Positions 1-50,167 of a stretch of 50,167 bases of DNA are shown here, piece by piece (positions within the stretch are counted from its first letter, which is position 1; every line of letters starts with the position of its first letter). The DNA lies in assembly GCA_015063235.1 (NCBI GenBank), contig SUSW01000010.1, forward strand, positions 1-50,167, written 5' to 3'. The DNA comes from Thermoplasmata archaeon. Lineage in GTDB: Archaea > Thermoplasmatota > Thermoplasmata > Methanomassiliicoccales > Methanomethylophilaceae. Under the pieces are notes generated by a model. That model made no database searches. It saw only the letters and a list, made by a program, of their open reading frames with translations, and was not told where the DNA came from. Made by a program: the position numbers and the translations under genes.

Positions 1-1
1 A

Positions 2-178
2 CAGCTGATCCCGGGACTTCCGAAGGAATGCTTCCATGTCCAGGACTACCAGTTCTTCTTCTACAATCTGAAGAAGAATGTCATGGATAGGAAGGCCGCA
101 TACTTTGGAAAAAGACGAATCCGATCCGAAGCGAGACTCCACCAGGTCTTTTCTAATCGGTATTTCGAGGCGGTGTAA
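2..178 (+). CDS. C-terminal fragment of an unknown protein (cut by window start)
   Basis: An open frame runs in from the left edge and ends at TAA (176-178), giving 58 residues that are basic and aromatic (for example YQFFFYNLKKN near the start of the visible part and RRIRSEARLHQ further on). I do not recognise the family. There is no signal of a membrane segment or metal-binding cluster in the visible part. It converges on the secreted-protein gene that ends at 217. The start and most of the protein lie outside the window, so function cannot be assigned. Confidence 0.55.
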   Translation, partial: QLIPGLPKECFHVQDYQFFFYNLKKNVMDRKAAYFGKRRIRSEARLHQVFSNRYFEAV

Positions 179-183
179 AAAAG

Positions 184-207
184 AGAGGCAGCCGTTAGGC
201 CACCTCT
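184..207. terminator. Possible hairpin between convergent genes
   Basis: AGAGG (184-188) can pair with CCTCT (203-207) across a 14-nt loop that holds further short pairing (GGC/GCC). It lies between two convergent gene ends (178 and 217). The stem is short, so the call is weak. Confidence 0.3.
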
Positions 208-216
208 TGTTGGGTT

Positions 217-1134
217 TCAGAGCTTTATGAGGCTGGTGCCTTTCAGGGTCATTTCCTGAGTATCGCCCTGTGTGGCTTTGTAGAGGACGTTATTCGAATC
301 GAAGTAGAATGTCATGGTAACTTTGTCAAATCCATGATCCTGGTATGTTCCCTCCTGGACGGTCACCTTCTTCTTTCCGAAAGCGGTGTCAATGGTCTCG
401 GAGTATTTCTCACCGTAGGCTACTTTGTGTTCCTTTTCAAGGACCTTCTTCGCATATTCGTATGAAACGTAGGCGAGGAAAGTATCCTTAGTGAACTCGA
501 TGCCTGTTTCGGTCATGATCTTGTCTCCATCAATGGATTTGATGACGAACTTCTCGGTCTTCGTTGAATCGATCTTCACAACATTGGTTACTGTGCATGT
601 CTCGCCGTCGCAATCAGAGACGGTGGCAGTCTGCTCGCTGTCACGTATAAAGGTGTTTTTAGCTTTGACGAATGAACCGTTGACGACAACCTGCTCGTCA
701 ATGGTCTTTTTGACATCCAGGTTGGTATCTGTCAATTCTATGGAGCCGGTTTCAAGAGGGGTCGTAACGGTCATCTTGTAGCATACGCCAGAGGTCTGGT
801 CGACCCACATGGAAGAGTCATTTCCTGCCTCATATGAGTATGTATAAACGTCGCAGACGACGTCCTGTCCCTTGAATTTGATTGTTTCTGTACTAGTCTT
901 ATCAAACATGCTGGTGTCACGGTAAAGGTAGCCTGTCAGGAATTCAGTGACAGGGACATCTTCGTAGACCGTTGGTTCCGAATCGTGTATCGATATCTCG
1001 ACTTCGATGTAATCGCCCACTTTCAAATCCGTTCTGATGTTGTCATCGCCGCTGTTGCTCAGCAGGAAATAGGCTCCTACTCCAGCCACAGCGATGATCG
1101 CAACTATGATAACCGCTATGTAAGATGATTTCAT
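217..1134 (-). CDS. Secreted or membrane-anchored hypothetical protein
   Basis: 305 residues. The N-terminus has one strongly hydrophobic helix (about residues 5-27) after a short Lys-containing start, followed by an acidic, Ser/Thr-rich outer domain with few hydrophobic stretches. This is a signal anchor or signal peptide with a large extracellular part. Four Cys fall in the outer domain (near residues 94, 118, 175 and 181 by reading), which could form disulfides. A TATA-like TTTTTTATAACC at about 1153-1164 sits roughly 26 nt from the ATG at 1134, so the transcript is probably leaderless and the start is well supported. I recognise no named domain. Secreted proteins of this style recur at the far end of the window, but I see no clear homology to them. 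Confidence 0.8.
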   Translation of the reverse strand: MKSSYIAVIIVAIIAVAGVGAYFLLSNSGDDNIRTDLKVGDYIEVEISIHDSEPTVYEDVPVTEFLTGYLYRDTSMFDKTSTETIKFKGQDVVCDVYTYSYEAGNDSSMWVDQTSGVCYKMTVTTPLETGSIELTDTNLDVKKTIDEQVVVNGSFVKAKNTFIRDSEQTATVSDCDGETCTVTNVVKIDSTKTEKFVIKSIDGDKIMTETGIEFTKDTFLAYVSYEYAKKVLEKEHKVAYGEKYSETIDTAFGKKKVTVQEGTYQDHGFDKVTMTFYFDSNNVLYKATQGDTQEMTLKGTSLIKL

Positions 1135-1288
1135 AATTGTCTAGTACATTAGGTTATAAAAAAGATAATTACAGGACAGTCGGAATTTTTACATTAGACC
1201 AGTCGGTTGGTTATAGCATCCAGTAAAGCCTTAGGAATTATACTGCATCCGTCACAGGTCTTTCGGGAATTTGGTCTGTTGATATGCA

Positions 1289-1878
1289 TCAGATGTTGGG
1301 GATGACGGTATAGGTCAGTACGAAATAGACCAGGAACACGACCCCGACTACTCTCATTACTGTCTGTATCTCCGATTTCTTGCCTGTGAGCACCATTCCC
1401 CAAAGATACACCATGGAGCCGAGAGCTATCCTGTCCGTGATGGATTCCGCCAAACCCATCATGAATATGGTCGTGAACGCTGCCGCCAATGATATGGGAT
1501 TCATTCAGTTTATGTCTTTCACAGTCCTGATCATCATGAAACCCGCGATCACGAGCGTTCCGACGTTGCATGCTGACGTGACGATCGAGAAGACCGGCGT
1601 GAAGAACAATGCCAAGAAGAACAGGATACCGACGACCACTGCCATCAGACCCGTTCTTGCACCTGCAGCAATTCCCGCAGTGGACTCGATGAAGGATGTC
1701 GTGGTGGACGTACCTGTAACCGCACCGAAGACCGTGGCCATGGAATCCGCCATGAACACCTTCTCGTTCCCTTCGATGTTCCCCTTGTCGTTGACTATAC
1801 CTGCTGCATTGCCTGCAGCCACAAGGGTGCCGGTGGTGTCGACACGTCGACCACGAGCTTGAGCAGACTGCAGGCAAT
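1289..1878 (-). pseudogene. Remnant of an AzgA/NCS2-type purine permease (C-terminal half)
   Basis: Read on the minus strand, this stretch matches the C-terminal half of the AzgA guanine/hypoxanthine permease family: a DTTGTLVAAGNAAG segment, then GTSTTTSFIESTAG, a TM helix rich in Val/Leu/Phe, and a final TM ending in VLTYTVIPNI at 1289. Two lesions are visible. Around 1845-1855 the frame must change to continue from LKLVVDV into DTTGTL, which fits loss of one T in a GTGTTCGAC-type sequence. At 1505-1507 a TGA falls exactly where the family normally has Trp after VKDI(D/N), a TGG to TGA change. The N-terminal half is absent: sequence upstream of about 1880 shows no permease homology. Assignment to the family is confident. 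Nonfunctionality is inferred from three independent defects. Confidence 0.82.
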
Positions 1879-2120
1879 TTATTCTTAAAGTACACGCCGA
1901 GCATGACGTGATCTGTTCTACCGATAGCATGGACCTTTACAGAACAAGGTTAAATGCGCTTACGAACAGGAGCTTTACGGTCAGACTACTCGCATATGGA
2001 ATGAAAACAAGACGCCTCTATCAGTTGGTTCATGATGTATGGCCGTGTGCGGTCCGTTTTTGTACCTCTTTCCTGCATTTCGTTTAAGTTTTATTTATCA
2101 TGAGCTCGCTTTAGAGTTCT

Positions 2121-2690
2121 ATGGAAGAAAGTAAATTCTGTACAGGGTGCGGTAAAGCTGTCGGACCCGATATGCAGTTCTGTCCACAATGCGGAAAGGT
2201 GGTATCCGGATCCCTTGCCGATGAAGAATTCAAAGAGGCTCAGAAAGAGATCTCGGTGGCTATGTCCTATGCTAGGAGGAATTGGCTTATTTTCCTCTTA
2301 GGTATCTATGCAATACCGATCATCATTGCAGCCATCGTCGTTCTGATTGAGGCATCATCTACCGCCAGCGCAATCTGGTCAAGTACTGAGTTCCAGGATT
2401 GGCTCAAGACTCACAGCTACAACTACACAGAGGCTGACATAAAGAATGCCATCACATACGCTGCAGGCATGGCCCTGGGAAGCGGAATATGCGCAGCAGT
2501 CAGTCTTGCGATGGTCTACCTGAGGAAGCACTGGGCAGTAGCTGTCGCAGCATGTATTCTCGCAGCTGTTCTCTGCTTCTGGTCAATCTTCGGAATGATC
2601 ATCGGATTCCTTGTGGCATGGCTCATCATCGGATCCAGAGATCTCTTCGAGGAACCTGAACCGGAACCTGAACCAGCAACAGAACAGTGA
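2121..2690 (+). CDS. Zinc-ribbon membrane protein
   Basis: 189 residues. The N-terminus has a double-Cys zinc ribbon (CTGCGK near residues 8-13 and CPQCGK near 22-27), the type found in many archaeal zinc_ribbon_2 proteins. Three or four hydrophobic helices follow (about residues 54-75, 110-130, 138-158 and 155-170), and the tail is a Pro/Glu repeat (EPEPEPEP). The ribbon probably faces the cytoplasm. A TATA element TTTTATTTATC (about 2089-2099) lies some 26 nt before the ATG, so the gene is probably leaderless. No catalytic motif is seen, so the function is unknown. It is convergent with the MFS gene, with a strong hairpin between them. Confidence 0.85.
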   Translation: MEESKFCTGCGKAVGPDMQFCPQCGKVVSGSLADEEFKEAQKEISVAMSYARRNWLIFLLGIYAIPIIIAAIVVLIEASSTASAIWSSTEFQDWLKTHSYNYTEADIKNAITYAAGMALGSGICAAVSLAMVYLRKHWAVAVAACILAAVLCFWSIFGMIIGFLVAWLIIGSRDLFEEPEPEPEPATEQ

Positions 2691-2739
2691 TCTAAGGATC
2701 GCTCAAACATCTTACCCTTTTTAAAAAGGAAAAATAAAG

Positions 2740-2757
2740 CCCCCTGTTTCCAGGGGG
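2740..2757. terminator. Bidirectional hairpin terminator
   Basis: Perfect 7-bp stem CCCCCTG / CAGGGGG with a TTTC loop lies between two convergent genes (ends at 2690 and 2772). T-rich sequence follows on the plus side and A-rich sequence (AAAAATAAAG) precedes it, so it could act for both strands. Confidence 0.65.
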
Positions 2758-2771
2758 TGTTGAATTTTCAT

Positions 2772-4190
2772 TCAGGCTTGTGAGTCTCTGGGTTTGTCCC
2801 TGAGGCCCATTGCAACCACGAATCCCAGCAGGGCGATGATTATCGCGATGAAGAACGCATGCTTGAATCCGGGAATCAGATTGACTGCTGGAGAAGTCAC
2901 AATGAATGCCATGAACACCGCATTGAGTATAGCGACTCCCGAAGAGCTTCCTGCCTGTCTGAAGGTGTTCGTCAATCCGGACAGCTGTCCGTTCTGACCC
3001 TCTGAGATGTACTCAAAGGCAAGATTCGTGGATGCAACCAGGGCCATTCCGATTCCTGCACCCATGACGAACAGGGAGATGAGTATCCAGGGAAGTCCGG
3101 TGTTGGCATCGAACAGCATCATCATATAGAATCCTACAGCACAGACCAATGCACCTGCCACGACGAATCTTTTGTTTTTTCCGGTACGGTCCGCCAGCTT
3201 TCCTACTATGGGTCCCATGATCATCATTCCGACTGAGTTGGCAATCAGGATGAAGCCGTATTCCATCGTCTCATAGCCCTGAACGAACTGGAGGTAGTAG
3301 GGAAGCAGGAGATAGCTTCCGGCCATGGCCATGAACAGCAGCATAGCCACAAGGGAGCTTCTGCAGATGTTGGGATTCCTGATAAGGTCAATGGAGATCA
3401 GCGGATCCTTGGACTTCTGCTCCCACCAGAATACCAGACCAGCAGCGATCATCGTGACCGCGATCAGAGCGATTCCGAGGTCAGACATCCATCCTATCTC
3501 CGATCCTTTGTTCAGGTAATAGATCAGACTGAAGATCATCACGAACAGCAGTAGGGCACCGATGTAATCCAGTCTGTTCCCTGCGTTCTCCAGGTTCTCC
3601 TTGACATGCATGTACTTGGTGCACAGGATTAGACAGAGGAGTCCGATGGGGACGTTGATGAAGAAGATGAACGACCAGTGGAATGTTGTCAGAATTCCTC
3701 CTATGGCAGGTCCGAATGCGGTACCTGCGGATGCGGCTAAAGTGACTGCTCCGATGGCTGAGCCCCTCATCTCCTTGGGAAGGTATGAGGAGACCATAGC
3801 CAGCGACATCGCGGTAACCATTCCGGCTCCGAGTCCTTGGACGGCACGTAGCAGGATAATCGCATTGAGTCCCAACTCCTTGATGAAACCGCAGAGCCCT
3901 ATCATCAGCGATGTCAAGGCGAATATGGCAACTCCTGCCATGAAGACTTTCTTGTACCCCTTATTGGAGCCGATCTTCGACCAGAGGAGGATGAAACAGC
4001 TCAGCATGAGCGTATAGATCAGCAGAACCCATGAGATGTTAGATGTATCGTGGCCTGCTTGAATGAGCTCTTCTGCCATCGTCGGCAGGGCGACGGATAC
4101 GATGGTCGTATCCAATGCTGTCATGAATGTTCCTAGGACCAATGCGAATAGTATGATCTTATTATTTTCATTAGGGGCGTCTGCTGTCAT
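2772..4190 (-). CDS. MFS drug exporter, DHA2 (14-TM EmrB/QacA) family
   Basis: The protein shows the DHA2 hallmark LDTTIVSVALP in TM1, a Gly/Pro-rich antiporter motif in TM5 (AASAGTAFGPAIGG) and about 14 hydrophobic helices. Full length is about 472-479 residues, usual for the family. It should be a proton-driven exporter of hydrophobic compounds; the substrate cannot be read from sequence. Two starts are possible: ATG at 4211 (MIQDLVL...) and ATG at 4190 (MTADAPN...). A TATA-like CTTTATAATG is centred near 4222, which would place transcription start near 4195, inside the longer version. I therefore prefer 4190. It stands alone, convergent with the zinc-ribbon gene. No adjacent regulator is seen. 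Confidence 0.92.
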   Translation of the reverse strand: MTADAPNENNKIILFALVLGTFMTALDTTIVSVALPTMAEELIQAGHDTSNISWVLLIYTLMLSCFILLWSKIGSNKGYKKVFMAGVAIFALTSLMIGLCGFIKELGLNAIILLRAVQGLGAGMVTAMSLAMVSSYLPKEMRGSAIGAVTLAASAGTAFGPAIGGILTTFHWSFIFFINVPIGLLCLILCTKYMHVKENLENAGNRLDYIGALLLFVMIFSLIYYLNKGSEIGWMSDLGIALIAVTMIAAGLVFWWEQKSKDPLISIDLIRNPNICRSSLVAMLLFMAMAGSYLLLPYYLQFVQGYETMEYGFILIANSVGMMIMGPIVGKLADRTGKNKRFVVAGALVCAVGFYMMMLFDANTGLPWILISLFVMGAGIGMALVASTNLAFEYISEGQNGQLSGLTNTFRQAGSSSGVAILNAVFMAFIVTSPAVNLIPGFKHAFFIAIIIALLGFVVAMGLRDKPRDSQA

Positions 4191-4477
4191 AAGGACTAGA
4201 TCTTGTATCATATTGGCATTATAAAGAAAGTGTGGAATTACGTCAGGACCGAGAGTTGTTTGGAGTTCTATCCTTGTTCCTCGTTTCTATGATGCTGGCT
4301 CATATCGATTCACTAAAGTTTCATGTGATTTCTGGTTTATTCTCGTTTTAAGGAGGCGTTCAGGACTGCGTTTACAGAAGTTAGGAAATCTTGGACTCTC
4401 ATCTCATAAACGGGTCTCTTCTATCCGCATAAGTATAAATAGGGTATGGGCTTAATCGGGTTCATTCGGTGAACACC

Positions 4478-4669
4478 ATGGGAAGAATAAGACCCACATA
4501 CATCAAGAGAGTCTCCATCGAGCTCCTCAACAAGTATCCTCAGGCCTTCACCAAGGATTTCGAGGGTAATAAGGAGATGGTGGCAACACTCACAGATGTC
4601 TCATCGGTGACAATGAGGAACAGGATCGCTGGTTACATTACCCGCTACCTGTCGCACCCTGAGGCATGA
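4478..4669 (+). CDS. rps17e: 30S ribosomal protein S17e
   Basis: 63 residues beginning MGRIRPTYIKR, with the conserved tail MRNRIAGYITRYL: the full archaeal S17e, a small-subunit ribosomal protein shared with eukaryotes and absent from bacteria. The start at 4478 is chosen over the in-frame GTG at 4469 because MGRIR is the conserved N-terminus and a GGTGA Shine-Dalgarno (4468-4472) is correctly spaced before it. A strong TATA box (AAGTATAAATAGG, about 4431-4443) lies upstream. tRNA-Arg follows 38 nt downstream. This gene is the clearest archaeal marker in the window. Confidence 0.97.
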   Translation: MGRIRPTYIKRVSIELLNKYPQAFTKDFEGNKEMVATLTDVSSVTMRNRIAGYITRYLSHPEA

Positions 4670-4706
4670 AAACCTCTTAACCTTACTTAAGGTACCGCAG
4701 AATTTT

Positions 4707-4783
4707 GCCCGCGTGGGGTAGCTTGGATATCCTGTGAGATTGCGGATCTCTTGACCCGGGTTCGAATCCCGGCGCGGGCACCA
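4707..4783 (+). tRNA. tRNA-Arg(GCG)
   Basis: Acceptor arms GCCCGCG / CGCGGGC pair perfectly. The T arm is CCGGG-TTCGAAT-CCCGG. The anticodon loop TTGCGGA gives anticodon GCG, reading Arg CGC codons. The anticodon stem is four strong pairs (GAGA/TCTC) plus a T-T opposition, and the D stem contains a G-T pair and a mismatch, so identity is slightly less sure than tRNA status. Discriminator A is followed by an encoded CCA (4781-4783). No intron is seen. Confidence 0.9.
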
Positions 4784-4809
4784 TATATTTGATAGCGTGA
4801 GCTATGTTC

Positions 4810-5112
4810 TCATGCGAATTTGTATCTGAATCTGATCAAAGGATGTTTTCTGAAGAACGGTTTGGAGTGATCCATGGCCTCTTTCATGCGACCCCTCATT
4901 TCCTCGCTGTAGCATGGGCAGGGGCATCTGCTGCAGGGCGTCCTTGTCACGTTGTTGGGGCATCTGTTGATGCGTACTATTGCGTAATCGAGTAATCCCC
5001 TGCAGTCATCGCACAGTTCCTCAGATCCGTGGACGTCTCTGCAGTAATCCGAGAGGAGTCTGTACAGGAGTTCTTTCCTGCTTTCCATGAATTCTTTGTC
5101 TGATTGCGACAT
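4810..5112 (-). CDS. YgbA-like nitrous-oxide-stimulated promoter family protein
   Basis: 100 residues matching the small Cys-rich family named after the nitrous-oxide-stimulated promoter protein (E. coli YgbA). The family pattern is visible: YCRDVHG, then LCDDCRGLLDYA, CP, and the CSRCPCPCY cluster (Cys at 24, 34, 37, 51, 60, 63, 65 and 67), then MRGRMKEAM and a terminal HPL. In bacteria ygbA is under NO-responsive control and its product is linked to recovery from nitrosative stress. That role here is inference only. The Cys set could bind a metal or iron-sulfur cluster. The gene stands alone between tRNA-Arg and the RqcH pair. Confidence 0.85.
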   Translation of the reverse strand: MSQSDKEFMESRKELLYRLLSDYCRDVHGSEELCDDCRGLLDYAIVRINRCPNNVTRTPCSRCPCPCYSEEMRGRMKEAMDHSKPFFRKHPLIRFRYKFA

Positions 5113-5150
5113 GATCCATCCTTCTGCTGTTCTGAAAACTAGGAAAGGAG

Positions 5151-5168
5151 CCTCTGCCGAAGCAGAGG
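5151..5168 (-). terminator. Hairpin after the RqcH pair
   Basis: Perfect 7-bp stem CCTCTGC / GCAGAGG with a CGAA loop lies just past the minus-strand gene end at 5177. It is followed in that direction by CTCCTTTCCTAG, a weakly T-rich stretch. Confidence 0.5.
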
Positions 5169-5176
5169 GTCAGGTT

Positions 5177-5563
5177 TCATTTCTTAATCTTAAACAGAAG
5201 ATCGGAAATCGAGAAGATTGTGTACAGGATCGTTCCGAAGAAGCTAAGCCAGATTCCAATACCGACGTCCATGAACGACTGAGCATTTACGAAATCGGCT
5301 ATGCGCATGTAGTTGAAGGCAGTGATCACGATTGCGAATACTCCGACGACGACATTCAGGATGGCAGTTCTCTTGTCAATGGTCGGCCTCATGTTCTGTA
5401 TTCCGCAGACTACGAGCAGACCGAAAACGATCAGGTCCAGCCAGCCGATCTGACCGCTGAACTCTGTGAATGCGGAGACTGTTCCGATGAAAGCTATCAG
5501 TGCACCGACTGCAGCTATGGCTGCGACCAAGTTGACCTTGTGTTTGATCTCATTCAGGTTCAT
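5177..5563 (-). CDS. Small four-helix membrane protein
   Basis: 128 residues with four hydrophobic segments (about residues 10-32, 40-58, 67-90 and 98-122) and a basic C-terminal KIKK. No Cys cluster or catalytic motif is seen. Its ATG overlaps the TGA of the upstream RqcH gene (ATGA at 5560-5563), so the two are translationally coupled and probably expressed together. Nothing in the sequence ties it to ribosome quality control beyond this coupling. Family not recognised. Confidence 0.78.
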   Translation of the reverse strand: MNLNEIKHKVNLVAAIAAVGALIAFIGTVSAFTEFSGQIGWLDLIVFGLLVVCGIQNMRPTIDKRTAILNVVVGVFAIVITAFNYMRIADFVNAQSFMDVGIGIWLSFFGTILYTIFSISDLLFKIKK

Positions 5564-7494
5564 TCCTCTACCTCCTCATCCTTGGGCCATTTCTCCCTGA
5601 CGATTTCGATGTCCCCCGGAGGCAGGATCCTGGAGATCTCCTCCTCAGGCACGTTGAAGCGTTTGGCCATCTCTCCAGATAGGCGGGTTTTGTTCTTTGC
5701 CGGACGGATTATGAGCACCTTCTCGCAGTCCTTGAAGCATTGTTCCGGACCGCACATGATCTTACGAGCTCCTTGGAAGTATATTTCGCCTACGGCGAGT
5801 TCCATAGGGAGATGGTATTCGTAGTTCCTCTTTCCGCGTATGATGAATGCTCCGCGGGGGACGAACTCTCCCGGATTGGGCGTTTTGCTGACTTGATCTG
5901 GATAAACCCAGTACGCGCTTCCTTCCGATACTGCGGCGACCCAACCCTTCGATTGGGCGGTGGCGAACTGGCATGCCTCTCTGAGTTCCTCCGGAGTTGC
6001 GGATGCCCCGTCCTTCAGGATGGTGGACGGCGCCCCGTGGATATCCGTATGGGCGTATAGGTCCTTCTCCTTGAGATGTTTTTTCACGACACCGTCGTTG
6101 GTGTGGGCATCTCTTCCTGCTATGACCAGTTTCCCCTCGGATGTAAAGAACCACTTGAACCTTTCGAACCAGAACTGCTTAGTGGGTTGTGCCTTCCCGG
6201 CATTGGCGATCCTCTGCTTCTCCAAACCCTTCTCTAGCTTGGCGAGTTCCGCACGGCTCTGGTTGAGTGCTTCCTCCGCGTGCTTCCCCTTCTCACCTAT
6301 CTCTTTGCTGTCCTGATAGATGTCGGATGCGTTGGCATCGATGTTCTTGGTGTAGTCCAAAGTGACTGTCTCTCCCCCGAATTCTCCTGTGACCTTGTTC
6401 TTCGAGGGGTCGATGGATTTGACGTACGGAATCTTCATCGCGCCTTCTGTGAGCTTCTCCCATGTGAGCTTTTTGCTCTGCTCGTTGAGCACTTCGAGGA
6501 GTTGGCTGACCTTCTGATAGTCGGTGTAGAGCGCTTCGGCCTTCTTCTTGAGCTCGTCGCATCTGGTGCGGTATTCATCGACGGTCTCTTCCTGCTTCGT
6601 AATCCTTCTGTTGAGTTTCATGACCTCGGGGTCAACATAATTCTCTTCTTCCTCGTCCTTCATCTGCTGGACGAAGGCATCGATCACAGCGGACATACTC
6701 TCATATGGTTTGGACTCGAGATCATCATGGGATAACATCTGGATAGGTGCGAAGTCCTCGATCTTGCCATCCTTCAGGAAAGCCGTGGTCTCAGGGACGT
6801 CGATGACATGCTTTACGATATCCTTCACTTCGATGTACATCTTGGAGAGCATGCTGTCCGGGACCTCGGATGCGGGCTGGGATTTGTCAGCGCCGGAGCG
6901 CTTACAGATCTCCTCCGCGTACTGTCCTCCCAGGTTTACAGCTGTCGCTAGGGTCCTTACGCAGTCCGCCTCGGACTCCCTGAATGCCTTGATGAAATCC
7001 TCTTCGGATGATTCGATGGGGTTGAACCTGGGCTGGGGCCAGATGTATTCCTCCTTGGGACGTACCTTACGGTCTCTCATGGTCTTCTGGATCAGACAGG
7101 TGTCGATGATGCCGTCCTTGACCAGCAGAACATTTCCGCCTCCGAATATTTCGAATATGAGTTTGTATTCCGCGTCTGCCTTGAGAAGCTCCATCTCGAT
7201 GACCCTGTCGAAGCCGATCTGCCTGACCTTGCCTATGCGGGCATTATCGATATACTTCCTCAGATACGTGGCGAATGAGGTGGGCTGGACAGGGGTCTCC
7301 GGTTTCTGTGTCGGGGAGTACAGCCATTTCTTGTCCTTGAAGAAAAGGTCCTTCTTTCCTGCGCCCTGAACGTTGATACGGAACAGCACGTTGCCTGCTC
7401 CCCATTGGAATATCTTGTCCATGTGCGCCCCTTCCAGAGCGGACAGTTCCGTGGCTATGGAGCGGACATCGAAGGAACTCATCTCTTTCTTCAT
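5560..7494 (-). CDS. rqcH: RqcH / NFACT family ribosome quality-control protein
   Basis: 644 residues with the NFACT order: NFACT-N domain (about 1-200), helix-hairpin-helix region, long charged coiled coil (about 285-440) and NFACT-R (DUF814) domain (about 445-560, with WFFTSEGKLVIAGRDA). The protein binds 60S/50S subunits carrying stalled nascent chains and recruits tRNA-Ala for C-terminal tailing in bacteria and yeast. Residues matching the functional triad of yeast Rqc2 are present: Asp9 in SFDVRS, and Asp96-Arg97 in IGFDRVIEM. This predicts that tailing activity is retained. The archaeal NFACT-C region appears short. The start MKKEMSSFDVR is standard. It is the first gene of a two-gene unit with the small membrane protein. 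Confidence 0.95.
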   Translation of the reverse strand: MKKEMSSFDVRSIATELSALEGAHMDKIFQWGAGNVLFRINVQGAGKKDLFFKDKKWLYSPTQKPETPVQPTSFATYLRKYIDNARIGKVRQIGFDRVIEMELLKADAEYKLIFEIFGGGNVLLVKDGIIDTCLIQKTMRDRKVRPKEEYIWPQPRFNPIESSEEDFIKAFRESEADCVRTLATAVNLGGQYAEEICKRSGADKSQPASEVPDSMLSKMYIEVKDIVKHVIDVPETTAFLKDGKIEDFAPIQMLSHDDLESKPYESMSAVIDAFVQQMKDEEEENYVDPEVMKLNRRITKQEETVDEYRTRCDELKKKAEALYTDYQKVSQLLEVLNEQSKKLTWEKLTEGAMKIPYVKSIDPSKNKVTGEFGGETVTLDYTKNIDANASDIYQDSKEIGEKGKHAEEALNQSRAELAKLEKGLEKQRIANAGKAQPTKQFWFERFKWFFTSEGKLVIAGRDAHTNDGVVKKHLKEKDLYAHTDIHGAPSTILKDGASATPEELREACQFATAQSKGWVAAVSEGSAYWVYPDQVSKTPNPGEFVPRGAFIIRGKRNYEYHLPMELAVGEIYFQGARKIMCGPEQCFKDCEKVLIIRPAKNKTRLSGEMAKRFNVPEEEISRILPPGDIEIVREKWPKDEEVEE

Positions 7495-7608
7495 GATTCG
7501 GGGTTAGTGCGATGTATGAGATAAACAATCGCATCGGTTCCTCAGCGATTAGCTCATAACATCGTTGACCGTACCTTTTATCTTCATAATTGCATTACAG
7601 CCCGAGGT

Positions 7609-8376
7609 ATGAATATGTCACACAATCACGACTGCTGTTGCGATGATAAGAAATGCGATTGCGAGTGCTGCCAGGGCGGATTCCCCGCCATCGGTCAGGA
7701 CGCCCCTGCATTCGTGGCCAACACCACGCAGGGAACGATCAATTTCCCCGAAGATTACAGAGGGAAATGGATCATCCTGTTCTCGCACCCTGCGGATTTC
7801 ACCCCTGTATGTACCACAGAGTTCATGACTTTCGGCAGTATGGCAAAGGAGTTCGAGGATCTCAATGTACAGCTGGTGGGGCTTTCTGTGGATTCCATCT
7901 ATGCCCATATCGCATGGCTGAGGAAGATCCAGGACATCGACTGGAAGGGAATGAAGAACATCGAGGTCAAATTCCCCGTCATCGAGGATATCAAGATGGA
8001 AGTCTCCAAGAAATACGGAATGGTCCAATCCACAGTATCCGATACCCAGGCAGTCAGGTCCGTATTCTTCATCGACCCCATCGGAAAGATAAGGGCGATG
8101 ATCTACTACCCGCCGTCCCTCGGAAGGAACTTCGACGAGATCAAGAGAGTTATCCTTGCACTGCAGAAGGCGGATGCCGACAACGTTGCGACCCCTGCTG
8201 ATTGGAGGCCTGGAGACGATGTCATCATGCCTGCTCCCGGATCCTGCGGAACCGCGAAGGACAGGGTAGAAACCAAGGATAAGGACAAGATCTGCTACGA
8301 CTGGTTCCTGTGCTTCCAGAAGGACAAACCCTCCAAGATTAGGATCCCGAAGAAGGCCGGAAAGAAGAAAGATTGA
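7609..8376 (+). CDS. Peroxiredoxin (Prx6/archaeal type) with Cys/His-rich N-terminal extension
   Basis: 255 residues. The thioredoxin-fold peroxidase reduces H2O2 and alkyl hydroperoxides. Peroxidatic Cys68 lies in TPVCTTEF. Two C-terminal Cys in CYDWFLC (229 and 235) match the resolving-cysteine arrangement of archaeal Prx6-type enzymes such as Aeropyrum TPx. The first 21 residues are unusual: His5, His7 and Cys9, 10, 11, 16, 18, 20 and 21 form a dense metal-binding-like tail before the domain begins near residue 25. The start may be 7609 or the next ATG at 7615. Both keep the tail. It lies upstream of, and convergent with, the ArsR gene of the metal module. No dedicated reductase gene is adjacent. 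Confidence 0.95.
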   Translation: MNMSHNHDCCCDDKKCDCECCQGGFPAIGQDAPAFVANTTQGTINFPEDYRGKWIILFSHPADFTPVCTTEFMTFGSMAKEFEDLNVQLVGLSVDSIYAHIAWLRKIQDIDWKGMKNIEVKFPVIEDIKMEVSKKYGMVQSTVSDTQAVRSVFFIDPIGKIRAMIYYPPSLGRNFDEIKRVILALQKADADNVATPADWRPGDDVIMPAPGSCGTAKDRVETKDKDKICYDWFLCFQKDKPSKIRIPKKAGKKKD

Positions 8377-8385
8377 TCAGACACG

Positions 8386-8432
8386 AAGGCCTCGGCCTTT
8401 TATTAACCTAAACCGCCGGACACCTTCCGGCG
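8386..8432. terminator. Tandem hairpins between peroxiredoxin and arsR
   Basis: Two stems. AAGGC-CTCG-GCCTT (8386-8399) is followed by TTTATT on the plus strand. CGCCGGA/TCCGGCG (8414-8432, loop CACCT) is followed by TTCTCTTTTATT. Both fit termination of the peroxiredoxin transcript, and the second could also serve the convergent arsR. Confidence 0.6.
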
Positions 8433-8450
8433 TTCTCTTTTATTCCAGAA

Positions 8451-8819
8451 TCATTCCTTAGGACACGTGATGTCCATCAGGTCCTCGATCATGCGGTGGA
8501 GATACCTGACCTCGGATGAATCCACAGCTTTGTAGTACACTTCCTTGCCCTGGCGCCTGCTCTCTATCAGACCAGACTCCTTCAGTGAGCGGAGATGATG
8601 GGACACCGCAGGGCTGGACATGTTCATGACCGCGGATATGTTGGTGACGCATTCTTCATAGTGGCACAGGAACCAGAAGATGCGAATCCTCGTGCTGTCC
8701 ACCAGCTGTGCGAGCAGATCGCAGACAGAATCGAATCCCGTGGTCTCGGACAGAAGGTGGCTTATCGCCTCTGTATCCTGGATTTCACCGTGATCATGGG
8801 GGAGATTCTTTGCGCTCAT
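8451..8819 (-). CDS. ArsR/SmtB-family metal-responsive repressor
   Basis: 122 residues with a winged-helix domain. The recognition helix region reads NMSSPAVSHHLRSLKESGLI and the wing RRQGKEVYYKA, both standard ArsR/SmtB features. Candidate metal ligands are Cys33, the CHYEEC segment (Cys52, Cys57) next to the first DNA-binding helix, His residues in the N-terminal tail (8, 10) and a C-terminal Cys. The Cys pair near the DNA-binding helix resembles the alpha-3-type sites of Cd/Pb sensors, but the exact class cannot be fixed by eye. It is divergent from the HMA chaperone and CadA genes, and the shared region holds two perfect palindromes. The expected role is repression of the efflux pair until Cd/Zn/Pb binds. 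Confidence 0.93.
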   Translation of the reverse strand: MSAKNLPHDHGEIQDTEAISHLLSETTGFDSVCDLLAQLVDSTRIRIFWFLCHYEECVTNISAVMNMSSPAVSHHLRSLKESGLIESRRQGKEVYYKAVDSSEVRYLHRMIEDLMDITCPKE

Positions 8820-8878
8820 GGTACAAGCAGCCTCTGAAATGATGGTTCCCCATTCTTCCAGAGGATATATTAAATATA

Positions 8879-8922
8879 TGTTTAATTATCATCAATTAAA
8901 CAAATGCTTAATTGTTTAAGCA
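8879..8922. promoter_or_regulatory. Two perfect palindromes, candidate ArsR operators
   Basis: IR1 is TGTTTAATT (8879-8887), six-nt spacer, AATTAAACA (8894-8902). IR2 is TGCTTAA (8905-8911), TTGT, TTAAGCA (8916-8922). They lie immediately after an A/T-rich TATA-like palindrome (ATATATTAAATATAT, about 8864-8878) and before the HMA gene, overlapping the expected transcription start. Position and symmetry fit repression by the divergent ArsR protein. Binding is inferred, not shown. Confidence 0.65.
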
Positions 8923-8936
8923 AAAGGGTGAGCGAA

Positions 8937-9155
8937 ATGAAGAAGTCATACAAGATCGAGGTAGACTGTGCAAGCTGCGCAACCAAAATGGAAGATGCCG
9001 CAAAGAAGACTCCCGGCGTCAAGGATGCAACCGTCAACTTCGTCATGCAGAAGATGACCGTCGAGTTCGAGGACGGTGCGGATTTCGGTGCCGTCATGAA
9101 GCAGGTCCTCAAGAACTGCAAGAAGGTCGAGAGCGACTGCGACATCGAGATCTGA
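8937..9155 (+). CDS. Free-standing heavy-metal-associated (HMA) domain protein
   Basis: 72 residues beginning MKKSYKIEVDCASCATK. The ferredoxin-like HMA fold is indicated by DCASCATKMEDAA, with the two metal-binding Cys of CxxC, and the usual alternating strands and helices. An alternative upstream ATG at 8904 lies inside the palindromes; I chose 8937 because GGGTGAG precedes it and the domain begins there. It is followed 30 nt later by the P1B ATPase, which lacks an N-terminal HMA domain. This small protein therefore probably serves as that pump's detached metal donor or sensor domain. Metal identity (Zn/Cd/Pb rather than Cu) is inferred from the partner. Confidence 0.9.
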   Translation: MKKSYKIEVDCASCATKMEDAAKKTPGVKDATVNFVMQKMTVEFEDGADFGAVMKQVLKNCKKVESDCDIEI

Positions 9156-9185
9156 GATCGATATATTTTCCGAAGGAGGGTCGAA

Positions 9186-11087
9186 ATGATAACGCTGAGG
9201 AAGAAGCAGAAGAAGATGCTGTACAGGATTATCATAGCTACAGTATTGACCCTCTTATTCATGCTGGCACCTATCGAATACGGTGATAATGAAAAGGAGA
9301 TCAAGTTCGTCCTGTTCCTGATACCGTATCTTATTATCGGTTACGATATCCTGATCAAGGCCGCCAAAGGTATAGGGAACGGACAGGCATTCGACGAGAA
9401 CCTCCTGATGGCTATCGCAACCATCGGTGCGATGATCCTGGGCGTCACATATACCGGAGACTATGAGGAAGCGGTCGCGGTCATGATATTCTATCAGATA
9501 GGCGAGCTCTTCCAGTCCGTCGCCGTAGACATGAGCAGGACCAGCATATCCAAACTGATGGAGATCCGTCCAGATGCAGCTTACATCGAGCAGGACGGAG
9601 AACTGACCGAAGTGGATCCGGACGAGGTCGAGGTCGGAACCACAATCGTCATCAGGCCCGGAGAGAGGGTGCCGATCGACGGAATAATCGTTGAAGGATC
9701 CTCATCGCTCAACACCTCTGCACTCACCGGCGAGAGCGTCCCCCGCGACGTCACTGTCGGAGAGGAGATCCTCAGCGGATGCATAAACCTCTCAGGCGTC
9801 CTCAAGGTGAGGACCACCAAGGAGTTCGGCGAATCCACCGTCTCCAAGATCCTCGACATGGTCGAGAATGCAAGCAGCAGGAAATCCCAGTCGGAGGCTT
9901 TCATCACTAAATTCGCCAGATACTACACGCCTTTCGTAGTGGTGTGTGCGATCCTTCTCGCCACAGTGCCCGCTGTGGTGCTTATGCTCACGGATTCGGA
10001 TCCGGAGTTCCAGATGTGGATCTACCGTGCATTGACATTCCTGGTCATCAGCTGTCCCTGCGCCTTGGTAATTTCCATCCCTCTTGGATTCTTTGCAGGT
10101 CTTGGAGGAGCCAGCCATGAAGGGGTGCTTATCAAGGGATCCAACTATCTCGAGATGATGTCCAAGGTCAGGACCGTGGTCTTTGACAAGACAGGAACAC
10201 TCACCCAAGGTGTATTCCAGGTGACCGACGTAATTTCGAATGAGATCCCCCGCGAGAGGCTCATCGAGCTCGCAGCCGTCGCTGAATCATCCTCTCCTCA
10301 TCCTATCGCTGTCAGTCTCGTCCGTGCACACGGTGCGGACATCGACCGTGCAAGAGTGACTGAATCCGAGGATATCCCCGGAAAAGGGGTCATCGCCAAA
10401 GTCGACGGAATGACCGTCGCCGTCGGCAACAGGAGGCTCATGGAACATCTCGGGCTGCAGTTCGAGGACGGCAACACCGTCGGGACAACCGTCCATGTAG
10501 CCATCGACGGAAAATACGCTGGATCGATAACAATATCAGATATCATCAAGCCTGAGTCTCCCGAGGCAATAAAGGAGCTCAAGAAGGCAGGCGTCCACAA
10601 GACCGTGATGCTCACAGGAGACATGGATAACGTAGCCCAGAAAGTGGCCAAAGAGATCGGAATAGACGAGGTCCACAGTCAGCTACTTCCCGGAGACAAG
10701 CTCGAGCATCTCGAGAGGATCACCAACGAATCCAAAGACGGTGCGGTAGCATTCGTCGGGGACGGGATCAACGACGCTCCGTCGCTGGTCAGAGCGGATA
10801 TCGGAATCACCATGGGATCCATCGGATCGGACGCCGCCATAGAGGCATCCGATATCGTCATCATGGATGACGATCCGCGTAAGGTCGCCATCGCGATGGG
10901 AGTGTCCCGTAAATCGATGGGTATAATCCGTCAGAATATCGTGATTACCTTGGTTGTGAAGTTCCTGTTCCTCGGTCTTTCAGCCATGGGATTCGTCGAC
11001 ATGTGGTTCGCAATCATTGCGGATGTCGGAGTCATGATCGCAGCCGTCCTCAATTCGGCACGTGCTTTGAGATACAGACACAATTGA
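9186..11087 (+). CDS. cadA: Zn/Cd/Pb-exporting P1B-type ATPase
   Basis: 633 residues. Motifs in order: TGES actuator loop, CPC transmembrane metal site in SCPCALVISIPLG (Cys about 289/291), phosphorylation site DKTGTLT (about 334), SSPHP (about 371) and hinge GDGINDAP (about 525). The sequence after CPC is typical of the ZntA/CadA Zn/Cd/Pb group rather than the Cu group. There is no N-terminal HMA domain; it is encoded as the preceding small gene. GGAGGGTC before the ATG at 9186 is a good ribosome-binding site. It exports divalent soft metals from the cytoplasm and is probably repressed by the divergent ArsR through the palindromes at 8879-8922. Confidence 0.96.
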   Translation: MITLRKKQKKMLYRIIIATVLTLLFMLAPIEYGDNEKEIKFVLFLIPYLIIGYDILIKAAKGIGNGQAFDENLLMAIATIGAMILGVTYTGDYEEAVAVMIFYQIGELFQSVAVDMSRTSISKLMEIRPDAAYIEQDGELTEVDPDEVEVGTTIVIRPGERVPIDGIIVEGSSSLNTSALTGESVPRDVTVGEEILSGCINLSGVLKVRTTKEFGESTVSKILDMVENASSRKSQSEAFITKFARYYTPFVVVCAILLATVPAVVLMLTDSDPEFQMWIYRALTFLVISCPCALVISIPLGFFAGLGGASHEGVLIKGSNYLEMMSKVRTVVFDKTGTLTQGVFQVTDVISNEIPRERLIELAAVAESSSPHPIAVSLVRAHGADIDRARVTESEDIPGKGVIAKVDGMTVAVGNRRLMEHLGLQFEDGNTVGTTVHVAIDGKYAGSITISDIIKPESPEAIKELKKAGVHKTVMLTGDMDNVAQKVAKEIGIDEVHSQLLPGDKLEHLERITNESKDGAVAFVGDGINDAPSLVRADIGITMGSIGSDAAIEASDIVIMDDDPRKVAIAMGVSRKSMGIIRQNIVITLVVKFLFLGLSAMGFVDMWFAIIADVGVMIAAVLNSARALRYRHN

Positions 11088-11193
11088 TGATGCCGGAGGA
11101 CAGTTCCAGTCCATCGCAGAGCCGTCAAGATAGGTTGGGTTCGGTTCGTTTCGGCAGCTTTAAGAACAATATACCTGAGCCAGATGGACGTAA

Positions 11194-11220
11194 GTAATAC
11201 TTTATAACAAATCGTGTTAC
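11194..11220. promoter_or_regulatory. Candidate operator over the MATE promoter (GTAATAC-N13-GTGTTAC)
   Basis: GTAATAC (11194-11200) and GTGTTAC (11214-11220) form an inverted repeat with a 13-nt spacer that contains the probable TATA element (TTTATAAC, 11201-11208). The right arm extends to TCGTGTTAC (11212-11220). The same arm sequence and same 13-nt spacing occur perfectly at 20477-20503, and the 9-mer recurs at 31128 and 31187. Position over the TATA box argues for a repressor. Confidence 0.6.
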
Positions 11221-11240
11221 TATAAATCATCGAGGATACG

Positions 11241-12623
11241 ATGTCCGCCGAGAAGGATCTGGAGAAGATGCTGGGGGAGCCCAAGGCCGCGATACGCGGT
11301 ATGATCCTTCCATTCCTAATTGCCATGGCGGTCGTCGAGATCAATCAGTTCGTCGATACATTCTGGGTGTCCGGACTGGGCGTCGCATCCGCATCCGCGG
11401 TCTCCACCATCGTTCCGGTGTACGGGCTGATGATGTGCGCCGGTCTGGGCATTGCCGCAGGAATAACCACTTGCGGGGCATTCCGTCTCGGAAGAGGCGA
11501 TAGGGAGGCCGCAGGCAGTTTGGCATCCAATGCCATCATCCTTGGTTTGATCTTCTCCCTCATCGCATCGATCCTTGTAGGCATATTCATCAATCCGATC
11601 ATAGACATCATGGGTGCCCAGGATGTGCGCGAGGAAGCGGTACGGTATATGCTGCCATACATATTCATGTCTCCCGCTGTCATCCTCATATCCATTCTCG
11701 GAGGCATGCTCAGGGCAGAGGGTGCAGCCAGTAAATCTACAATCGTCCAGGCCGTATCGGCGATACTGAATATGATATTCGATCCCATTCTGATCTATAC
11801 GTTGGACCTGGGTGTGTTCGGAGCTGGACTGGCCACGACTCTGTCGTCGATGCTGGCGCTGTTCCTCGGATTCCATTGGTATCTCAAGAAGAGGACGATC
11901 ATAGACATCAACCGCAGTAACTTCCGTGTGAACAAATCCTCTATGGCGGAGGTCATGGGGGTGGGAGGTCCCAAGACCGTTCAGATGTTCATCTCCAATT
12001 TCACCGATTTCCTGCAGAGGATATTCATCATCATCGCGGGCGGTACCAACGCTGTCATGTTCTACAACTATTCATGGAGATACATCGGTGTCGTCACTCT
12101 GCCCGGCAGGGCAGTGGACACGGCCATGCTTCCCGTATGTTCATCCGCATACGGACAGAACAATCTGGAAAAGATGAAAGTCGGTTACATTTACTCGATC
12201 AAATTGGTCGTAGGGTTCGCTGTCATCGCGGGCGGAGCCCTGTTCGTCTTCGCAGAGCCCCTGATGTCCATAATGACCACCGAGGAGTCCATGCACGAGG
12301 TTCTCGGTACCTTCGTGTGGACGCTCCGTGTATCCTGCTTCCTCATACCATTCTCTGCGTTGATGGGTGTGTTCTCATCGATCCTTCAGACCATGAAGAG
12401 GGTGAAGATCCCGATGTACTTCTTCATTATTTGGGGATTCATAAAGCTGGGATTGTATGCTCTGGCAGCCTACGGGTATTTCGGAATTGATCCGTTCGAA
12501 GGTATCATTTACAGCATGGTCGCCGTCCATGTGTTCGGAGCGTTATGCCTCGGATTGTTCGCATACGGCGAGTTCAGTAAACTGAAGAAGATCGCCGTCA
12601 GCAGCCAAGGTCCCTGTATTTGA
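11241..12623 (+). CDS. MATE-family multidrug/toxin exporter
   Basis: 460 residues, about 12 hydrophobic helices in two homologous halves, with the MATE N-terminal pattern (helix, then VEINQFVDTFWVSGLG, then a Gly/Ala-rich second helix). MATE proteins export cationic drugs or metabolites in exchange for Na+ or H+. The substrate is unknown. The last 26 nt overlap the convergent methyltransferase gene. A palindrome overlies the TATA element 20-47 nt before the start, so expression is probably repressor-controlled. The transcript would start close to the ATG, as in many genes here. Confidence 0.95.
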   Translation: MSAEKDLEKMLGEPKAAIRGMILPFLIAMAVVEINQFVDTFWVSGLGVASASAVSTIVPVYGLMMCAGLGIAAGITTCGAFRLGRGDREAAGSLASNAIILGLIFSLIASILVGIFINPIIDIMGAQDVREEAVRYMLPYIFMSPAVILISILGGMLRAEGAASKSTIVQAVSAILNMIFDPILIYTLDLGVFGAGLATTLSSMLALFLGFHWYLKKRTIIDINRSNFRVNKSSMAEVMGVGGPKTVQMFISNFTDFLQRIFIIIAGGTNAVMFYNYSWRYIGVVTLPGRAVDTAMLPVCSSAYGQNNLEKMKVGYIYSIKLVVGFAVIAGGALFVFAEPLMSIMTTEESMHEVLGTFVWTLRVSCFLIPFSALMGVFSSILQTMKRVKIPMYFFIIWGFIKLGLYALAAYGYFGIDPFEGIIYSMVAVHVFGALCLGLFAYGEFSKLKKIAVSSQGPCI

Positions 12624-13266
12624 TACCGATGTAGGCGCAGAAGCTGTTCTCGCGGCTGGCGACGATGGCGGTCCTGAATCCTGCCAGATCCATCATCTCC
12701 TGAAGTTTCCTGTCGGAGATGATGTTAGTCATGCCCTCGTATTCCTTCTTCTGATCCTCGTTGGGTTCCTCATCGAAATGTATCGCTGCCGTGAAGCATA
12801 CGACTGCACCCATCTTGCTGACCCTGTTGATTTCCCTGAGGCTCTTCCTGAGGTCGCTCCAGAAGAAATGGCTGGCGTTGGAGACGACCATATTGAATGT
12901 ACCGTTCGCGTAGGGCATATTGGCAACATCTCCTACTGTAAGCTCGAGACGTCCGGCCTTTATGAATTCGGCATTGTACTCCTTTGCATACTCTATGCAG
13001 AGTTCGGAGATATCTATACCGCAGGCCTTGGCATCCTTGTATTTGTTCAGGACGATCTCTGTGAAGATGCCGCCTCCGCATCCTATGTCAAGGATCATCG
13101 TCGGAGTGAAATACGGCAGATTGTCCACACCCCACATTATCTGGGGGGTATGGCTGGCGTTCATCTCGGCTATTGTCTTCTTGCCGACCTTTCCGTGCGG
13201 GTTCATACATTGGGTCAGGTCCTCGTCCATTCTATCACGGCAGTGCATGCGGTCTAATGATATCAA
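12598..13266 (-). CDS. Class I SAM-dependent methyltransferase
   Basis: Up to 222 residues. Motif I is ILDIGCGGGIFTE, followed by an acidic strand end (GIDIS) and a later motif with NMVVSNASHFFW. This is the Rossmann-fold methyltransferase of the UbiE/Methyltransf_11 type. Acceptor substrate is unknown. The N-terminus is ambiguous: ATG codons at 13266, 13248, 13230 (MDEDLTQ) and 13206 (MNPHGKVG) are all in frame. The conserved part starts near the last of these. It is convergent with the MATE gene and overlaps its last 26 nt. Confidence 0.9.
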   Translation of the reverse strand: MISLDRMHCRDRMDEDLTQCMNPHGKVGKKTIAEMNASHTPQIMWGVDNLPYFTPTMILDIGCGGGIFTEIVLNKYKDAKACGIDISELCIEYAKEYNAEFIKAGRLELTVGDVANMPYANGTFNMVVSNASHFFWSDLRKSLREINRVSKMGAVVCFTAAIHFDEEPNEDQKKEYEGMTNIISDRKLQEMMDLAGFRTAIVASRENSFCAYIGIKYRDLGC

Positions 13267-13413
13267 ACATGCGTCTTTTCGACTGCGAAAGCAGAGAGTG
13301 ATAATCCGGAATCGTCAAGGGGCCTTATTCAGATTATCCGAATCCGCTTACATATGCTTTCGTAGAGAGCCATTAATCTTTAATATGGGACGGTATTATC
13401 GGCATCTACACAT

Positions 13414-13485
13414 GCCGTTGTGGCTAAGGGGTATAGCGACGCCTTGGTAAGGCGTAGGTCGAGGGTCCGATTCCCTCCAACGGCT
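13414..13485 (+). tRNA. tRNA-Thr(GGT)
   Basis: Complete cloverleaf: acceptor GCCGTTG/CAACGGC, D stem GCTA/TAGC, anticodon stem ACGCC/GGCGT with loop TTGGTAA (anticodon GGT, reading ACC/ACT), T arm GAGGG/CCCTC with loop TCCGATT. The discriminator is T, as common for archaeal tRNA-Thr. CCA is not encoded. A TATA-like CTTTAATATG (about 13378-13387) sits some 27 nt upstream. Confidence 0.97.
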
Positions 13486-13713
13486 CTTCTTCATTCTATT
13501 ACTCTTCAACCAGCGTCTATCATAGTCCCGTCATACTCGATTTTCGATCATTCAGATATGCCAGTGTCCGCTCGATCCGGCTGCCAAATCCAGTTAACTA
13601 TGCTTCATCGATTTGTACATTTACCGAACATGCAGTCGTAAACGATAAATAATGATTGACCGTAATGACGTTTTGCCTATAATACGTCATAATCTACACA
13701 GATTATATCGACC

Positions 13714-13970
13714 GACCCACCACGGGCCGGAGATAGGTATTCCTGTGGTTTCGGTGAGATCCCGAACAGGTAGGTACGTTGTGCGGGTTCGCCCGCAGGT
13801 CCGAGTCTCCGGAAGGAGACGACGATGAGCGCCAACCACCAACCGCTTCATAAGCGCGTTTGATGGTGACGGGCTCATACTGCTATATTCACTTATATCA
13901 GGCATCGGCGTTCATGCGCACCTCACACAGATGGCCCCGCCATGGGGTCAACCCGGACGCAGAGTCCGGG
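13714..13970 (+). ncRNA. Candidate structured non-coding RNA, family not recognised
   Basis: The region shows a dense set of compatible helices. Closing stem: GACCCA (13714-13719) with TGGGGTC (13943-13949), and GGGCC (13724-13728) with GGCCC (13933-13937). Inside are: CCTGT/ACAGG with inner TCGG/CCGA (13742-13770); TGCGGG-TTCG-CCCGCA (13782-13797); GTCTCC-GGAA-GGAGAC (13805-13820, a GNRA loop); ATGAGC (13825-13830) with GCTCAT (13873-13878), enclosing CACC/GGTG and CGCTT-CAT-AAGCG; CTG.TATA/TATA.CAG (13880-13901); and GCAT/ATGC (13902-13917). A terminator-like hairpin follows at 13952-13970. TATA-like elements lie upstream (GATAAATAA near 13645, CCTATAATACG near 13677). Size and paired ends recall RNase P or SRP RNA, but I do not find the conserved RNase P CR-I/CR-V or the SRP helix-8 motif. 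No credible protein frame covers it. Plus strand is inferred from the terminator and TATA positions. Confidence 0.6.
13952..13970 (+). terminator. Hairpin at the 3' end of the candidate RNA
   Basis: Perfect 7-bp stem CCCGGAC / GTCCGGG with loop GCAGA, followed by ACTTAGGTTTCTTC and further T-rich sequence. It sits three nt after the closing helix of the candidate RNA. Confidence 0.55.
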
Positions 13971-14091
13971 ACTTAGGTTTCTTCATTTCTGTTTGATTTC
14001 CAGGAAATTCCAATACAAGTCGATTCCATTGTCTGTCTCGTTTTTATTTATCTGGATGGATTTATTATATGCTCAACCGCATCCATTATAC

Positions 14092-14919
14092 ATGGATCAG
14101 GTACTGAAGAGATACATCACCGTCACGATTATTGTCATCGTCGCGGTCTGTTCTGTAGAGTTCATCATCTCGGATGACTGGCTGGATTGGCTGATGGTCG
14201 GTATCGGGATGTGTGCCCTGTACCCGTGTCTCGTAAGCGGACTCTACATGTATCTCGAAGGAAAAGGTGCCAAATCGATCAACGGTATAGATCTGAGCGG
14301 TTTCTCGGATTCGGAGCTGAAGAACTATTCGTCGTTCTTCGGTTTCTACATGGCGATGGGCTCTATAGTCCTGATGATCGGCCTGGGGGTTCTCCTTAAC
14401 AGTCTCATCATAGGTATCGTTCTGATGATCGTCTCCATTGTTATCATGATAGGTCCTGCTCTGATGATGAAAGAGAGGGGCAGAAAGAAGAAGTTCGTCG
14501 AGAAGCCCGCATCTCATAAGGTGATGGTATTCCTGCTCGTATCATTAATGGCCGTGGTCCCTATGGTCGTAATGGAGAATTCATCATTCAACACGGAGTC
14601 CGTTACGGTGGATTTCGGTACGGATTCGTTCAGAGTCAAAGCGCCCATGTTCGATCATACATTCGAATACGATAAGGTGGAGATGCTTGGCTGCGATCCT
14701 GATTTTGACAAGGGTACCCGTATCTCCGGATACGCCACTCCGACCATCAGCAGCGGAACGTTCAAGAACGGGCAGTTCGGATCATATCAGCTTGCGTCCT
14801 ATACCAAGGTGGATACCTGCATATTCTTCGAATATGAAGGCAAATACTACGCCTTCAATCAAATCAATGACCGTGATACTGAGAACGCTTACGAGATTCT
14901 GAAATCGAAGGTCGCGTGA
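14092..14919 (+). CDS. Membrane protein with DUF3784-like N-terminal part and outer C-terminal domain
   Basis: 275 residues from ATG 14092. There are two helices near the N-terminus, then a segment (LSGFSDSELKNYSSFFG) followed by two closely spaced helices that resembles DUF3784, then another helix (about residues 142-160) and a roughly 100-residue soluble C-terminal domain rich in beta-type sequence, ending in a short helix. The C-terminal part resembles the PH-like domains often paired with such helices, but I am not certain. The frame is open upstream to 13942, but that extension would cover the candidate RNA terminator and has no protein character. TATA-like elements at about 14043-14050 and 14070-14080 support a promoter just upstream of 14092. 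Function unknown. Confidence 0.8.
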   Translation: MDQVLKRYITVTIIVIVAVCSVEFIISDDWLDWLMVGIGMCALYPCLVSGLYMYLEGKGAKSINGIDLSGFSDSELKNYSSFFGFYMAMGSIVLMIGLGVLLNSLIIGIVLMIVSIVIMIGPALMMKERGRKKKFVEKPASHKVMVFLLVSLMAVVPMVVMENSSFNTESVTVDFGTDSFRVKAPMFDHTFEYDKVEMLGCDPDFDKGTRISGYATPTISSGTFKNGQFGSYQLASYTKVDTCIFFEYEGKYYAFNQINDRDTENAYEILKSKVA

Positions 14920-14955
14920 CAGAAGGAAAGGGGTTTCTGAGAGATGAGGGGGACC

Positions 14956-16143
14956 TCATCTCATCAAATAGAATACGAATCCCGACCAGATCTTCGGGAA
15001 GAAGAATGTGGTCTTCTTGGGCATCCTCTTTCCGATCATGGAGAGATCCCATATGGTCTGGAGCTTGGGGTCGTTCAGGATTATCGCCAGGTCGTGCTTC
15101 TTCTCCTCCATCTGTGCCTTCACAGAGGGGTATTCGGCATCGTACGCGATTGCGGCCTTGCCCTCGTCGGACTTGTAGACTCCCTTGAGGATCTTCTCCT
15201 GTGCGACGTAGGTGTCCAGCTTCCACATTGGATCGTCTCCGGACTCGTAATCGGCGAGGAAGCATTTTCCGGATTTGAACATCAGACCCATCATGTGGTC
15301 TTTCAGTTTGGATTCCATCTCCTCTCTGGTGACCTCCTCTGTCTTCAGTACTGCGGAGATTCCCTTGATGGCGTTCTTTTCCGAGATGTTCTCGGTGTTC
15401 ACAAGCCTGTGGGTAGGCCAGATGACCAGGCCCTCGTTATCCGATGCCACCAGTGTCGCGAGCACGAATGATTTCTTTTCGTTCCCGGGATTCTCCAGGG
15501 AGTAGTTCAGCGCGGTCTCGTATCTGTGGTGACCGTCGGCGATCAGCATCTTCTGACCCTTCAGCTGTTCGGTGATCTCTTTGCAGATTGTCGCATCGGA
15601 GAGTTTGTAGTATTTGTGCTCGACGCCGGCATCGTCGTTGAAGAGATAGATGAGCCTTGCGTTGTCGGCAATCTTCTTGTTGAGTTCGGGTGTGAATCCT
15701 TCGAATATTCCGAATATGGATTCCAGATGTGCTTCCATGTCCCTGAGCAGGTTGAGACGGTCCGCTTTTACCTTGGAGAACGTCTCTTCATGAGGGATGA
15801 TGTTCCCTTCCTCGTATTTCTCCGTCTTGAGGATCCCGACTATCCCTGTGCGCACGCGTTTCTTCCCGTTGTCGTCGAAGGTCTGCTCATAGATGTAGAA
15901 AGAGTCCTCATCCTGCTTGAGCGCCCCTGATTCGATCCAAGAATCCAGTTCCTTCCTGGCGGAGTGATATCTCTTGTCGGCATCCTGCTTGAGTGTGAGG
16001 TTCGTGACGTTGTGAGGGTGGGACTGGAGCTCTTTGAGGTAGTCGTCGCCTATGACATCGTAAGGAGGCGAGATGCGATCCACCTCGTGCTCTCCGTTGC
16101 TCAGGTTGGGTCTGTATCCGGCAAATGGAAGGAATGTTACCAT
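14956..16143 (-). CDS. DUF1015 family protein
   Basis: 395 residues that match DUF1015 end to end: N-terminal FAGYRPN, SPPYDVI, NVTNLTL, the YIYEQTF segment, then VRTGIVGILK, HEETFSK, the ADGHHRYETAL motif (about residues 200-211) and the C-terminal region. The ADGHHRY segment is the most conserved part of the family and is probably its active or ligand-binding site. The biochemical role is not settled, although bacterial members often lie near serA. Here it lies 157 nt upstream of the asd gene end, same strand, with a strong hairpin between, so the genes are probably separate transcripts. Confidence 0.93.
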   Translation of the reverse strand: MVTFLPFAGYRPNLSNGEHEVDRISPPYDVIGDDYLKELQSHPHNVTNLTLKQDADKRYHSARKELDSWIESGALKQDEDSFYIYEQTFDDNGKKRVRTGIVGILKTEKYEEGNIIPHEETFSKVKADRLNLLRDMEAHLESIFGIFEGFTPELNKKIADNARLIYLFNDDAGVEHKYYKLSDATICKEITEQLKGQKMLIADGHHRYETALNYSLENPGNEKKSFVLATLVASDNEGLVIWPTHRLVNTENISEKNAIKGISAVLKTEEVTREEMESKLKDHMMGLMFKSGKCFLADYESGDDPMWKLDTYVAQEKILKGVYKSDEGKAAIAYDAEYPSVKAQMEEKKHDLAIILNDPKLQTIWDLSMIGKRMPKKTTFFFPKIWSGFVFYLMR

Positions 16144-16274
16144 GTTAGCACCATGCTCGGGGATGGTGTAGGGGTATATGATATCATCATCCGGATGGTT
16201 GGAAAAGATGGTAATATGCCGGCAGCATCGGTTTCAAAAGATAGGAACGCCGCCGTATGTTTTGTCGATGGAAG

Positions 16275-16293
16275 GTGCCGGCAATGCCGGCAC
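16275..16293 (-). terminator. Hairpin after asd
   Basis: GTGCCGGC (16275-16282), AAT, GCCGGCAC (16286-16293): a perfect 8-bp stem just past the minus-strand asd stop at 16301. Confidence 0.6.
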
Positions 16294-16300
16294 ACTTTGT

Positions 16301-17389
16301 TCAAATGCGTTTCGTGATGTATTTCTTGGCAGTGAGGAGTTCAGCGCAGAGCACCGCGCCTCCAGCCGCACCGCGGAGGGTGTTATGGGAGAGCCCGACG
16401 AACTTCCAGTCGTAGACGGAGTCGGGTCTGAGTCTTCCGACGGTGACACCCATTCCGTGTTCGTAATTAACATCGGCGAGCACCTGGGGGCGGTCGTCCT
16501 CAGGCAGATACTTGATGAACTGCTTGGGGGCGTTGGGAAGATTGAGGTCCTGCGGCTCTCCTCTGAACTTCTCCATGGCTTCAATGAGCTGTTCCTTGGT
16601 GGCCTGTTTCCTGAGCTTCACGAATACCGCCGCGGTGTGTCCGTACAATACAGGGACACGTATGCATTGGCTGGTGATCTTGGGGACGGTCGCGGGAACG
16701 ATCTCTCCGTTCTCCACTTTACCCCATATGCGCATGGGCTCGCGCTCGCTCTTATCCTCTTCTCCGGAAATGTAGGGTATGATGTTTCCTACCATCTCGG
16801 GCCAGGAATCGAAGTTCTTTCCTGCTCCGGATATGGCCTGATATGTGGTCACTATCACCTCATAGGGTTCGAACTCCTTCCATGCTTCCAACACAGGGGT
16901 ATAGCTCTGGATGGAGCAGTTGGGTTTCACCACTATGAAGCCGTGTTTGGTCCCGAGACGTTTCTTCTGTGCTTCGATCACTTCCATATGATGGGGGTTG
17001 ATCTCGGGGAGGATCATGGGAACATCCGGAGTCCAGCGGTGCGCACTGTTGTTGGATACCACGGGTACCTCGCGTTTTGCATATTCCTCTTCGATCTTCT
17101 TTATCTCGTCCTTTGACATGCTGACCGCACTGAAGACGAAATCGACTTTGGAGCAGATGTCATCAATGTCCGCTACGTTCTGGACCTTCATGCCCTTGAC
17201 GTTGGCCGGAAGAGGTGTCTCGATACTCCAGCGTCCTCCGAGCGCTTCCTCGTAGGTCTTGCCTGCCGAGCGCTCGCTAGCTGCCAGTACGACGATCTCA
17301 TACCAAGGGTGATCGGCCAAAAGGGACACGAACCTCTGTCCCACCATCCCGGTGGCACCCAGGATACCAACTTTCAGTTTATCGGACAT
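16301..17389 (-). CDS. asd: Aspartate-semialdehyde dehydrogenase
   Basis: 362 residues from MSDKLKVG. N-terminal NADP-binding GATGMVGQRF, catalytic Cys in VKPNCSIQSY, a following ISGAGK segment and the C-terminal IRVPVLYGHTAA. It is the archaeal/fungal type of Asd, which reduces aspartyl phosphate to aspartate semialdehyde for Lys, Thr and Met synthesis. The frame is open to 17461, but I start at 17389 because the Rossmann fold begins there, GGAG precedes it, and a TATA-like AGTTATAATAAAC lies at about 17429-17441. A hairpin follows the stop. The neighbouring genes are not of the same pathway. Confidence 0.96.
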   Translation of the reverse strand: MSDKLKVGILGATGMVGQRFVSLLADHPWYEIVVLAASERSAGKTYEEALGGRWSIETPLPANVKGMKVQNVADIDDICSKVDFVFSAVSMSKDEIKKIEEEYAKREVPVVSNNSAHRWTPDVPMILPEINPHHMEVIEAQKKRLGTKHGFIVVKPNCSIQSYTPVLEAWKEFEPYEVIVTTYQAISGAGKNFDSWPEMVGNIIPYISGEEDKSEREPMRIWGKVENGEIVPATVPKITSQCIRVPVLYGHTAAVFVKLRKQATKEQLIEAMEKFRGEPQDLNLPNAPKQFIKYLPEDDRPQVLADVNYEHGMGVTVGRLRPDSVYDWKFVGLSHNTLRGAAGGAVLCAELLTAKKYITKRI

Positions 17390-17457
17390 TTTTACCAAAT
17401 CTCCTCTTTTGGTGTAAGGGGAGTTTATTATAACTTTTTTGGCCGAATTCACGAGAT

Positions 17458-19227
17458 TCATTCATTCTGGACAGGCGCTTCCTCTTCTTTCTCGATTATG
17501 TCGGGCGTCGGACCGGTCTTTCCTTTCTTGTGGATTATGTACTGAGATAAGGTGAGCACCATCAACAGAACTATGGAAACATAGATGTGGACCATGTTGT
17601 CAATGCCGTTGGGTACCAGCATGACCACGACTATGTCTATGGACGCTCCGAGCAGCAACGGGCTCATGGTCTCGTGGAATTTGTACGTATCTTCCTTATC
17701 CTTGACGTGCTCATTGTCCTCTATCTTCTTTTTACCGGCATCCAGGATGTACAGAGAGATACGCAGCGATTTTACCAGTCTGACCAGCGGATACAGCAGC
17801 ACTATGAGGTTCACTACCAGTATGACTATCCTCCATGTGAAGTCATCGCCGCCGAAATTCGGCACCAGCCATTTGCAGAGCGGATCGTATGCGTAGAAGA
17901 AGGCGACCTCGATGATCACCGCAAGGATGGTCGTGACATATACGTTGGCCAATCCCTTGTTGAAAGATTTCACTGTCTCTGTGGACAGTGTCCTCAGAGC
18001 TTCATGTACGCCGTCCCTGCGTCTGGTCATCCAGGCGAAGAAACGCGCGAGCAGCTTGGGCATTTTGGCCGTTAAACTGTCGTACAGCTTATCGGAATAT
18101 TTGCTCATGAAGGGCAGGCAGATCATCGATACCAGTGCGGCTCCGATGACCGACGAGTAGAACGAATCGTCAACAACGCCTTCGGACAGAGCTTCTTTGG
18201 CTATGATGAATGCGAACTCACCCATGGCGCACAGCGATATGGCAGAGATTAGGCCCTTACGGCTGTCCCCGTTAGCCACCCAGACTCCCAGATACACCGT
18301 GACCGTCTTGAAGATGGCGAAGGATGCGAATATGACGAGTATGGGAACTATGTTGTCAGCCAGCGTGCCTATGACAACCTCCATTCCCACCGAGATGAAG
18401 AACATGGCCATGAAGACACTTTTCAGAGGTTCCACGAAGCCCTCTACGGTATGATGGGGTTTCGCCATACTCACGAACACCCCTGCCAGGAACGCACCTA
18501 TCGCGACCGAGAGGCCCATCAGGTTGGCCAGCAAGGCGAATAGGAAAGCTATGCCTATGCAGAGAAGCGAGATGAGTTCATCGTTGGCCCTTTTGTAGCA
18601 CCAATCTATGATGCGGGGTATGATGTACAACCCTATGGTGAAACATGCGACCATGAAGACTGCAATCTTGATTATGAGGATTATCAGAGCATCTGTGCTC
18701 ATGCCGCTTCCGCTGAGCATCGGGGTGAGCATGGACAGCATGATGACCTGCCCGATATCTTCTATGATAATCACCAGTATGAGGGATTCGATATCCTCTT
18801 TGTCCAGTTTCCCCTGCGATTTCAGCACCGCCATCACGACTGCCGTGCTGGAACCGGATATGATGCATCCGAGGCAGAGGCTCTGCAGTGTGTTGAATCC
18901 TAGAAGATATCCGGTCAGCATACCGCCCAGGACCATCAGCGGAAGCTGGATTGCGGATACGATTATCGCGTATTTGCCTTGGGACCTTAGTTTGTGGACA
19001 TCTATCTCCATACCGATGGAGAACATCAGAAGAATCAAACCGAGGTTCGAGAACACCTCTATGACAGTGTGGGCATCATCATCGATGACCATAGTATTGG
19101 CGATGATTATTCCGGCCACCAGAAAACCTATCAGCGAGGGCATCTTCAGCTTGCCCAGAACTATCGAGCATGTTGCCGATAGTAGGACCAGTACTGCCAT
19201 CAGTGAAATCAATGCCACTTCTTCCAT
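17458..19227 (-). CDS. CPA2-family cation:proton antiporter with extra C-terminal membrane domain (copy 1)
   Basis: 589 residues from MEEVALISL. The N-terminal two-thirds is a Na+/H+ or K+/H+ exchanger domain (Kef/CPA2 type): the paired signatures LIGFLVAGIIIAN, LGLILLMFSIGMEID, SGSSTAVVMAVL and EDIGQVIMLSMLTP with the ion-binding acidic residue. The usual cytoplasmic TrkA-N/RCK domain is missing. Instead the last about 190 residues carry four more hydrophobic helices split by a charged loop. A second gene of the same organisation lies at 27693-29546. The longer frame to 19263 is open, but MEEVALI aligns with MDEIALL of the paralogue. A TATA-like TTTTTATACTC lies near 19270-19280. The transported ion is not determined. 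Confidence 0.92.
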   Translation of the reverse strand: MEEVALISLMAVLVLLSATCSIVLGKLKMPSLIGFLVAGIIIANTMVIDDDAHTVIEVFSNLGLILLMFSIGMEIDVHKLRSQGKYAIIVSAIQLPLMVLGGMLTGYLLGFNTLQSLCLGCIISGSSTAVVMAVLKSQGKLDKEDIESLILVIIIEDIGQVIMLSMLTPMLSGSGMSTDALIILIIKIAVFMVACFTIGLYIIPRIIDWCYKRANDELISLLCIGIAFLFALLANLMGLSVAIGAFLAGVFVSMAKPHHTVEGFVEPLKSVFMAMFFISVGMEVVIGTLADNIVPILVIFASFAIFKTVTVYLGVWVANGDSRKGLISAISLCAMGEFAFIIAKEALSEGVVDDSFYSSVIGAALVSMICLPFMSKYSDKLYDSLTAKMPKLLARFFAWMTRRRDGVHEALRTLSTETVKSFNKGLANVYVTTILAVIIEVAFFYAYDPLCKWLVPNFGGDDFTWRIVILVVNLIVLLYPLVRLVKSLRISLYILDAGKKKIEDNEHVKDKEDTYKFHETMSPLLLGASIDIVVVMLVPNGIDNMVHIYVSIVLLMVLTLSQYIIHKKGKTGPTPDIIEKEEEAPVQNE

Positions 19228-19350
19228 GATACGCCTGCTGATTAGATAACGGGGAGGTAGCAAAACGAGTATAAAAAGGTTAAATTTAGAGACTCTGCGC
19301 TATCGACATGTTTCTATACGCTCTAAGATATGTAGGGCCGGAGGCAAACC

Positions 19351-19584
19351 ATGGATAAGCTCAACAAGATTGTTTATCTCATCATTGTGTTCTTCCTCGG
19401 AGGATTGGGGATCCACAAGTTCCTCAACGGCAGGATTCTTCCAGGCATAGTGCAGATAGTCCTCAGCTTTTTGCTGATAGGCGTGGTCGTATGGCTTATC
19501 GAGTTCGTTTATGATATCTTCAAACTCGAACCCGATTCGAACAAGGAGATCACAATCCCATCGGGATTTTTCGATTTCCTTTGA
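19351..19584 (+). CDS. TM2-domain protein
   Basis: 77 residues. Two helices separated by a tight turn, with the TM2-domain pattern FFLGGLGIHKFLNGR...GIVQIVL and a following W-containing helix (VVWLIEFVYDIF). TM2 proteins are small and widespread; their function is generally unknown. A GGAGG ribosome-binding site (19338-19342 region) precedes the ATG. Divergent from antiporter copy 1. Confidence 0.88.
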   Translation: MDKLNKIVYLIIVFFLGGLGIHKFLNGRILPGIVQIVLSFLLIGVVVWLIEFVYDIFKLEPDSNKEITIPSGFFDFL

Positions 19585-19788
19585 AACCTTTTTTCTTCCG
19601 TCGGGCTCCGATCTCGTACGGGACGGCTGCTCCGACGATTACCAAAAACTTTTTCAGTATAATGTCTGGCCGATGGTTACGGATGTATCCATCTGTGACT
19701 TTCTGAGCACTGGCATATCTAATTTTCTTACCATTTTTTCCGTCCATCTTATGAAAGTTTTTTATATTGCCAAAACAAAATACGGTTC

Positions 19789-20397
19789 ATGTCATTCTTT
19801 AGTGAACCTAAGAACGCTGGATTGGCATTCATAATCATCGGAGTGATTACCGTTATCGGTGGAATCATCACCGTCGTTCTCGGAGCAATGAACTACGAGT
19901 TCGAAGCTGGTGACAATGTCTACAAATTCGCTCTCGGTACAGCAGTCGCTGCGATCGGTACGATCATTTATGGATGCATGCAGTTTGGATACGGAAAGAA
20001 AGTCAGGGATGGAACAGTCTCAGCAAAGATTGACATCCTTGCAGCATTCGTCAAGCTTGTCGGAGTTGGAACGATCGTCACTGGAATCTTCAGTGCAATC
20101 GGAACCGTCATGAACGGTGATGAGATTGGAACCGGAATCGTTTCCGCAATCATCTCAATCGTGATCGGTCTTATCATCATCTGGATCGGAACCAAGATCA
20201 ACGACGGAAAGCAGACACTCGGTGACAAGATCATTTGGGTCATTCTCCTCATCGCGTTCATCCTCTGTGTTATCGCGGCAGTCTTGGAGATCATCACCAT
20301 CATCGGAATCATCACCGGAATCTGCGAGCTGATCATCTACGTATTCATGCTCATCCTCCTCTTCGACCCCGAAGTCAAGAGCGAGATGGGAATCTGA
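19789..20397 (+). CDS. Multi-pass membrane protein of unknown function
   Basis: 202 residues consisting almost entirely of hydrophobic helices (six to seven), rich in Ile, Gly and Val, with short charged loops and an acidic C-terminus (DPEVKSEMGI). No transporter signature is visible. A TATA-like TTTTTTATATTGC (about 19756-19768) lies about 27 nt before the ATG, so the start is well placed. The 204 nt upstream of it (19585-19788) hold only this promoter. Codon use is strongly biased to ATC for Ile, consistent with a well-expressed gene. Confidence 0.8.
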   Translation: MSFFSEPKNAGLAFIIIGVITVIGGIITVVLGAMNYEFEAGDNVYKFALGTAVAAIGTIIYGCMQFGYGKKVRDGTVSAKIDILAAFVKLVGVGTIVTGIFSAIGTVMNGDEIGTGIVSAIISIVIGLIIIWIGTKINDGKQTLGDKIIWVILLIAFILCVIAAVLEIITIIGIITGICELIIYVFMLILLFDPEVKSEMGI

Positions 20398-20476
20398 GTT
20401 GAAGATCCATAAACCTCTTACCAAACCCTTTACTTCTTCATAATTTCCCGATTCATCATCCTTATGCGATAGTATA

Positions 20477-20503
20477 GTAACACGAATCTTATATTCGTGT
20501 TAC
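20477..20503. promoter_or_regulatory. Perfect 27-bp palindromic operator (GTAACACGAAT-N5-ATTCGTGTTAC)
   Basis: Left arm GTAACACGAAT (20477-20487), spacer CTTAT, right arm ATTCGTGTTAC (20493-20503): 11 perfect pairs. The centre holds a TATA-like CTTATATT, so binding would block TBP. The 7-mer arms GTAACAC/GTGTTAC are 13 nt apart, exactly as at 11194-11220. It lies 80 nt before the gene starting near 20583. Confidence 0.7.
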
Positions 20504-20582
20504 CTAGATTTTCACTTTCACTCCCTGTGTTGCGGTATCTGGCTGACCCTCGCTGAGCAAAACTGTTCGCCTACCTCCCCCT

Positions 20583-21137
20583 GTGAGATTCTTAACCGCA
20601 GATATTGCATACAGAGCCATGCACGCGGCTGAGATGAGGTCTCTGATGAAGGATGCTCTGGCAGAGCTCGATACAAGCTTCGGCAGATACGATTCTGGAA
20701 GAGTGATTTCCGGCAACAAGGTTCCGTCTTACAAGGATGTAATAGACCGCGAGGATCCCCTCAGACTTACACAGAGGGTATTGGTAAATCCTGTGATGGA
20801 ATATTTGGGGTACGCGAGGCTTTTCTCAGGCGATGTGTTCGAAGGGAGGATCCCAGGTGTGTCCATAGCGACGGTGTCCATGAACTCTATGCTGTCATCC
20901 GCTTCTGCAAGGATGCTGCTGGCAATGAACGCGGATGAATCTCCCAAAGGGATAGCGACAGATGGGTTCAGATGGGTTATGGCGGTCCGCCACGGGTCTG
21001 TGAACAGGATCTGTGCCATGTCCGATCTGAGGCCTTATTATATCGAGATATTGGACCGCGACAGGTTCCGTCAGGCGGAATACGAGGATGACACACATCT
21101 TGACCAGTTCGTACAAATCTTTAGTAACCCTCGGTAA
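20583..21137 (+). CDS. Small protein resembling an HsdR-N-type restriction endonuclease domain
   Basis: 184 residues if started at GTG 20583; an ATG at 20619 is an alternative. The order of features (VLVNPVMEYLGY, then a strand-rich middle, then GIATDGFRWVMA, then a segment on retrieving a protein or strand pair) recalls the N-terminal nuclease-like region of type I/IIG restriction subunits, where a phrase like 'GI.TDG..W' follows the nuclease core. I do not see a clear PD-(D/E)XK set, and no methylase or specificity gene is near. A perfect palindromic operator lies upstream, so the gene is probably regulated. Function is tentative. It may be an orphan nuclease-like domain or an unrelated protein. 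Confidence 0.6.
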   Translation: MRFLTADIAYRAMHAAEMRSLMKDALAELDTSFGRYDSGRVISGNKVPSYKDVIDREDPLRLTQRVLVNPVMEYLGYARLFSGDVFEGRIPGVSIATVSMNSMLSSASARMLLAMNADESPKGIATDGFRWVMAVRHGSVNRICAMSDLRPYYIEILDRDRFRQAEYEDDTHLDQFVQIFSNPR

Positions 21138-21169
21138 TCTTTATTTTGGGTGCTCCCTTATCAAGGGCT

Positions 21170-22285
21170 ATGACAGGAAAGGTCGTGCTGATCGCAGCTA
21201 TTCTAGCGGTAGCGGTAGCGGTGTCCGCCGTAGGCATGTTCCTTTCGAATCAGCACAGCGACAACGTAGAGCCTGCCGGCCTTGATGATGTCGATCCCGA
21301 TGTACCTGTACCGGTGATTCCCGAGCCTCAGTATCCTGAGGGCATATCCTTCGACCCTGATACGAAGACTTTGTCCTCGGAGATGCCGGTTACATGGCAG
21401 ATCACTGATGAGCTGGTAGCCTATGTGGATAAGCATACGGAGACCGTTGAAGGGACGCAGGCGGTATTGGACGATGGTTTCTACGCAGTGGAAGTCTCGG
21501 GAGAGGCATTCAGTATAGTTGTCGGCGATACGGTGACGAAATCGTTCTCATGGGATTATCTGATGGACGATGGAAATGTCCCCCTGAAGGTAGTATGTGA
21601 GATCGATCTCGGGGAATTGGCTGGCATAATGAAGGCAAACCGCGCGTGGAACGATGGCAGGAACAACAACAGGTTCTCCAATCTCACCGGTATGGTCTAC
21701 GTCAACGACACCATCCGCAGTGTTGCAGATCAGATTACCAAGCAATACGTGGAATACGGAGGGTCCCTGGAGAATGAGCAGTCATATGCGGATGCCCTCG
21801 TATCTTTCGCTCAGATAGCGATCGAGTACCCTCCGTGGGAAACCATCCCCAAGACAAAAACCACATCCTCTGATTATCACTACTGGGGTGTAGATGAGTA
21901 CTGGGCCAACCCTCTGGAGACGCTCTATTTCGGAAAGGGCGACTGCGAGGACACATCGGCTTTGGCCTGTGCGCTGTTCAAGGCTGCAGGATTCGAATGT
22001 GCTATGGTCGGAGGTCCGAGGCACGTCATGGCGGCCGTTGCTTTGGATTCCTTCGAGGAACGTGACCTTTCGAAATACAATCTGACCAGATCATTCAGTG
22101 TGGCAGTGAGCACCGATGCGCATCGTGTAACGGATAATTCTCACACATTCTATGGTGTGGAGACGATCAAGGGTCAGACTCCGGTAGGGTATCTGATGAA
22201 AGGTCAGCTGAGCCACATCAATTCCAATAATTCCAGAGATTATAACTGCGAGCAGGGTGTCGCAGGATATTATGCGGTCGCTTAA
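21170..22285 (+). CDS. Secreted transglutaminase-like domain protein
   Basis: 371 residues from ATG 21170. A hydrophobic signal segment (about residues 4-24) is followed by a Pro/Asp linker and an extracellular domain. The C-terminal half has the transglutaminase-like core: catalytic Cys in KGDCEDTSALACALFKAAGF, followed by His in GPRHVMAAVAL and downstream Asp/Asn candidates. Archaeal members of this fold are usually predicted proteases or cross-linking enzymes acting on surface proteins; which applies here is not clear. The start 21170 (MTGKVVLI) is chosen over the longer frame at 21146 because it sets the signal peptide at the N-terminus. It follows the preceding gene by 32 nt and ends overlapping the MBL gene by four nt (convergent). 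Confidence 0.88.
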   Translation: MTGKVVLIAAILAVAVAVSAVGMFLSNQHSDNVEPAGLDDVDPDVPVPVIPEPQYPEGISFDPDTKTLSSEMPVTWQITDELVAYVDKHTETVEGTQAVLDDGFYAVEVSGEAFSIVVGDTVTKSFSWDYLMDDGNVPLKVVCEIDLGELAGIMKANRAWNDGRNNNRFSNLTGMVYVNDTIRSVADQITKQYVEYGGSLENEQSYADALVSFAQIAIEYPPWETIPKTKTTSSDYHYWGVDEYWANPLETLYFGKGDCEDTSALACALFKAAGFECAMVGGPRHVMAAVALDSFEERDLSKYNLTRSFSVAVSTDAHRVTDNSHTFYGVETIKGQTPVGYLMKGQLSHINSNNSRDYNCEQGVAGYYAVA

Positions 22286-23115
22286 GGAGACGTTTCAGGT
22301 ATCCATTCGTCGTCGTATGTGACGGCATCGGATATCTTCAGTTCCTCATCTACATCCAGCACCATGAGGTCGTGGCCTGCTATCGTCCTTATACCCGTAG
22401 CTTCCTCGGTCAGTCTGGCCTCGTTGTCCGGACCCCTCCTGATTATGACCACTCCTAGATGGATGAAAATTGCAAGCTCTGGTTTCACGATGTCTATGAA
22501 TTTTATCGCATCATCCGTGCATAGGTGGTATTTGATACGGTTCCCCATAGGTGTCGTGACAGGCAGAATCAGGATGCGGGTCCCGATATATTGGCGAGCT
22601 ATCTCCTCGGTGAATTCTGTATCGCTGACGTAGGATACTGTGCCGTGGGCGGTATGGAAGATGAAGCCGACATTGGTGGGGTCGCTGTGTTTCGCTTCCT
22701 TGATATCGACCTGCATGCCGTCGATGTCCAATGTATCGCCGGGTCTGAATACGGTGTATCCATTGACGATCCTCAGGTGATATTTCGAGAATGCGGGTCC
22801 CAGACCTCCCTGCCCTTCGATGACGGTTGGCGAGCCGTAAATGTGCCCTTTCTTTTCCCATCCCCCGCGCGACATGCCTTCAGCGACGCTTTCCGCATCG
22901 GAATAATGATCGGGATGACAGTGAGATACTATGACTGAGGATGTGCTGCATACGTCGTAATGGATTCTATGCATCTGAACGAGTGCACCCGGGCCTGGGT
23001 CCACATTGAGCATCTTACCATCATGTTCTATAAGCATCCCGCCGGTGGACCTTACCTGATACATTGTGGTGTGTCTGCCGCCCCCTGTTCCTAGGAACGT
23101 AATACGGAATGCCAT
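22282..23115 (-). CDS. Metallo-beta-lactamase fold hydrolase
   Basis: 277 residues. The metal-binding motif HCHPDH (His65, His67, Asp69, His70) is intact, followed by AKHSDPTNVGF and YVSDTEF with the next metal ligands and a late HLG. N-terminal FLGTGGG and DPGPGALV match the RNase Z-like/PhnP-like branch of the MBL superfamily, which includes phosphodiesterases and cyclic phosphate hydrolases. Substrate unknown. It ends four nt inside the convergent transglutaminase-like gene. Confidence 0.92.
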   Translation of the reverse strand: MAFRITFLGTGGGRHTTMYQVRSTGGMLIEHDGKMLNVDPGPGALVQMHRIHYDVCSTSSVIVSHCHPDHYSDAESVAEGMSRGGWEKKGHIYGSPTVIEGQGGLGPAFSKYHLRIVNGYTVFRPGDTLDIDGMQVDIKEAKHSDPTNVGFIFHTAHGTVSYVSDTEFTEEIARQYIGTRILILPVTTPMGNRIKYHLCTDDAIKFIDIVKPELAIFIHLGVVIIRRGPDNEARLTEEATGIRTIAGHDLMVLDVDEELKISDAVTYDDEWIPETSP

Positions 23116-23263
23116 GCAGACGGCAAGGTGTTACATCATTATGAGCCTGACGGAAACGTACAGCTGCGTTTCTTAATTCTTTGGCCCTATGTTGAAGAAT
23201 ATTCGGGGCTGAATCCATAGCCTTCGCGGAAGTCGGGTTAACCGAATTAAAGTATCCAGAACG

Positions 23264-24148
23264 TCACAACGGTCCTCTGTACGACGAGTAGAGTTCCTTA
23301 AGTATCTCCACAAGACGATTCACATAAGGGCGTCTCTCGTTATCCTTCAATGCGACCGCACAATCGAAATACTCCGGGCAGTCGAAGGGGATCCACCTGT
23401 AGCCGGGATCCATGCCCATGAGGAATCCCGGAGACAGGCATACGCCGCTACCCACAGCCACATTCACCATTGTGGTATCGTGATCGTGGCTGTTGTAATA
23501 TCCAATGTTCTCGTTGTTTATGACACGGTTCTGCACCGCCTCTAGTTGCGGCGGAGATCCTCCTCCCACCATCAGAGTCCTTCCGCGGAGGTCACCTTCG
23601 GATATAACATCCCTTGATGCCAGGAAATCGTCGTCCCTCACAATGAGATATATCATGCTGTCGTACAAGTGCTCCTCTTTTATGCCGGGGGATTTGGAGA
23701 AATAACCGGTTTCCGTGAACTCGAGGTCGGTATCCCCCGAGAGGAACCTATCGAATTCACCATAATCATGGAACACGGGGGTGACAAGGATGTCGGGGTA
23801 CTCTGACGATAGGGTTCTGATCGCTTCGGGAAGCAATCTCAGGGCAGATCTGACCGGCAGTCCGACCCTTATGCTTTTTCTATATCTCCCGCCGATGTTC
23901 TGGCATTGTTCCACAGCTTTCCTCATCTCGACGCGGATGTTGAAGAGCTGGGAACAGAACTGTTCCCCTGCAGGAGTGATGACTAGGTTCCTTCCAGCCC
24001 TTTGGAATATCTCGAAACCGACCTCGGATTCAATCTGTCTGATCTGGTAGGACAGGGTGGGCTGAGATACATTCAGTGACTCGGCAGCCCGATTGAGACT
24101 CATGGTCTTGCGAATCTCCAGAAGATAATCGATTTGTTTGAAGTCCAT
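23264..24148 (-). CDS. LysR-family transcriptional regulator
   Basis: 294 residues. The N-terminal winged helix (about 1-60) carries the LysR recognition pattern RAAESLNVSQPTLSYQIRQIESEVG. The rest is a periplasmic-binding-fold effector domain. It is divergent from the flavodoxin / acetyltransferase / aldo-keto reductase operon at 24250-26162, with about 100 nt of very A/T-rich sequence between them, so it almost certainly controls that operon and itself. The inducer is not predictable. AAGTGATG before the ATG acts as ribosome-binding site. Confidence 0.95.
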   Translation of the reverse strand: MDFKQIDYLLEIRKTMSLNRAAESLNVSQPTLSYQIRQIESEVGFEIFQRAGRNLVITPAGEQFCSQLFNIRVEMRKAVEQCQNIGGRYRKSIRVGLPVRSALRLLPEAIRTLSSEYPDILVTPVFHDYGEFDRFLSGDTDLEFTETGYFSKSPGIKEEHLYDSMIYLIVRDDDFLASRDVISEGDLRGRTLMVGGGSPPQLEAVQNRVINNENIGYYNSHDHDTTMVNVAVGSGVCLSPGFLMGMDPGYRWIPFDCPEYFDCAVALKDNERRPYVNRLVEILKELYSSYRGPL

Positions 24149-24249
24149 AACATCACTTGAAATAATTGATTTAATATTTTTATTAAAAATAGATATTTTA
24201 TATAAATATATTTAATTAATCGCCGGATAATCTGTATCCAAGTGATACG

Positions 24250-24768
24250 ATGGCAAAGAACCTGATAGCATACTACTCACATAAGGGCGAGAACTACTTC
24301 GGCGGAAGCATCCGTTCGGTTCCGAAAGGGAATACCGAATATGTTGCTGAATACATCGCCGAGGTTGTCGGCGGGGATCTCTTCGAAATTGATACCGTTG
24401 AAGTATATCCCGAGGACTACATGGCCTGCACCGATATCGCCAAGATAGAACTCAGGGAGAATGCCAGACCCGAACTGAAGAGGTATTTGGACTCCCTTGA
24501 CGGCTACGACAGCATATTCATCTGCGGACCCTGCTGGTGGGGCACCTATCCTATGGCGGTGTTCTCCTTCATCGACAAACTCGACTGGAACGGGAAGAGG
24601 ATTTTTGCGGTAATGACCCACGAGGGCAGCGGGTTGGGTTCATCCGAGAGGGACATCGCGAAAGCATGCAAAGGGGCGAAGCTCGTAGATTCTCTGGCGA
24701 TCTCCGGTAGCCAGGCGCAGTCCTCCAAGAAGACTGTATCTGAATGGGCTAAGAGATGCACGGAGTGA
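24250..24768 (+). CDS. Flavodoxin-like protein (first gene of LysR-controlled operon)
   Basis: 172 residues with the flavodoxin fold: phosphate-binding loop [12 protein letters not shown] (longer than classical loops), [17 protein letters not shown] around the isoalloxazine site and [14 protein letters not shown]. It belongs to the Flavodoxin_4 type, which often acts as an FMN-dependent electron carrier or quinone/aldehyde reductase partner. A TATA-like TTTATATAAATA (about 24196-24207) lies upstream. CAAGTGATAC gives the ribosome-binding site. The next gene starts four nt after its stop. Confidence 0.93.
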
Positions 24769-24772
24769 TAAG

Positions 24773-25324
24773 ATGGAATGCGAAGAGACCAAGGTGGATA
24801 CCAGGAACTTCTCAAAGGAGGAGGTGGAGATGAGCGTACGTAATTCACAGATTATCTTCAGGATCAATCACACCATGCCGTTCACCGAAGAGTATGATTC
24901 CCTGGTGAAGGAGCTGTTCGGAAACAGAATTGGAGAGGGTACGAGGATCACTGCCCCCTTCAATCTAGTGGCCTCGGAGCACATGAGAATCGGAAAAAAC
25001 GTGTACATCGGCGGGAACCTCTTAGGTATGTGCAGAGGAGGTATCGAGATCGATGACGATGCGATGCTTGCCGCCAATGTCTCCCTGATCTCTAACAACC
25101 ATGATCTCTATGACAGGGCCGTACTCCTCTGTAAGCCCGTGAAGATATGCAAGGGGGCATGGATCGGTGCCGGCGCTATGATTATGCCTGGTGTTCGGGT
25201 GGGAAGATACGCTGTTGTCGGTGCAGGTGCCATAGTGACCAAGGATGTGGAGGATTATCAGGTCGTGGTCGGGAATCCGGCGAGACCTATCAAAACCCTT
25301 GACAAGGAAAGATTCGGAGAATGA
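24773..25324 (+). CDS. Hexapeptide-repeat acetyltransferase (maltose/galactoside acetyltransferase type)
   Basis: 183 residues. A left-handed beta-helix built of hexapeptides is evident: [31 protein letters not shown], then the catalytic His segment [10 protein letters not shown], then [29 protein letters not shown], ending with the typical [10 protein letters not shown]. Such enzymes transfer acetyl from acetyl-CoA to a sugar hydroxyl or similar acceptor. It sits between the flavodoxin and the aldo-keto reductase with four-nt gaps on both sides, an operon. An acetyltransferase and two oxidoreductases under one LysR protein suggest detoxification of a small carbonyl or sugar compound. Confidence 0.93.
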
Positions 25325-25328
25325 TGTC

Positions 25329-26162
25329 ATGATGAAACTGAACAATGGAATGGAATGTCCTGAGATCGGGATCGGAACATATATGCTCTCCCCGGAAGAA
25401 GCTGAGAATAGTGTCAGAGAGGCGCTGAGAATGGGATACCGCATGGTTGACACGGCCAATGCGTATGTCAACGAGAGGGCGTGCGGACGCGGGATTAAAT
25501 CAAGCGGAGTGGATAGGAAGGAGATCTTCGTATCTACCAAGCTGTGGCCTAGCGAGTATACCAACCCTAACGCCGTGGACGAGACTCTTGAACGTCTCGG
25601 CCTGGATTATGTTGACTTGCTTTACATCCATCAGCCCGCCGGGGATTGGTTGGTGGGATACAGACAGCTGGAGAAGGCATATAAGGAAGGCAAGGCGAAA
25701 GCGATCGGCATCTCCAACTTCGAGGGAAAGTACATAGAGTCACTGAAGGACAAGTGGGAGATTGTACCCCAATTTATTCAGGTGGAAGCACACCCTTACT
25801 TTACTCAGAAAGATCTCCGTAACCAGCTCGATAGATACGGGATCAAGATCATGAGCTGGTATCCTCTAGGTCACGGTGACAGCAGGTTGATGTCCGAACC
25901 CGTGTTCAGGGATTTGGGAAAGAAATACGGCAAGACTCCCGCACAAGTAATCCTCAGATGGCACGTTCAGATGGGGTTTGCAGTTATCCCCGGGAGCAAG
26001 AACGTTGATCACATAAAGGATAACTTTGACATCTTGGACTTCAACCTGACCGATTCCGAGATGGAAGAAATCGCGAAGCTGGACCGCGGCGAGAGGTATT
26101 ACCACCGTACCGATGACCAACTGGTGCAGTTTGCAGCTTGGCATCCTCAGTACGAACAGTAA
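25329..26162 (+). CDS. Aldo/keto reductase
   Basis: 277 residues from ATG 25329 (25332 is the next ATG). TIM-barrel reductase with the family residues in place: DTANAYVNE (catalytic Asp and Tyr), STKLW (Lys), LYIHQP (His), and the NADPH-binding end VIPGSKNVDHIKDN. It reduces aldehydes and ketones with NADPH. The length fits the 2,5-diketo-gluconate reductase/YeaE group. Third gene of the flavodoxin operon; a 10-bp hairpin follows its stop. Confidence 0.95.
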   Translation: MMKLNNGMECPEIGIGTYMLSPEEAENSVREALRMGYRMVDTANAYVNERACGRGIKSSGVDRKEIFVSTKLWPSEYTNPNAVDETLERLGLDYVDLLYIHQPAGDWLVGYRQLEKAYKEGKAKAIGISNFEGKYIESLKDKWEIVPQFIQVEAHPYFTQKDLRNQLDRYGIKIMSWYPLGHGDSRLMSEPVFRDLGKKYGKTPAQVILRWHVQMGFAVIPGSKNVDHIKDNFDILDFNLTDSEMEEIAKLDRGERYYHRTDDQLVQFAAWHPQYEQ

Positions 26163-26165
26163 ACA

Positions 26166-26190
26166 TACCGGCAGGAGACTCCTGCCGGTA
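26166..26190 (+). terminator. Strong hairpin after the LysR-controlled operon
   Basis: TACCGGCAGG (26166-26175), AGACT, CCTGCCGGTA (26181-26190): 10 perfect pairs, followed by CTCTAAATC and then a T-rich stretch (26205-26212). This ends the flavodoxin/acetyltransferase/AKR transcript. Confidence 0.75.
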
Positions 26191-26366
26191 CTCTAAATCA
26201 ACTATGTTTTTTAATTGATTCACAGCTTCCGTCTCGCAGCTTTGAACACATTGAATATGATTGATGAAAACTTTTTTTTTTTCGGTTCTATACTACTTTT
26301 AATACAGAACTAAAGCGTCATGTAACACATTTGAAATGCACCTCACATTTTTATCAGGAGTATCGA

Positions 26367-26381
26367 ATGACCCTGCCATGA
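26367..26381 (+). CDS. Four-residue upstream open reading frame (MTLP) overlapping the deaminase start
   Basis: ATG at 26367 opens a frame of four codons (M-T-L-P) that ends in TGA at 26379-26381. This TGA overlaps the deaminase ATG (26378-26380) as ATGA. CAGGAG (26355-26360), a Shine-Dalgarno, is placed six nt before 26367 but 17 nt before 26378, so ribosomes would be expected to start at the small frame and re-initiate at the deaminase. This arrangement is read directly from sequence. Whether it regulates is unknown. Confidence 0.4.
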   Translation: MTLP

Positions 26382-27667
26382 TAACCGCAATCCGCAACGC
26401 ATGGATCGTCACGCAGGATGCAAAGAGAAGCATCATCCGCGGCGATGTCGTCATCGACGGGGAGAAGATCGTCTCCGTCGGTCCCCAGTACAACGGTACC
26501 GCAGACAGGGAGATAGATGCAACGGGCGACATAGTCATGCCTGGAATGATCAACACCCACACGCATGTCGCCATGTCGGTCATGAAAGGTGTCGTCGACG
26601 ACGTCACGTTCCCGGATTTCCTCGACAAGGTATTCAAGATCGATTCCGACAGGACCGATCACGATCTGGATATCGGAACGAAGATCGGATGCATGGAGAT
26701 GATGCGCGGAGGCACGACCACATTCATGGATCTGTACTATTCCGAGGATGTCATCGCCAAGGCGACACAGGAAGCGGGGATCAGAGGAGTCCTCTGTTGG
26801 TGCTGTCTCGATGAAGATAAAACTACACAGAAAGGAAACCCGGTGCAGAACTGCAAGAACTTCTATTCCAAGTTCAAGGGCGAGAGGAAGATCGTCCCCG
26901 GAGTCGGATTGCAGGGGGTTTACGTATGCAACGAGGAGACATGCGTCAGCGCGGCGCAGTTCGCGGAGGAGGTCGACGCTCCGTTGAACTTCCACCTCTC
27001 TGAGACGAGAGGGGAGGTCGCCGATCACAAGAAGATGACGGGCATGAGGCCCGCGGAGTGGCTGAATGAGATCGGCGCCCTCAACTCTCACATGGTCGCA
27101 GCACACTCTGCATGGCTGACCAAGAGAGAGGTCATGCTGATGGGAAAGGCAGGGATGTCCATATCGTCGTGCCCAGTATCCAACATGAAGCTCGCCACAG
27201 GCGGAGTGGCCCCGATACCCGAGATGCTCGAGGCAGGGGTCAACGTATCGTTCGGAACCGACGGTAACACAACCAACAATTCCCTGGACATGTTCGCAGA
27301 GATGAAGACGCTGGGGCTTCTCCAGAAATCTGCCAGATGGGACCCCGTCGTATGCAACGCCCAGCAGCTTCTTGACTTCGCGACCGTCAACGGTGCCAAA
27401 GCGGTCGGAATGCAGGATATGATCGGATCGATTGAAGCCGGGAAGTATGCGGACATCGTCATCCTTGACGGAAAGGCACCCAACCTCAGACCGCTCCTTC
27501 CGGATAACATGATCGCGAACATCGTATATTCGGCGAACAGCCTTAACGTCAAGACCGTGTTCTGCCAGGGCGACCTGGTAGTGGACAACGGCAGCATCAC
27601 GACTCTGGACAAGGACAGGATCCTCGATGAGTCGGAAGATATCTGGAAGACGCTCTGTTTAAGATGA
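26378..27667 (+). CDS. Amidohydrolase: SAH / MTA / 5'-deoxyadenosine deaminase
   Basis: 429 residues from MITAIRNAWIV. Metal-binding NTHTH follows the N-terminal beta domain, then HLSETRGE, HSAWL, SCPVSNMKLA and GTDGNTTNNSLD, the set that defines the MtaD/SsnA deaminase group. In methanogens the homologue (DadD) deaminates 5'-deoxyadenosine, S-adenosylhomocysteine and methylthioadenosine, recycling products of SAM chemistry. The N-terminus was set at 26378; the frame is open to 26336 but that part is not homologous. A very T-rich stretch (26265-26282) precedes the promoter region. See the adjacent four-codon frame for an unusual initiation arrangement. Confidence 0.93.
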   Translation: MITAIRNAWIVTQDAKRSIIRGDVVIDGEKIVSVGPQYNGTADREIDATGDIVMPGMINTHTHVAMSVMKGVVDDVTFPDFLDKVFKIDSDRTDHDLDIGTKIGCMEMMRGGTTTFMDLYYSEDVIAKATQEAGIRGVLCWCCLDEDKTTQKGNPVQNCKNFYSKFKGERKIVPGVGLQGVYVCNEETCVSAAQFAEEVDAPLNFHLSETRGEVADHKKMTGMRPAEWLNEIGALNSHMVAAHSAWLTKREVMLMGKAGMSISSCPVSNMKLATGGVAPIPEMLEAGVNVSFGTDGNTTNNSLDMFAEMKTLGLLQKSARWDPVVCNAQQLLDFATVNGAKAVGMQDMIGSIEAGKYADIVILDGKAPNLRPLLPDNMIANIVYSANSLNVKTVFCQGDLVVDNGSITTLDKDRILDESEDIWKTLCLR

Positions 27668-27675
27668 ACTCTTTA

Positions 27676-27691
27676 CCGGGCCTATGCCCGG
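27676..27691. terminator. Hairpin between convergent deaminase and antiporter genes
   Basis: CCGGGC-CTAT-GCCCGG (27676-27691), a perfect 6-bp stem, lies between the deaminase stop (27667) and the convergent antiporter stop (27693). T-rich sequence follows on the plus strand (CATTCTTTATT), so it may serve both. Confidence 0.6.
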
Positions 27692-27692
27692 A

Positions 27693-29546
27693 TCATTCTT
27701 TATTGCCGAGATCTTTAGTGTTGATCGATACGGATGTGCCGGAGTCATTGGATTTCATCTTCTCCTCTACCTTCTGTGACAATATCGTCTTGAATTCATC
27801 CAGAGTCACATCGTAAGGCTCATCGGAGTAATCTGTGACCACTTCCTCCTCTTTTTGCCTGACGGATCTAGTATTATAGGCTAACAGGATCACCAGGCCG
27901 ATGCCCAGGACCAGGAAGTGTTCCATGAGTCCTAGGTCGTTGGGTATGATGAACAGGATAAGGACGGCGAATATCAGCGACAGTATGGATGCGTCCGCAA
28001 GGACCACGCTCTTGATCAGCAGGGAGCTGTAGTCTGTCTTCTTCAGGCTGTTCGCCTTCTTGGTTATGGCGCTGATGATCTTCAGGTTGGAGACCAGTTT
28101 GTAGATTGGGATGTACAGAGCGAACAGGTTTACCAGCAGGATCAGGAAGCTCCATACGGTGTCGGAGCCTCCGAAGTATGTGGTACCCCACTCCCTGATT
28201 ATGGGTGTGACTAGTATGAATACGATCTCGACGAACACAACGACCAGGAGAAGCATGTATGATATGGTCATCGATGACGAGATCTCCTTTTTGGTCTTCT
28301 TCGAAGTGGCGGCGATGTTCTCGTAGAATGTCCTCTTGGTAGCGTTCATCTTCTTCAGAATGCCGACTATCGGATCAGGACACGTCCGTGCAGCCCAGTC
28401 CCAAGCCGGAACGGCATTCTTCGATATGAAGGGCAGGCAGATCATAGATAGCAGTGCAGAACCCACGATGGCAGTGTAGATGCCTTCCGAGAACACATTG
28501 TAGTTGAGTGCCTGTTTGGCTATGATGAATGCGAATTCTCCCATGGCAAGGAAGCTGACCGCCTGTGCGATACTGGGGCGGGGCTCTTCTCCTCCGATCC
28601 AATAACCGAAGAATACGGCCATGGTCTTTAGCACGATGAACATGACTAGGAATATAAGGGTCAGGACGATGTTATCCATCAGGGTGCCTAGAGCTATCTC
28701 CATTCCGACAGATATGAAGAACATGGCCATGAAGATGTTCTTCATAGGCTCTATCTCATGGAGGATATCCTTACTCTTCCTGCTGGAGGCCATCATCATT
28801 CCCATGAGGAACGCACCGATAGCTACGGACAGTCCGGCGAAACTCGCCAGCAGGGCCATGCCGAATGCAAGTCCCACTGCCGTTATGGTGAGGATCTCAG
28901 GAGATACGTTATCGGATACCCAGTTGATGATACGGGGCATCAGCCTCAGTCCGGCGAATATGCTCACTATCATGAAGAACATGATGCTGAAGACCAAGGC
29001 GGCCAGACCTCCGGCGTCCAGTTCGGATCCCGCCATAAGGGGTGTCAGCATGGACAGGATGACCACCTGGGAGATGTCCTCCATAATAATCACCAGGATC
29101 AGAGTTTCGATCTGGTCTTTGGGAAGACGGTTCTGCATGTTGAGGACACCCAGTACAACGGCAGTGCTGGAACCGGCGATGACCCCGCCCAGACATATGC
29201 TCTGTATGGGATCCAGGCCCAGTAATGATCCGACAATAGTACCTCCAAGGACCATGAACGGTATCTCTACCATCGCGACCTTCATCGCGAACATACCCTG
29301 CTTGCGCAGTTTCTTCAGGTTGATCTCCAGACCGATACAGAACATCAGAAGGATCAAACCCATATTGGACAGCATTTCTACGACTGTTTCCGAGGATTCG
29401 GATACTTCGATGGAGTTGGCAATGACGATACCTGCTATCAGGTAACCGATGAGCGGCGGAAGTTTGACTTTGTTGAAGATGATAGAGCAAACTGCAGCTA
29501 CCAGTAAGAACATGGCTATACTGGTCAGTAGTGCTATCTCATCCAT
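27693..29546 (-). CDS. CPA2-family cation:proton antiporter with extra C-terminal membrane domain (copy 2)
   Basis: 617 residues from MDEIALLTSI. Same architecture as the protein at 17458-19227: exchanger core with LIGYLIAGIVIAN, LGLILLMFCIGLEI, AGSSTAVVLGVL, EDISQVVILSMLTP and MFFISVGMEI, then no TrkA-N domain but about four extra helices and a charged tail. The two copies are plainly paralogous along their length; the charged tails differ. The frame is open to 30146, but the extension is not homologous and TATA-like TTTTAATATCC (about 29569-29579) fits a leaderless start at 29546. Function is K+ or Na+/H+ exchange; the ion is unknown. Confidence 0.93.
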   Translation of the reverse strand: MDEIALLTSIAMFLLVAAVCSIIFNKVKLPPLIGYLIAGIVIANSIEVSESSETVVEMLSNMGLILLMFCIGLEINLKKLRKQGMFAMKVAMVEIPFMVLGGTIVGSLLGLDPIQSICLGGVIAGSSTAVVLGVLNMQNRLPKDQIETLILVIIMEDISQVVILSMLTPLMAGSELDAGGLAALVFSIMFFMIVSIFAGLRLMPRIINWVSDNVSPEILTITAVGLAFGMALLASFAGLSVAIGAFLMGMMMASSRKSKDILHEIEPMKNIFMAMFFISVGMEIALGTLMDNIVLTLIFLVMFIVLKTMAVFFGYWIGGEEPRPSIAQAVSFLAMGEFAFIIAKQALNYNVFSEGIYTAIVGSALLSMICLPFISKNAVPAWDWAARTCPDPIVGILKKMNATKRTFYENIAATSKKTKKEISSSMTISYMLLLVVVFVEIVFILVTPIIREWGTTYFGGSDTVWSFLILLVNLFALYIPIYKLVSNLKIISAITKKANSLKKTDYSSLLIKSVVLADASILSLIFAVLILFIIPNDLGLMEHFLVLGIGLVILLAYNTRSVRQKEEEVVTDYSDEPYDVTLDEFKTILSQKVEEKMKSNDSGTSVSINTKDLGNKE

Positions 29547-29699
29547 CGCGCATCCCCGTGTACGCGAGGATATTAAAAGATTTAAAGGATGACAGGGCAA
29601 GACGGATTTACTTACCATTTTAGACGCTGATAAAGCATATTGTAATTGTCGAAGGACTATTCTGAAAGGTATATCAACACCAGAGCTGTTAATCATACG

Positions 29700-30545
29700 A
29701 TGAGGGCAGTATCGTACATCTCTGTGTTTCTGGTGAAATATTTGTTCAACACCAGATACAGACTTGCTGCTTTCACGAGGCGCTCCAATACATTCAACAA
29801 GATAGTTCGCAAGACGATGTTCGACGGCGATGACATGATTGTCATACCTAAGGACAATGTGGTCAAACGTACAGTGTCCGTTGATATCAGCGTGGATGAT
29901 GCTGGGGAAACCACCGTTCTTCCCAGCGAAGTGGTTAAGAGGCTCATAGACAGGGCTGACGACATCTTCATCATGAATTTCTGCCTGTGCAGGAAATCCA
30001 ATGGGTGTGACGATTATCCGGTCGATCGTGGATGCGTCTTCCTGGGGAAAGGGGTACACAAGATACCGCCTAAGTACGGCCATATGGCGACCCGGGAAGA
30101 AGCTGTTGCATATATCGACGAATGTACCGATCTGGATCTTGTGCATATCATAGGCAGGAATAAGCTCGACAGCATATGGCTCCAGACCGGTGATAAGAAG
30201 GATCTGATGACCATTTGCAACTGTTGTCCGTGCTGCTGTCTTTGGAACATGACCCGCAACATATCGGCTGATATCGGAGGCCTCTTCAAGCGCATGGAAG
30301 GTGTGTCTGTAACGATGGATGCCGATAGGTGCATAGGATGCGGATCATGCAGCGAAATATGCTTTTGCAAGGCTGTGAAGATCGAGGAAGGGCATTTCTC
30401 GATAGATCAGTCGCTATGCAGAGGGTGCGGAAGATGTGTGGAATCATGTCCTGCGGAAGCGATAACGATAACCTATGACGAGTCCAAAATAGATGGGGCT
30501 GTCCAGAGGATAGGCGGCCTAGTAAGGTTGTCGGATAAAGTATGA
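29700..30545 (+). CDS. Iron-sulfur protein with CNCCPCCC motif and two 4Fe-4S ferredoxin clusters
   Basis: 281 residues. A soluble N-terminal domain ends in a FCLCRK segment and later CNCCPCCCLWN, a dense run of Cys typical of a group of anaerobe ferredoxin-like proteins. The C-terminus holds two standard 4Fe-4S motifs: CIGCGSCSEICFCKA and CRGCGRCVESCPA. It is a predicted electron carrier or redox enzyme subunit whose partner is not in the neighbourhood. I start at ATG 29700 because GGTATATCAAC (about 29668-29678) is a TATA element 27 nt upstream; a frame open to 29646 exists. Divergent from antiporter copy 2. Confidence 0.85.
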   Translation: MRAVSYISVFLVKYLFNTRYRLAAFTRRSNTFNKIVRKTMFDGDDMIVIPKDNVVKRTVSVDISVDDAGETTVLPSEVVKRLIDRADDIFIMNFCLCRKSNGCDDYPVDRGCVFLGKGVHKIPPKYGHMATREEAVAYIDECTDLDLVHIIGRNKLDSIWLQTGDKKDLMTICNCCPCCCLWNMTRNISADIGGLFKRMEGVSVTMDADRCIGCGSCSEICFCKAVKIEEGHFSIDQSLCRGCGRCVESCPAEAITITYDESKIDGAVQRIGGLVRLSDKV

Positions 30546-30561
30546 GCCGGGGATCCCCGGC
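30546..30561. terminator. Perfect 16-bp palindrome between convergent genes
   Basis: GCCGGGGATCCCCGGC is a perfect palindrome between the iron-sulfur protein stop (30545) and the flavodoxin stop (30570), likely to act as a hairpin terminator for both. Confidence 0.55.
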
Positions 30562-30569
30562 GATATGTT

Positions 30570-30962
30570 TCAGAACGATGCGATGAAGCTGTCGATCTGC
30601 GAAGGGTTCTCTTTCACAAGTTTCTTCGCCTTATTGAAGAAGGTGTGGTTGGATATACCGATGCTGGCAGCAAGCTTGTCGCATTGCTGCTGACCTTTGT
30701 CGTCGTTATACATGCAGCACACATAGAATGCGGTTTTCTTCTGTGAGATGACATCTTTGTTCTTGTTAACGAATTCGATAAGACCCTTGGGGATGTTCCC
30801 GGCCCAGACCCTGCCGCCGATGACAATGGTATCGAAGGATGAGAGGTCTACAGATGAGGCTGCAGAGACATCTACTGCCTTTCCTTCTGTCTTGGACGCA
30901 ATGTATTCCGCAACAGCTTTTGTATTGCCACCGCTTGAAGCGTATACGATTAATGTTGCCAT
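30570..30962 (-). CDS. Short flavodoxin
   Basis: 130 residues from MATLIVYASSGGNTKAVAE, the classical FMN phosphate loop pattern T/SxGxTxxVAE. FDTIVIGGRVWAGNIPKGL gives the second flavin loop, followed by a CCMYNDD segment. It is a one-electron carrier that often replaces ferredoxin when iron is scarce. Start: TATA-like TTTTATATAAG (about 30980-30990) lies some 25 nt before ATG 30962, so the longer frame to 31154 is not used. The intergenic region shared with the P1B ATPase holds three copies of the TAACACGA element. Confidence 0.92.
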   Translation of the reverse strand: MATLIVYASSGGNTKAVAEYIASKTEGKAVDVSAASSVDLSSFDTIVIGGRVWAGNIPKGLIEFVNKNKDVISQKKTAFYVCCMYNDDKGQQQCDKLAASIGISNHTFFNKAKKLVKENPSQIDSFIASF

Positions 30963-31276
30963 GATGTTGTTACTGGATGGTCTTATATAAAAACGGTTCT
31001 GTTCGAAAGTGACCATCTGGTATGCAGCATGTTGATGGATTGCTATTGATGCTGTAGCGATTTCAGTTCCAAAAATAACACGACCGACATAAGGATCAGA
31101 GATTATTATTACTGATGCGGAATCAGAGTAACACGAATTGGGCAATAGTAGCATAAAATCATAGTAAAATTGTTTTGTTATGCATATCGTGTTACAAAAA
31201 TAGATTTTTTATTCAGAGTCGGCTGATGATGCAGAATTCCTTTAATTCTTGGTCTTGATGAAACATATTCGGTAAA
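30963..31276. other. Intergenic control region with flavodoxin promoter and no gene
   Basis: 314 nt without a credible gene. It holds the flavodoxin TATA element (about 30980-30990), the three GTAACACGA-type half-sites listed separately, an inner inverted repeat GCATAA (31151-31156) / TTATGC (31178-31183), and T-rich promoter-like sequence (31206-31216 and 31239-31248) before the P1B ATPase at 31277. Confidence 0.55.
31075..31195. promoter_or_regulatory. Cluster of GTAACACGA half-sites
   Basis: ATAACACGA (31075-31083), GTAACACGA (31128-31136, extended to GTAACACGAAT) and the inverse TCGTGTTAC (31187-31195). The last two form a wide inverted repeat with an inner GCATAA/TTATGC pair. The element is the same as the palindrome arms at 20477-20503 and 11212-11220. 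It probably controls the divergent flavodoxin and P-type ATPase genes. Confidence 0.55.
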
Positions 31277-33160
31277 ATGACTGCTGTTTCCGACTTCATA
31301 AAGGATGAAGTGAAACGTTCCGTGTTACTTCTCCTGATATCAGGTGTTTCCTTGGTAGTATCTTTCTTCTGGGGAAAAGAGATGCCCGTGGACCCTGCTT
31401 TTGTTGCTATTGTACTGTGCGGTATACCGATACTGTGGGATGCCACTACGGGATTGTTGCTTAGGCACGATATAAAGGCAGACGTACTGGTGGCAATAGC
31501 TATCATTGCAGCTTTGATTCTGAACGAATGGTTCGCAGCAGGAGAGGTCGCACTCATCATGGAGATAGGCGGTTTCCTAGAGGATTTCTCAGCCGCCAAG
31601 GCAAACAAAGGTATCGAAGCTCTGCAGAAGATGTCGCCCAAGGTCGGACGGATAGTAGACGGGGAAGATGTCAGGGAGGTTCCAGTGGAACAGATCGGGG
31701 TCGGTCAGACGGTAAGAGTTCTGCCGGGAGAATCAATCCCTGTGGATGGCAGGGTGGTTTCCGGAGAGACCTCTGTGGACCAGTCTGTGATCACAGGGGA
31801 GTCCATGCCTGTCGATAAGAGGGCAGGGGATCAGGTATTCAGCGGCACAATCAATCAGATGGGTGCATTCGATATGGTGGTGGAGAAGGACTCGGAGAAT
31901 TCTTCATTCCAGAGACTGGTAGGGATGGTTTCGTCTGTGGATGCTGAAAAGACCCGTATGGTCAGGGTAGCTGACAAATGGGCTACTTGGCTTGTGGCGA
32001 TTGTCATGGTTCTGGCTCTTTCTACATACCTGCTGACCAAAGACATCTACCGTGCTGTAACGGTGTGCATAGTGTTCTGCCCCTGCGCTTTCATCCTAGC
32101 GACACCCACAGCGGTGGTATCCGCAATTGGGAACCTCGCAAGGCGTGGAATCCTAGTGAAAGACGGCGATTCTCTGGAGAGGATGTCTCAGGTGGACACC
32201 GTGGCGTTCGATAAGACCGGAACTATCACGGAAGGAAGGCCGAAGGTGATGGAGATCCATCCTGACAGCAGGGATTTCATCACCATGGTCGCTTCAGCGG
32301 AATCCTCATCTGAGCATCCGTTAGCAAAGGCGTTTATGGAGTATTCCAGGTCCAAGGATATCGTTTATTCCTCCCCTGAGGCATTTAGGATGACCGTTGG
32401 CCGCGGTATAGAGACTAATGTATCAGGAAAAAGTGTGATGATAGGGAGCGCTGGAATGCTGAAGGAAGCAAACGTATCCGTGCCAGATGATGTGTCTGAA
32501 CGTTCGCAGTATCTTTATTCAGAGGGTTGTACGGTAGTGTTCGCAACAGTGAACGGTGTTTATTCCGGATATATCGTGTTCTCGGATTCCATCCGCGGAT
32601 CATCCGAGAGTATGGTAACAGAGCTCAGAGACATGGGTGTGGGAACGATGCTCTTGACAGGAGACAACGCCCGTGCGGCAGTCCATATCGCATCTCAGGC
32701 AGGAATAACGGATGTCAGGGCAGAATGTACTCCTGAGACTAAGATGTCTTTCATAGCAGATTTCCAGGAAAACGGCCGTAAAGTATGCATGATCGGAGAC
32801 GGAGTGAACGATGCTCCGGCTCTGAAGAAGGCATGGGTCGGCATCGCCATGGGAGGGACAGGCAGTGATATCGCTGCCGATGCAGCTGACATGGTCCTGG
32901 TCAAGGACGGTATAGACATGCTGCCTCATACGATGAGACTGTCCAAGAAGATGATGTCTAAGGTCCGTTTTAACATCGTGTTCTCGATGAGCTGGAACTT
33001 TATCGCGGTTGCTCTGTCGATGGCGGCAGTGCTGACTCCGGTTACGGGCGCTTTAGTCCACAACGTGGGTTCTGTAGCAGTGGTTGTCAATTCAGCCCTT
33101 CTGCTTATGTATGGGAAGAAGATGAAAAATACTGAGAGTCGGAAAGACTCACAGAACTAA
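31277..33160 (+). CDS. P1B-type metal-transporting ATPase without HMA domain (second copy)
   Basis: 627 residues. TGES loop, membrane CPC in [14 protein letters not shown] (about residue 268), DKTGTIT (about 311), SSEHP, and GDGVNDAP (about 508). The residues after CPC (ILATPTAV) differ from the ZntA/CadA pattern and are closer to less-characterised P1B groups, so the metal (Fe, Mn, Co, Cu or Zn) is left open. There is no N-terminal HMA domain and no HMA gene nearby. It is divergent from the flavodoxin, with shared GTAACACGA elements between. A hairpin follows the stop. Confidence 0.93.
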
Positions 33161-33166
33161 GCATTC

Positions 33167-33191
33167 CGGTACCGGAGTCTACCCGGTACCG
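33167..33191 (+). terminator. Hairpin after the second P1B ATPase
   Basis: CGGTACCGG (33167-33175), seven-nt loop, CCGGTACCG (33183-33191): nine perfect pairs, between the ATPase stop (33160) and the convergent coiled-coil gene (33216). Confidence 0.7.
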
Positions 33192-33215
33192 ATTGCAAAT
33201 GATTTGGGAAATAGC

Positions 33216-33581
33216 TCAGTATCTGCCGTCGCCTTCGTCGATCGCCTTGTTTTTGGCGTCTTTCTCGGCTCTGATGTTGTCCCTCTTCTCTTTCTCTTTG
33301 GCCTTGAGATCTTCGATCTTTGCCTGAAGTTCGTCGATTATCTTCTTGGCTTCATCGATTTTTACGATGTCCTCATCCATCTTGGTCTTATGATCCTTGC
33401 TCTTTTCCTTGGAGTTGTTGTAATACTCCACTCCTATCTCGGTATAGAGATTATCAATAATCTTTTTCTCTTCCCTGATTTTGGATTCGAGCTTCTCGAC
33501 CTCAATGGTCTCGTCAAGCTTGCTGCTCGATGTGTCGATTGCTGCATTTACACTGTTTATGGCCTTGTCGAGGAATCCCAT
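33216..33581 (-). CDS. Small coiled-coil protein
   Basis: 121 residues, almost all charged, with heptad-like Leu/Ile spacing from about residue 25 to 110 (KLESKIREEKKIIDNLY, then KIIDELQAKIEDLKAK). There are no Cys, no membrane segment and no enzymatic motif. The N-terminal MGFLDKAINSVNAAID resembles the short amphipathic start of archaeal membrane-bound coiled-coil proteins. It is probably structural or a scaffold; function unknown. A TATA-like ATATTTATTATC near 33610-33620 supports the start. Convergent with the P1B ATPase. Confidence 0.75.
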   Translation of the reverse strand: MGFLDKAINSVNAAIDTSSSKLDETIEVEKLESKIREEKKIIDNLYTEIGVEYYNNSKEKSKDHKTKMDEDIVKIDEAKKIIDELQAKIEDLKAKEKEKRDNIRAEKDAKNKAIDEGDGRY

Positions 33582-33661
33582 TTTACCACAGAGGCTGGAA
33601 TCAGCTATCTCGATAATAAATATGACCTGATTTGCTCAGAATAATCGTAGAAATGAAGAAG

Positions 33662-34894
33662 TCAATAATCGTTCCTGTTCATAATGATTCTTCTGATCGT
33701 ACGGTAGCGGAGCATGCATGCCTGGTAGTCCTTGAGGAGGAACTTGTAGTATGTCCCGTGATAGCTGATGCCGATACCGTTGCGAACGGACGCGAGACCC
33801 ATGTCGTCAAGAGGGAATCTCATTTCGGTGTTCTCGCCCTTCACGATTATCTCTTTGAATGTGATTTCCAAATGTACATCCTCGTCCAGAATCTCTGTTC
33901 TGTCACCATTCATCTTGACGAATTTTAGGTGATCATTGGAGGTTATGGCCTTGTCCGGATTCCTCTCCCAGTCCGGACGGCAGCTCTTCAGACATTCCTT
34001 CTGCCATACATCCCAGTCATAAAGGTTATCGAAGCGGAGATCGTTGCCTTCGAAGAGACCGTACTCGTTGACTGATACCCTGTATCCGCATTCTGTGCAG
34101 AATAGGTCGTGATGTTCGCTTTTGAGATGATACATGCCTTCGCATTTGGGGCATTTGTAGAGAATCTTCTCCATCCATTCAGCACGGTCCTTGCGGTCGT
34201 AGGGGATGTGATGCTCTTTTTGCCAGTCGTATACGTTTAGCCAGAGGTCTTTGGACAGTACGGCGTTCACCTCTTTCGGGGACATCTCAGCTAGCTCTTC
34301 CTTCGTGTGGATGGCTACCACCTTTCCGAACATCGGCCCTTTGGACTTGTGCTGGGTCCATTTGGGTTTGATGAAATATCCTCCCTCCATCCTGTAGGTG
34401 ATGACATCCACATTCATCTCTTTGATCAGGCTTCCGGTCCTGCCGCGAATCGGAGCGGTGGCGCCGTTAAAGGATTCTTCCCCTTCAGCCGCGAAATAGA
34501 CGTTAATTCCCTTGTCCAGGGTGGTCTTCACAGCATCGACGACCTTGTCCGCGTTCTCTCCCTTTCTACGGTAGATGCCGTTAGTGACGCAGTTGATGAT
34601 GATCTTCATCAGAGGCATCTTGATGAGCTCATCGCTCATGATGTACCTTCCATACTCGGGGATCCCTCTGATGGTGCCTATGAAATCGTAGTCGCTGGTG
34701 TGATTGAAAACCATGATGAAGGGGCGGCGCGGCATCTCTCCCCTGTATCTCTCGGTTCTGATATTCAGAATCTTTGAACCTATGGGGAGCAGGAAGCATC
34801 TCACCGGGACCCTCATAAAAAACCTGTACCACCAGGTGTGTCTCGGATTTCTGTTCCTGTCATCTGTCGAAGTTGTCATATCGCGCACGCTCAT
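33662..34894 (-). CDS. PlsC-like 1-acyl-glycerol-3-phosphate acyltransferase with zinc ribbon
   Basis: 410 residues. The acyltransferase (LPLAT) domain is present with the HX4D catalytic motif His65-TSDY-Asp70 (FNHTSDYD), followed by YRRKG and the later AAEGEESFNG block equivalent to EGTRS. A zinc ribbon (CPKC ... CTEC, about residues 237-260) and a beta-rich C-terminal domain follow; such an extension is not part of bacterial PlsC (about 240 residues). Archaeal membrane lipids are isoprenoid ethers, so an acyl-CoA/ACP acyltransferase homologue is unexpected. The true substrate may be different. A lipid kinase homologue is divergent from it. A TATA-like CAATATTATG lies near 34937-34946. Confidence 0.9.
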   Translation of the reverse strand: MSVRDMTTSTDDRNRNPRHTWWYRFFMRVPVRCFLLPIGSKILNIRTERYRGEMPRRPFIMVFNHTSDYDFIGTIRGIPEYGRYIMSDELIKMPLMKIIINCVTNGIYRRKGENADKVVDAVKTTLDKGINVYFAAEGEESFNGATAPIRGRTGSLIKEMNVDVITYRMEGGYFIKPKWTQHKSKGPMFGKVVAIHTKEELAEMSPKEVNAVLSKDLWLNVYDWQKEHHIPYDRKDRAEWMEKILYKCPKCEGMYHLKSEHHDLFCTECGYRVSVNEYGLFEGNDLRFDNLYDWDVWQKECLKSCRPDWERNPDKAITSNDHLKFVKMNGDRTEILDEDVHLEITFKEIIVKGENTEMRFPLDDMGLASVRNGIGISYHGTYYKFLLKDYQACMLRYRTIRRIIMNRNDY

Positions 34895-35029
34895 TTCTCT
34901 ATGGCGGTTTGTGATTGCCAGCAGGTAGTAACACTACATAATATTGACTCTCTTCGAAATCAATGGTGTACAATCTAACCAGCAGTTCGGATTAATTATT
35001 TGTTGATTCGATTATTGGCAAAAATAATT

Positions 35030-35046
35030 CGATATTCGTAATATCG
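35030..35046. promoter_or_regulatory. Inverted repeat upstream of the lipid-kinase gene
   Basis: CGATATT (35030-35036), CGT, AATATCG (35040-35046): seven perfect pairs about 20 nt upstream of the TATA-like TATTATATGACC (35065-35076). The gap between the divergent acyltransferase and kinase (34895-35095) holds this and a 5-bp palindrome GTAGT-AAC-ACTAC (34925-34937). They are candidate operators; no regulator gene is adjacent. Confidence 0.35.
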
Positions 35047-35095
35047 CCGTTTTTGACTATGACAGTTATTATATGACCGTTTCAATCCTCAAGCA

Positions 35096-35962
35096 ATGAT
35101 TGGCATAATCTTCAACCCCAAGGCAGGTAGCGGAAAGTTTGTTCCGAGGATGAAAGCATTCCTCGAGATGCTGGATGCCAAAGGTGTAGAATACGATTAT
35201 CGCGAAACGCAGAAAGCCGGAGATACCATAGAATTCGCAATCGACATGGCCGACAAATGCAGTACAATTATTCCAGCCGGAGGGGACGGAACCGTCTATG
35301 AGGTTATCAACCCCCTTGTCGACAGAGATGTAAGGATCGCCATCCTCCCGTACGGATCCGGAAACGACGCATTCGCATCCATATATGGATTCGATTACCC
35401 TGATGAGAAGGTCGTCGAGTCTGTGATCAGAGGCGAAGATGTCATGGTTGACTGCGCCAAGGTCAACGATAAGTACACATTCGTGATACTGGCCGGACTG
35501 GGATTCGCAGCCGATCTGCTCGTAAGGTTCAAGGAGAAGGGCGGTTCTTATGCTAAAGCCATACCTGGCCTTATGATTCACTGTACCAGGAAGGATTACA
35601 AGCTCATCATCAACGGTGAAGAAAAGTCCTATCACACCGAGTTTATGTCTGCATTCAATTCCGGATTCGCCGGCGGAGGGATAAAGGTCACAGACAAGTC
35701 ATCCATCTATGATGGGGAGATGGAGATGGTCATTCTCAAAAAGAGCGGCAGAATCAGAAGACTGCTCAACTTTCTAGCGCTGTCAAGGAAGAAGCTCGAG
35801 GAACAGCCCAATGTGGACATCATCAAATTCAAGGAGTGTACCGTGATTCCTCAGGGTGAGCCTCTGGTCATTAATATGGACGGGGAACTCATCAGAGAGG
35901 ATGAGATGAACATCAAGGTTCTGCCGGGGCATCTCAGATTCGCCGCACCGGTCAAAGACTGA
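35096..35962 (+). CDS. Diacylglycerol/lipid kinase family protein (DgkB/YegS type)
   Basis: 288 residues. Starts at IIFNPKAGSGK, then the nucleotide-binding GGDGT (about 62-66) in IPAGGDGTVYE, ILPYGSGNDAF, and a C-terminal beta domain ending in the INMDGEL segment. These define the DAGK catalytic family (diacylglycerol kinase, YegS, sphingosine kinase fold), which phosphorylates lipid alcohols with ATP. A TATA-like TATTATATGACC about 25 nt upstream of the ATG indicates a leaderless transcript. The divergent acyltransferase neighbour suggests a shared lipid-related role. Confidence 0.93.
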   Translation: MIGIIFNPKAGSGKFVPRMKAFLEMLDAKGVEYDYRETQKAGDTIEFAIDMADKCSTIIPAGGDGTVYEVINPLVDRDVRIAILPYGSGNDAFASIYGFDYPDEKVVESVIRGEDVMVDCAKVNDKYTFVILAGLGFAADLLVRFKEKGGSYAKAIPGLMIHCTRKDYKLIINGEEKSYHTEFMSAFNSGFAGGGIKVTDKSSIYDGEMEMVILKKSGRIRRLLNFLALSRKKLEEQPNVDIIKFKECTVIPQGEPLVINMDGELIREDEMNIKVLPGHLRFAAPVKD

Positions 35963-36742
35963 TCAAATCAATTCAAGACCTGCCTTTTGGCAGGCATCCT
36001 TTATTTTTCTTTCAGCGGAAGGCGATGGGCGGATATCCATCCTCTTCAGTCTGTCCATGTCTGTATCCTTGTATTTCAGCGGGTCTATGAACACTTTCTT
36101 CACACCGGTTGAGGCTATAGCTTCCGCAAGCTCAGTCTCAAGACCCTCTAGCTTGTTGGTGACTGGTGCGATGAAGACGCAGGTTGCTATCCCGCAGTCC
36201 GTAAGCTTCTTCAGAGCCCTGAGGCGTTCCTCGGTGACCGGAGCTCCGGGCTCGGTCATCCTGCATATCCTGGGGTCGGGGTTGGTAATGGTGAACGCTA
36301 CGGTGGAATCCATCTGTGCCAGTATGTCGGCATCCCTCAGGATCAGAGGGGACTTGGTTATTATGAAGACGCTCCTCTTCTTGTTCCTGATCAGTTCCAG
36401 ACACAATCTGGAAAGCAGGAATCTTCCTTCTGCTGCCTGATAGGCGTCAGTCACAGTCCCGAGGCCTATCATGCCTTCCGTGTGATCTATCTCCTTCGAA
36501 AGGCGTTCCACGATATTGGTCTTGACACGGACAACCCTCCAGTTTGAATGCTCCATATGGAGATGTCCCGGAGCGAAGCAGTATACACATCCGTGCTCGC
36601 AACCGCTGTATGGATTGAGGCTGTATCTCACAGGAGGGATGGAAGAAGGGTGGAGGGCCTTGGAGCAGGTCACAAGCTCATAAGGTCCGTCCCAGTCTGT
36701 AGACTCTACATCGAAGTCGAGTAATGTCGGGATGCGGGCCAT
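35963..36742 (-). CDS. SPL-family radical SAM protein
   Basis: 259 residues with the radical SAM cluster Cys48-x3-Cys52-x2-Cys55 in YSGCEHGCVYC, preceded by NPYSGC, the signature of the archaeal/bacterial spore-photoproduct-lyase-like subgroup. Downstream: VGLGTVTDAYQAAE and ITKSPLILRD match the subfamily. It is usually annotated as a DNA-repair lyase homologue, but the activity of non-Firmicutes members is not established. Its stop codon abuts the lipid kinase stop (35962/35963) with no intergenic base. A TATA-like CTTTTATCAG (about 36765-36774) supports ATG 36742. Confidence 0.92.
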   Translation of the reverse strand: MARIPTLLDFDVESTDWDGPYELVTCSKALHPSSIPPVRYSLNPYSGCEHGCVYCFAPGHLHMEHSNWRVVRVKTNIVERLSKEIDHTEGMIGLGTVTDAYQAAEGRFLLSRLCLELIRNKKRSVFIITKSPLILRDADILAQMDSTVAFTITNPDPRICRMTEPGAPVTEERLRALKKLTDCGIATCVFIAPVTNKLEGLETELAEAIASTGVKKVFIDPLKYKDTDMDRLKRMDIRPSPSAERKIKDACQKAGLELI

Positions 36743-36855
36743 ATTCCGAGATATGCGGATTTCTGATAAAAGACATGTCCGGTATCATTTTCGATTTTCG
36801 AATATCATAAGACAAAAGAGCAAGGGGTTAATATCCTAGACTCATAATTCACGGC

Positions 36856-37101
36856 ATGAAGATCAAGCACCATCAGATCGTCGATCTGACGATTGTGACG
36901 CTGTTCTCGATGGCCGCTCTCCAGTCGGTACTGTTCCACAACGGTGTCCTGAAGAGGCTGAGCATGGTGTCGGTGTATGTGATGTTGGCCAGTATAATAT
37001 TCGGAATAATCCTGGCAGTATACATCCATTTCACCAAGGATCAGATATTCGACCCGTTGAGTTCCGAGCTTGATTCGGATCCCGATGATATCGAGGGCTG
37101 A
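36856..37101 (+). CDS. Small two-helix membrane protein
   Basis: 81 residues with two hydrophobic helices (about 8-28 and 36-58) and an acidic C-terminus ending SDPDDIEG. A GTTAATATCC TATA-like element near 36828-36837 lies about 27 nt upstream, consistent with leaderless expression. It ends five nt before the convergent glycosyltransferase stop. Family not recognised; no functional motif. Confidence 0.7.
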   Translation: MKIKHHQIVDLTIVTLFSMAALQSVLFHNGVLKRLSMVSVYVMLASIIFGIILAVYIHFTKDQIFDPLSSELDSDPDDIEG

Positions 37102-37106
37102 TAGGG

Positions 37107-38297
37107 TCAGACTTTCTTTATGGTCTCGAAGGTGCTGAAGTCCGGAGGTCTTAGCAGGGCGTAGATCGATGTCAGTCCGTCATAGAATCCTACAGGTATC
37201 GTCAGAATGAACATCATCAGCGATATGGGCAGTGAATGCATGTACGTGGCCCCGAACTGATAGTATGAGTAGAAGCAGAGCAGGTTGATTATCGCTATAA
37301 GGTGCGTCATTTCGCTGAGACCGCCTGCGAAGAATATCATGAACGGGAATAGGATCAGCGAGAAGAATCCGAGGAATCCGTTGAGATACATGTACATGTA
37401 GAAGATCCAGGTCTTGGAATCCAGTCTTCTTACCACTCCGCGGTTGTTCATCAGGGACCAGAACCATCTGCGTCTCTGCTTGAAGTAATCGGTCACGGAC
37501 GTGGGAGGTGCGATGTATATGTGGCCGTCGGGTATCTCGCTGAATCTGTATCTCTTGGAAATGTTCAGACCCATTATCAGATCCTCTGCGCCGTATGTAG
37601 CATAATCCCAGCCGATGTCGTATTCGACGTCAGCACGTACCACCAATCCCTCGCCGTGCACGAACTGGGGGCGGTTCTTCTCGTTGCACCTCTTGCACCA
37701 CGCTTCGCAGTTTGCGATCCTTATGATATCGGACAGCGAAGAGAACAGATGCCTCCCCCATGCGCGGAGACGTATGCATCCCTGGGCCCCGCCGGTATTA
37801 AGATAGTATTTGACATACTCGAGATACGGTTTGTCGACTATGCTGTCGTCGTCCAGATGGACTATGTACGTTTCCTCTCCGTAGCCCATCTCGTGCATGG
37901 CCTGTATGCCGTAGTGCATGGCGCGCATCTTGCAGATGGATCCGTTCGGCGTCTTGTAATCCGAAGGAACGGTTATCTCCCTGCAGCTGTAAGTGAAAGT
38001 ATCCCTTTCTTCTTTGACAACGAAGATCTCTGAAGCGACGTCGTATTTCCGGATCTTCTTGATTATTTTCTCAACGACATCCGTTGCCATCCCGTTGGTC
38101 GTTATGGCGACGATCACGTTGTTCGGTACCTCCAGCCTCATCTTCCTTTCCTTGATCTTCTCGTCGGACATATACAGGCAGTAATCCATCAGGAACAGCT
38201 GATAGACCGCGTACGGAAGATAGGTGAGAAGTATGACTAGAAGGACTATCTCCATAGGATCGCATGTGCTGAAATCGGGGAAGAAACCCGCAATCAC
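37107..38297 (-). CDS. Membrane glycosyltransferase family 2 protein, egghead-like
   Basis: 396 residues. A cytosolic GT-A domain sits between an N-terminal helix and two to four C-terminal helices. Motifs: IVHLDDDSIVD (metal/UDP-binding DxD-type) and DYFKQRRRWFWSLMN (the QRRRW of processive family-2 enzymes), with GAEDLIMGL as the ED acceptor motif. The set and the membrane topology are closest to the egghead beta-1,4-mannosyltransferase group and archaeal/bacterial relatives. It probably adds hexoses to a lipid or surface polymer. Start: GTG at 38297 fits a TATA-like AAGTATTAAACC (about 38317-38328); ATG at 38255 (MEIVLLV) is an alternative. Confidence 0.88.
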   Translation of the reverse strand: MIAGFFPDFSTCDPMEIVLLVILLTYLPYAVYQLFLMDYCLYMSDEKIKERKMRLEVPNNVIVAITTNGMATDVVEKIIKKIRKYDVASEIFVVKEERDTFTYSCREITVPSDYKTPNGSICKMRAMHYGIQAMHEMGYGEETYIVHLDDDSIVDKPYLEYVKYYLNTGGAQGCIRLRAWGRHLFSSLSDIIRIANCEAWCKRCNEKNRPQFVHGEGLVVRADVEYDIGWDYATYGAEDLIMGLNISKRYRFSEIPDGHIYIAPPTSVTDYFKQRRRWFWSLMNNRGVVRRLDSKTWIFYMYMYLNGFLGFFSLILFPFMIFFAGGLSEMTHLIAIINLLCFYSYYQFGATYMHSLPISLMMFILTIPVGFYDGLTSIYALLRPPDFSTFETIKKV

Positions 38298-38332
38298 GTA
38301 CTTAGGTAGTTAGTATTGCGGTTTAATACTTA

Positions 38333-40855
38333 TCAGCGAATACTTCGGTGCTTCAGATATTTCCCGGTGACGCTCTGCTGACATCCCATAATTTCTTCCG
38401 GGGTCCCGGCTTTGACTATGGTGCCGCCCTCGTCCCCGCCGCCGGGGCCCATGTCCACTATGAAGTCGGCGTTCCTGATGACGTCGAGATCATGCTCGAT
38501 CACGATCAGCGTAGCGCCCATATCGATCAGATTTTGGAACACTCCCATGAGGGTCTTGACGTCAAGCGGGTGGAGGCCTATGGTGGGCTCATCGAAAACG
38601 AAGAGCGTATCGCTCTGCTCACGGCCCATCTCGCTGGCAAGTTTCAGGCGCTGTGCCTCTCCACCGGAGAGTCCGGGGGTGTCTTCCCCCAACGTGAGAT
38701 ATCCGAGCCCTACGTCGTGCAGGAGCTGAAGCCTGTTCTTCACGAGTCTGAGGTCGCTGCAAGCTTCCAGGGCCTCATCGACGCTCAGTTCCATCAGTTC
38801 CGGCAGGGATTGCTTCACTCCGTCCTCCCTGACCCTTGTTATCCTGAAGGCGTCGGGGGCGTAGCGAGAGCCTCTGCAATCGGGACAGGGAATGTCCACA
38901 TCGGGCAGGAACTGCACATCCAGACTAATGGAGCCAGTACCGTCGCATGTGGGGCATCTGAGGGAGCCGGTGTTGTATGAAAGGTCGCCTGCCTTGACAC
39001 CCATCTCCTTCGCCGCCTCTGTCTTCGAGAAGACCTTGCGGAGCTCGTCATGGACGTTGGCGTATGTAGCTACAGTGGAGCGTATGTTGATGCCGATCGG
39101 AGTGGCATCTATGAGTTTCACGGACCTTATGCCTTCAGCGGACACGGAGGTCACATGGGGAGGAAGAGGTCTGTCTGCCAGTGAGGCCTCTAAGGCCGGA
39201 ATCAGACTGTCGAGGATCATCGTTGTCTTACCGCTTCCGGAGACTCCGGTGACGGCGGTGAAGCGTCCTTTCGGAATGCGGACGTGCAGCGGTTTGACAG
39301 TGTGTATCTCGTTCGTCTCCATGGTTATCTCGCCCAGGGAGAACAATTCCTCCTGGGATGACTTCGGGCGGAGGGTGACGGGATTCCCGGCAAGGAACGG
39401 TCCGATTATGGATTTCTTATCGGATTCAAGATCCTCAACGGTACCTTCGGTTATCACAGTCCCGCCTTTCTGACCCGCTTTCGGACCCAGCTCTATGATC
39501 CAATCGGATCTTCTGAGCACCTGAGTGTCATGGTCCACGAGAACTATCGAATTGCCGTCTCTTACCAGATCGTCCATGACGCCTATGAGCCCTTCTATGT
39601 TGGAGGGATGGAGTCCGATCGAAGGCTCATCAAGAACGTAGAGCACACCTGTGGTGCGATTGCGGACCGATCTTGCGAGCTGTGTACGCTGCCTCTCGCC
39701 CGTGGACAGTGTCGAGGTCGGGCGGTCGAGTGTAAGATACCCCAATCCCAGATCCATTAGACGGCGGGATGTGTCATGAAAGCTCTCGCATATGCTGTCA
39801 GCCATGCTCTTCATCTCTGCAGGCACGGATCCCGGAACTCCTTTGACCCACTCTTCGAGGTCTGTCAGGGTCATTTCGCATGCTTTATCCAATGAGATGC
39901 CTCTGAGCAGAGGTGCTCTGGCCTCCTCGGACAGTCTGGTGCCTTTGCAGCATGGACAGGGGCTCATCTTGAGGAACCTCTCTACCCTTTTCATCCCTTT
40001 CTCATCTTTGACCTTGGAAAGCGCGTTCTCAACCGTGTACACAGCACTGTAATATGTGAAGTCCATCTCGCCGGCGTTACCGGATTTCTCGTTGTAGTAG
40101 AGTAGATGCCTCTTTTCTGCAGGACCGTGCATAACGATCTCCCTTTCCTTCTCTGTCAGCTCCCTGAAAGGCACATCGGTGCGTACCCCCATATCTCTGG
40201 CCAAGTCCTTCATCAGCGACCACATGAGGGTCTGCCAAGGCGCTACCGCGCCCTCGTCTATCGTCTTGGATTCATCGGGTACCAGAGTGGATTCATCTAC
40301 TTCGTATGCTACGCCCGTCCCGTCGCAGTTGCGGCATGCCCCGGAACTGTTGAATGCAAGCTCCTCAGCGCTCGGAGGGGTGACTTTGGCACCGCAGATC
40401 GGGCAGAAGATATCTATCATGGCAGCGAAATCGATGCTAGGTTCCAGATAGTGTCCGTTCGGGCATCTGTGGTTAGCCAATCTCGAGAACATGAGCCTCA
40501 GGCTGTTGAGGAGCTCAGTGGATGTTCCGAAGGTGCTTCTGATCCCGGGGACGCCAGGTCTCTGGTGGAGGGCCAGAGCAGCGGGTACATAGCGAACATC
40601 GTCCACCTCTGCGCGGGCCGCTTGGGTCATGCGTCTGCGTGTGTAAGTGGATAATGCTTCGAGATACCGTCTAGAACCTTCGGAATACAGTATACCCAAT
40701 GCAAGGGTCGATTTTCCTGATCCGGACACCCCTGCAATGCCTACGACCTTGTTCAGCGGAACGTCCACATCGATGTTCTTCAGGTTGTGCATCCTGGCGC
40801 CGCGTATTTCGATATGATCTGGAAGTTCCAAACTATCTCCGTTGTGTATAAGCAT
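38333..40855 (-). CDS. UvrA-like ABC ATPase (short UvrA class)
   Basis: 840 residues, about 100 shorter than repair UvrA. Two ABC modules: Walker A GVSGSGKST (about residues 43-51) and GVSGSGKTT (second half), both signature regions (STGERQR, SGGEAQRLKLA), Cys-rich zinc modules (CPCCKGTR, CPTCDGTG) and ABC Walker B regions with DEPSIGLHP and DEPTIGLHP. The length fits the UvrA2/DrrC-like class, which lacks the UvrB-binding domain and is often linked to drug tolerance rather than excision repair. No uvrB or uvrC is in the window. ATG 40855 is used; it shares a promoter region with the divergent mntP (GATTTAAAACT, about 40905-40915). Confidence 0.92.
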   Translation of the reverse strand: MLIHNGDSLELPDHIEIRGARMHNLKNIDVDVPLNKVVGIAGVSGSGKSTLALGILYSEGSRRYLEALSTYTRRRMTQAARAEVDDVRYVPAALALHQRPGVPGIRSTFGTSTELLNSLRLMFSRLANHRCPNGHYLEPSIDFAAMIDIFCPICGAKVTPPSAEELAFNSSGACRNCDGTGVAYEVDESTLVPDESKTIDEGAVAPWQTLMWSLMKDLARDMGVRTDVPFRELTEKEREIVMHGPAEKRHLLYYNEKSGNAGEMDFTYYSAVYTVENALSKVKDEKGMKRVERFLKMSPCPCCKGTRLSEEARAPLLRGISLDKACEMTLTDLEEWVKGVPGSVPAEMKSMADSICESFHDTSRRLMDLGLGYLTLDRPTSTLSTGERQRTQLARSVRNRTTGVLYVLDEPSIGLHPSNIEGLIGVMDDLVRDGNSIVLVDHDTQVLRRSDWIIELGPKAGQKGGTVITEGTVEDLESDKKSIIGPFLAGNPVTLRPKSSQEELFSLGEITMETNEIHTVKPLHVRIPKGRFTAVTGVSGSGKTTMILDSLIPALEASLADRPLPPHVTSVSAEGIRSVKLIDATPIGINIRSTVATYANVHDELRKVFSKTEAAKEMGVKAGDLSYNTGSLRCPTCDGTGSISLDVQFLPDVDIPCPDCRGSRYAPDAFRITRVREDGVKQSLPELMELSVDEALEACSDLRLVKNRLQLLHDVGLGYLTLGEDTPGLSGGEAQRLKLASEMGREQSDTLFVFDEPTIGLHPLDVKTLMGVFQNLIDMGATLIVIEHDLDVIRNADFIVDMGPGGGDEGGTIVKAGTPEEIMGCQQSVTGKYLKHRSIR

Positions 40856-40967
40856 GCTTTCGTATATTAGACCATCAATGAGAGACGGAGTCTCTATCGT
40901 TAATAGTTTTAAATCGGTATTTGAAATTGCATATCATCGAGTACCGTCGATACGGAGTGAGATTTCA

Positions 40968-41528
40968 ATGATAACCGTCGCGTCCCTGTTGATATTCATA
41001 GGCATGTCGGTGGACTCCTTCGTCATATCTCTCGGTAAAGGTCTGGCCACAAAGGAGATGACCTGGAAGAAAGCCACCATCGTGGGGCTGTGGTTCGGGA
41101 TATTCCATGGCCTGATGCCTTTGGTGGGATTCCTTATCGGAGCTTCCGTTTCCGATCTGATTGTCAAGTATAACCGCTGGGTGCTGTTCGGTATCTTCCT
41201 GCTCCTGGGCGGGATGATGATAAAGGATGCTTTCTTCGACGAGGAAGAGGGCCCTCATACCATAAGCGGAGACATCGGTGTCAAATCCATGCTGCCGCTG
41301 GCAATCGCGGTAAGTCTGGATGCACTGATCGTGGGCGTTACATTCTCCACAGGTACAATCAGCCTTGTCGAAGGGGATCTGGCATTGGCAGTGGCTAACT
41401 TCGTCGCCGGTTTCTTGGGAATGTACATCGGCTATAATTTCGGAACGAAGTTCGGAAAGATAGCGGTCGTAGTCGGAGGCGTGCTCCTCATAATCAATGC
41501 ATTCCTAGCACTGTTCGATGTGGTATGA
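40968..41528 (+). CDS. mntP: MntP-family manganese efflux pump
   Basis: 186 residues, six helices. MntP signatures: GMSVDSFVISLGKGL in TM1 and AVSLDALIVGVTFS in TM4, the two pseudo-symmetric Asp-containing motifs that bind Mn2+. It exports manganese to protect against toxicity. ATG 40968 is selected because GGAGTGAG precedes it and the family starts there; the frame is open to 40842 without homology. I looked for a yybP-ykoY-type manganese riboswitch upstream and do not see one. An IR (AGAGAC-GGA-GTCTCT, 40881-40895) lies between it and uvrA. Confidence 0.92.
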   Translation: MITVASLLIFIGMSVDSFVISLGKGLATKEMTWKKATIVGLWFGIFHGLMPLVGFLIGASVSDLIVKYNRWVLFGIFLLLGGMMIKDAFFDEEEGPHTISGDIGVKSMLPLAIAVSLDALIVGVTFSTGTISLVEGDLALAVANFVAGFLGMYIGYNFGTKFGKIAVVVGGVLLIINAFLALFDVV

Positions 41529-41536
41529 TAAAAAAG

Positions 41537-41556
41537 GGCGGCGTGAATCCGCCGCC
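41537..41556. terminator. Hairpin between convergent mntP and ABC/Sel1 genes
   Basis: GGCGGC (41537-41542) and GCCGCC (41551-41556), loop of eight nt, lie between mntP stop (41528) and the convergent ABC gene stop (41567). Confidence 0.55.
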
Positions 41557-41566
41557 GGGGGTTTGA

Positions 41567-43690
41567 TCATTTAGTCTTGGGGTTGTTCTTCGGCGGACCC
41601 TGATTCCTGTTGCTTTTGGACGGACCCTTGTTGGCTCTGGGTTTGAACGGGCCTTTGGAGGCCCCTTTCTTGGGTGCACCCTTTCCGTCATTCTTTGCGG
41701 ATTGACTCTTTTCCTTGTCATTCTTTCTGCGTTCGGTACGCTGCTCCCATTTCATGACGGTCATCTTAGCGTCGCGGTTACCGCGCTCTGCGGCCATCTT
41801 CATGTACTTGCGGTACATGTCCACGTTCTCTTCGACAATGATTCCGTCCTTGTAGAATTGGGCCATCTTGTACATGGCACCGGCATCACCGAACTCGCAT
41901 GCACTCTTCACGAGATCGAACGCTTCCTGCGGATATCCTTCGGATTTGTTCGCGTTCGCTATCATATCCGCGAGCTTCGTACGAGGCTGTCCTCCGGCAA
42001 CCGCTGCTTTCCTCATTAGGTCCATAGCGGCCTTCTCATTCTTTTTGAATCCTCTGCCGGTCTGGTATTTGCCGGCAAGTGTCATCATGGAGTTGGGATG
42101 GTTGCTGCGTGACATGGCCTTCAGAATATCGTTGGACGTGGTCATGTCGCCTCTGCGGGCCTTCAGGATATCCAATGCTATTTTACGGGAGTCGTTTACC
42201 ATCGAACTCGAGTATCTGGCGAACCACATCTTGGCACCATCCTCGTCCTTCTCTACACCGATGCCCTCATCCAGCATCATCGCAACCTGGTATTGGGATT
42301 TGGCATTGCCCACAGAAGCAGACATCATGTACCATTTGAATGCCTCTTTCGGATTCTTCTTCGTCACCTTGTTGTCGTAGAAGAGATCTCCCAGCATCGC
42401 CATGGCCTTGTTATGGCCGTTGTTGGCAGCTTTGGAGAGATAATGGATGCATTTGTCTATGTCCCTCTCCACACCATTCCCGTCGCGATACATCTGGCCG
42501 ATAAGGACGTCTGCATCGCTCCATCCCATCTCCGAGGCCTTCTGGAGGTATTCCATGGCTTCTTTGTAATCATTGATGGTGAGAGCCGACTTGAACATCA
42601 TGTTGCCGTAGTTGTAGTAATCGTACGGGTATTCGGAGCTGCAGAATCCCTTGAGCACTTGGCGGAGCTCCCGGATCTCGTCGAGGGTCTCTCCCTGGAG
42701 GGATGCGAACTTCCTTCTAGCTTCGTAGTTGCCGGCTTCCGCTGCCTTTTGGTACATCTCCATGGCCTCTTCTGTTTTGCCCTCTGACATCATTATGTCC
42801 GCAAGGTCGTTCAGTGCCATTGGGTGATCCCTTAACGCGGCCTCGTTTAGCCATCTGCGTCTCTCTTCTTCGTTCTTCTCCACACCGTTCCCGTCGCGGT
42901 AGAATGTTGAGACCCTGTACTGTGCAGAGGATGATCCGTCATTCGCCAGGTGGAGGGTCTCTTCGAATGAATCGTTGATGGAGCGTGAATAGGCGTCAAC
43001 CACTTCTTCTGCCGGGCCGTCCATCTTGATGACACGGTCCGAGAGCCATATTGCACGGTTGCAAGTGCGCTTTATCGTGTTCATGCTGTGCGATGTGAAC
43101 AGTACGGTTTTTCCGCTGCGGACCAGGTTTTTGAGATGTTCCGATGCTTTGGACGCGAAGGCCATATCTCCTGTGCTCAGTGCCTCATCCACCAGGAATA
43201 TGTCTGCATCGACGTTGACCATGATGGCGAATGCCAGACGGGATCTCATTCCGGAGGAGTAGGTCCTCACAGGGTTGTCTATGAAGACTCCAAGGTCAGA
43301 ATATTCTATGATCTTTTCCAGGTGCTCTATCACATGTTCCCTTTCGATACCGTACAGTTCGCTTCTGAGGATTATATTGTCCCTTCCGGACATGTCTCCG
43401 TGGAAACCCATACTGAGCTCCAGGATGCTAGCGACCTTACCCTTGACCTCAATCGTACCTTCATCAGGTTCAAGGATCTCTGAGACCAGTTTAAGGAATG
43501 TACTCTTACCGCATCCGTTACGGCCGAGGATACCGACGATATCTCCTTTCTTCACATCTAGGTCAATCCCATCGAATATGGGATATACCGTTTTCTTCTT
43601 GGTATGGAGTCTGCTCAGTCCAAGACTCGGGTCGATGATGGTATAGGACTTCTTCATCCCTCTGATTCTGATTACAACATCGTCCTCCAT
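41567..43690 (-). CDS. Polysaccharide-type ABC exporter ATPase fused to Sel1 repeats
   Basis: 707 residues. Residues 1-235 are an ABC ATPase of the Wzt/TagH polysaccharide group: Walker A GRNGCGKST (about 56-64), signature YSSGMRSRLAF, Walker B IFLVDEALSTGD and the H-loop FTSHS. From about 245 to 665 it carries multiple Sel1-like repeats (FYRDGNGVEKN, MYRDGNGVERD, MLDEGIGVEKD, YQTGRGFKKN, FYKDGIIVEEN), helical repeats used for protein contacts. It ends in a Lys/Pro/Gly-rich basic tail (about 670-707). Wzt proteins normally carry a C-terminal carbohydrate-binding domain at this position; here it is replaced by repeats. ATG overlaps the upstream permease stop (TAATG), so the two are coupled. 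Confidence 0.93.
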   Translation of the reverse strand: MEDDVVIRIRGMKKSYTIIDPSLGLSRLHTKKKTVYPIFDGIDLDVKKGDIVGILGRNGCGKSTFLKLVSEILEPDEGTIEVKGKVASILELSMGFHGDMSGRDNIILRSELYGIEREHVIEHLEKIIEYSDLGVFIDNPVRTYSSGMRSRLAFAIMVNVDADIFLVDEALSTGDMAFASKASEHLKNLVRSGKTVLFTSHSMNTIKRTCNRAIWLSDRVIKMDGPAEEVVDAYSRSINDSFEETLHLANDGSSSAQYRVSTFYRDGNGVEKNEEERRRWLNEAALRDHPMALNDLADIMMSEGKTEEAMEMYQKAAEAGNYEARRKFASLQGETLDEIRELRQVLKGFCSSEYPYDYYNYGNMMFKSALTINDYKEAMEYLQKASEMGWSDADVLIGQMYRDGNGVERDIDKCIHYLSKAANNGHNKAMAMLGDLFYDNKVTKKNPKEAFKWYMMSASVGNAKSQYQVAMMLDEGIGVEKDEDGAKMWFARYSSSMVNDSRKIALDILKARRGDMTTSNDILKAMSRSNHPNSMMTLAGKYQTGRGFKKNEKAAMDLMRKAAVAGGQPRTKLADMIANANKSEGYPQEAFDLVKSACEFGDAGAMYKMAQFYKDGIIVEENVDMYRKYMKMAAERGNRDAKMTVMKWEQRTERRKNDKEKSQSAKNDGKGAPKKGASKGPFKPRANKGPSKSNRNQGPPKNNPKTK

Positions 43691-44418
43691 TACAGCACCT
43701 CTGGGAATTTCTTCTCGTACTTGAAGAACACGTATGAGCCTATGGTGAACATGGCCACTGCCAATATGACACTCATGACCAGATATTCAACATGCGGGAA
43801 TGTACCGTAGTATAGGATATCATGGAACACCTCTACGTAGTATGTGAACGGGTTGTACCATACGATCGTGGCCAGAATTCCTTTGGCTTCGCTGGCCAGA
43901 AAGAATGTGGGTGTAATCCAAATGACCAGCCTCATGGCTATGGTCATGAAGTATCCTACATCGTTGATGAATACTGTGACGGTAGATATCAGGTACGCGC
44001 ATCCCAGTGAGAATATCAGCATCAAGAATAGTTCTACCGGGAGCATCAGGGCTCCAGACCAATTCACGTACTGTCCTGACAGCAGGATGACTATGATGAT
44101 TACCATGTATGCGAATACCACAGTTAGGAACTCTGTGAGAACCGATGAGATCACCACTAGTTCTCTCGGAATATTCATTTTGGTTATGTATTTCGCGTTC
44201 TGCACTATGGCTTTGCCTCTGAGGCAGCTTGATATGAATGTGACAGGGAACATACCTGCACTCAAGTAGACCCAGAAATCCTCGAGGGGGCGGGGTCTGA
44301 TGTAAGTGAATGTGATGGTCAGGACCACGATCATCAATGCAGGCATCAGCAGATGCCAGAGGAAACCGACATAGGAGTTCTTGTAACGTCCCGCGGTGTT
44401 TCTCCTGATCAGGGCCAT
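43690..44418 (-). CDS. ABC-2 type permease of the polysaccharide exporter (Wzm/TagG type)
   Basis: 242 residues with six hydrophobic helices and the family start RYKNSYVGFLWHLLMP. Together with the following ATPase it should form the exporter for a lipid-linked surface polysaccharide or teichoic-acid-like polymer. The 5' end is uncertain. Open, homologous-looking sequence continues in frame about 30 codons upstream of ATG 44418 (DLTNLIKRLIQSFHDIHDNK), as in normal Wzm proteins, but contains no ATG, GTG or TTG, and a TGA stops it further back. See the ORF at 44496-44729. Confidence 0.88.
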   Translation of the reverse strand: MALIRRNTAGRYKNSYVGFLWHLLMPALMIVVLTITFTYIRPRPLEDFWVYLSAGMFPVTFISSCLRGKAIVQNAKYITKMNIPRELVVISSVLTEFLTVVFAYMVIIIVILLSGQYVNWSGALMLPVELFLMLIFSLGCAYLISTVTVFINDVGYFMTIAMRLVIWITPTFFLASEAKGILATIVWYNPFTYYVEVFHDILYYGTFPHVEYLVMSVILAVAMFTIGSYVFFKYEKKFPEVL

Positions 44419-44495
44419 TAGGATGACTTTGTTGTCATGTATGTCGTGGAACGATTGAATTAGTCTTTTGATAAGATTCGTGAGATCAGGCCCCC

Positions 44496-44729
44496 TTAAA
44501 CGCTTTGAATATTCCGATCAGAATCAGCATCAATCTCTGTGACGGCATTTGCCAAGGTATCATGTTCTACGGTATTCAGAACGGCTAGCTCTTCTATCGG
44601 TTGTTCGTCGTCAAAGAGCTTCTTATTAATTGACACGGCGTCTTCTTTCGCATACGAATTGAATGCTATCATGCCGGTGGCCGAGTGAAATGCACTCAGA
44701 GCGGGTGCTAGAATAATCCGTGCCTCCAT
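44496..44729 (-). CDS. Uncertain short ORF upstream of the ABC permease
   Basis: 77 residues with no recognised domain, low complexity of hydrophobic residues in the first third and an acidic C-terminus. A good TATA-like TATTATAATAC (about 44745-44755) lies about 25 nt before ATG 44729, suggesting that this position is the transcription start of the ABC exporter unit. The ORF ends in a frame different from the permease. It could be a genuine leader protein, a former N-terminal piece of the permease after a frameshift, or chance. I include it because the promoter points at it. Confidence 0.3.
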   Translation of the reverse strand: MEARIILAPALSAFHSATGMIAFNSYAKEDAVSINKKLFDDEQPIEELAVLNTVEHDTLANAVTEIDADSDRNIQSV

Positions 44730-45047
44730 GTGCGTCCAAGTGTATTATAATAAAAAATACTATCGAACGGCATTATATCAGTAATCGATGGCTTTTTGCT
44801 CCATTCCCGAGATATCCGGGCAAACTTTTTCCGATACTCACTCATAGACGCAACGGTAAGAGAGGTGCGGTTCAGCAACTGGATCTGGATGCAGGGGAAC
44901 ATACGGTAATCATCAACACCCACGGATTCGAAGAGTTCAGGGCGGATATCAGACTGATGTCGGATACGCGCCTGATAACAGGATTCGATGGGACGTTGAG
45001 AAGGCACATATTCCTCCGTTCCGAGAGAATTCAGCGATTCGGATACT
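44730..45047. other. Region without a convincing gene; possible protein relic on plus strand
   Basis: 318 nt between the ABC unit promoter and the PP-loop-like gene. It holds the TATA-like element at about 44745-44755. On the plus strand the stretch at about 44850-45020 reads like part of a real protein (QLDLDAGEHTVIINTHGFEEF, then LITGFDGTLRRHIFL), resembling a PEGA-type beta repeat, but it has no proper start and no fitting context. I regard it as a possible remnant. Confidence 0.3.
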
Positions 45048-46061
45048 TTACAAGTTCTTCGAATGGGAAGGATGGAAGGGGACAGCTTTCATCATGATAT
45101 ACATCCAGACCATGGATGGTTCCCACTCCGATGTAGGTGAATGATAGACCACATCTGGGCTCTGACCTTCGTAAGAATCGGCTATCAGCAGGCATTTGTC
45201 CGGGACAGAGTCGACGACTGTTAGAACATATCTTTCAATCAGATAATCTAAGAACTCATCTCTGTCGTGTACGAGAACTTTTGGTATGAATCCAGCATCT
45301 ATTGTCAGCAGTAGCGATGCTTCGGATCTTATGTCTTTGGAGAGATCGACAACTATGTTGTTGCTGTAGGACGATGCCAGTTCCTTGATGCTGCCGATAG
45401 CCATACCGGCTGCGGAACTGATCGTGGGCTGATTTAGTTCTAGTGTCTTCACCCAGTTGTGGTGCGGGACGTTGCAGCAGGTGCGTGCATGTCCGCCTTT
45501 TACGATGGATGCCGCGACTCCCCTGTCGCTTTCTAATATTTCTTCGGACGACATCTTCATAGTGGCGACAGCGATTGCACGCCCCCTGTCATTTAGAATG
45601 CAGACGCGATCGCCTTTCTTGAGGCCAGGGGACACTTCCTTGACACCAGTCACCATGAGGCCGTGCCCCTTTTTGATGAAGAAAGATGAGTCATGATCAC
45701 ATTTTACGACATTTTTGGTCAGTTTATCTGAAACGGCATCCATTCCGGAAAGGTCAAGATTCGTTTTTCCATCAGCGATACTTCCGATCTTCCCTCCGTT
45801 TACTATGATGTCGGAGCGTTTTTTGGAACGATCTAGGAACGCCACGCAGTTGTCTGGCAAGAGAACTTCTCCGCATCCTTCACCGTACGTCGCATCAATG
45901 GATGCGCGGATAGGGATTATCATGTTTTGGGACAGCGGGACCAGATGGCCTGAAGGTTCCAGATCCAGTCTGGATGCCTCATTCCTGCATATCGGGCATT
46001 TCTTGGATGTTATTAACAGATTACACACAAGACACCAATGTATCGTACGATTCTTGCCCAT
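45048..46061 (-). CDS. Degenerate PAPS-reductase-like protein with zinc ribbon and PUA domain
   Basis: 337 residues from MGKNRTIHWC. Order: N-terminal zinc ribbon (Cys10, Cys13, Cys22, Cys25 in WCLVCN and KCPICRN), spacer, PUA domain (about 120-185, FFIKKGHGLMVTGV then GDRVCILN), and a C-terminal nucleotide alpha-hydrolase-like part. In intact archaeal homologues the PP-loop SGGKDS follows the PUA domain; here the matching place reads DLSKDIRSEASLLL (about residues 239-252), with the Gly-Gly lost. The protein then stops after AVPFHPSHSKNL, just where the family would continue into its CWLCP cysteines. It is probably catalytically dead. It lies 25 nt after the serpin stop, same strand. ATG 46061 is chosen over 46100 because the zinc ribbon begins there. 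Confidence 0.8.
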   Translation of the reverse strand: MGKNRTIHWCLVCNLLITSKKCPICRNEASRLDLEPSGHLVPLSQNMIIPIRASIDATYGEGCGEVLLPDNCVAFLDRSKKRSDIIVNGGKIGSIADGKTNLDLSGMDAVSDKLTKNVVKCDHDSSFFIKKGHGLMVTGVKEVSPGLKKGDRVCILNDRGRAIAVATMKMSSEEILESDRGVAASIVKGGHARTCCNVPHHNWVKTLELNQPTISSAAGMAIGSIKELASSYSNNIVVDLSKDIRSEASLLLTIDAGFIPKVLVHDRDEFLDYLIERYVLTVVDSVPDKCLLIADSYEGQSPDVVYHSPTSEWEPSMVWMYIMMKAVPFHPSHSKNL

Positions 46062-46086
46062 TTTGCATCCCTGCCTGCTTCTGACA

Positions 46087-47361
46087 TTACGTGTTAACAT
46101 TGGATTTTAAGTTTCCGATATAGCCTGTAAATAAATCAACTCCATGTTGATTCTCCGATATTGTGAATATGAACGGAATGTCGCAATGGAAGTCGATTAC
46201 AGGATCGATGTTCAGTACCGAAGTGTTCTTAATCACAATTTCCGTGATCGCCGCAGCTTCCGTGCCTGTTTCATCTACTTTGAGTTTGGCCTGATGCTTG
46301 CCATCAGTAATCTTTAGGCAGTCGCCGTTGATGATTCTGGTGAACTCTGCCGCGTCAGACATCGAGACGCTCAATCCCAGCGAGGTGAACAGTTCTTTCA
46401 GATCATAGGATGTATCAACATCCAGTTTCGGGATGATAACGTTCAGGCGCATCGAATCCGGTGAGCCGGTACGGACATTTTCAATGAACTGTTCTCTGTA
46501 TTCGGCGGACTCGGAGGACCATTTGCTCTTGATGTCAGTGCCCCCGTCTGCGGGTAGGATGAAGATCATCGAGACGCTATCGCCACCATCGGATTCGTAA
46601 GGTAAAGCTATCCCTCTGTATTTGCCATCAGTGTGATAGCCGATAGCACCGGAGCTGAACGTCCTTTGCATCATCGACACATCCGATCTGGTGCCGTCGG
46701 AACATCTGAACTTTCCGGTGAACGTGTTCTCGAATTCGAATACCCATTGGCCTTTGAAGTAAACCACGTTGAGTACATCTGTCAATGTTGAACTGTCCAG
46801 TATTGATCTGTAATCGGGTATGAAGCCACAGGTGCTGTTGCTGACCCACTCTCTGATCATCTCCTTCACGTTATCCGTGCCGTCCTTTATATCTGCTGTC
46901 TGGACGGAGCCTTTGAACATCTTCTCTATGGTTTCGGAGAAGGGTGTGTTTATCGTTCTTCCGGAGACATAGGTCTTGTCCACTAGTATCAGGTTTGAGG
47001 AGCTGAATCTGTATTTACTGTCCGCCTTCAGAGAGTCCAGAATCTTCACGATATCGGAATTCACCGTATTGCAGCCTTCTTTATGGAGGACGTCGAGCAG
47101 TTCTCTTTCGGTCATGGATCCGGGTTCCGCTCCGTTGAGGAGCATCGCCAGAGCGGTGTACAGTCCGAGGGGCGAATAGAATATCTCGTCTTCCTTCAGA
47201 CCGTCGAAAACATCCCATGAGAATGAATTGACTGTCATGGGTTCGTTCGTTTCCATGCTAGTGACCTCTTTATCAGCCTCACCGACTGGTGTCATTATGA
47301 GTGCAGCGGATGCTATAGCAGCGCATGCTAACAATACCATCAGCAGATGAGATGCCTTCAT
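46087..47361 (-). CDS. Secreted serpin (serine/cysteine protease inhibitor)
   Basis: 424 residues with an N-terminal signal peptide (about 1-20). The serpin core is complete: FYSPLGLYTALAMLLNGAEP, VVYFKGQWVFEF, the hinge KVDETGTEAAAIT and the C-terminal HCDIPFIFTISE. Counting from the hinge Glu (P17), the scissile P1-P1' would be Thr-Ser (in KNTSVLN), which suggests a target with a small-residue pocket such as elastase- or subtilisin-like proteases; that is a prediction. Serpins act by an irreversible conformational trap. In a secreted protein of a gut-associated archaeon it probably protects against host or bacterial proteases. A TATA-like CTAATATAGC (about 47384-47393) supports ATG 47361. 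Confidence 0.93.
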   Translation of the reverse strand: MKASHLLMVLLACAAIASAALIMTPVGEADKEVTSMETNEPMTVNSFSWDVFDGLKEDEIFYSPLGLYTALAMLLNGAEPGSMTERELLDVLHKEGCNTVNSDIVKILDSLKADSKYRFSSSNLILVDKTYVSGRTINTPFSETIEKMFKGSVQTADIKDGTDNVKEMIREWVSNSTCGFIPDYRSILDSSTLTDVLNVVYFKGQWVFEFENTFTGKFRCSDGTRSDVSMMQRTFSSGAIGYHTDGKYRGIALPYESDGGDSVSMIFILPADGGTDIKSKWSSESAEYREQFIENVRTGSPDSMRLNVIIPKLDVDTSYDLKELFTSLGLSVSMSDAAEFTRIINGDCLKITDGKHQAKLKVDETGTEAAAITEIVIKNTSVLNIDPVIDFHCDIPFIFTISENQHGVDLFTGYIGNLKSNVNT

Positions 47362-47434
47362 AACGGTAGGATATCGCTTTATGCTATATTAGGGTAAAAG
47401 ACGGTCTGTCAGGTTTGTTGAAAATCCGAAACTC

Positions 47435-47458
47435 GGAAAGGGCCAGCCGGCCCTTTCC
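47435..47458 (-). terminator. Hairpin after the amber-containing gene
   Basis: GGAAAGGGCC (47435-47444), AGCC, GGCCCTTTCC (47449-47458): ten perfect pairs, directly past the TGA at 47466. Its position after this TGA rather than after the TAG at 47742-47744 fits the view that the 3' part belongs to the gene. Confidence 0.7.
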
Positions 47459-47465
47459 TCGAGGT

Positions 47466-48629
47466 TCAGTGTTTTTTCACGATTACCACCAGTACAACGA
47501 TGATGATCACAGCGAATATGGCGAGTATCACAATTATGGGTACAAGGAATGACATGAAGAGGTCGATGATCGTCTTCTCGACGACCTCGGCCATGACTTC
47601 GCCGAATTCCTGTTCTGCATCATGGTAGCCCTTCGACACAGTCACATTTCCGCTGGAGGCAGGGATGTTATTAATCGCATTCTTGTATTCCTTGAGGTTC
47701 ACGTCGCTGTTCTGCCAGATGTCCGCCGTGGTCTCTTCCGACTAGGAATCCACGCCTTGGAACTTCACAGGATATTCTTTACCGTCGACGATATATTTCG
47801 CAGAACCCGATTCGAAGCTGAATGAGGATGCACCGTGGTTGATCCTGCAAGGGCTGGTCGGTGTGAGGTCAGAGTACTTCGCACCCTTGTAGTCGAAATC
47901 GATATTATCGACCATCATGAACTTGATGTTGGAGACGAACTGTATTGATTTGCCATCAGTTTCTCCTGCTTTGGACAGCTCAATCTTCACATCCATTTTC
48001 TGGACGCAGTACAGGGTCTCGCATCCTTCATCTTTGACGCTGTGGGAGCTATCGACGGCGGCGTAGGAATACGAAGAAGTGTATGCAGTCTTCTGGTTCA
48101 CTTTACCGGTTACAATGATTCTGTCGCCTTCGCTGACCTTGTCTCCCAGATAGGCTTTGATCGCAGCGGCCGCCTGCTGATAATAGGTGCTGCTCTGCTC
48201 GATGAGGGGGTTGATAAGGTCGCCGTCCGAGCTCACGGTGTATGTGTTCCTGAGACCTTCAGTAGCTATCTCTGTGGTGCCCAAGGCGCCGGTTTCTTCT
48301 GACTCTATCGTGTGGCCGTTAGAAACAATCGCCGAGAACAATACTGTCTCCATCTCAGGCTTGCCGAGCAGAAACACATTGAATACCTTGGTGAACATCT
48401 CCGATGCCGACTCGATTTCATTCATTTTGTTTATGTCGTATTTTTCGAGTTCAGATTCGGTAGGGTTGTCAGCTTTGATTACAAATCCCGCTTCATCTTT
48501 TGAGAATGAGGCATCCATATCCGCTGTTATCAGTGTCGGAGAGATTAGCATTAGGGATGCGATCAGCGTTGCTGCAATCGCCAATGATGCGCGGCGGGAC
48601 CGTATCCTTGCCCTGTTGCAAGCGATCAT
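47466..48629 (-). CDS. Secreted, C-terminally anchored protein with in-frame UAG (possible pyrrolysine)
   Basis: A 295-codon frame from ATG 48629 reaches TAG at 47742-47744; the same frame stays open for 92 more codons to TGA at 47466. Full protein: 387 residues including the amber position (296). Order: signal peptide (about 12-37), soluble outer domain, then TAG, then SEETTADIWQNSDVNLKEYK, a NIPASSGNVTVSKGY segment and a C-terminal transmembrane helix with basic end (VIVKKH). The paralogous fragment at 49312-49758 covers the same junction without interruption and has Glu (GAA) at the TAG site, so the part after TAG belongs to the ancestral gene. TAG is used as stop by none of 47 gene ends here. 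Either UAG is read as pyrrolysine or a recent Glu-to-stop change removed the anchor. TATA-like CTTAAATATC near 48648-48657 supports the start. Function unknown. Confidence 0.75.
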
Positions 48630-48869
48630 GCGTTTGGAATCGATTTGGTGATATTTAAGAGGCGGATTATCGTACGTTTTGGTGAATTGTCTCCAACTGC
48701 ATTCAATGCCGATTAGAACCTTTGGATGATTTGCTCATCTTTGTAGCGTTGAGTTTAGTGTTTTTTTATAGTTCAAAAATAGATGCTATCGCGTTCCAGT
48801 TCGTTCCCACAATGAGGTCCGTTCGAGAAACTCGGTAGGGTAGGGCCAGGAAGCGTATGAGGTAATCAT

Positions 48870-49325
48870 ATGAGTGATTTTGACAGGTTGTGCAAAGAAG
48901 TTGAGTCGCTGAATCCCGTTCAGTATACTGATGTTCTCAGAGCTAAATCAGCAAAGGTTATGATTGCACTTTCAGCCATCACAAAAGATGGGCTCAGCGG
49001 AGCTGAGATCTTCATAGGATTTGTTCTAGGGGCAGTTATGGCTGACAGGAAGTTTGATGAGTCAGAGTTCAGCCTCATCCGTCCTACACTCGAGGCAGCA
49101 GTCGGACGTGAAGTAACTTATGAGGAGGTAAAGGTTATATTCAGGGAGGCCAAGAAGGATGCCAAGGACAACGAAGTCATCCTCGCTGCGATGGTCGGAG
49201 CAATCGGAGAACTTTCTGAAGAACTCAAGGAAGATATCATAATCATCACACTTCTAATCTGTGCTGTAGATGGAAAGATTTCATTCAACGAGAAGAGATA
49301 CATCAAGAAACTCATGGAGAGCTGA
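48870..49325 (+). CDS. TerB-like protein
   Basis: 151 residues, all helical, with two acidic helix-turn elements: MADRKFDESEFSLI and CAVDGKISFNEKRYIKKLM. These match the TerB/tellurite-resistance fold in which paired Asp/Glu bind metal. A GAGGT ribosome-binding site (about 48858-48863) precedes the ATG. TerB proteins associate with membrane stress and tellurite-resistance modules, but no other ter gene is present. The preceding 220 nt (48652-48869) hold no gene that I can support. Its last codons overlap the end of the relic on the other strand. Confidence 0.8.
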   Translation: MSDFDRLCKEVESLNPVQYTDVLRAKSAKVMIALSAITKDGLSGAEIFIGFVLGAVMADRKFDESEFSLIRPTLEAAVGREVTYEEVKVIFREAKKDAKDNEVILAAMVGAIGELSEELKEDIIIITLLICAVDGKISFNEKRYIKKLMES

Positions 49326-49758
49326 CAACCAATAATACAGGCTGGCCTAGCCGGTCTACTTCCTCTTTTTTTTCATAAGTCTTGTCGACCGTTACGTTAA
49401 TGTTTGAGCCCGGAATATTGTTCACCTTATTTTGGAGGAGAATGACATATTCTGCGACTTCTGTTTCGTTCATGATGTATGTTATGCTTTTCTTGGATTC
49501 GGCTTCGCTGGTAACGGGTTTGATGGCATATTCCTTACTGTCGACAATGAATTTGGTACTGCCCTCCACGAAGTGGTTCTTCAAAGGACCGATCTTCTCA
49601 GTGCATGGGCTGGAGGGGGTGAGGTCTGAATATTTCGTTTCTCCGTAGTCGTATTCTGTTTTTACTTCCTTCATCAACTGGAGGTTGGTTTTAAAATCGA
49701 TGGTCTTGCCAACTGTGTTTCCTAATACTTCGATCGTATCTGTTTTACTGAAAAAAAG
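49312..49758 (-). pseudogene. Truncated paralogue of the amber-containing surface protein
   Basis: The open frame from 49758 to TGA at 49312 (148 residues) aligns with the central part of the protein at 47466-48629: VGKTIDFKTNLQLMK versus DGKSIQFVSNIKFMM, KYSDLTPSSPC versus KYSDLTPTSPC, then KFIVDSKEYAIKP versus KYIVDGKEYPVKF, and NKVNNIPGSNINVTVDKTYE versus NAINNIPASSGNVTVSKGYH. The N-terminal half with the signal peptide is missing (an in-frame TAG at 49759-49761 and TAA further up close the frame), and the C-terminal membrane anchor is missing: the frame runs into the end of the TerB-like gene. It is best read as a gene relic. ATG 49677 is a possible but unconvincing start. Confidence 0.75.
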
Positions 49759-49784
49759 CTAGATATTATGGATATCGGTTTAAA

Positions 49785-49812
49785 GGGGTCCGACCAAGAG
49801 TGGTCGGGCCCC
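49785..49812 (-). terminator. Hairpin after the leucine-rich-repeat protein gene
   Basis: GGGG-T-CCGACCA (49785-49796), AGAG, TGGTCGG-G-CCCC (49801-49812): 12 pairs with one G-T, located past the minus-strand stop at 49829. Confidence 0.7.
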
Positions 49813-49828
49813 TGTGTTGAAATGGTTT

Positions 49829-50167
49829 TCAGTACTTGCGCGCGACGAACGCGATGAACACAGCGGTCACAGCGAGGACGGCTACGGCGGATATCCCTTT
49901 GACAAGGGCATCGGAATCCCCACTGTCATCCTCCTCGATGGAATCGATTGGAGTCCAGCGAATGTAATCGAACCACGTGTCCCCCACGATTCTTCCTCTG
50001 TAGGGCATGTGTTCCGACGCTATGTTTTTCTGGGAATGGACCATGTGATACTTGCCCTCTCCAAGGTCAAAGGCATGTTCCCCGACGTATTCGAAGTCCC
50101 AAGAGTCGCCGTACATGAGTACATCATAAACATTAGTGCATCCTGCGAATGCACGGTCCCCTATGTA
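49829..50167 (-). CDS. C-terminal part of a BspA-type leucine-rich-repeat surface protein (runs off window)
   Basis: The frame is open to the right edge and gives 112 residues. The first visible part, YIGDRAFAGCTNVYDVL then EYVGEHAFDLGEGKY, is two units of the LRR_5/BspA repeat (pattern IG..AF.GC.NL..V). An acidic linker (EEDDSGDSD) and a terminal membrane helix with basic end (FVARKY) follow, so the protein is anchored in the cell membrane with the repeats outside. BspA repeats are common on gut and rumen microbes and mediate adhesion. I do not treat the ATG at 50116 as the start because the repeat continues upstream of it. Confidence 0.85.
   Translation of the reverse strand, partial: YIGDRAFAGCTNVYDVLMYGDSWDFEYVGEHAFDLGEGKYHMVHSQKNIASEHMPYRGRIVGDTWFDYIRWTPIDSIEEDDSGDSDALVKGISAVAVLAVTAVFIAFVARKY

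Follow-up and report, generated by a model that had tools for sequence, protein, structure and literature searches.

Does a UAG codon within the gene of a probably exported archaeal protein end translation, or is it read through as pyrrolysine? This question is raised by a gene of a gut-type methanogen in the window, by which we mean the whole stretch of 50,167 nucleotides analyzed here, corresponding to contig C3 of a draft genome of 1.78 Mb (54 contigs, 87% estimated completeness). The gene begins with ATG, ends with TGA and counts 387 codons in one frame, among them one in-frame TAG (Table 1). The original prediction had described the frame as open on both sides of the TAG and had placed downstream of it a membrane anchor, a segment in common with a nearby relic and a strong hairpin, and our analysis recovered each of these elements. 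None of 200 shuffled sequences was as stable as the hairpin, which is possibly a transcription terminator. It did not figure in the list of a simple terminator scan, which is of the sigma-70/terminator type and uninformative for an archaeon. When four homologues were inspected by eye, TATA-like elements similar to that of the window gene were seen 27 to 30 nt upstream in three of them (G034, G091a, and G091b) and were not evident in G091c.

Table 1. Features of the window gene and its surroundings, in positions of the window
Feature	Position	Strand	Evidence or remark
TATA-like element TTAAATAT	48651..48658	-	starts 29 nt upstream of the ATG; read by eye
Full reading frame	47466..48629	-	387 residues if the TAG counts as one residue, then TGA; homologues uninterrupted
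Signal-peptide-like N-terminal region, residues 1-37 (putative)	48519..48629	-	hydropathy window of 2.18 from residue 16
In-frame TAG, putative pyrrolysine codon	47742..47744	-	codon 296; aligned with sense codons in homologues
Ectodomain portion 3' of the TAG, residues 297-364	47538..47741	-	alignments; family motif V331, K333, Y335 invariant
C-terminal transmembrane anchor, residues 365-383	47481..47537	-	19-residue hydropathy window of 3.96 at residue 365
Strong hairpin covering and following the distal TGA	47426..47469	-	-27.2 kcal/mol, z -4.0
Paralogue relic, both ends missing, without anchor	49312..49758	-	42% identity over query residues 220-340

The topology of the 387-residue product suggests that the protein is probably secreted and held by a C-terminal anchor; a surface or adhesive role, read from this topology, is only a guess. 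A hydrophobic C terminus was also found in four homologues by hydropathy scan and in the G092 homologue by eye. Ending the protein at codon 295 would remove, together with the anchor, about 68 ectodomain residues that contain the conserved motif. Scans against Pfam found no family in the part before the TAG and only two matches below cut-off in the part after it, to TMEM154 (E 0.00084) and to RIFIN; the TMEM154 match, under the curated cut-off, was rejected as a membrane-helix match. The NCBIfam scan of the protein found no family either, and according to both databases the protein does not belong to the methylamine methyltransferase families (MtmB, MtbB, MttB). An AlphaFold2 model, for which the window protein was aligned with the window relic, had a mean pLDDT of 40.7, which was too poor for a fold search, so the latter was dropped.

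Pyrrolysine is the conserved catalytic residue of the methylamine enzymes MtmB and MttB, and archaea in which all TAG codons stand for pyrrolysine were reportedly described in 2025. The original prediction had named the pyl genes as a check, and pylT, pylS, pylB, pylC, and pylD were all found in the source genome. The tRNA-Pyl gene pylT has the anticodon CTA, PylS scored above its curated cut-off and PylB above cut-off, and PylD was recognized by its N-terminal Pfam domain, PylD_N. For PylC, the score of 149.8 bits comes from a 227-aa fragment alone, covering the first 142 of 374 model positions, and stands against a cut-off of 248.3 meant for the full protein; the full ORF measures 469 aa. 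The closest PylS sequences in named records, at 93%, are those of Thermoplasmata archaeon SIG3 and Methanomassiliicoccaceae archaeon Tb.RUG.29, followed at 85 to 88% by those of Candidatus Methanomethylophilaceae from roe deer and sheep stomach. The NFACT gene of the window contig is 93% identical to that of G009, a genome of the same genus, and thus the contig fits the genus and the bin.

We then asked how the source genome uses TAG. The window was said to hold no TAG terminator, and our count agrees: its 47 ORFs of at least 60 aa end in 39 TGA, 7 TAA, and 1 TAG, the latter being that of the window gene. As one TGA call (47466-47702) is an internal GTG fragment of this same gene, 45 other ends remain, some of them maybe spurious, without a single TAG. 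We extended the count to a sample of 347,032 bases (19.5% of the genome), composed of the window and 16 stretches of contigs C16, C47, C52, C39, C29, and C40. This sample is not random, since it was chosen for earlier hits and includes the pyl/mtm contig, so pyl and mtm genes are over-represented; ORFs of at least 60 aa were called by our own codon-score method, and some are spurious. The sample contains 296 ORF ends, namely, 250 TGA (one of them the internal fragment of the window gene), 34 TAA, and 12 TAG. Nine of the 12 TAG ends run on for 91 to 488 codons in coding-like frames, and these correspond to two mtmB genes, one mttB gene, the window gene, and five other genes that do not encode methyltransferases. 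The remaining three are followed by 7-codon or noncoding extensions, which leaves at most 3 true TAG terminators among 296 ends, so that TAG hardly ever truly ends a gene in the sample, in support of the original prediction.

Two family members without a detected pylS use TAG differently. TAG ends 20 of 88 genes in G081 (108 kb) and 9 of 91 genes in G087 (120 kb), versus 9 of 274 genes in the source genome in the same comparison, where 8 of the 9 run on. G081 and G087 each have one TAG end followed by 25 open, coding-like codons, with a nearby start codon present both times. Among source-genome genes of at least 100 aa, the frame runs on as coding sequence, with no start codon within the 12 codons that come next, after 5 of 9 TAG ends versus 2 of 265 TAA or TGA ends (Fisher p 2e-7), a contrast to which the methyltransferases contribute. 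Leaving these enzymes aside, a TAG interrupts six sampled genes, and no gene has a convincing TAA or TGA interruption (p 0.02-0.036, given mutational opportunity); when two weak TGA candidates are counted, p becomes 0.18-0.26. Together, these results show TAG behaving, in the sampled fifth of the genome, like an infrequent sense codon that appears in ordinary genes at sites that vary.

To place the window gene in its family, we searched for homologues. Among 102 family genomes, five homologues are open over their whole length, one in G034, three in G091, and one in G092, the closest being that of G034 (38% identity by protein search). For G092, the protein search covers only residues 11-287 and the profile search covers 15-384. 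The original prediction had named two joint signs that would speak against decoding, a sense codon at the site in relatives and a degraded 3' sequence in this strain. The first was found in all five homologues, which have Lys (AAG) in G034, Pro in the three G091 copies, and Asp in G092 at the TAG position; the second was not, as frameshifts, extra stops, and loss of codon bias were looked for 3' of the TAG and are absent from the window gene. A profile search over 147 genomes of the order turned up one more homologue, a partial one in G091 (C120, positions 16-271, E 1.6e-11), and its other matches were only short, weak, or confined to a terminal segment. Elsewhere in the genus, the protein search gave no match at E 0.001 or better in any of the 30 genomes; the profile search gave a short N-terminal match in G011 (positions 11-66, E 1.6e-4) and one in G025 (E 0.0096), both taken as signal-peptide similarity rather than family membership. 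A match on contig C29 was rejected from its translation, which we take to be that of a signal-peptidase-like protein. No close relative carrying the window gene was found in a scan of GTDB 220 contigs, which may omit the same or a very near genome, or in viral contigs. The family is small and patchy across the Methanomassiliicoccales.

A pylS gene was found in 75 of the 102 family genomes. G034 is listed without a pylS match, and G091 and G092 lack one by subtraction (they are among seven unlisted genomes); these three genomes are 84 to 93% complete, so the absence of pylS is not certain. All five homologues thus lie in genomes without detected pylS, and none of them tests tolerance of the TAG. 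As the protein search of the 30 other genomes of the genus gave no match at E 0.001 or better, no close pyl-positive relative offers a codon to set beside the TAG.

Codon usage is normal in the 91 codons downstream of the TAG. Compared with 784 real coding windows of 91 codons (median of coding windows, 0.26), their codon score of 0.288 per codon falls at the 61st percentile, and it exceeds that of all 3920 wrong-frame windows. Identity before and after the TAG is 36/38% for G034, 28/27%, 24/24%, and 25/26% for the G091 copies, and 21/16% for G092, i.e., about equal on both sides in four of the five homologues. At alignment columns with a residue common to at least three of four homologues, the window protein has this residue in 51 of 81 cases upstream of the TAG and in 14 of 24 downstream; for columns common to all four, the figures are 20 of 26 and 4 of 7, respectively, too few to separate. 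Besides the G092 homologue, a weaker match after the TAG was seen only with the window relic (42% of 85 positions before, 29% of 59 after), which has a gap at the TAG position and a codon score of 0.033 per codon. A second relic, at L036 (C40) 646-1276 on the minus strand, is broken into pieces in different frames and scores 0.062. Two relics of the window family have thus decayed in the source genome.

The original prediction considered a secreted anchored protein to be an unusual site for a pyrrolysine codon. This found no support in the sample, where six of the nine TAG-containing genes do not encode methyltransferases, nor in published relatives, for which 16 non-methyltransferase proteins of this kind are predicted (PMC4153887) and 46 amber genes, one of them adhesin-like, are reported (PMC5011839). 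In our sample, matches to the MtmB (two genes) and MTTB families in Pfam and NCBIfam span their TAGs and served as positive controls. One of the other genes encodes a PRK13795-like PAPS-reductase/ferredoxin protein (L033:6857-8857, plus strand; C39:26857-28857). The model match spans the TAG (residues 25-657 of 667), under the equivalog cut-off, and identity to G009 is 83% before the TAG and 80% after. The genus has 30 other genomes, and 28 of them contain a long orthologue-like match (at least 62% identity), G021 and G024 having only paralogue-like ones. In the 27 relatives that were aligned (L071, whose locus starts near a contig end, was excluded), the TAG site is always occupied by a sense codon, and these codons are varied, the commonest being TCC (7) and AAG (5). 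The G028 copy of this gene has a TAG near its aligned start, and the paralogue match in G013 has two TAGs.

Four further genes outside the methyltransferases carry an in-frame TAG. In a TerB-domain gene, TerB_N overlaps the TAG and a TerB_C match below cut-off follows it. A BspA-type leucine-rich-repeat gene (L024:349-2901, minus strand; C16:60349-62901; 851 residues) has its TAG at codon 446, inside the repeats, with BspA repeats on both sides. A TPR-like gene is 48% identical to its G009 counterpart over the whole length, and none of 17 aligned relatives has a stop at the TAG site; two more of the 19 fetched, L091 and L097, were excluded, their loci starting near contig ends. The last ~135 residues of the TPR-like gene may be a separate gene, since a TGA stands near residue 400 in several relatives. 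The fifth gene, without a family match, has one relative (G009, 36%), whose frame passes the site uninterrupted and has TAC there. The gene with a TAG at C16:57194 was first taken as mtbB; as Pfam and NCBIfam gave no such match, it was counted as a non-methyltransferase gene. Two observations come from other genomes: a TPR-like homologue at G015:C76:11787-13364 (L089) has three TAGs and two TGAs in frame and is either decayed or multi-amber, and an NFACT-family gene at G029:C45:3044-4978, with a full-length match, has one internal TAG, a possible pyrrolysine codon. Altogether, TAGs come up at varying positions in functional-looking genes, as Borrel and colleagues argued for 'Ca. M. alvus' (PMC4153887).

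The pyl cassette, the TAG ends that run on, the continuous homologues, the normal codon score, and the promoter- and terminator-like elements favor decoding, and we consider it likely that the UAG of the window gene is read as pyrrolysine, yielding the anchored protein of 387 residues. Signals in cis are not obligatory for UAG recoding according to Borrel and colleagues (PMC4153887), and in E. coli no cis element was found or required for it (PMC8211752). We infer that the gene is expressed, that pyrrolysine is inserted at residue 296, and that it is tolerated there. The gene product would be a secreted protein held in the membrane by its C-terminal anchor. A lineage-specific point mutation may have turned a sense codon into TAG in a hydrophilic, poorly conserved stretch, and tRNA-Pyl would decode it in an organism that has the pyl cassette and has almost dropped TAG as a terminator. 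The normal product would then be the same protein as in relatives, with pyrrolysine at position 296, and the 295-residue form would be a minor by-product of termination. Such a change from sense to TAG could be near-neutral, and since the position is variable among homologues, pyrrolysine at residue 296 is probably not functional. Counting against decoding are the decay of the two family relics, the lack of a match to the window gene at E 0.001 or better in the 30 other genomes of the genus, the weaker match of the G092 homologue and of the window relic after the TAG, the non-random sample, and the fact that not every member of the order uses TAG sparingly, as the example of M. luminyensis shows (PMC4153887).

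The first two of these points would also fit a recent nonsense pseudogene, in which the TAG inactivates a gene that looks dispensable, as the search of the rest of the genus did not find it, and the 3' part has not yet decayed. We regard this as unlikely. Post-TAG codon usage is normal, and identity matches that of the pre-TAG part in four of five homologues; if the window gene is dead, its death was probably recent. In neutral simulations, 91 codons stayed free of stops and indels with p=0.16 at 0.05 substitutions per site, and free of stops with p=0.42 at 0.1 substitutions per site when indels were ignored, which leaves room for a young pseudogene; with 0.1 indel per substitution assumed, the probability of an intact frame fell to 0.057 at 0.08 substitutions per site. 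Moreover, the TAG, if translated, would still be decoded in the source genome, and the excess of TAG over TAA and TGA interruptions described above, which weakens when the two weak TGA candidates are counted, argues against random inactivation.

The original prediction proposed that readthrough would decide whether the protein is anchored or released. A regulated switch of this kind, with the anchored form made when pyrrolysine is plentiful through methylamine supply and the 295-residue form released when it is scarce, appears very improbable to us. Its appeal lies in the geometry, the codon preceding the only C-terminal anchor, and in a pyrrolysine supply that could in principle vary. However, a stop at the site was seen in none of the five homologues, each of which has a hydrophobic C terminus, and the cut would take away the motif-bearing ectodomain residues together with the anchor. 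RNA structure at the TAG is not unusual, its stability lying within that of the shuffles (z 0.77). The other sampled TAGs lie in genes to which no such logic applies, a PAPS-reductase-type enzyme for example, and stand at positions that vary among relatives, as drift predicts. We hold it equally improbable that a nutritional UAG switch between an anchored and a shed surface protein would involve an exported pyrrolysine residue acting outside the cell. Finally, a sequencing or assembly error is conceivable in an incomplete draft in 54 contigs, and we give it the least weight of all, as the convincing interruptions of the sample are all TAG and not the mix of stops that random errors would give.

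In-frame ambers outside the methyltransferases have precedents in this order, to which the window gene adds (PMC4153887, PMC5011839). For 'Ca. Methanomethylophilus alvus', 16 non-methyltransferase pyrrolysine proteins were predicted, TAG makes up 1.6% of stops, and the authors argue that, in a genome of this kind, an in-frame amber is a stable mutation (PMC4153887). The source genome resembles it in belonging to the same order, in its complete pyl cassette and rare TAG terminators (1.6% there, at most 3 of 296 here), and in having in-frame TAGs in unrelated genes, half of them with amber-free homologues (PMC4153887). It differs in that the 16 proteins, as named in the published table, include several hypothetical proteins and one transporter but no secreted, C-terminally anchored protein (PMC4153887), and in that searches of the 30 other genomes of the source genus did not find the window family. 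M. luminyensis, in contrast, is pyl-positive with ~11% TAG stops, and no non-methyltransferase pyrrolysine protein is predicted for it (PMC4153887). In the rumen strain ISO4-H5, 46 genes have an in-frame amber, one of them adhesin-like (PMC5011839). As in the source genome, the amber thus reaches a probable surface protein gene besides enzymes and hypothetical proteins; the adhesin-like gene is, by its description, a close precedent (PMC5011839).

The window gene would share with MtmB and MttB, represented by two mtmB genes and one mttB gene in the sample, the readthrough of UAG as pyrrolysine, and unlike them it has its TAG at a position that varies among homologues. The titles and abstract openings that we searched contained no description of an exported, anchored pyrrolysine protein. 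If decoded as we propose, the window gene, with its intact flanks and its homologues, would be a well-supported case of an exported protein whose gene uses UAG simply as a sense codon, and by itself it shows no new mechanism. An annotation halting at TAG would shorten the window protein, with loss of its anchor, as well as several other proteins of the genome.

The neighbors of the window gene were also inspected. Directly downstream lies a serpin gene (46087-47361, minus strand; Pfam Serpin, E 4e-64) with a signal-peptide-like start, and a search of the source genome with this serpin gave no second match. Between the window gene and the relic, a small TerB-like protein is encoded at 48870-49325 on the plus strand, with a Pfam match just under cut-off (E 1.4e-4); the TerB-domain gene of the source genome that carries an in-frame TAG is a separate one.
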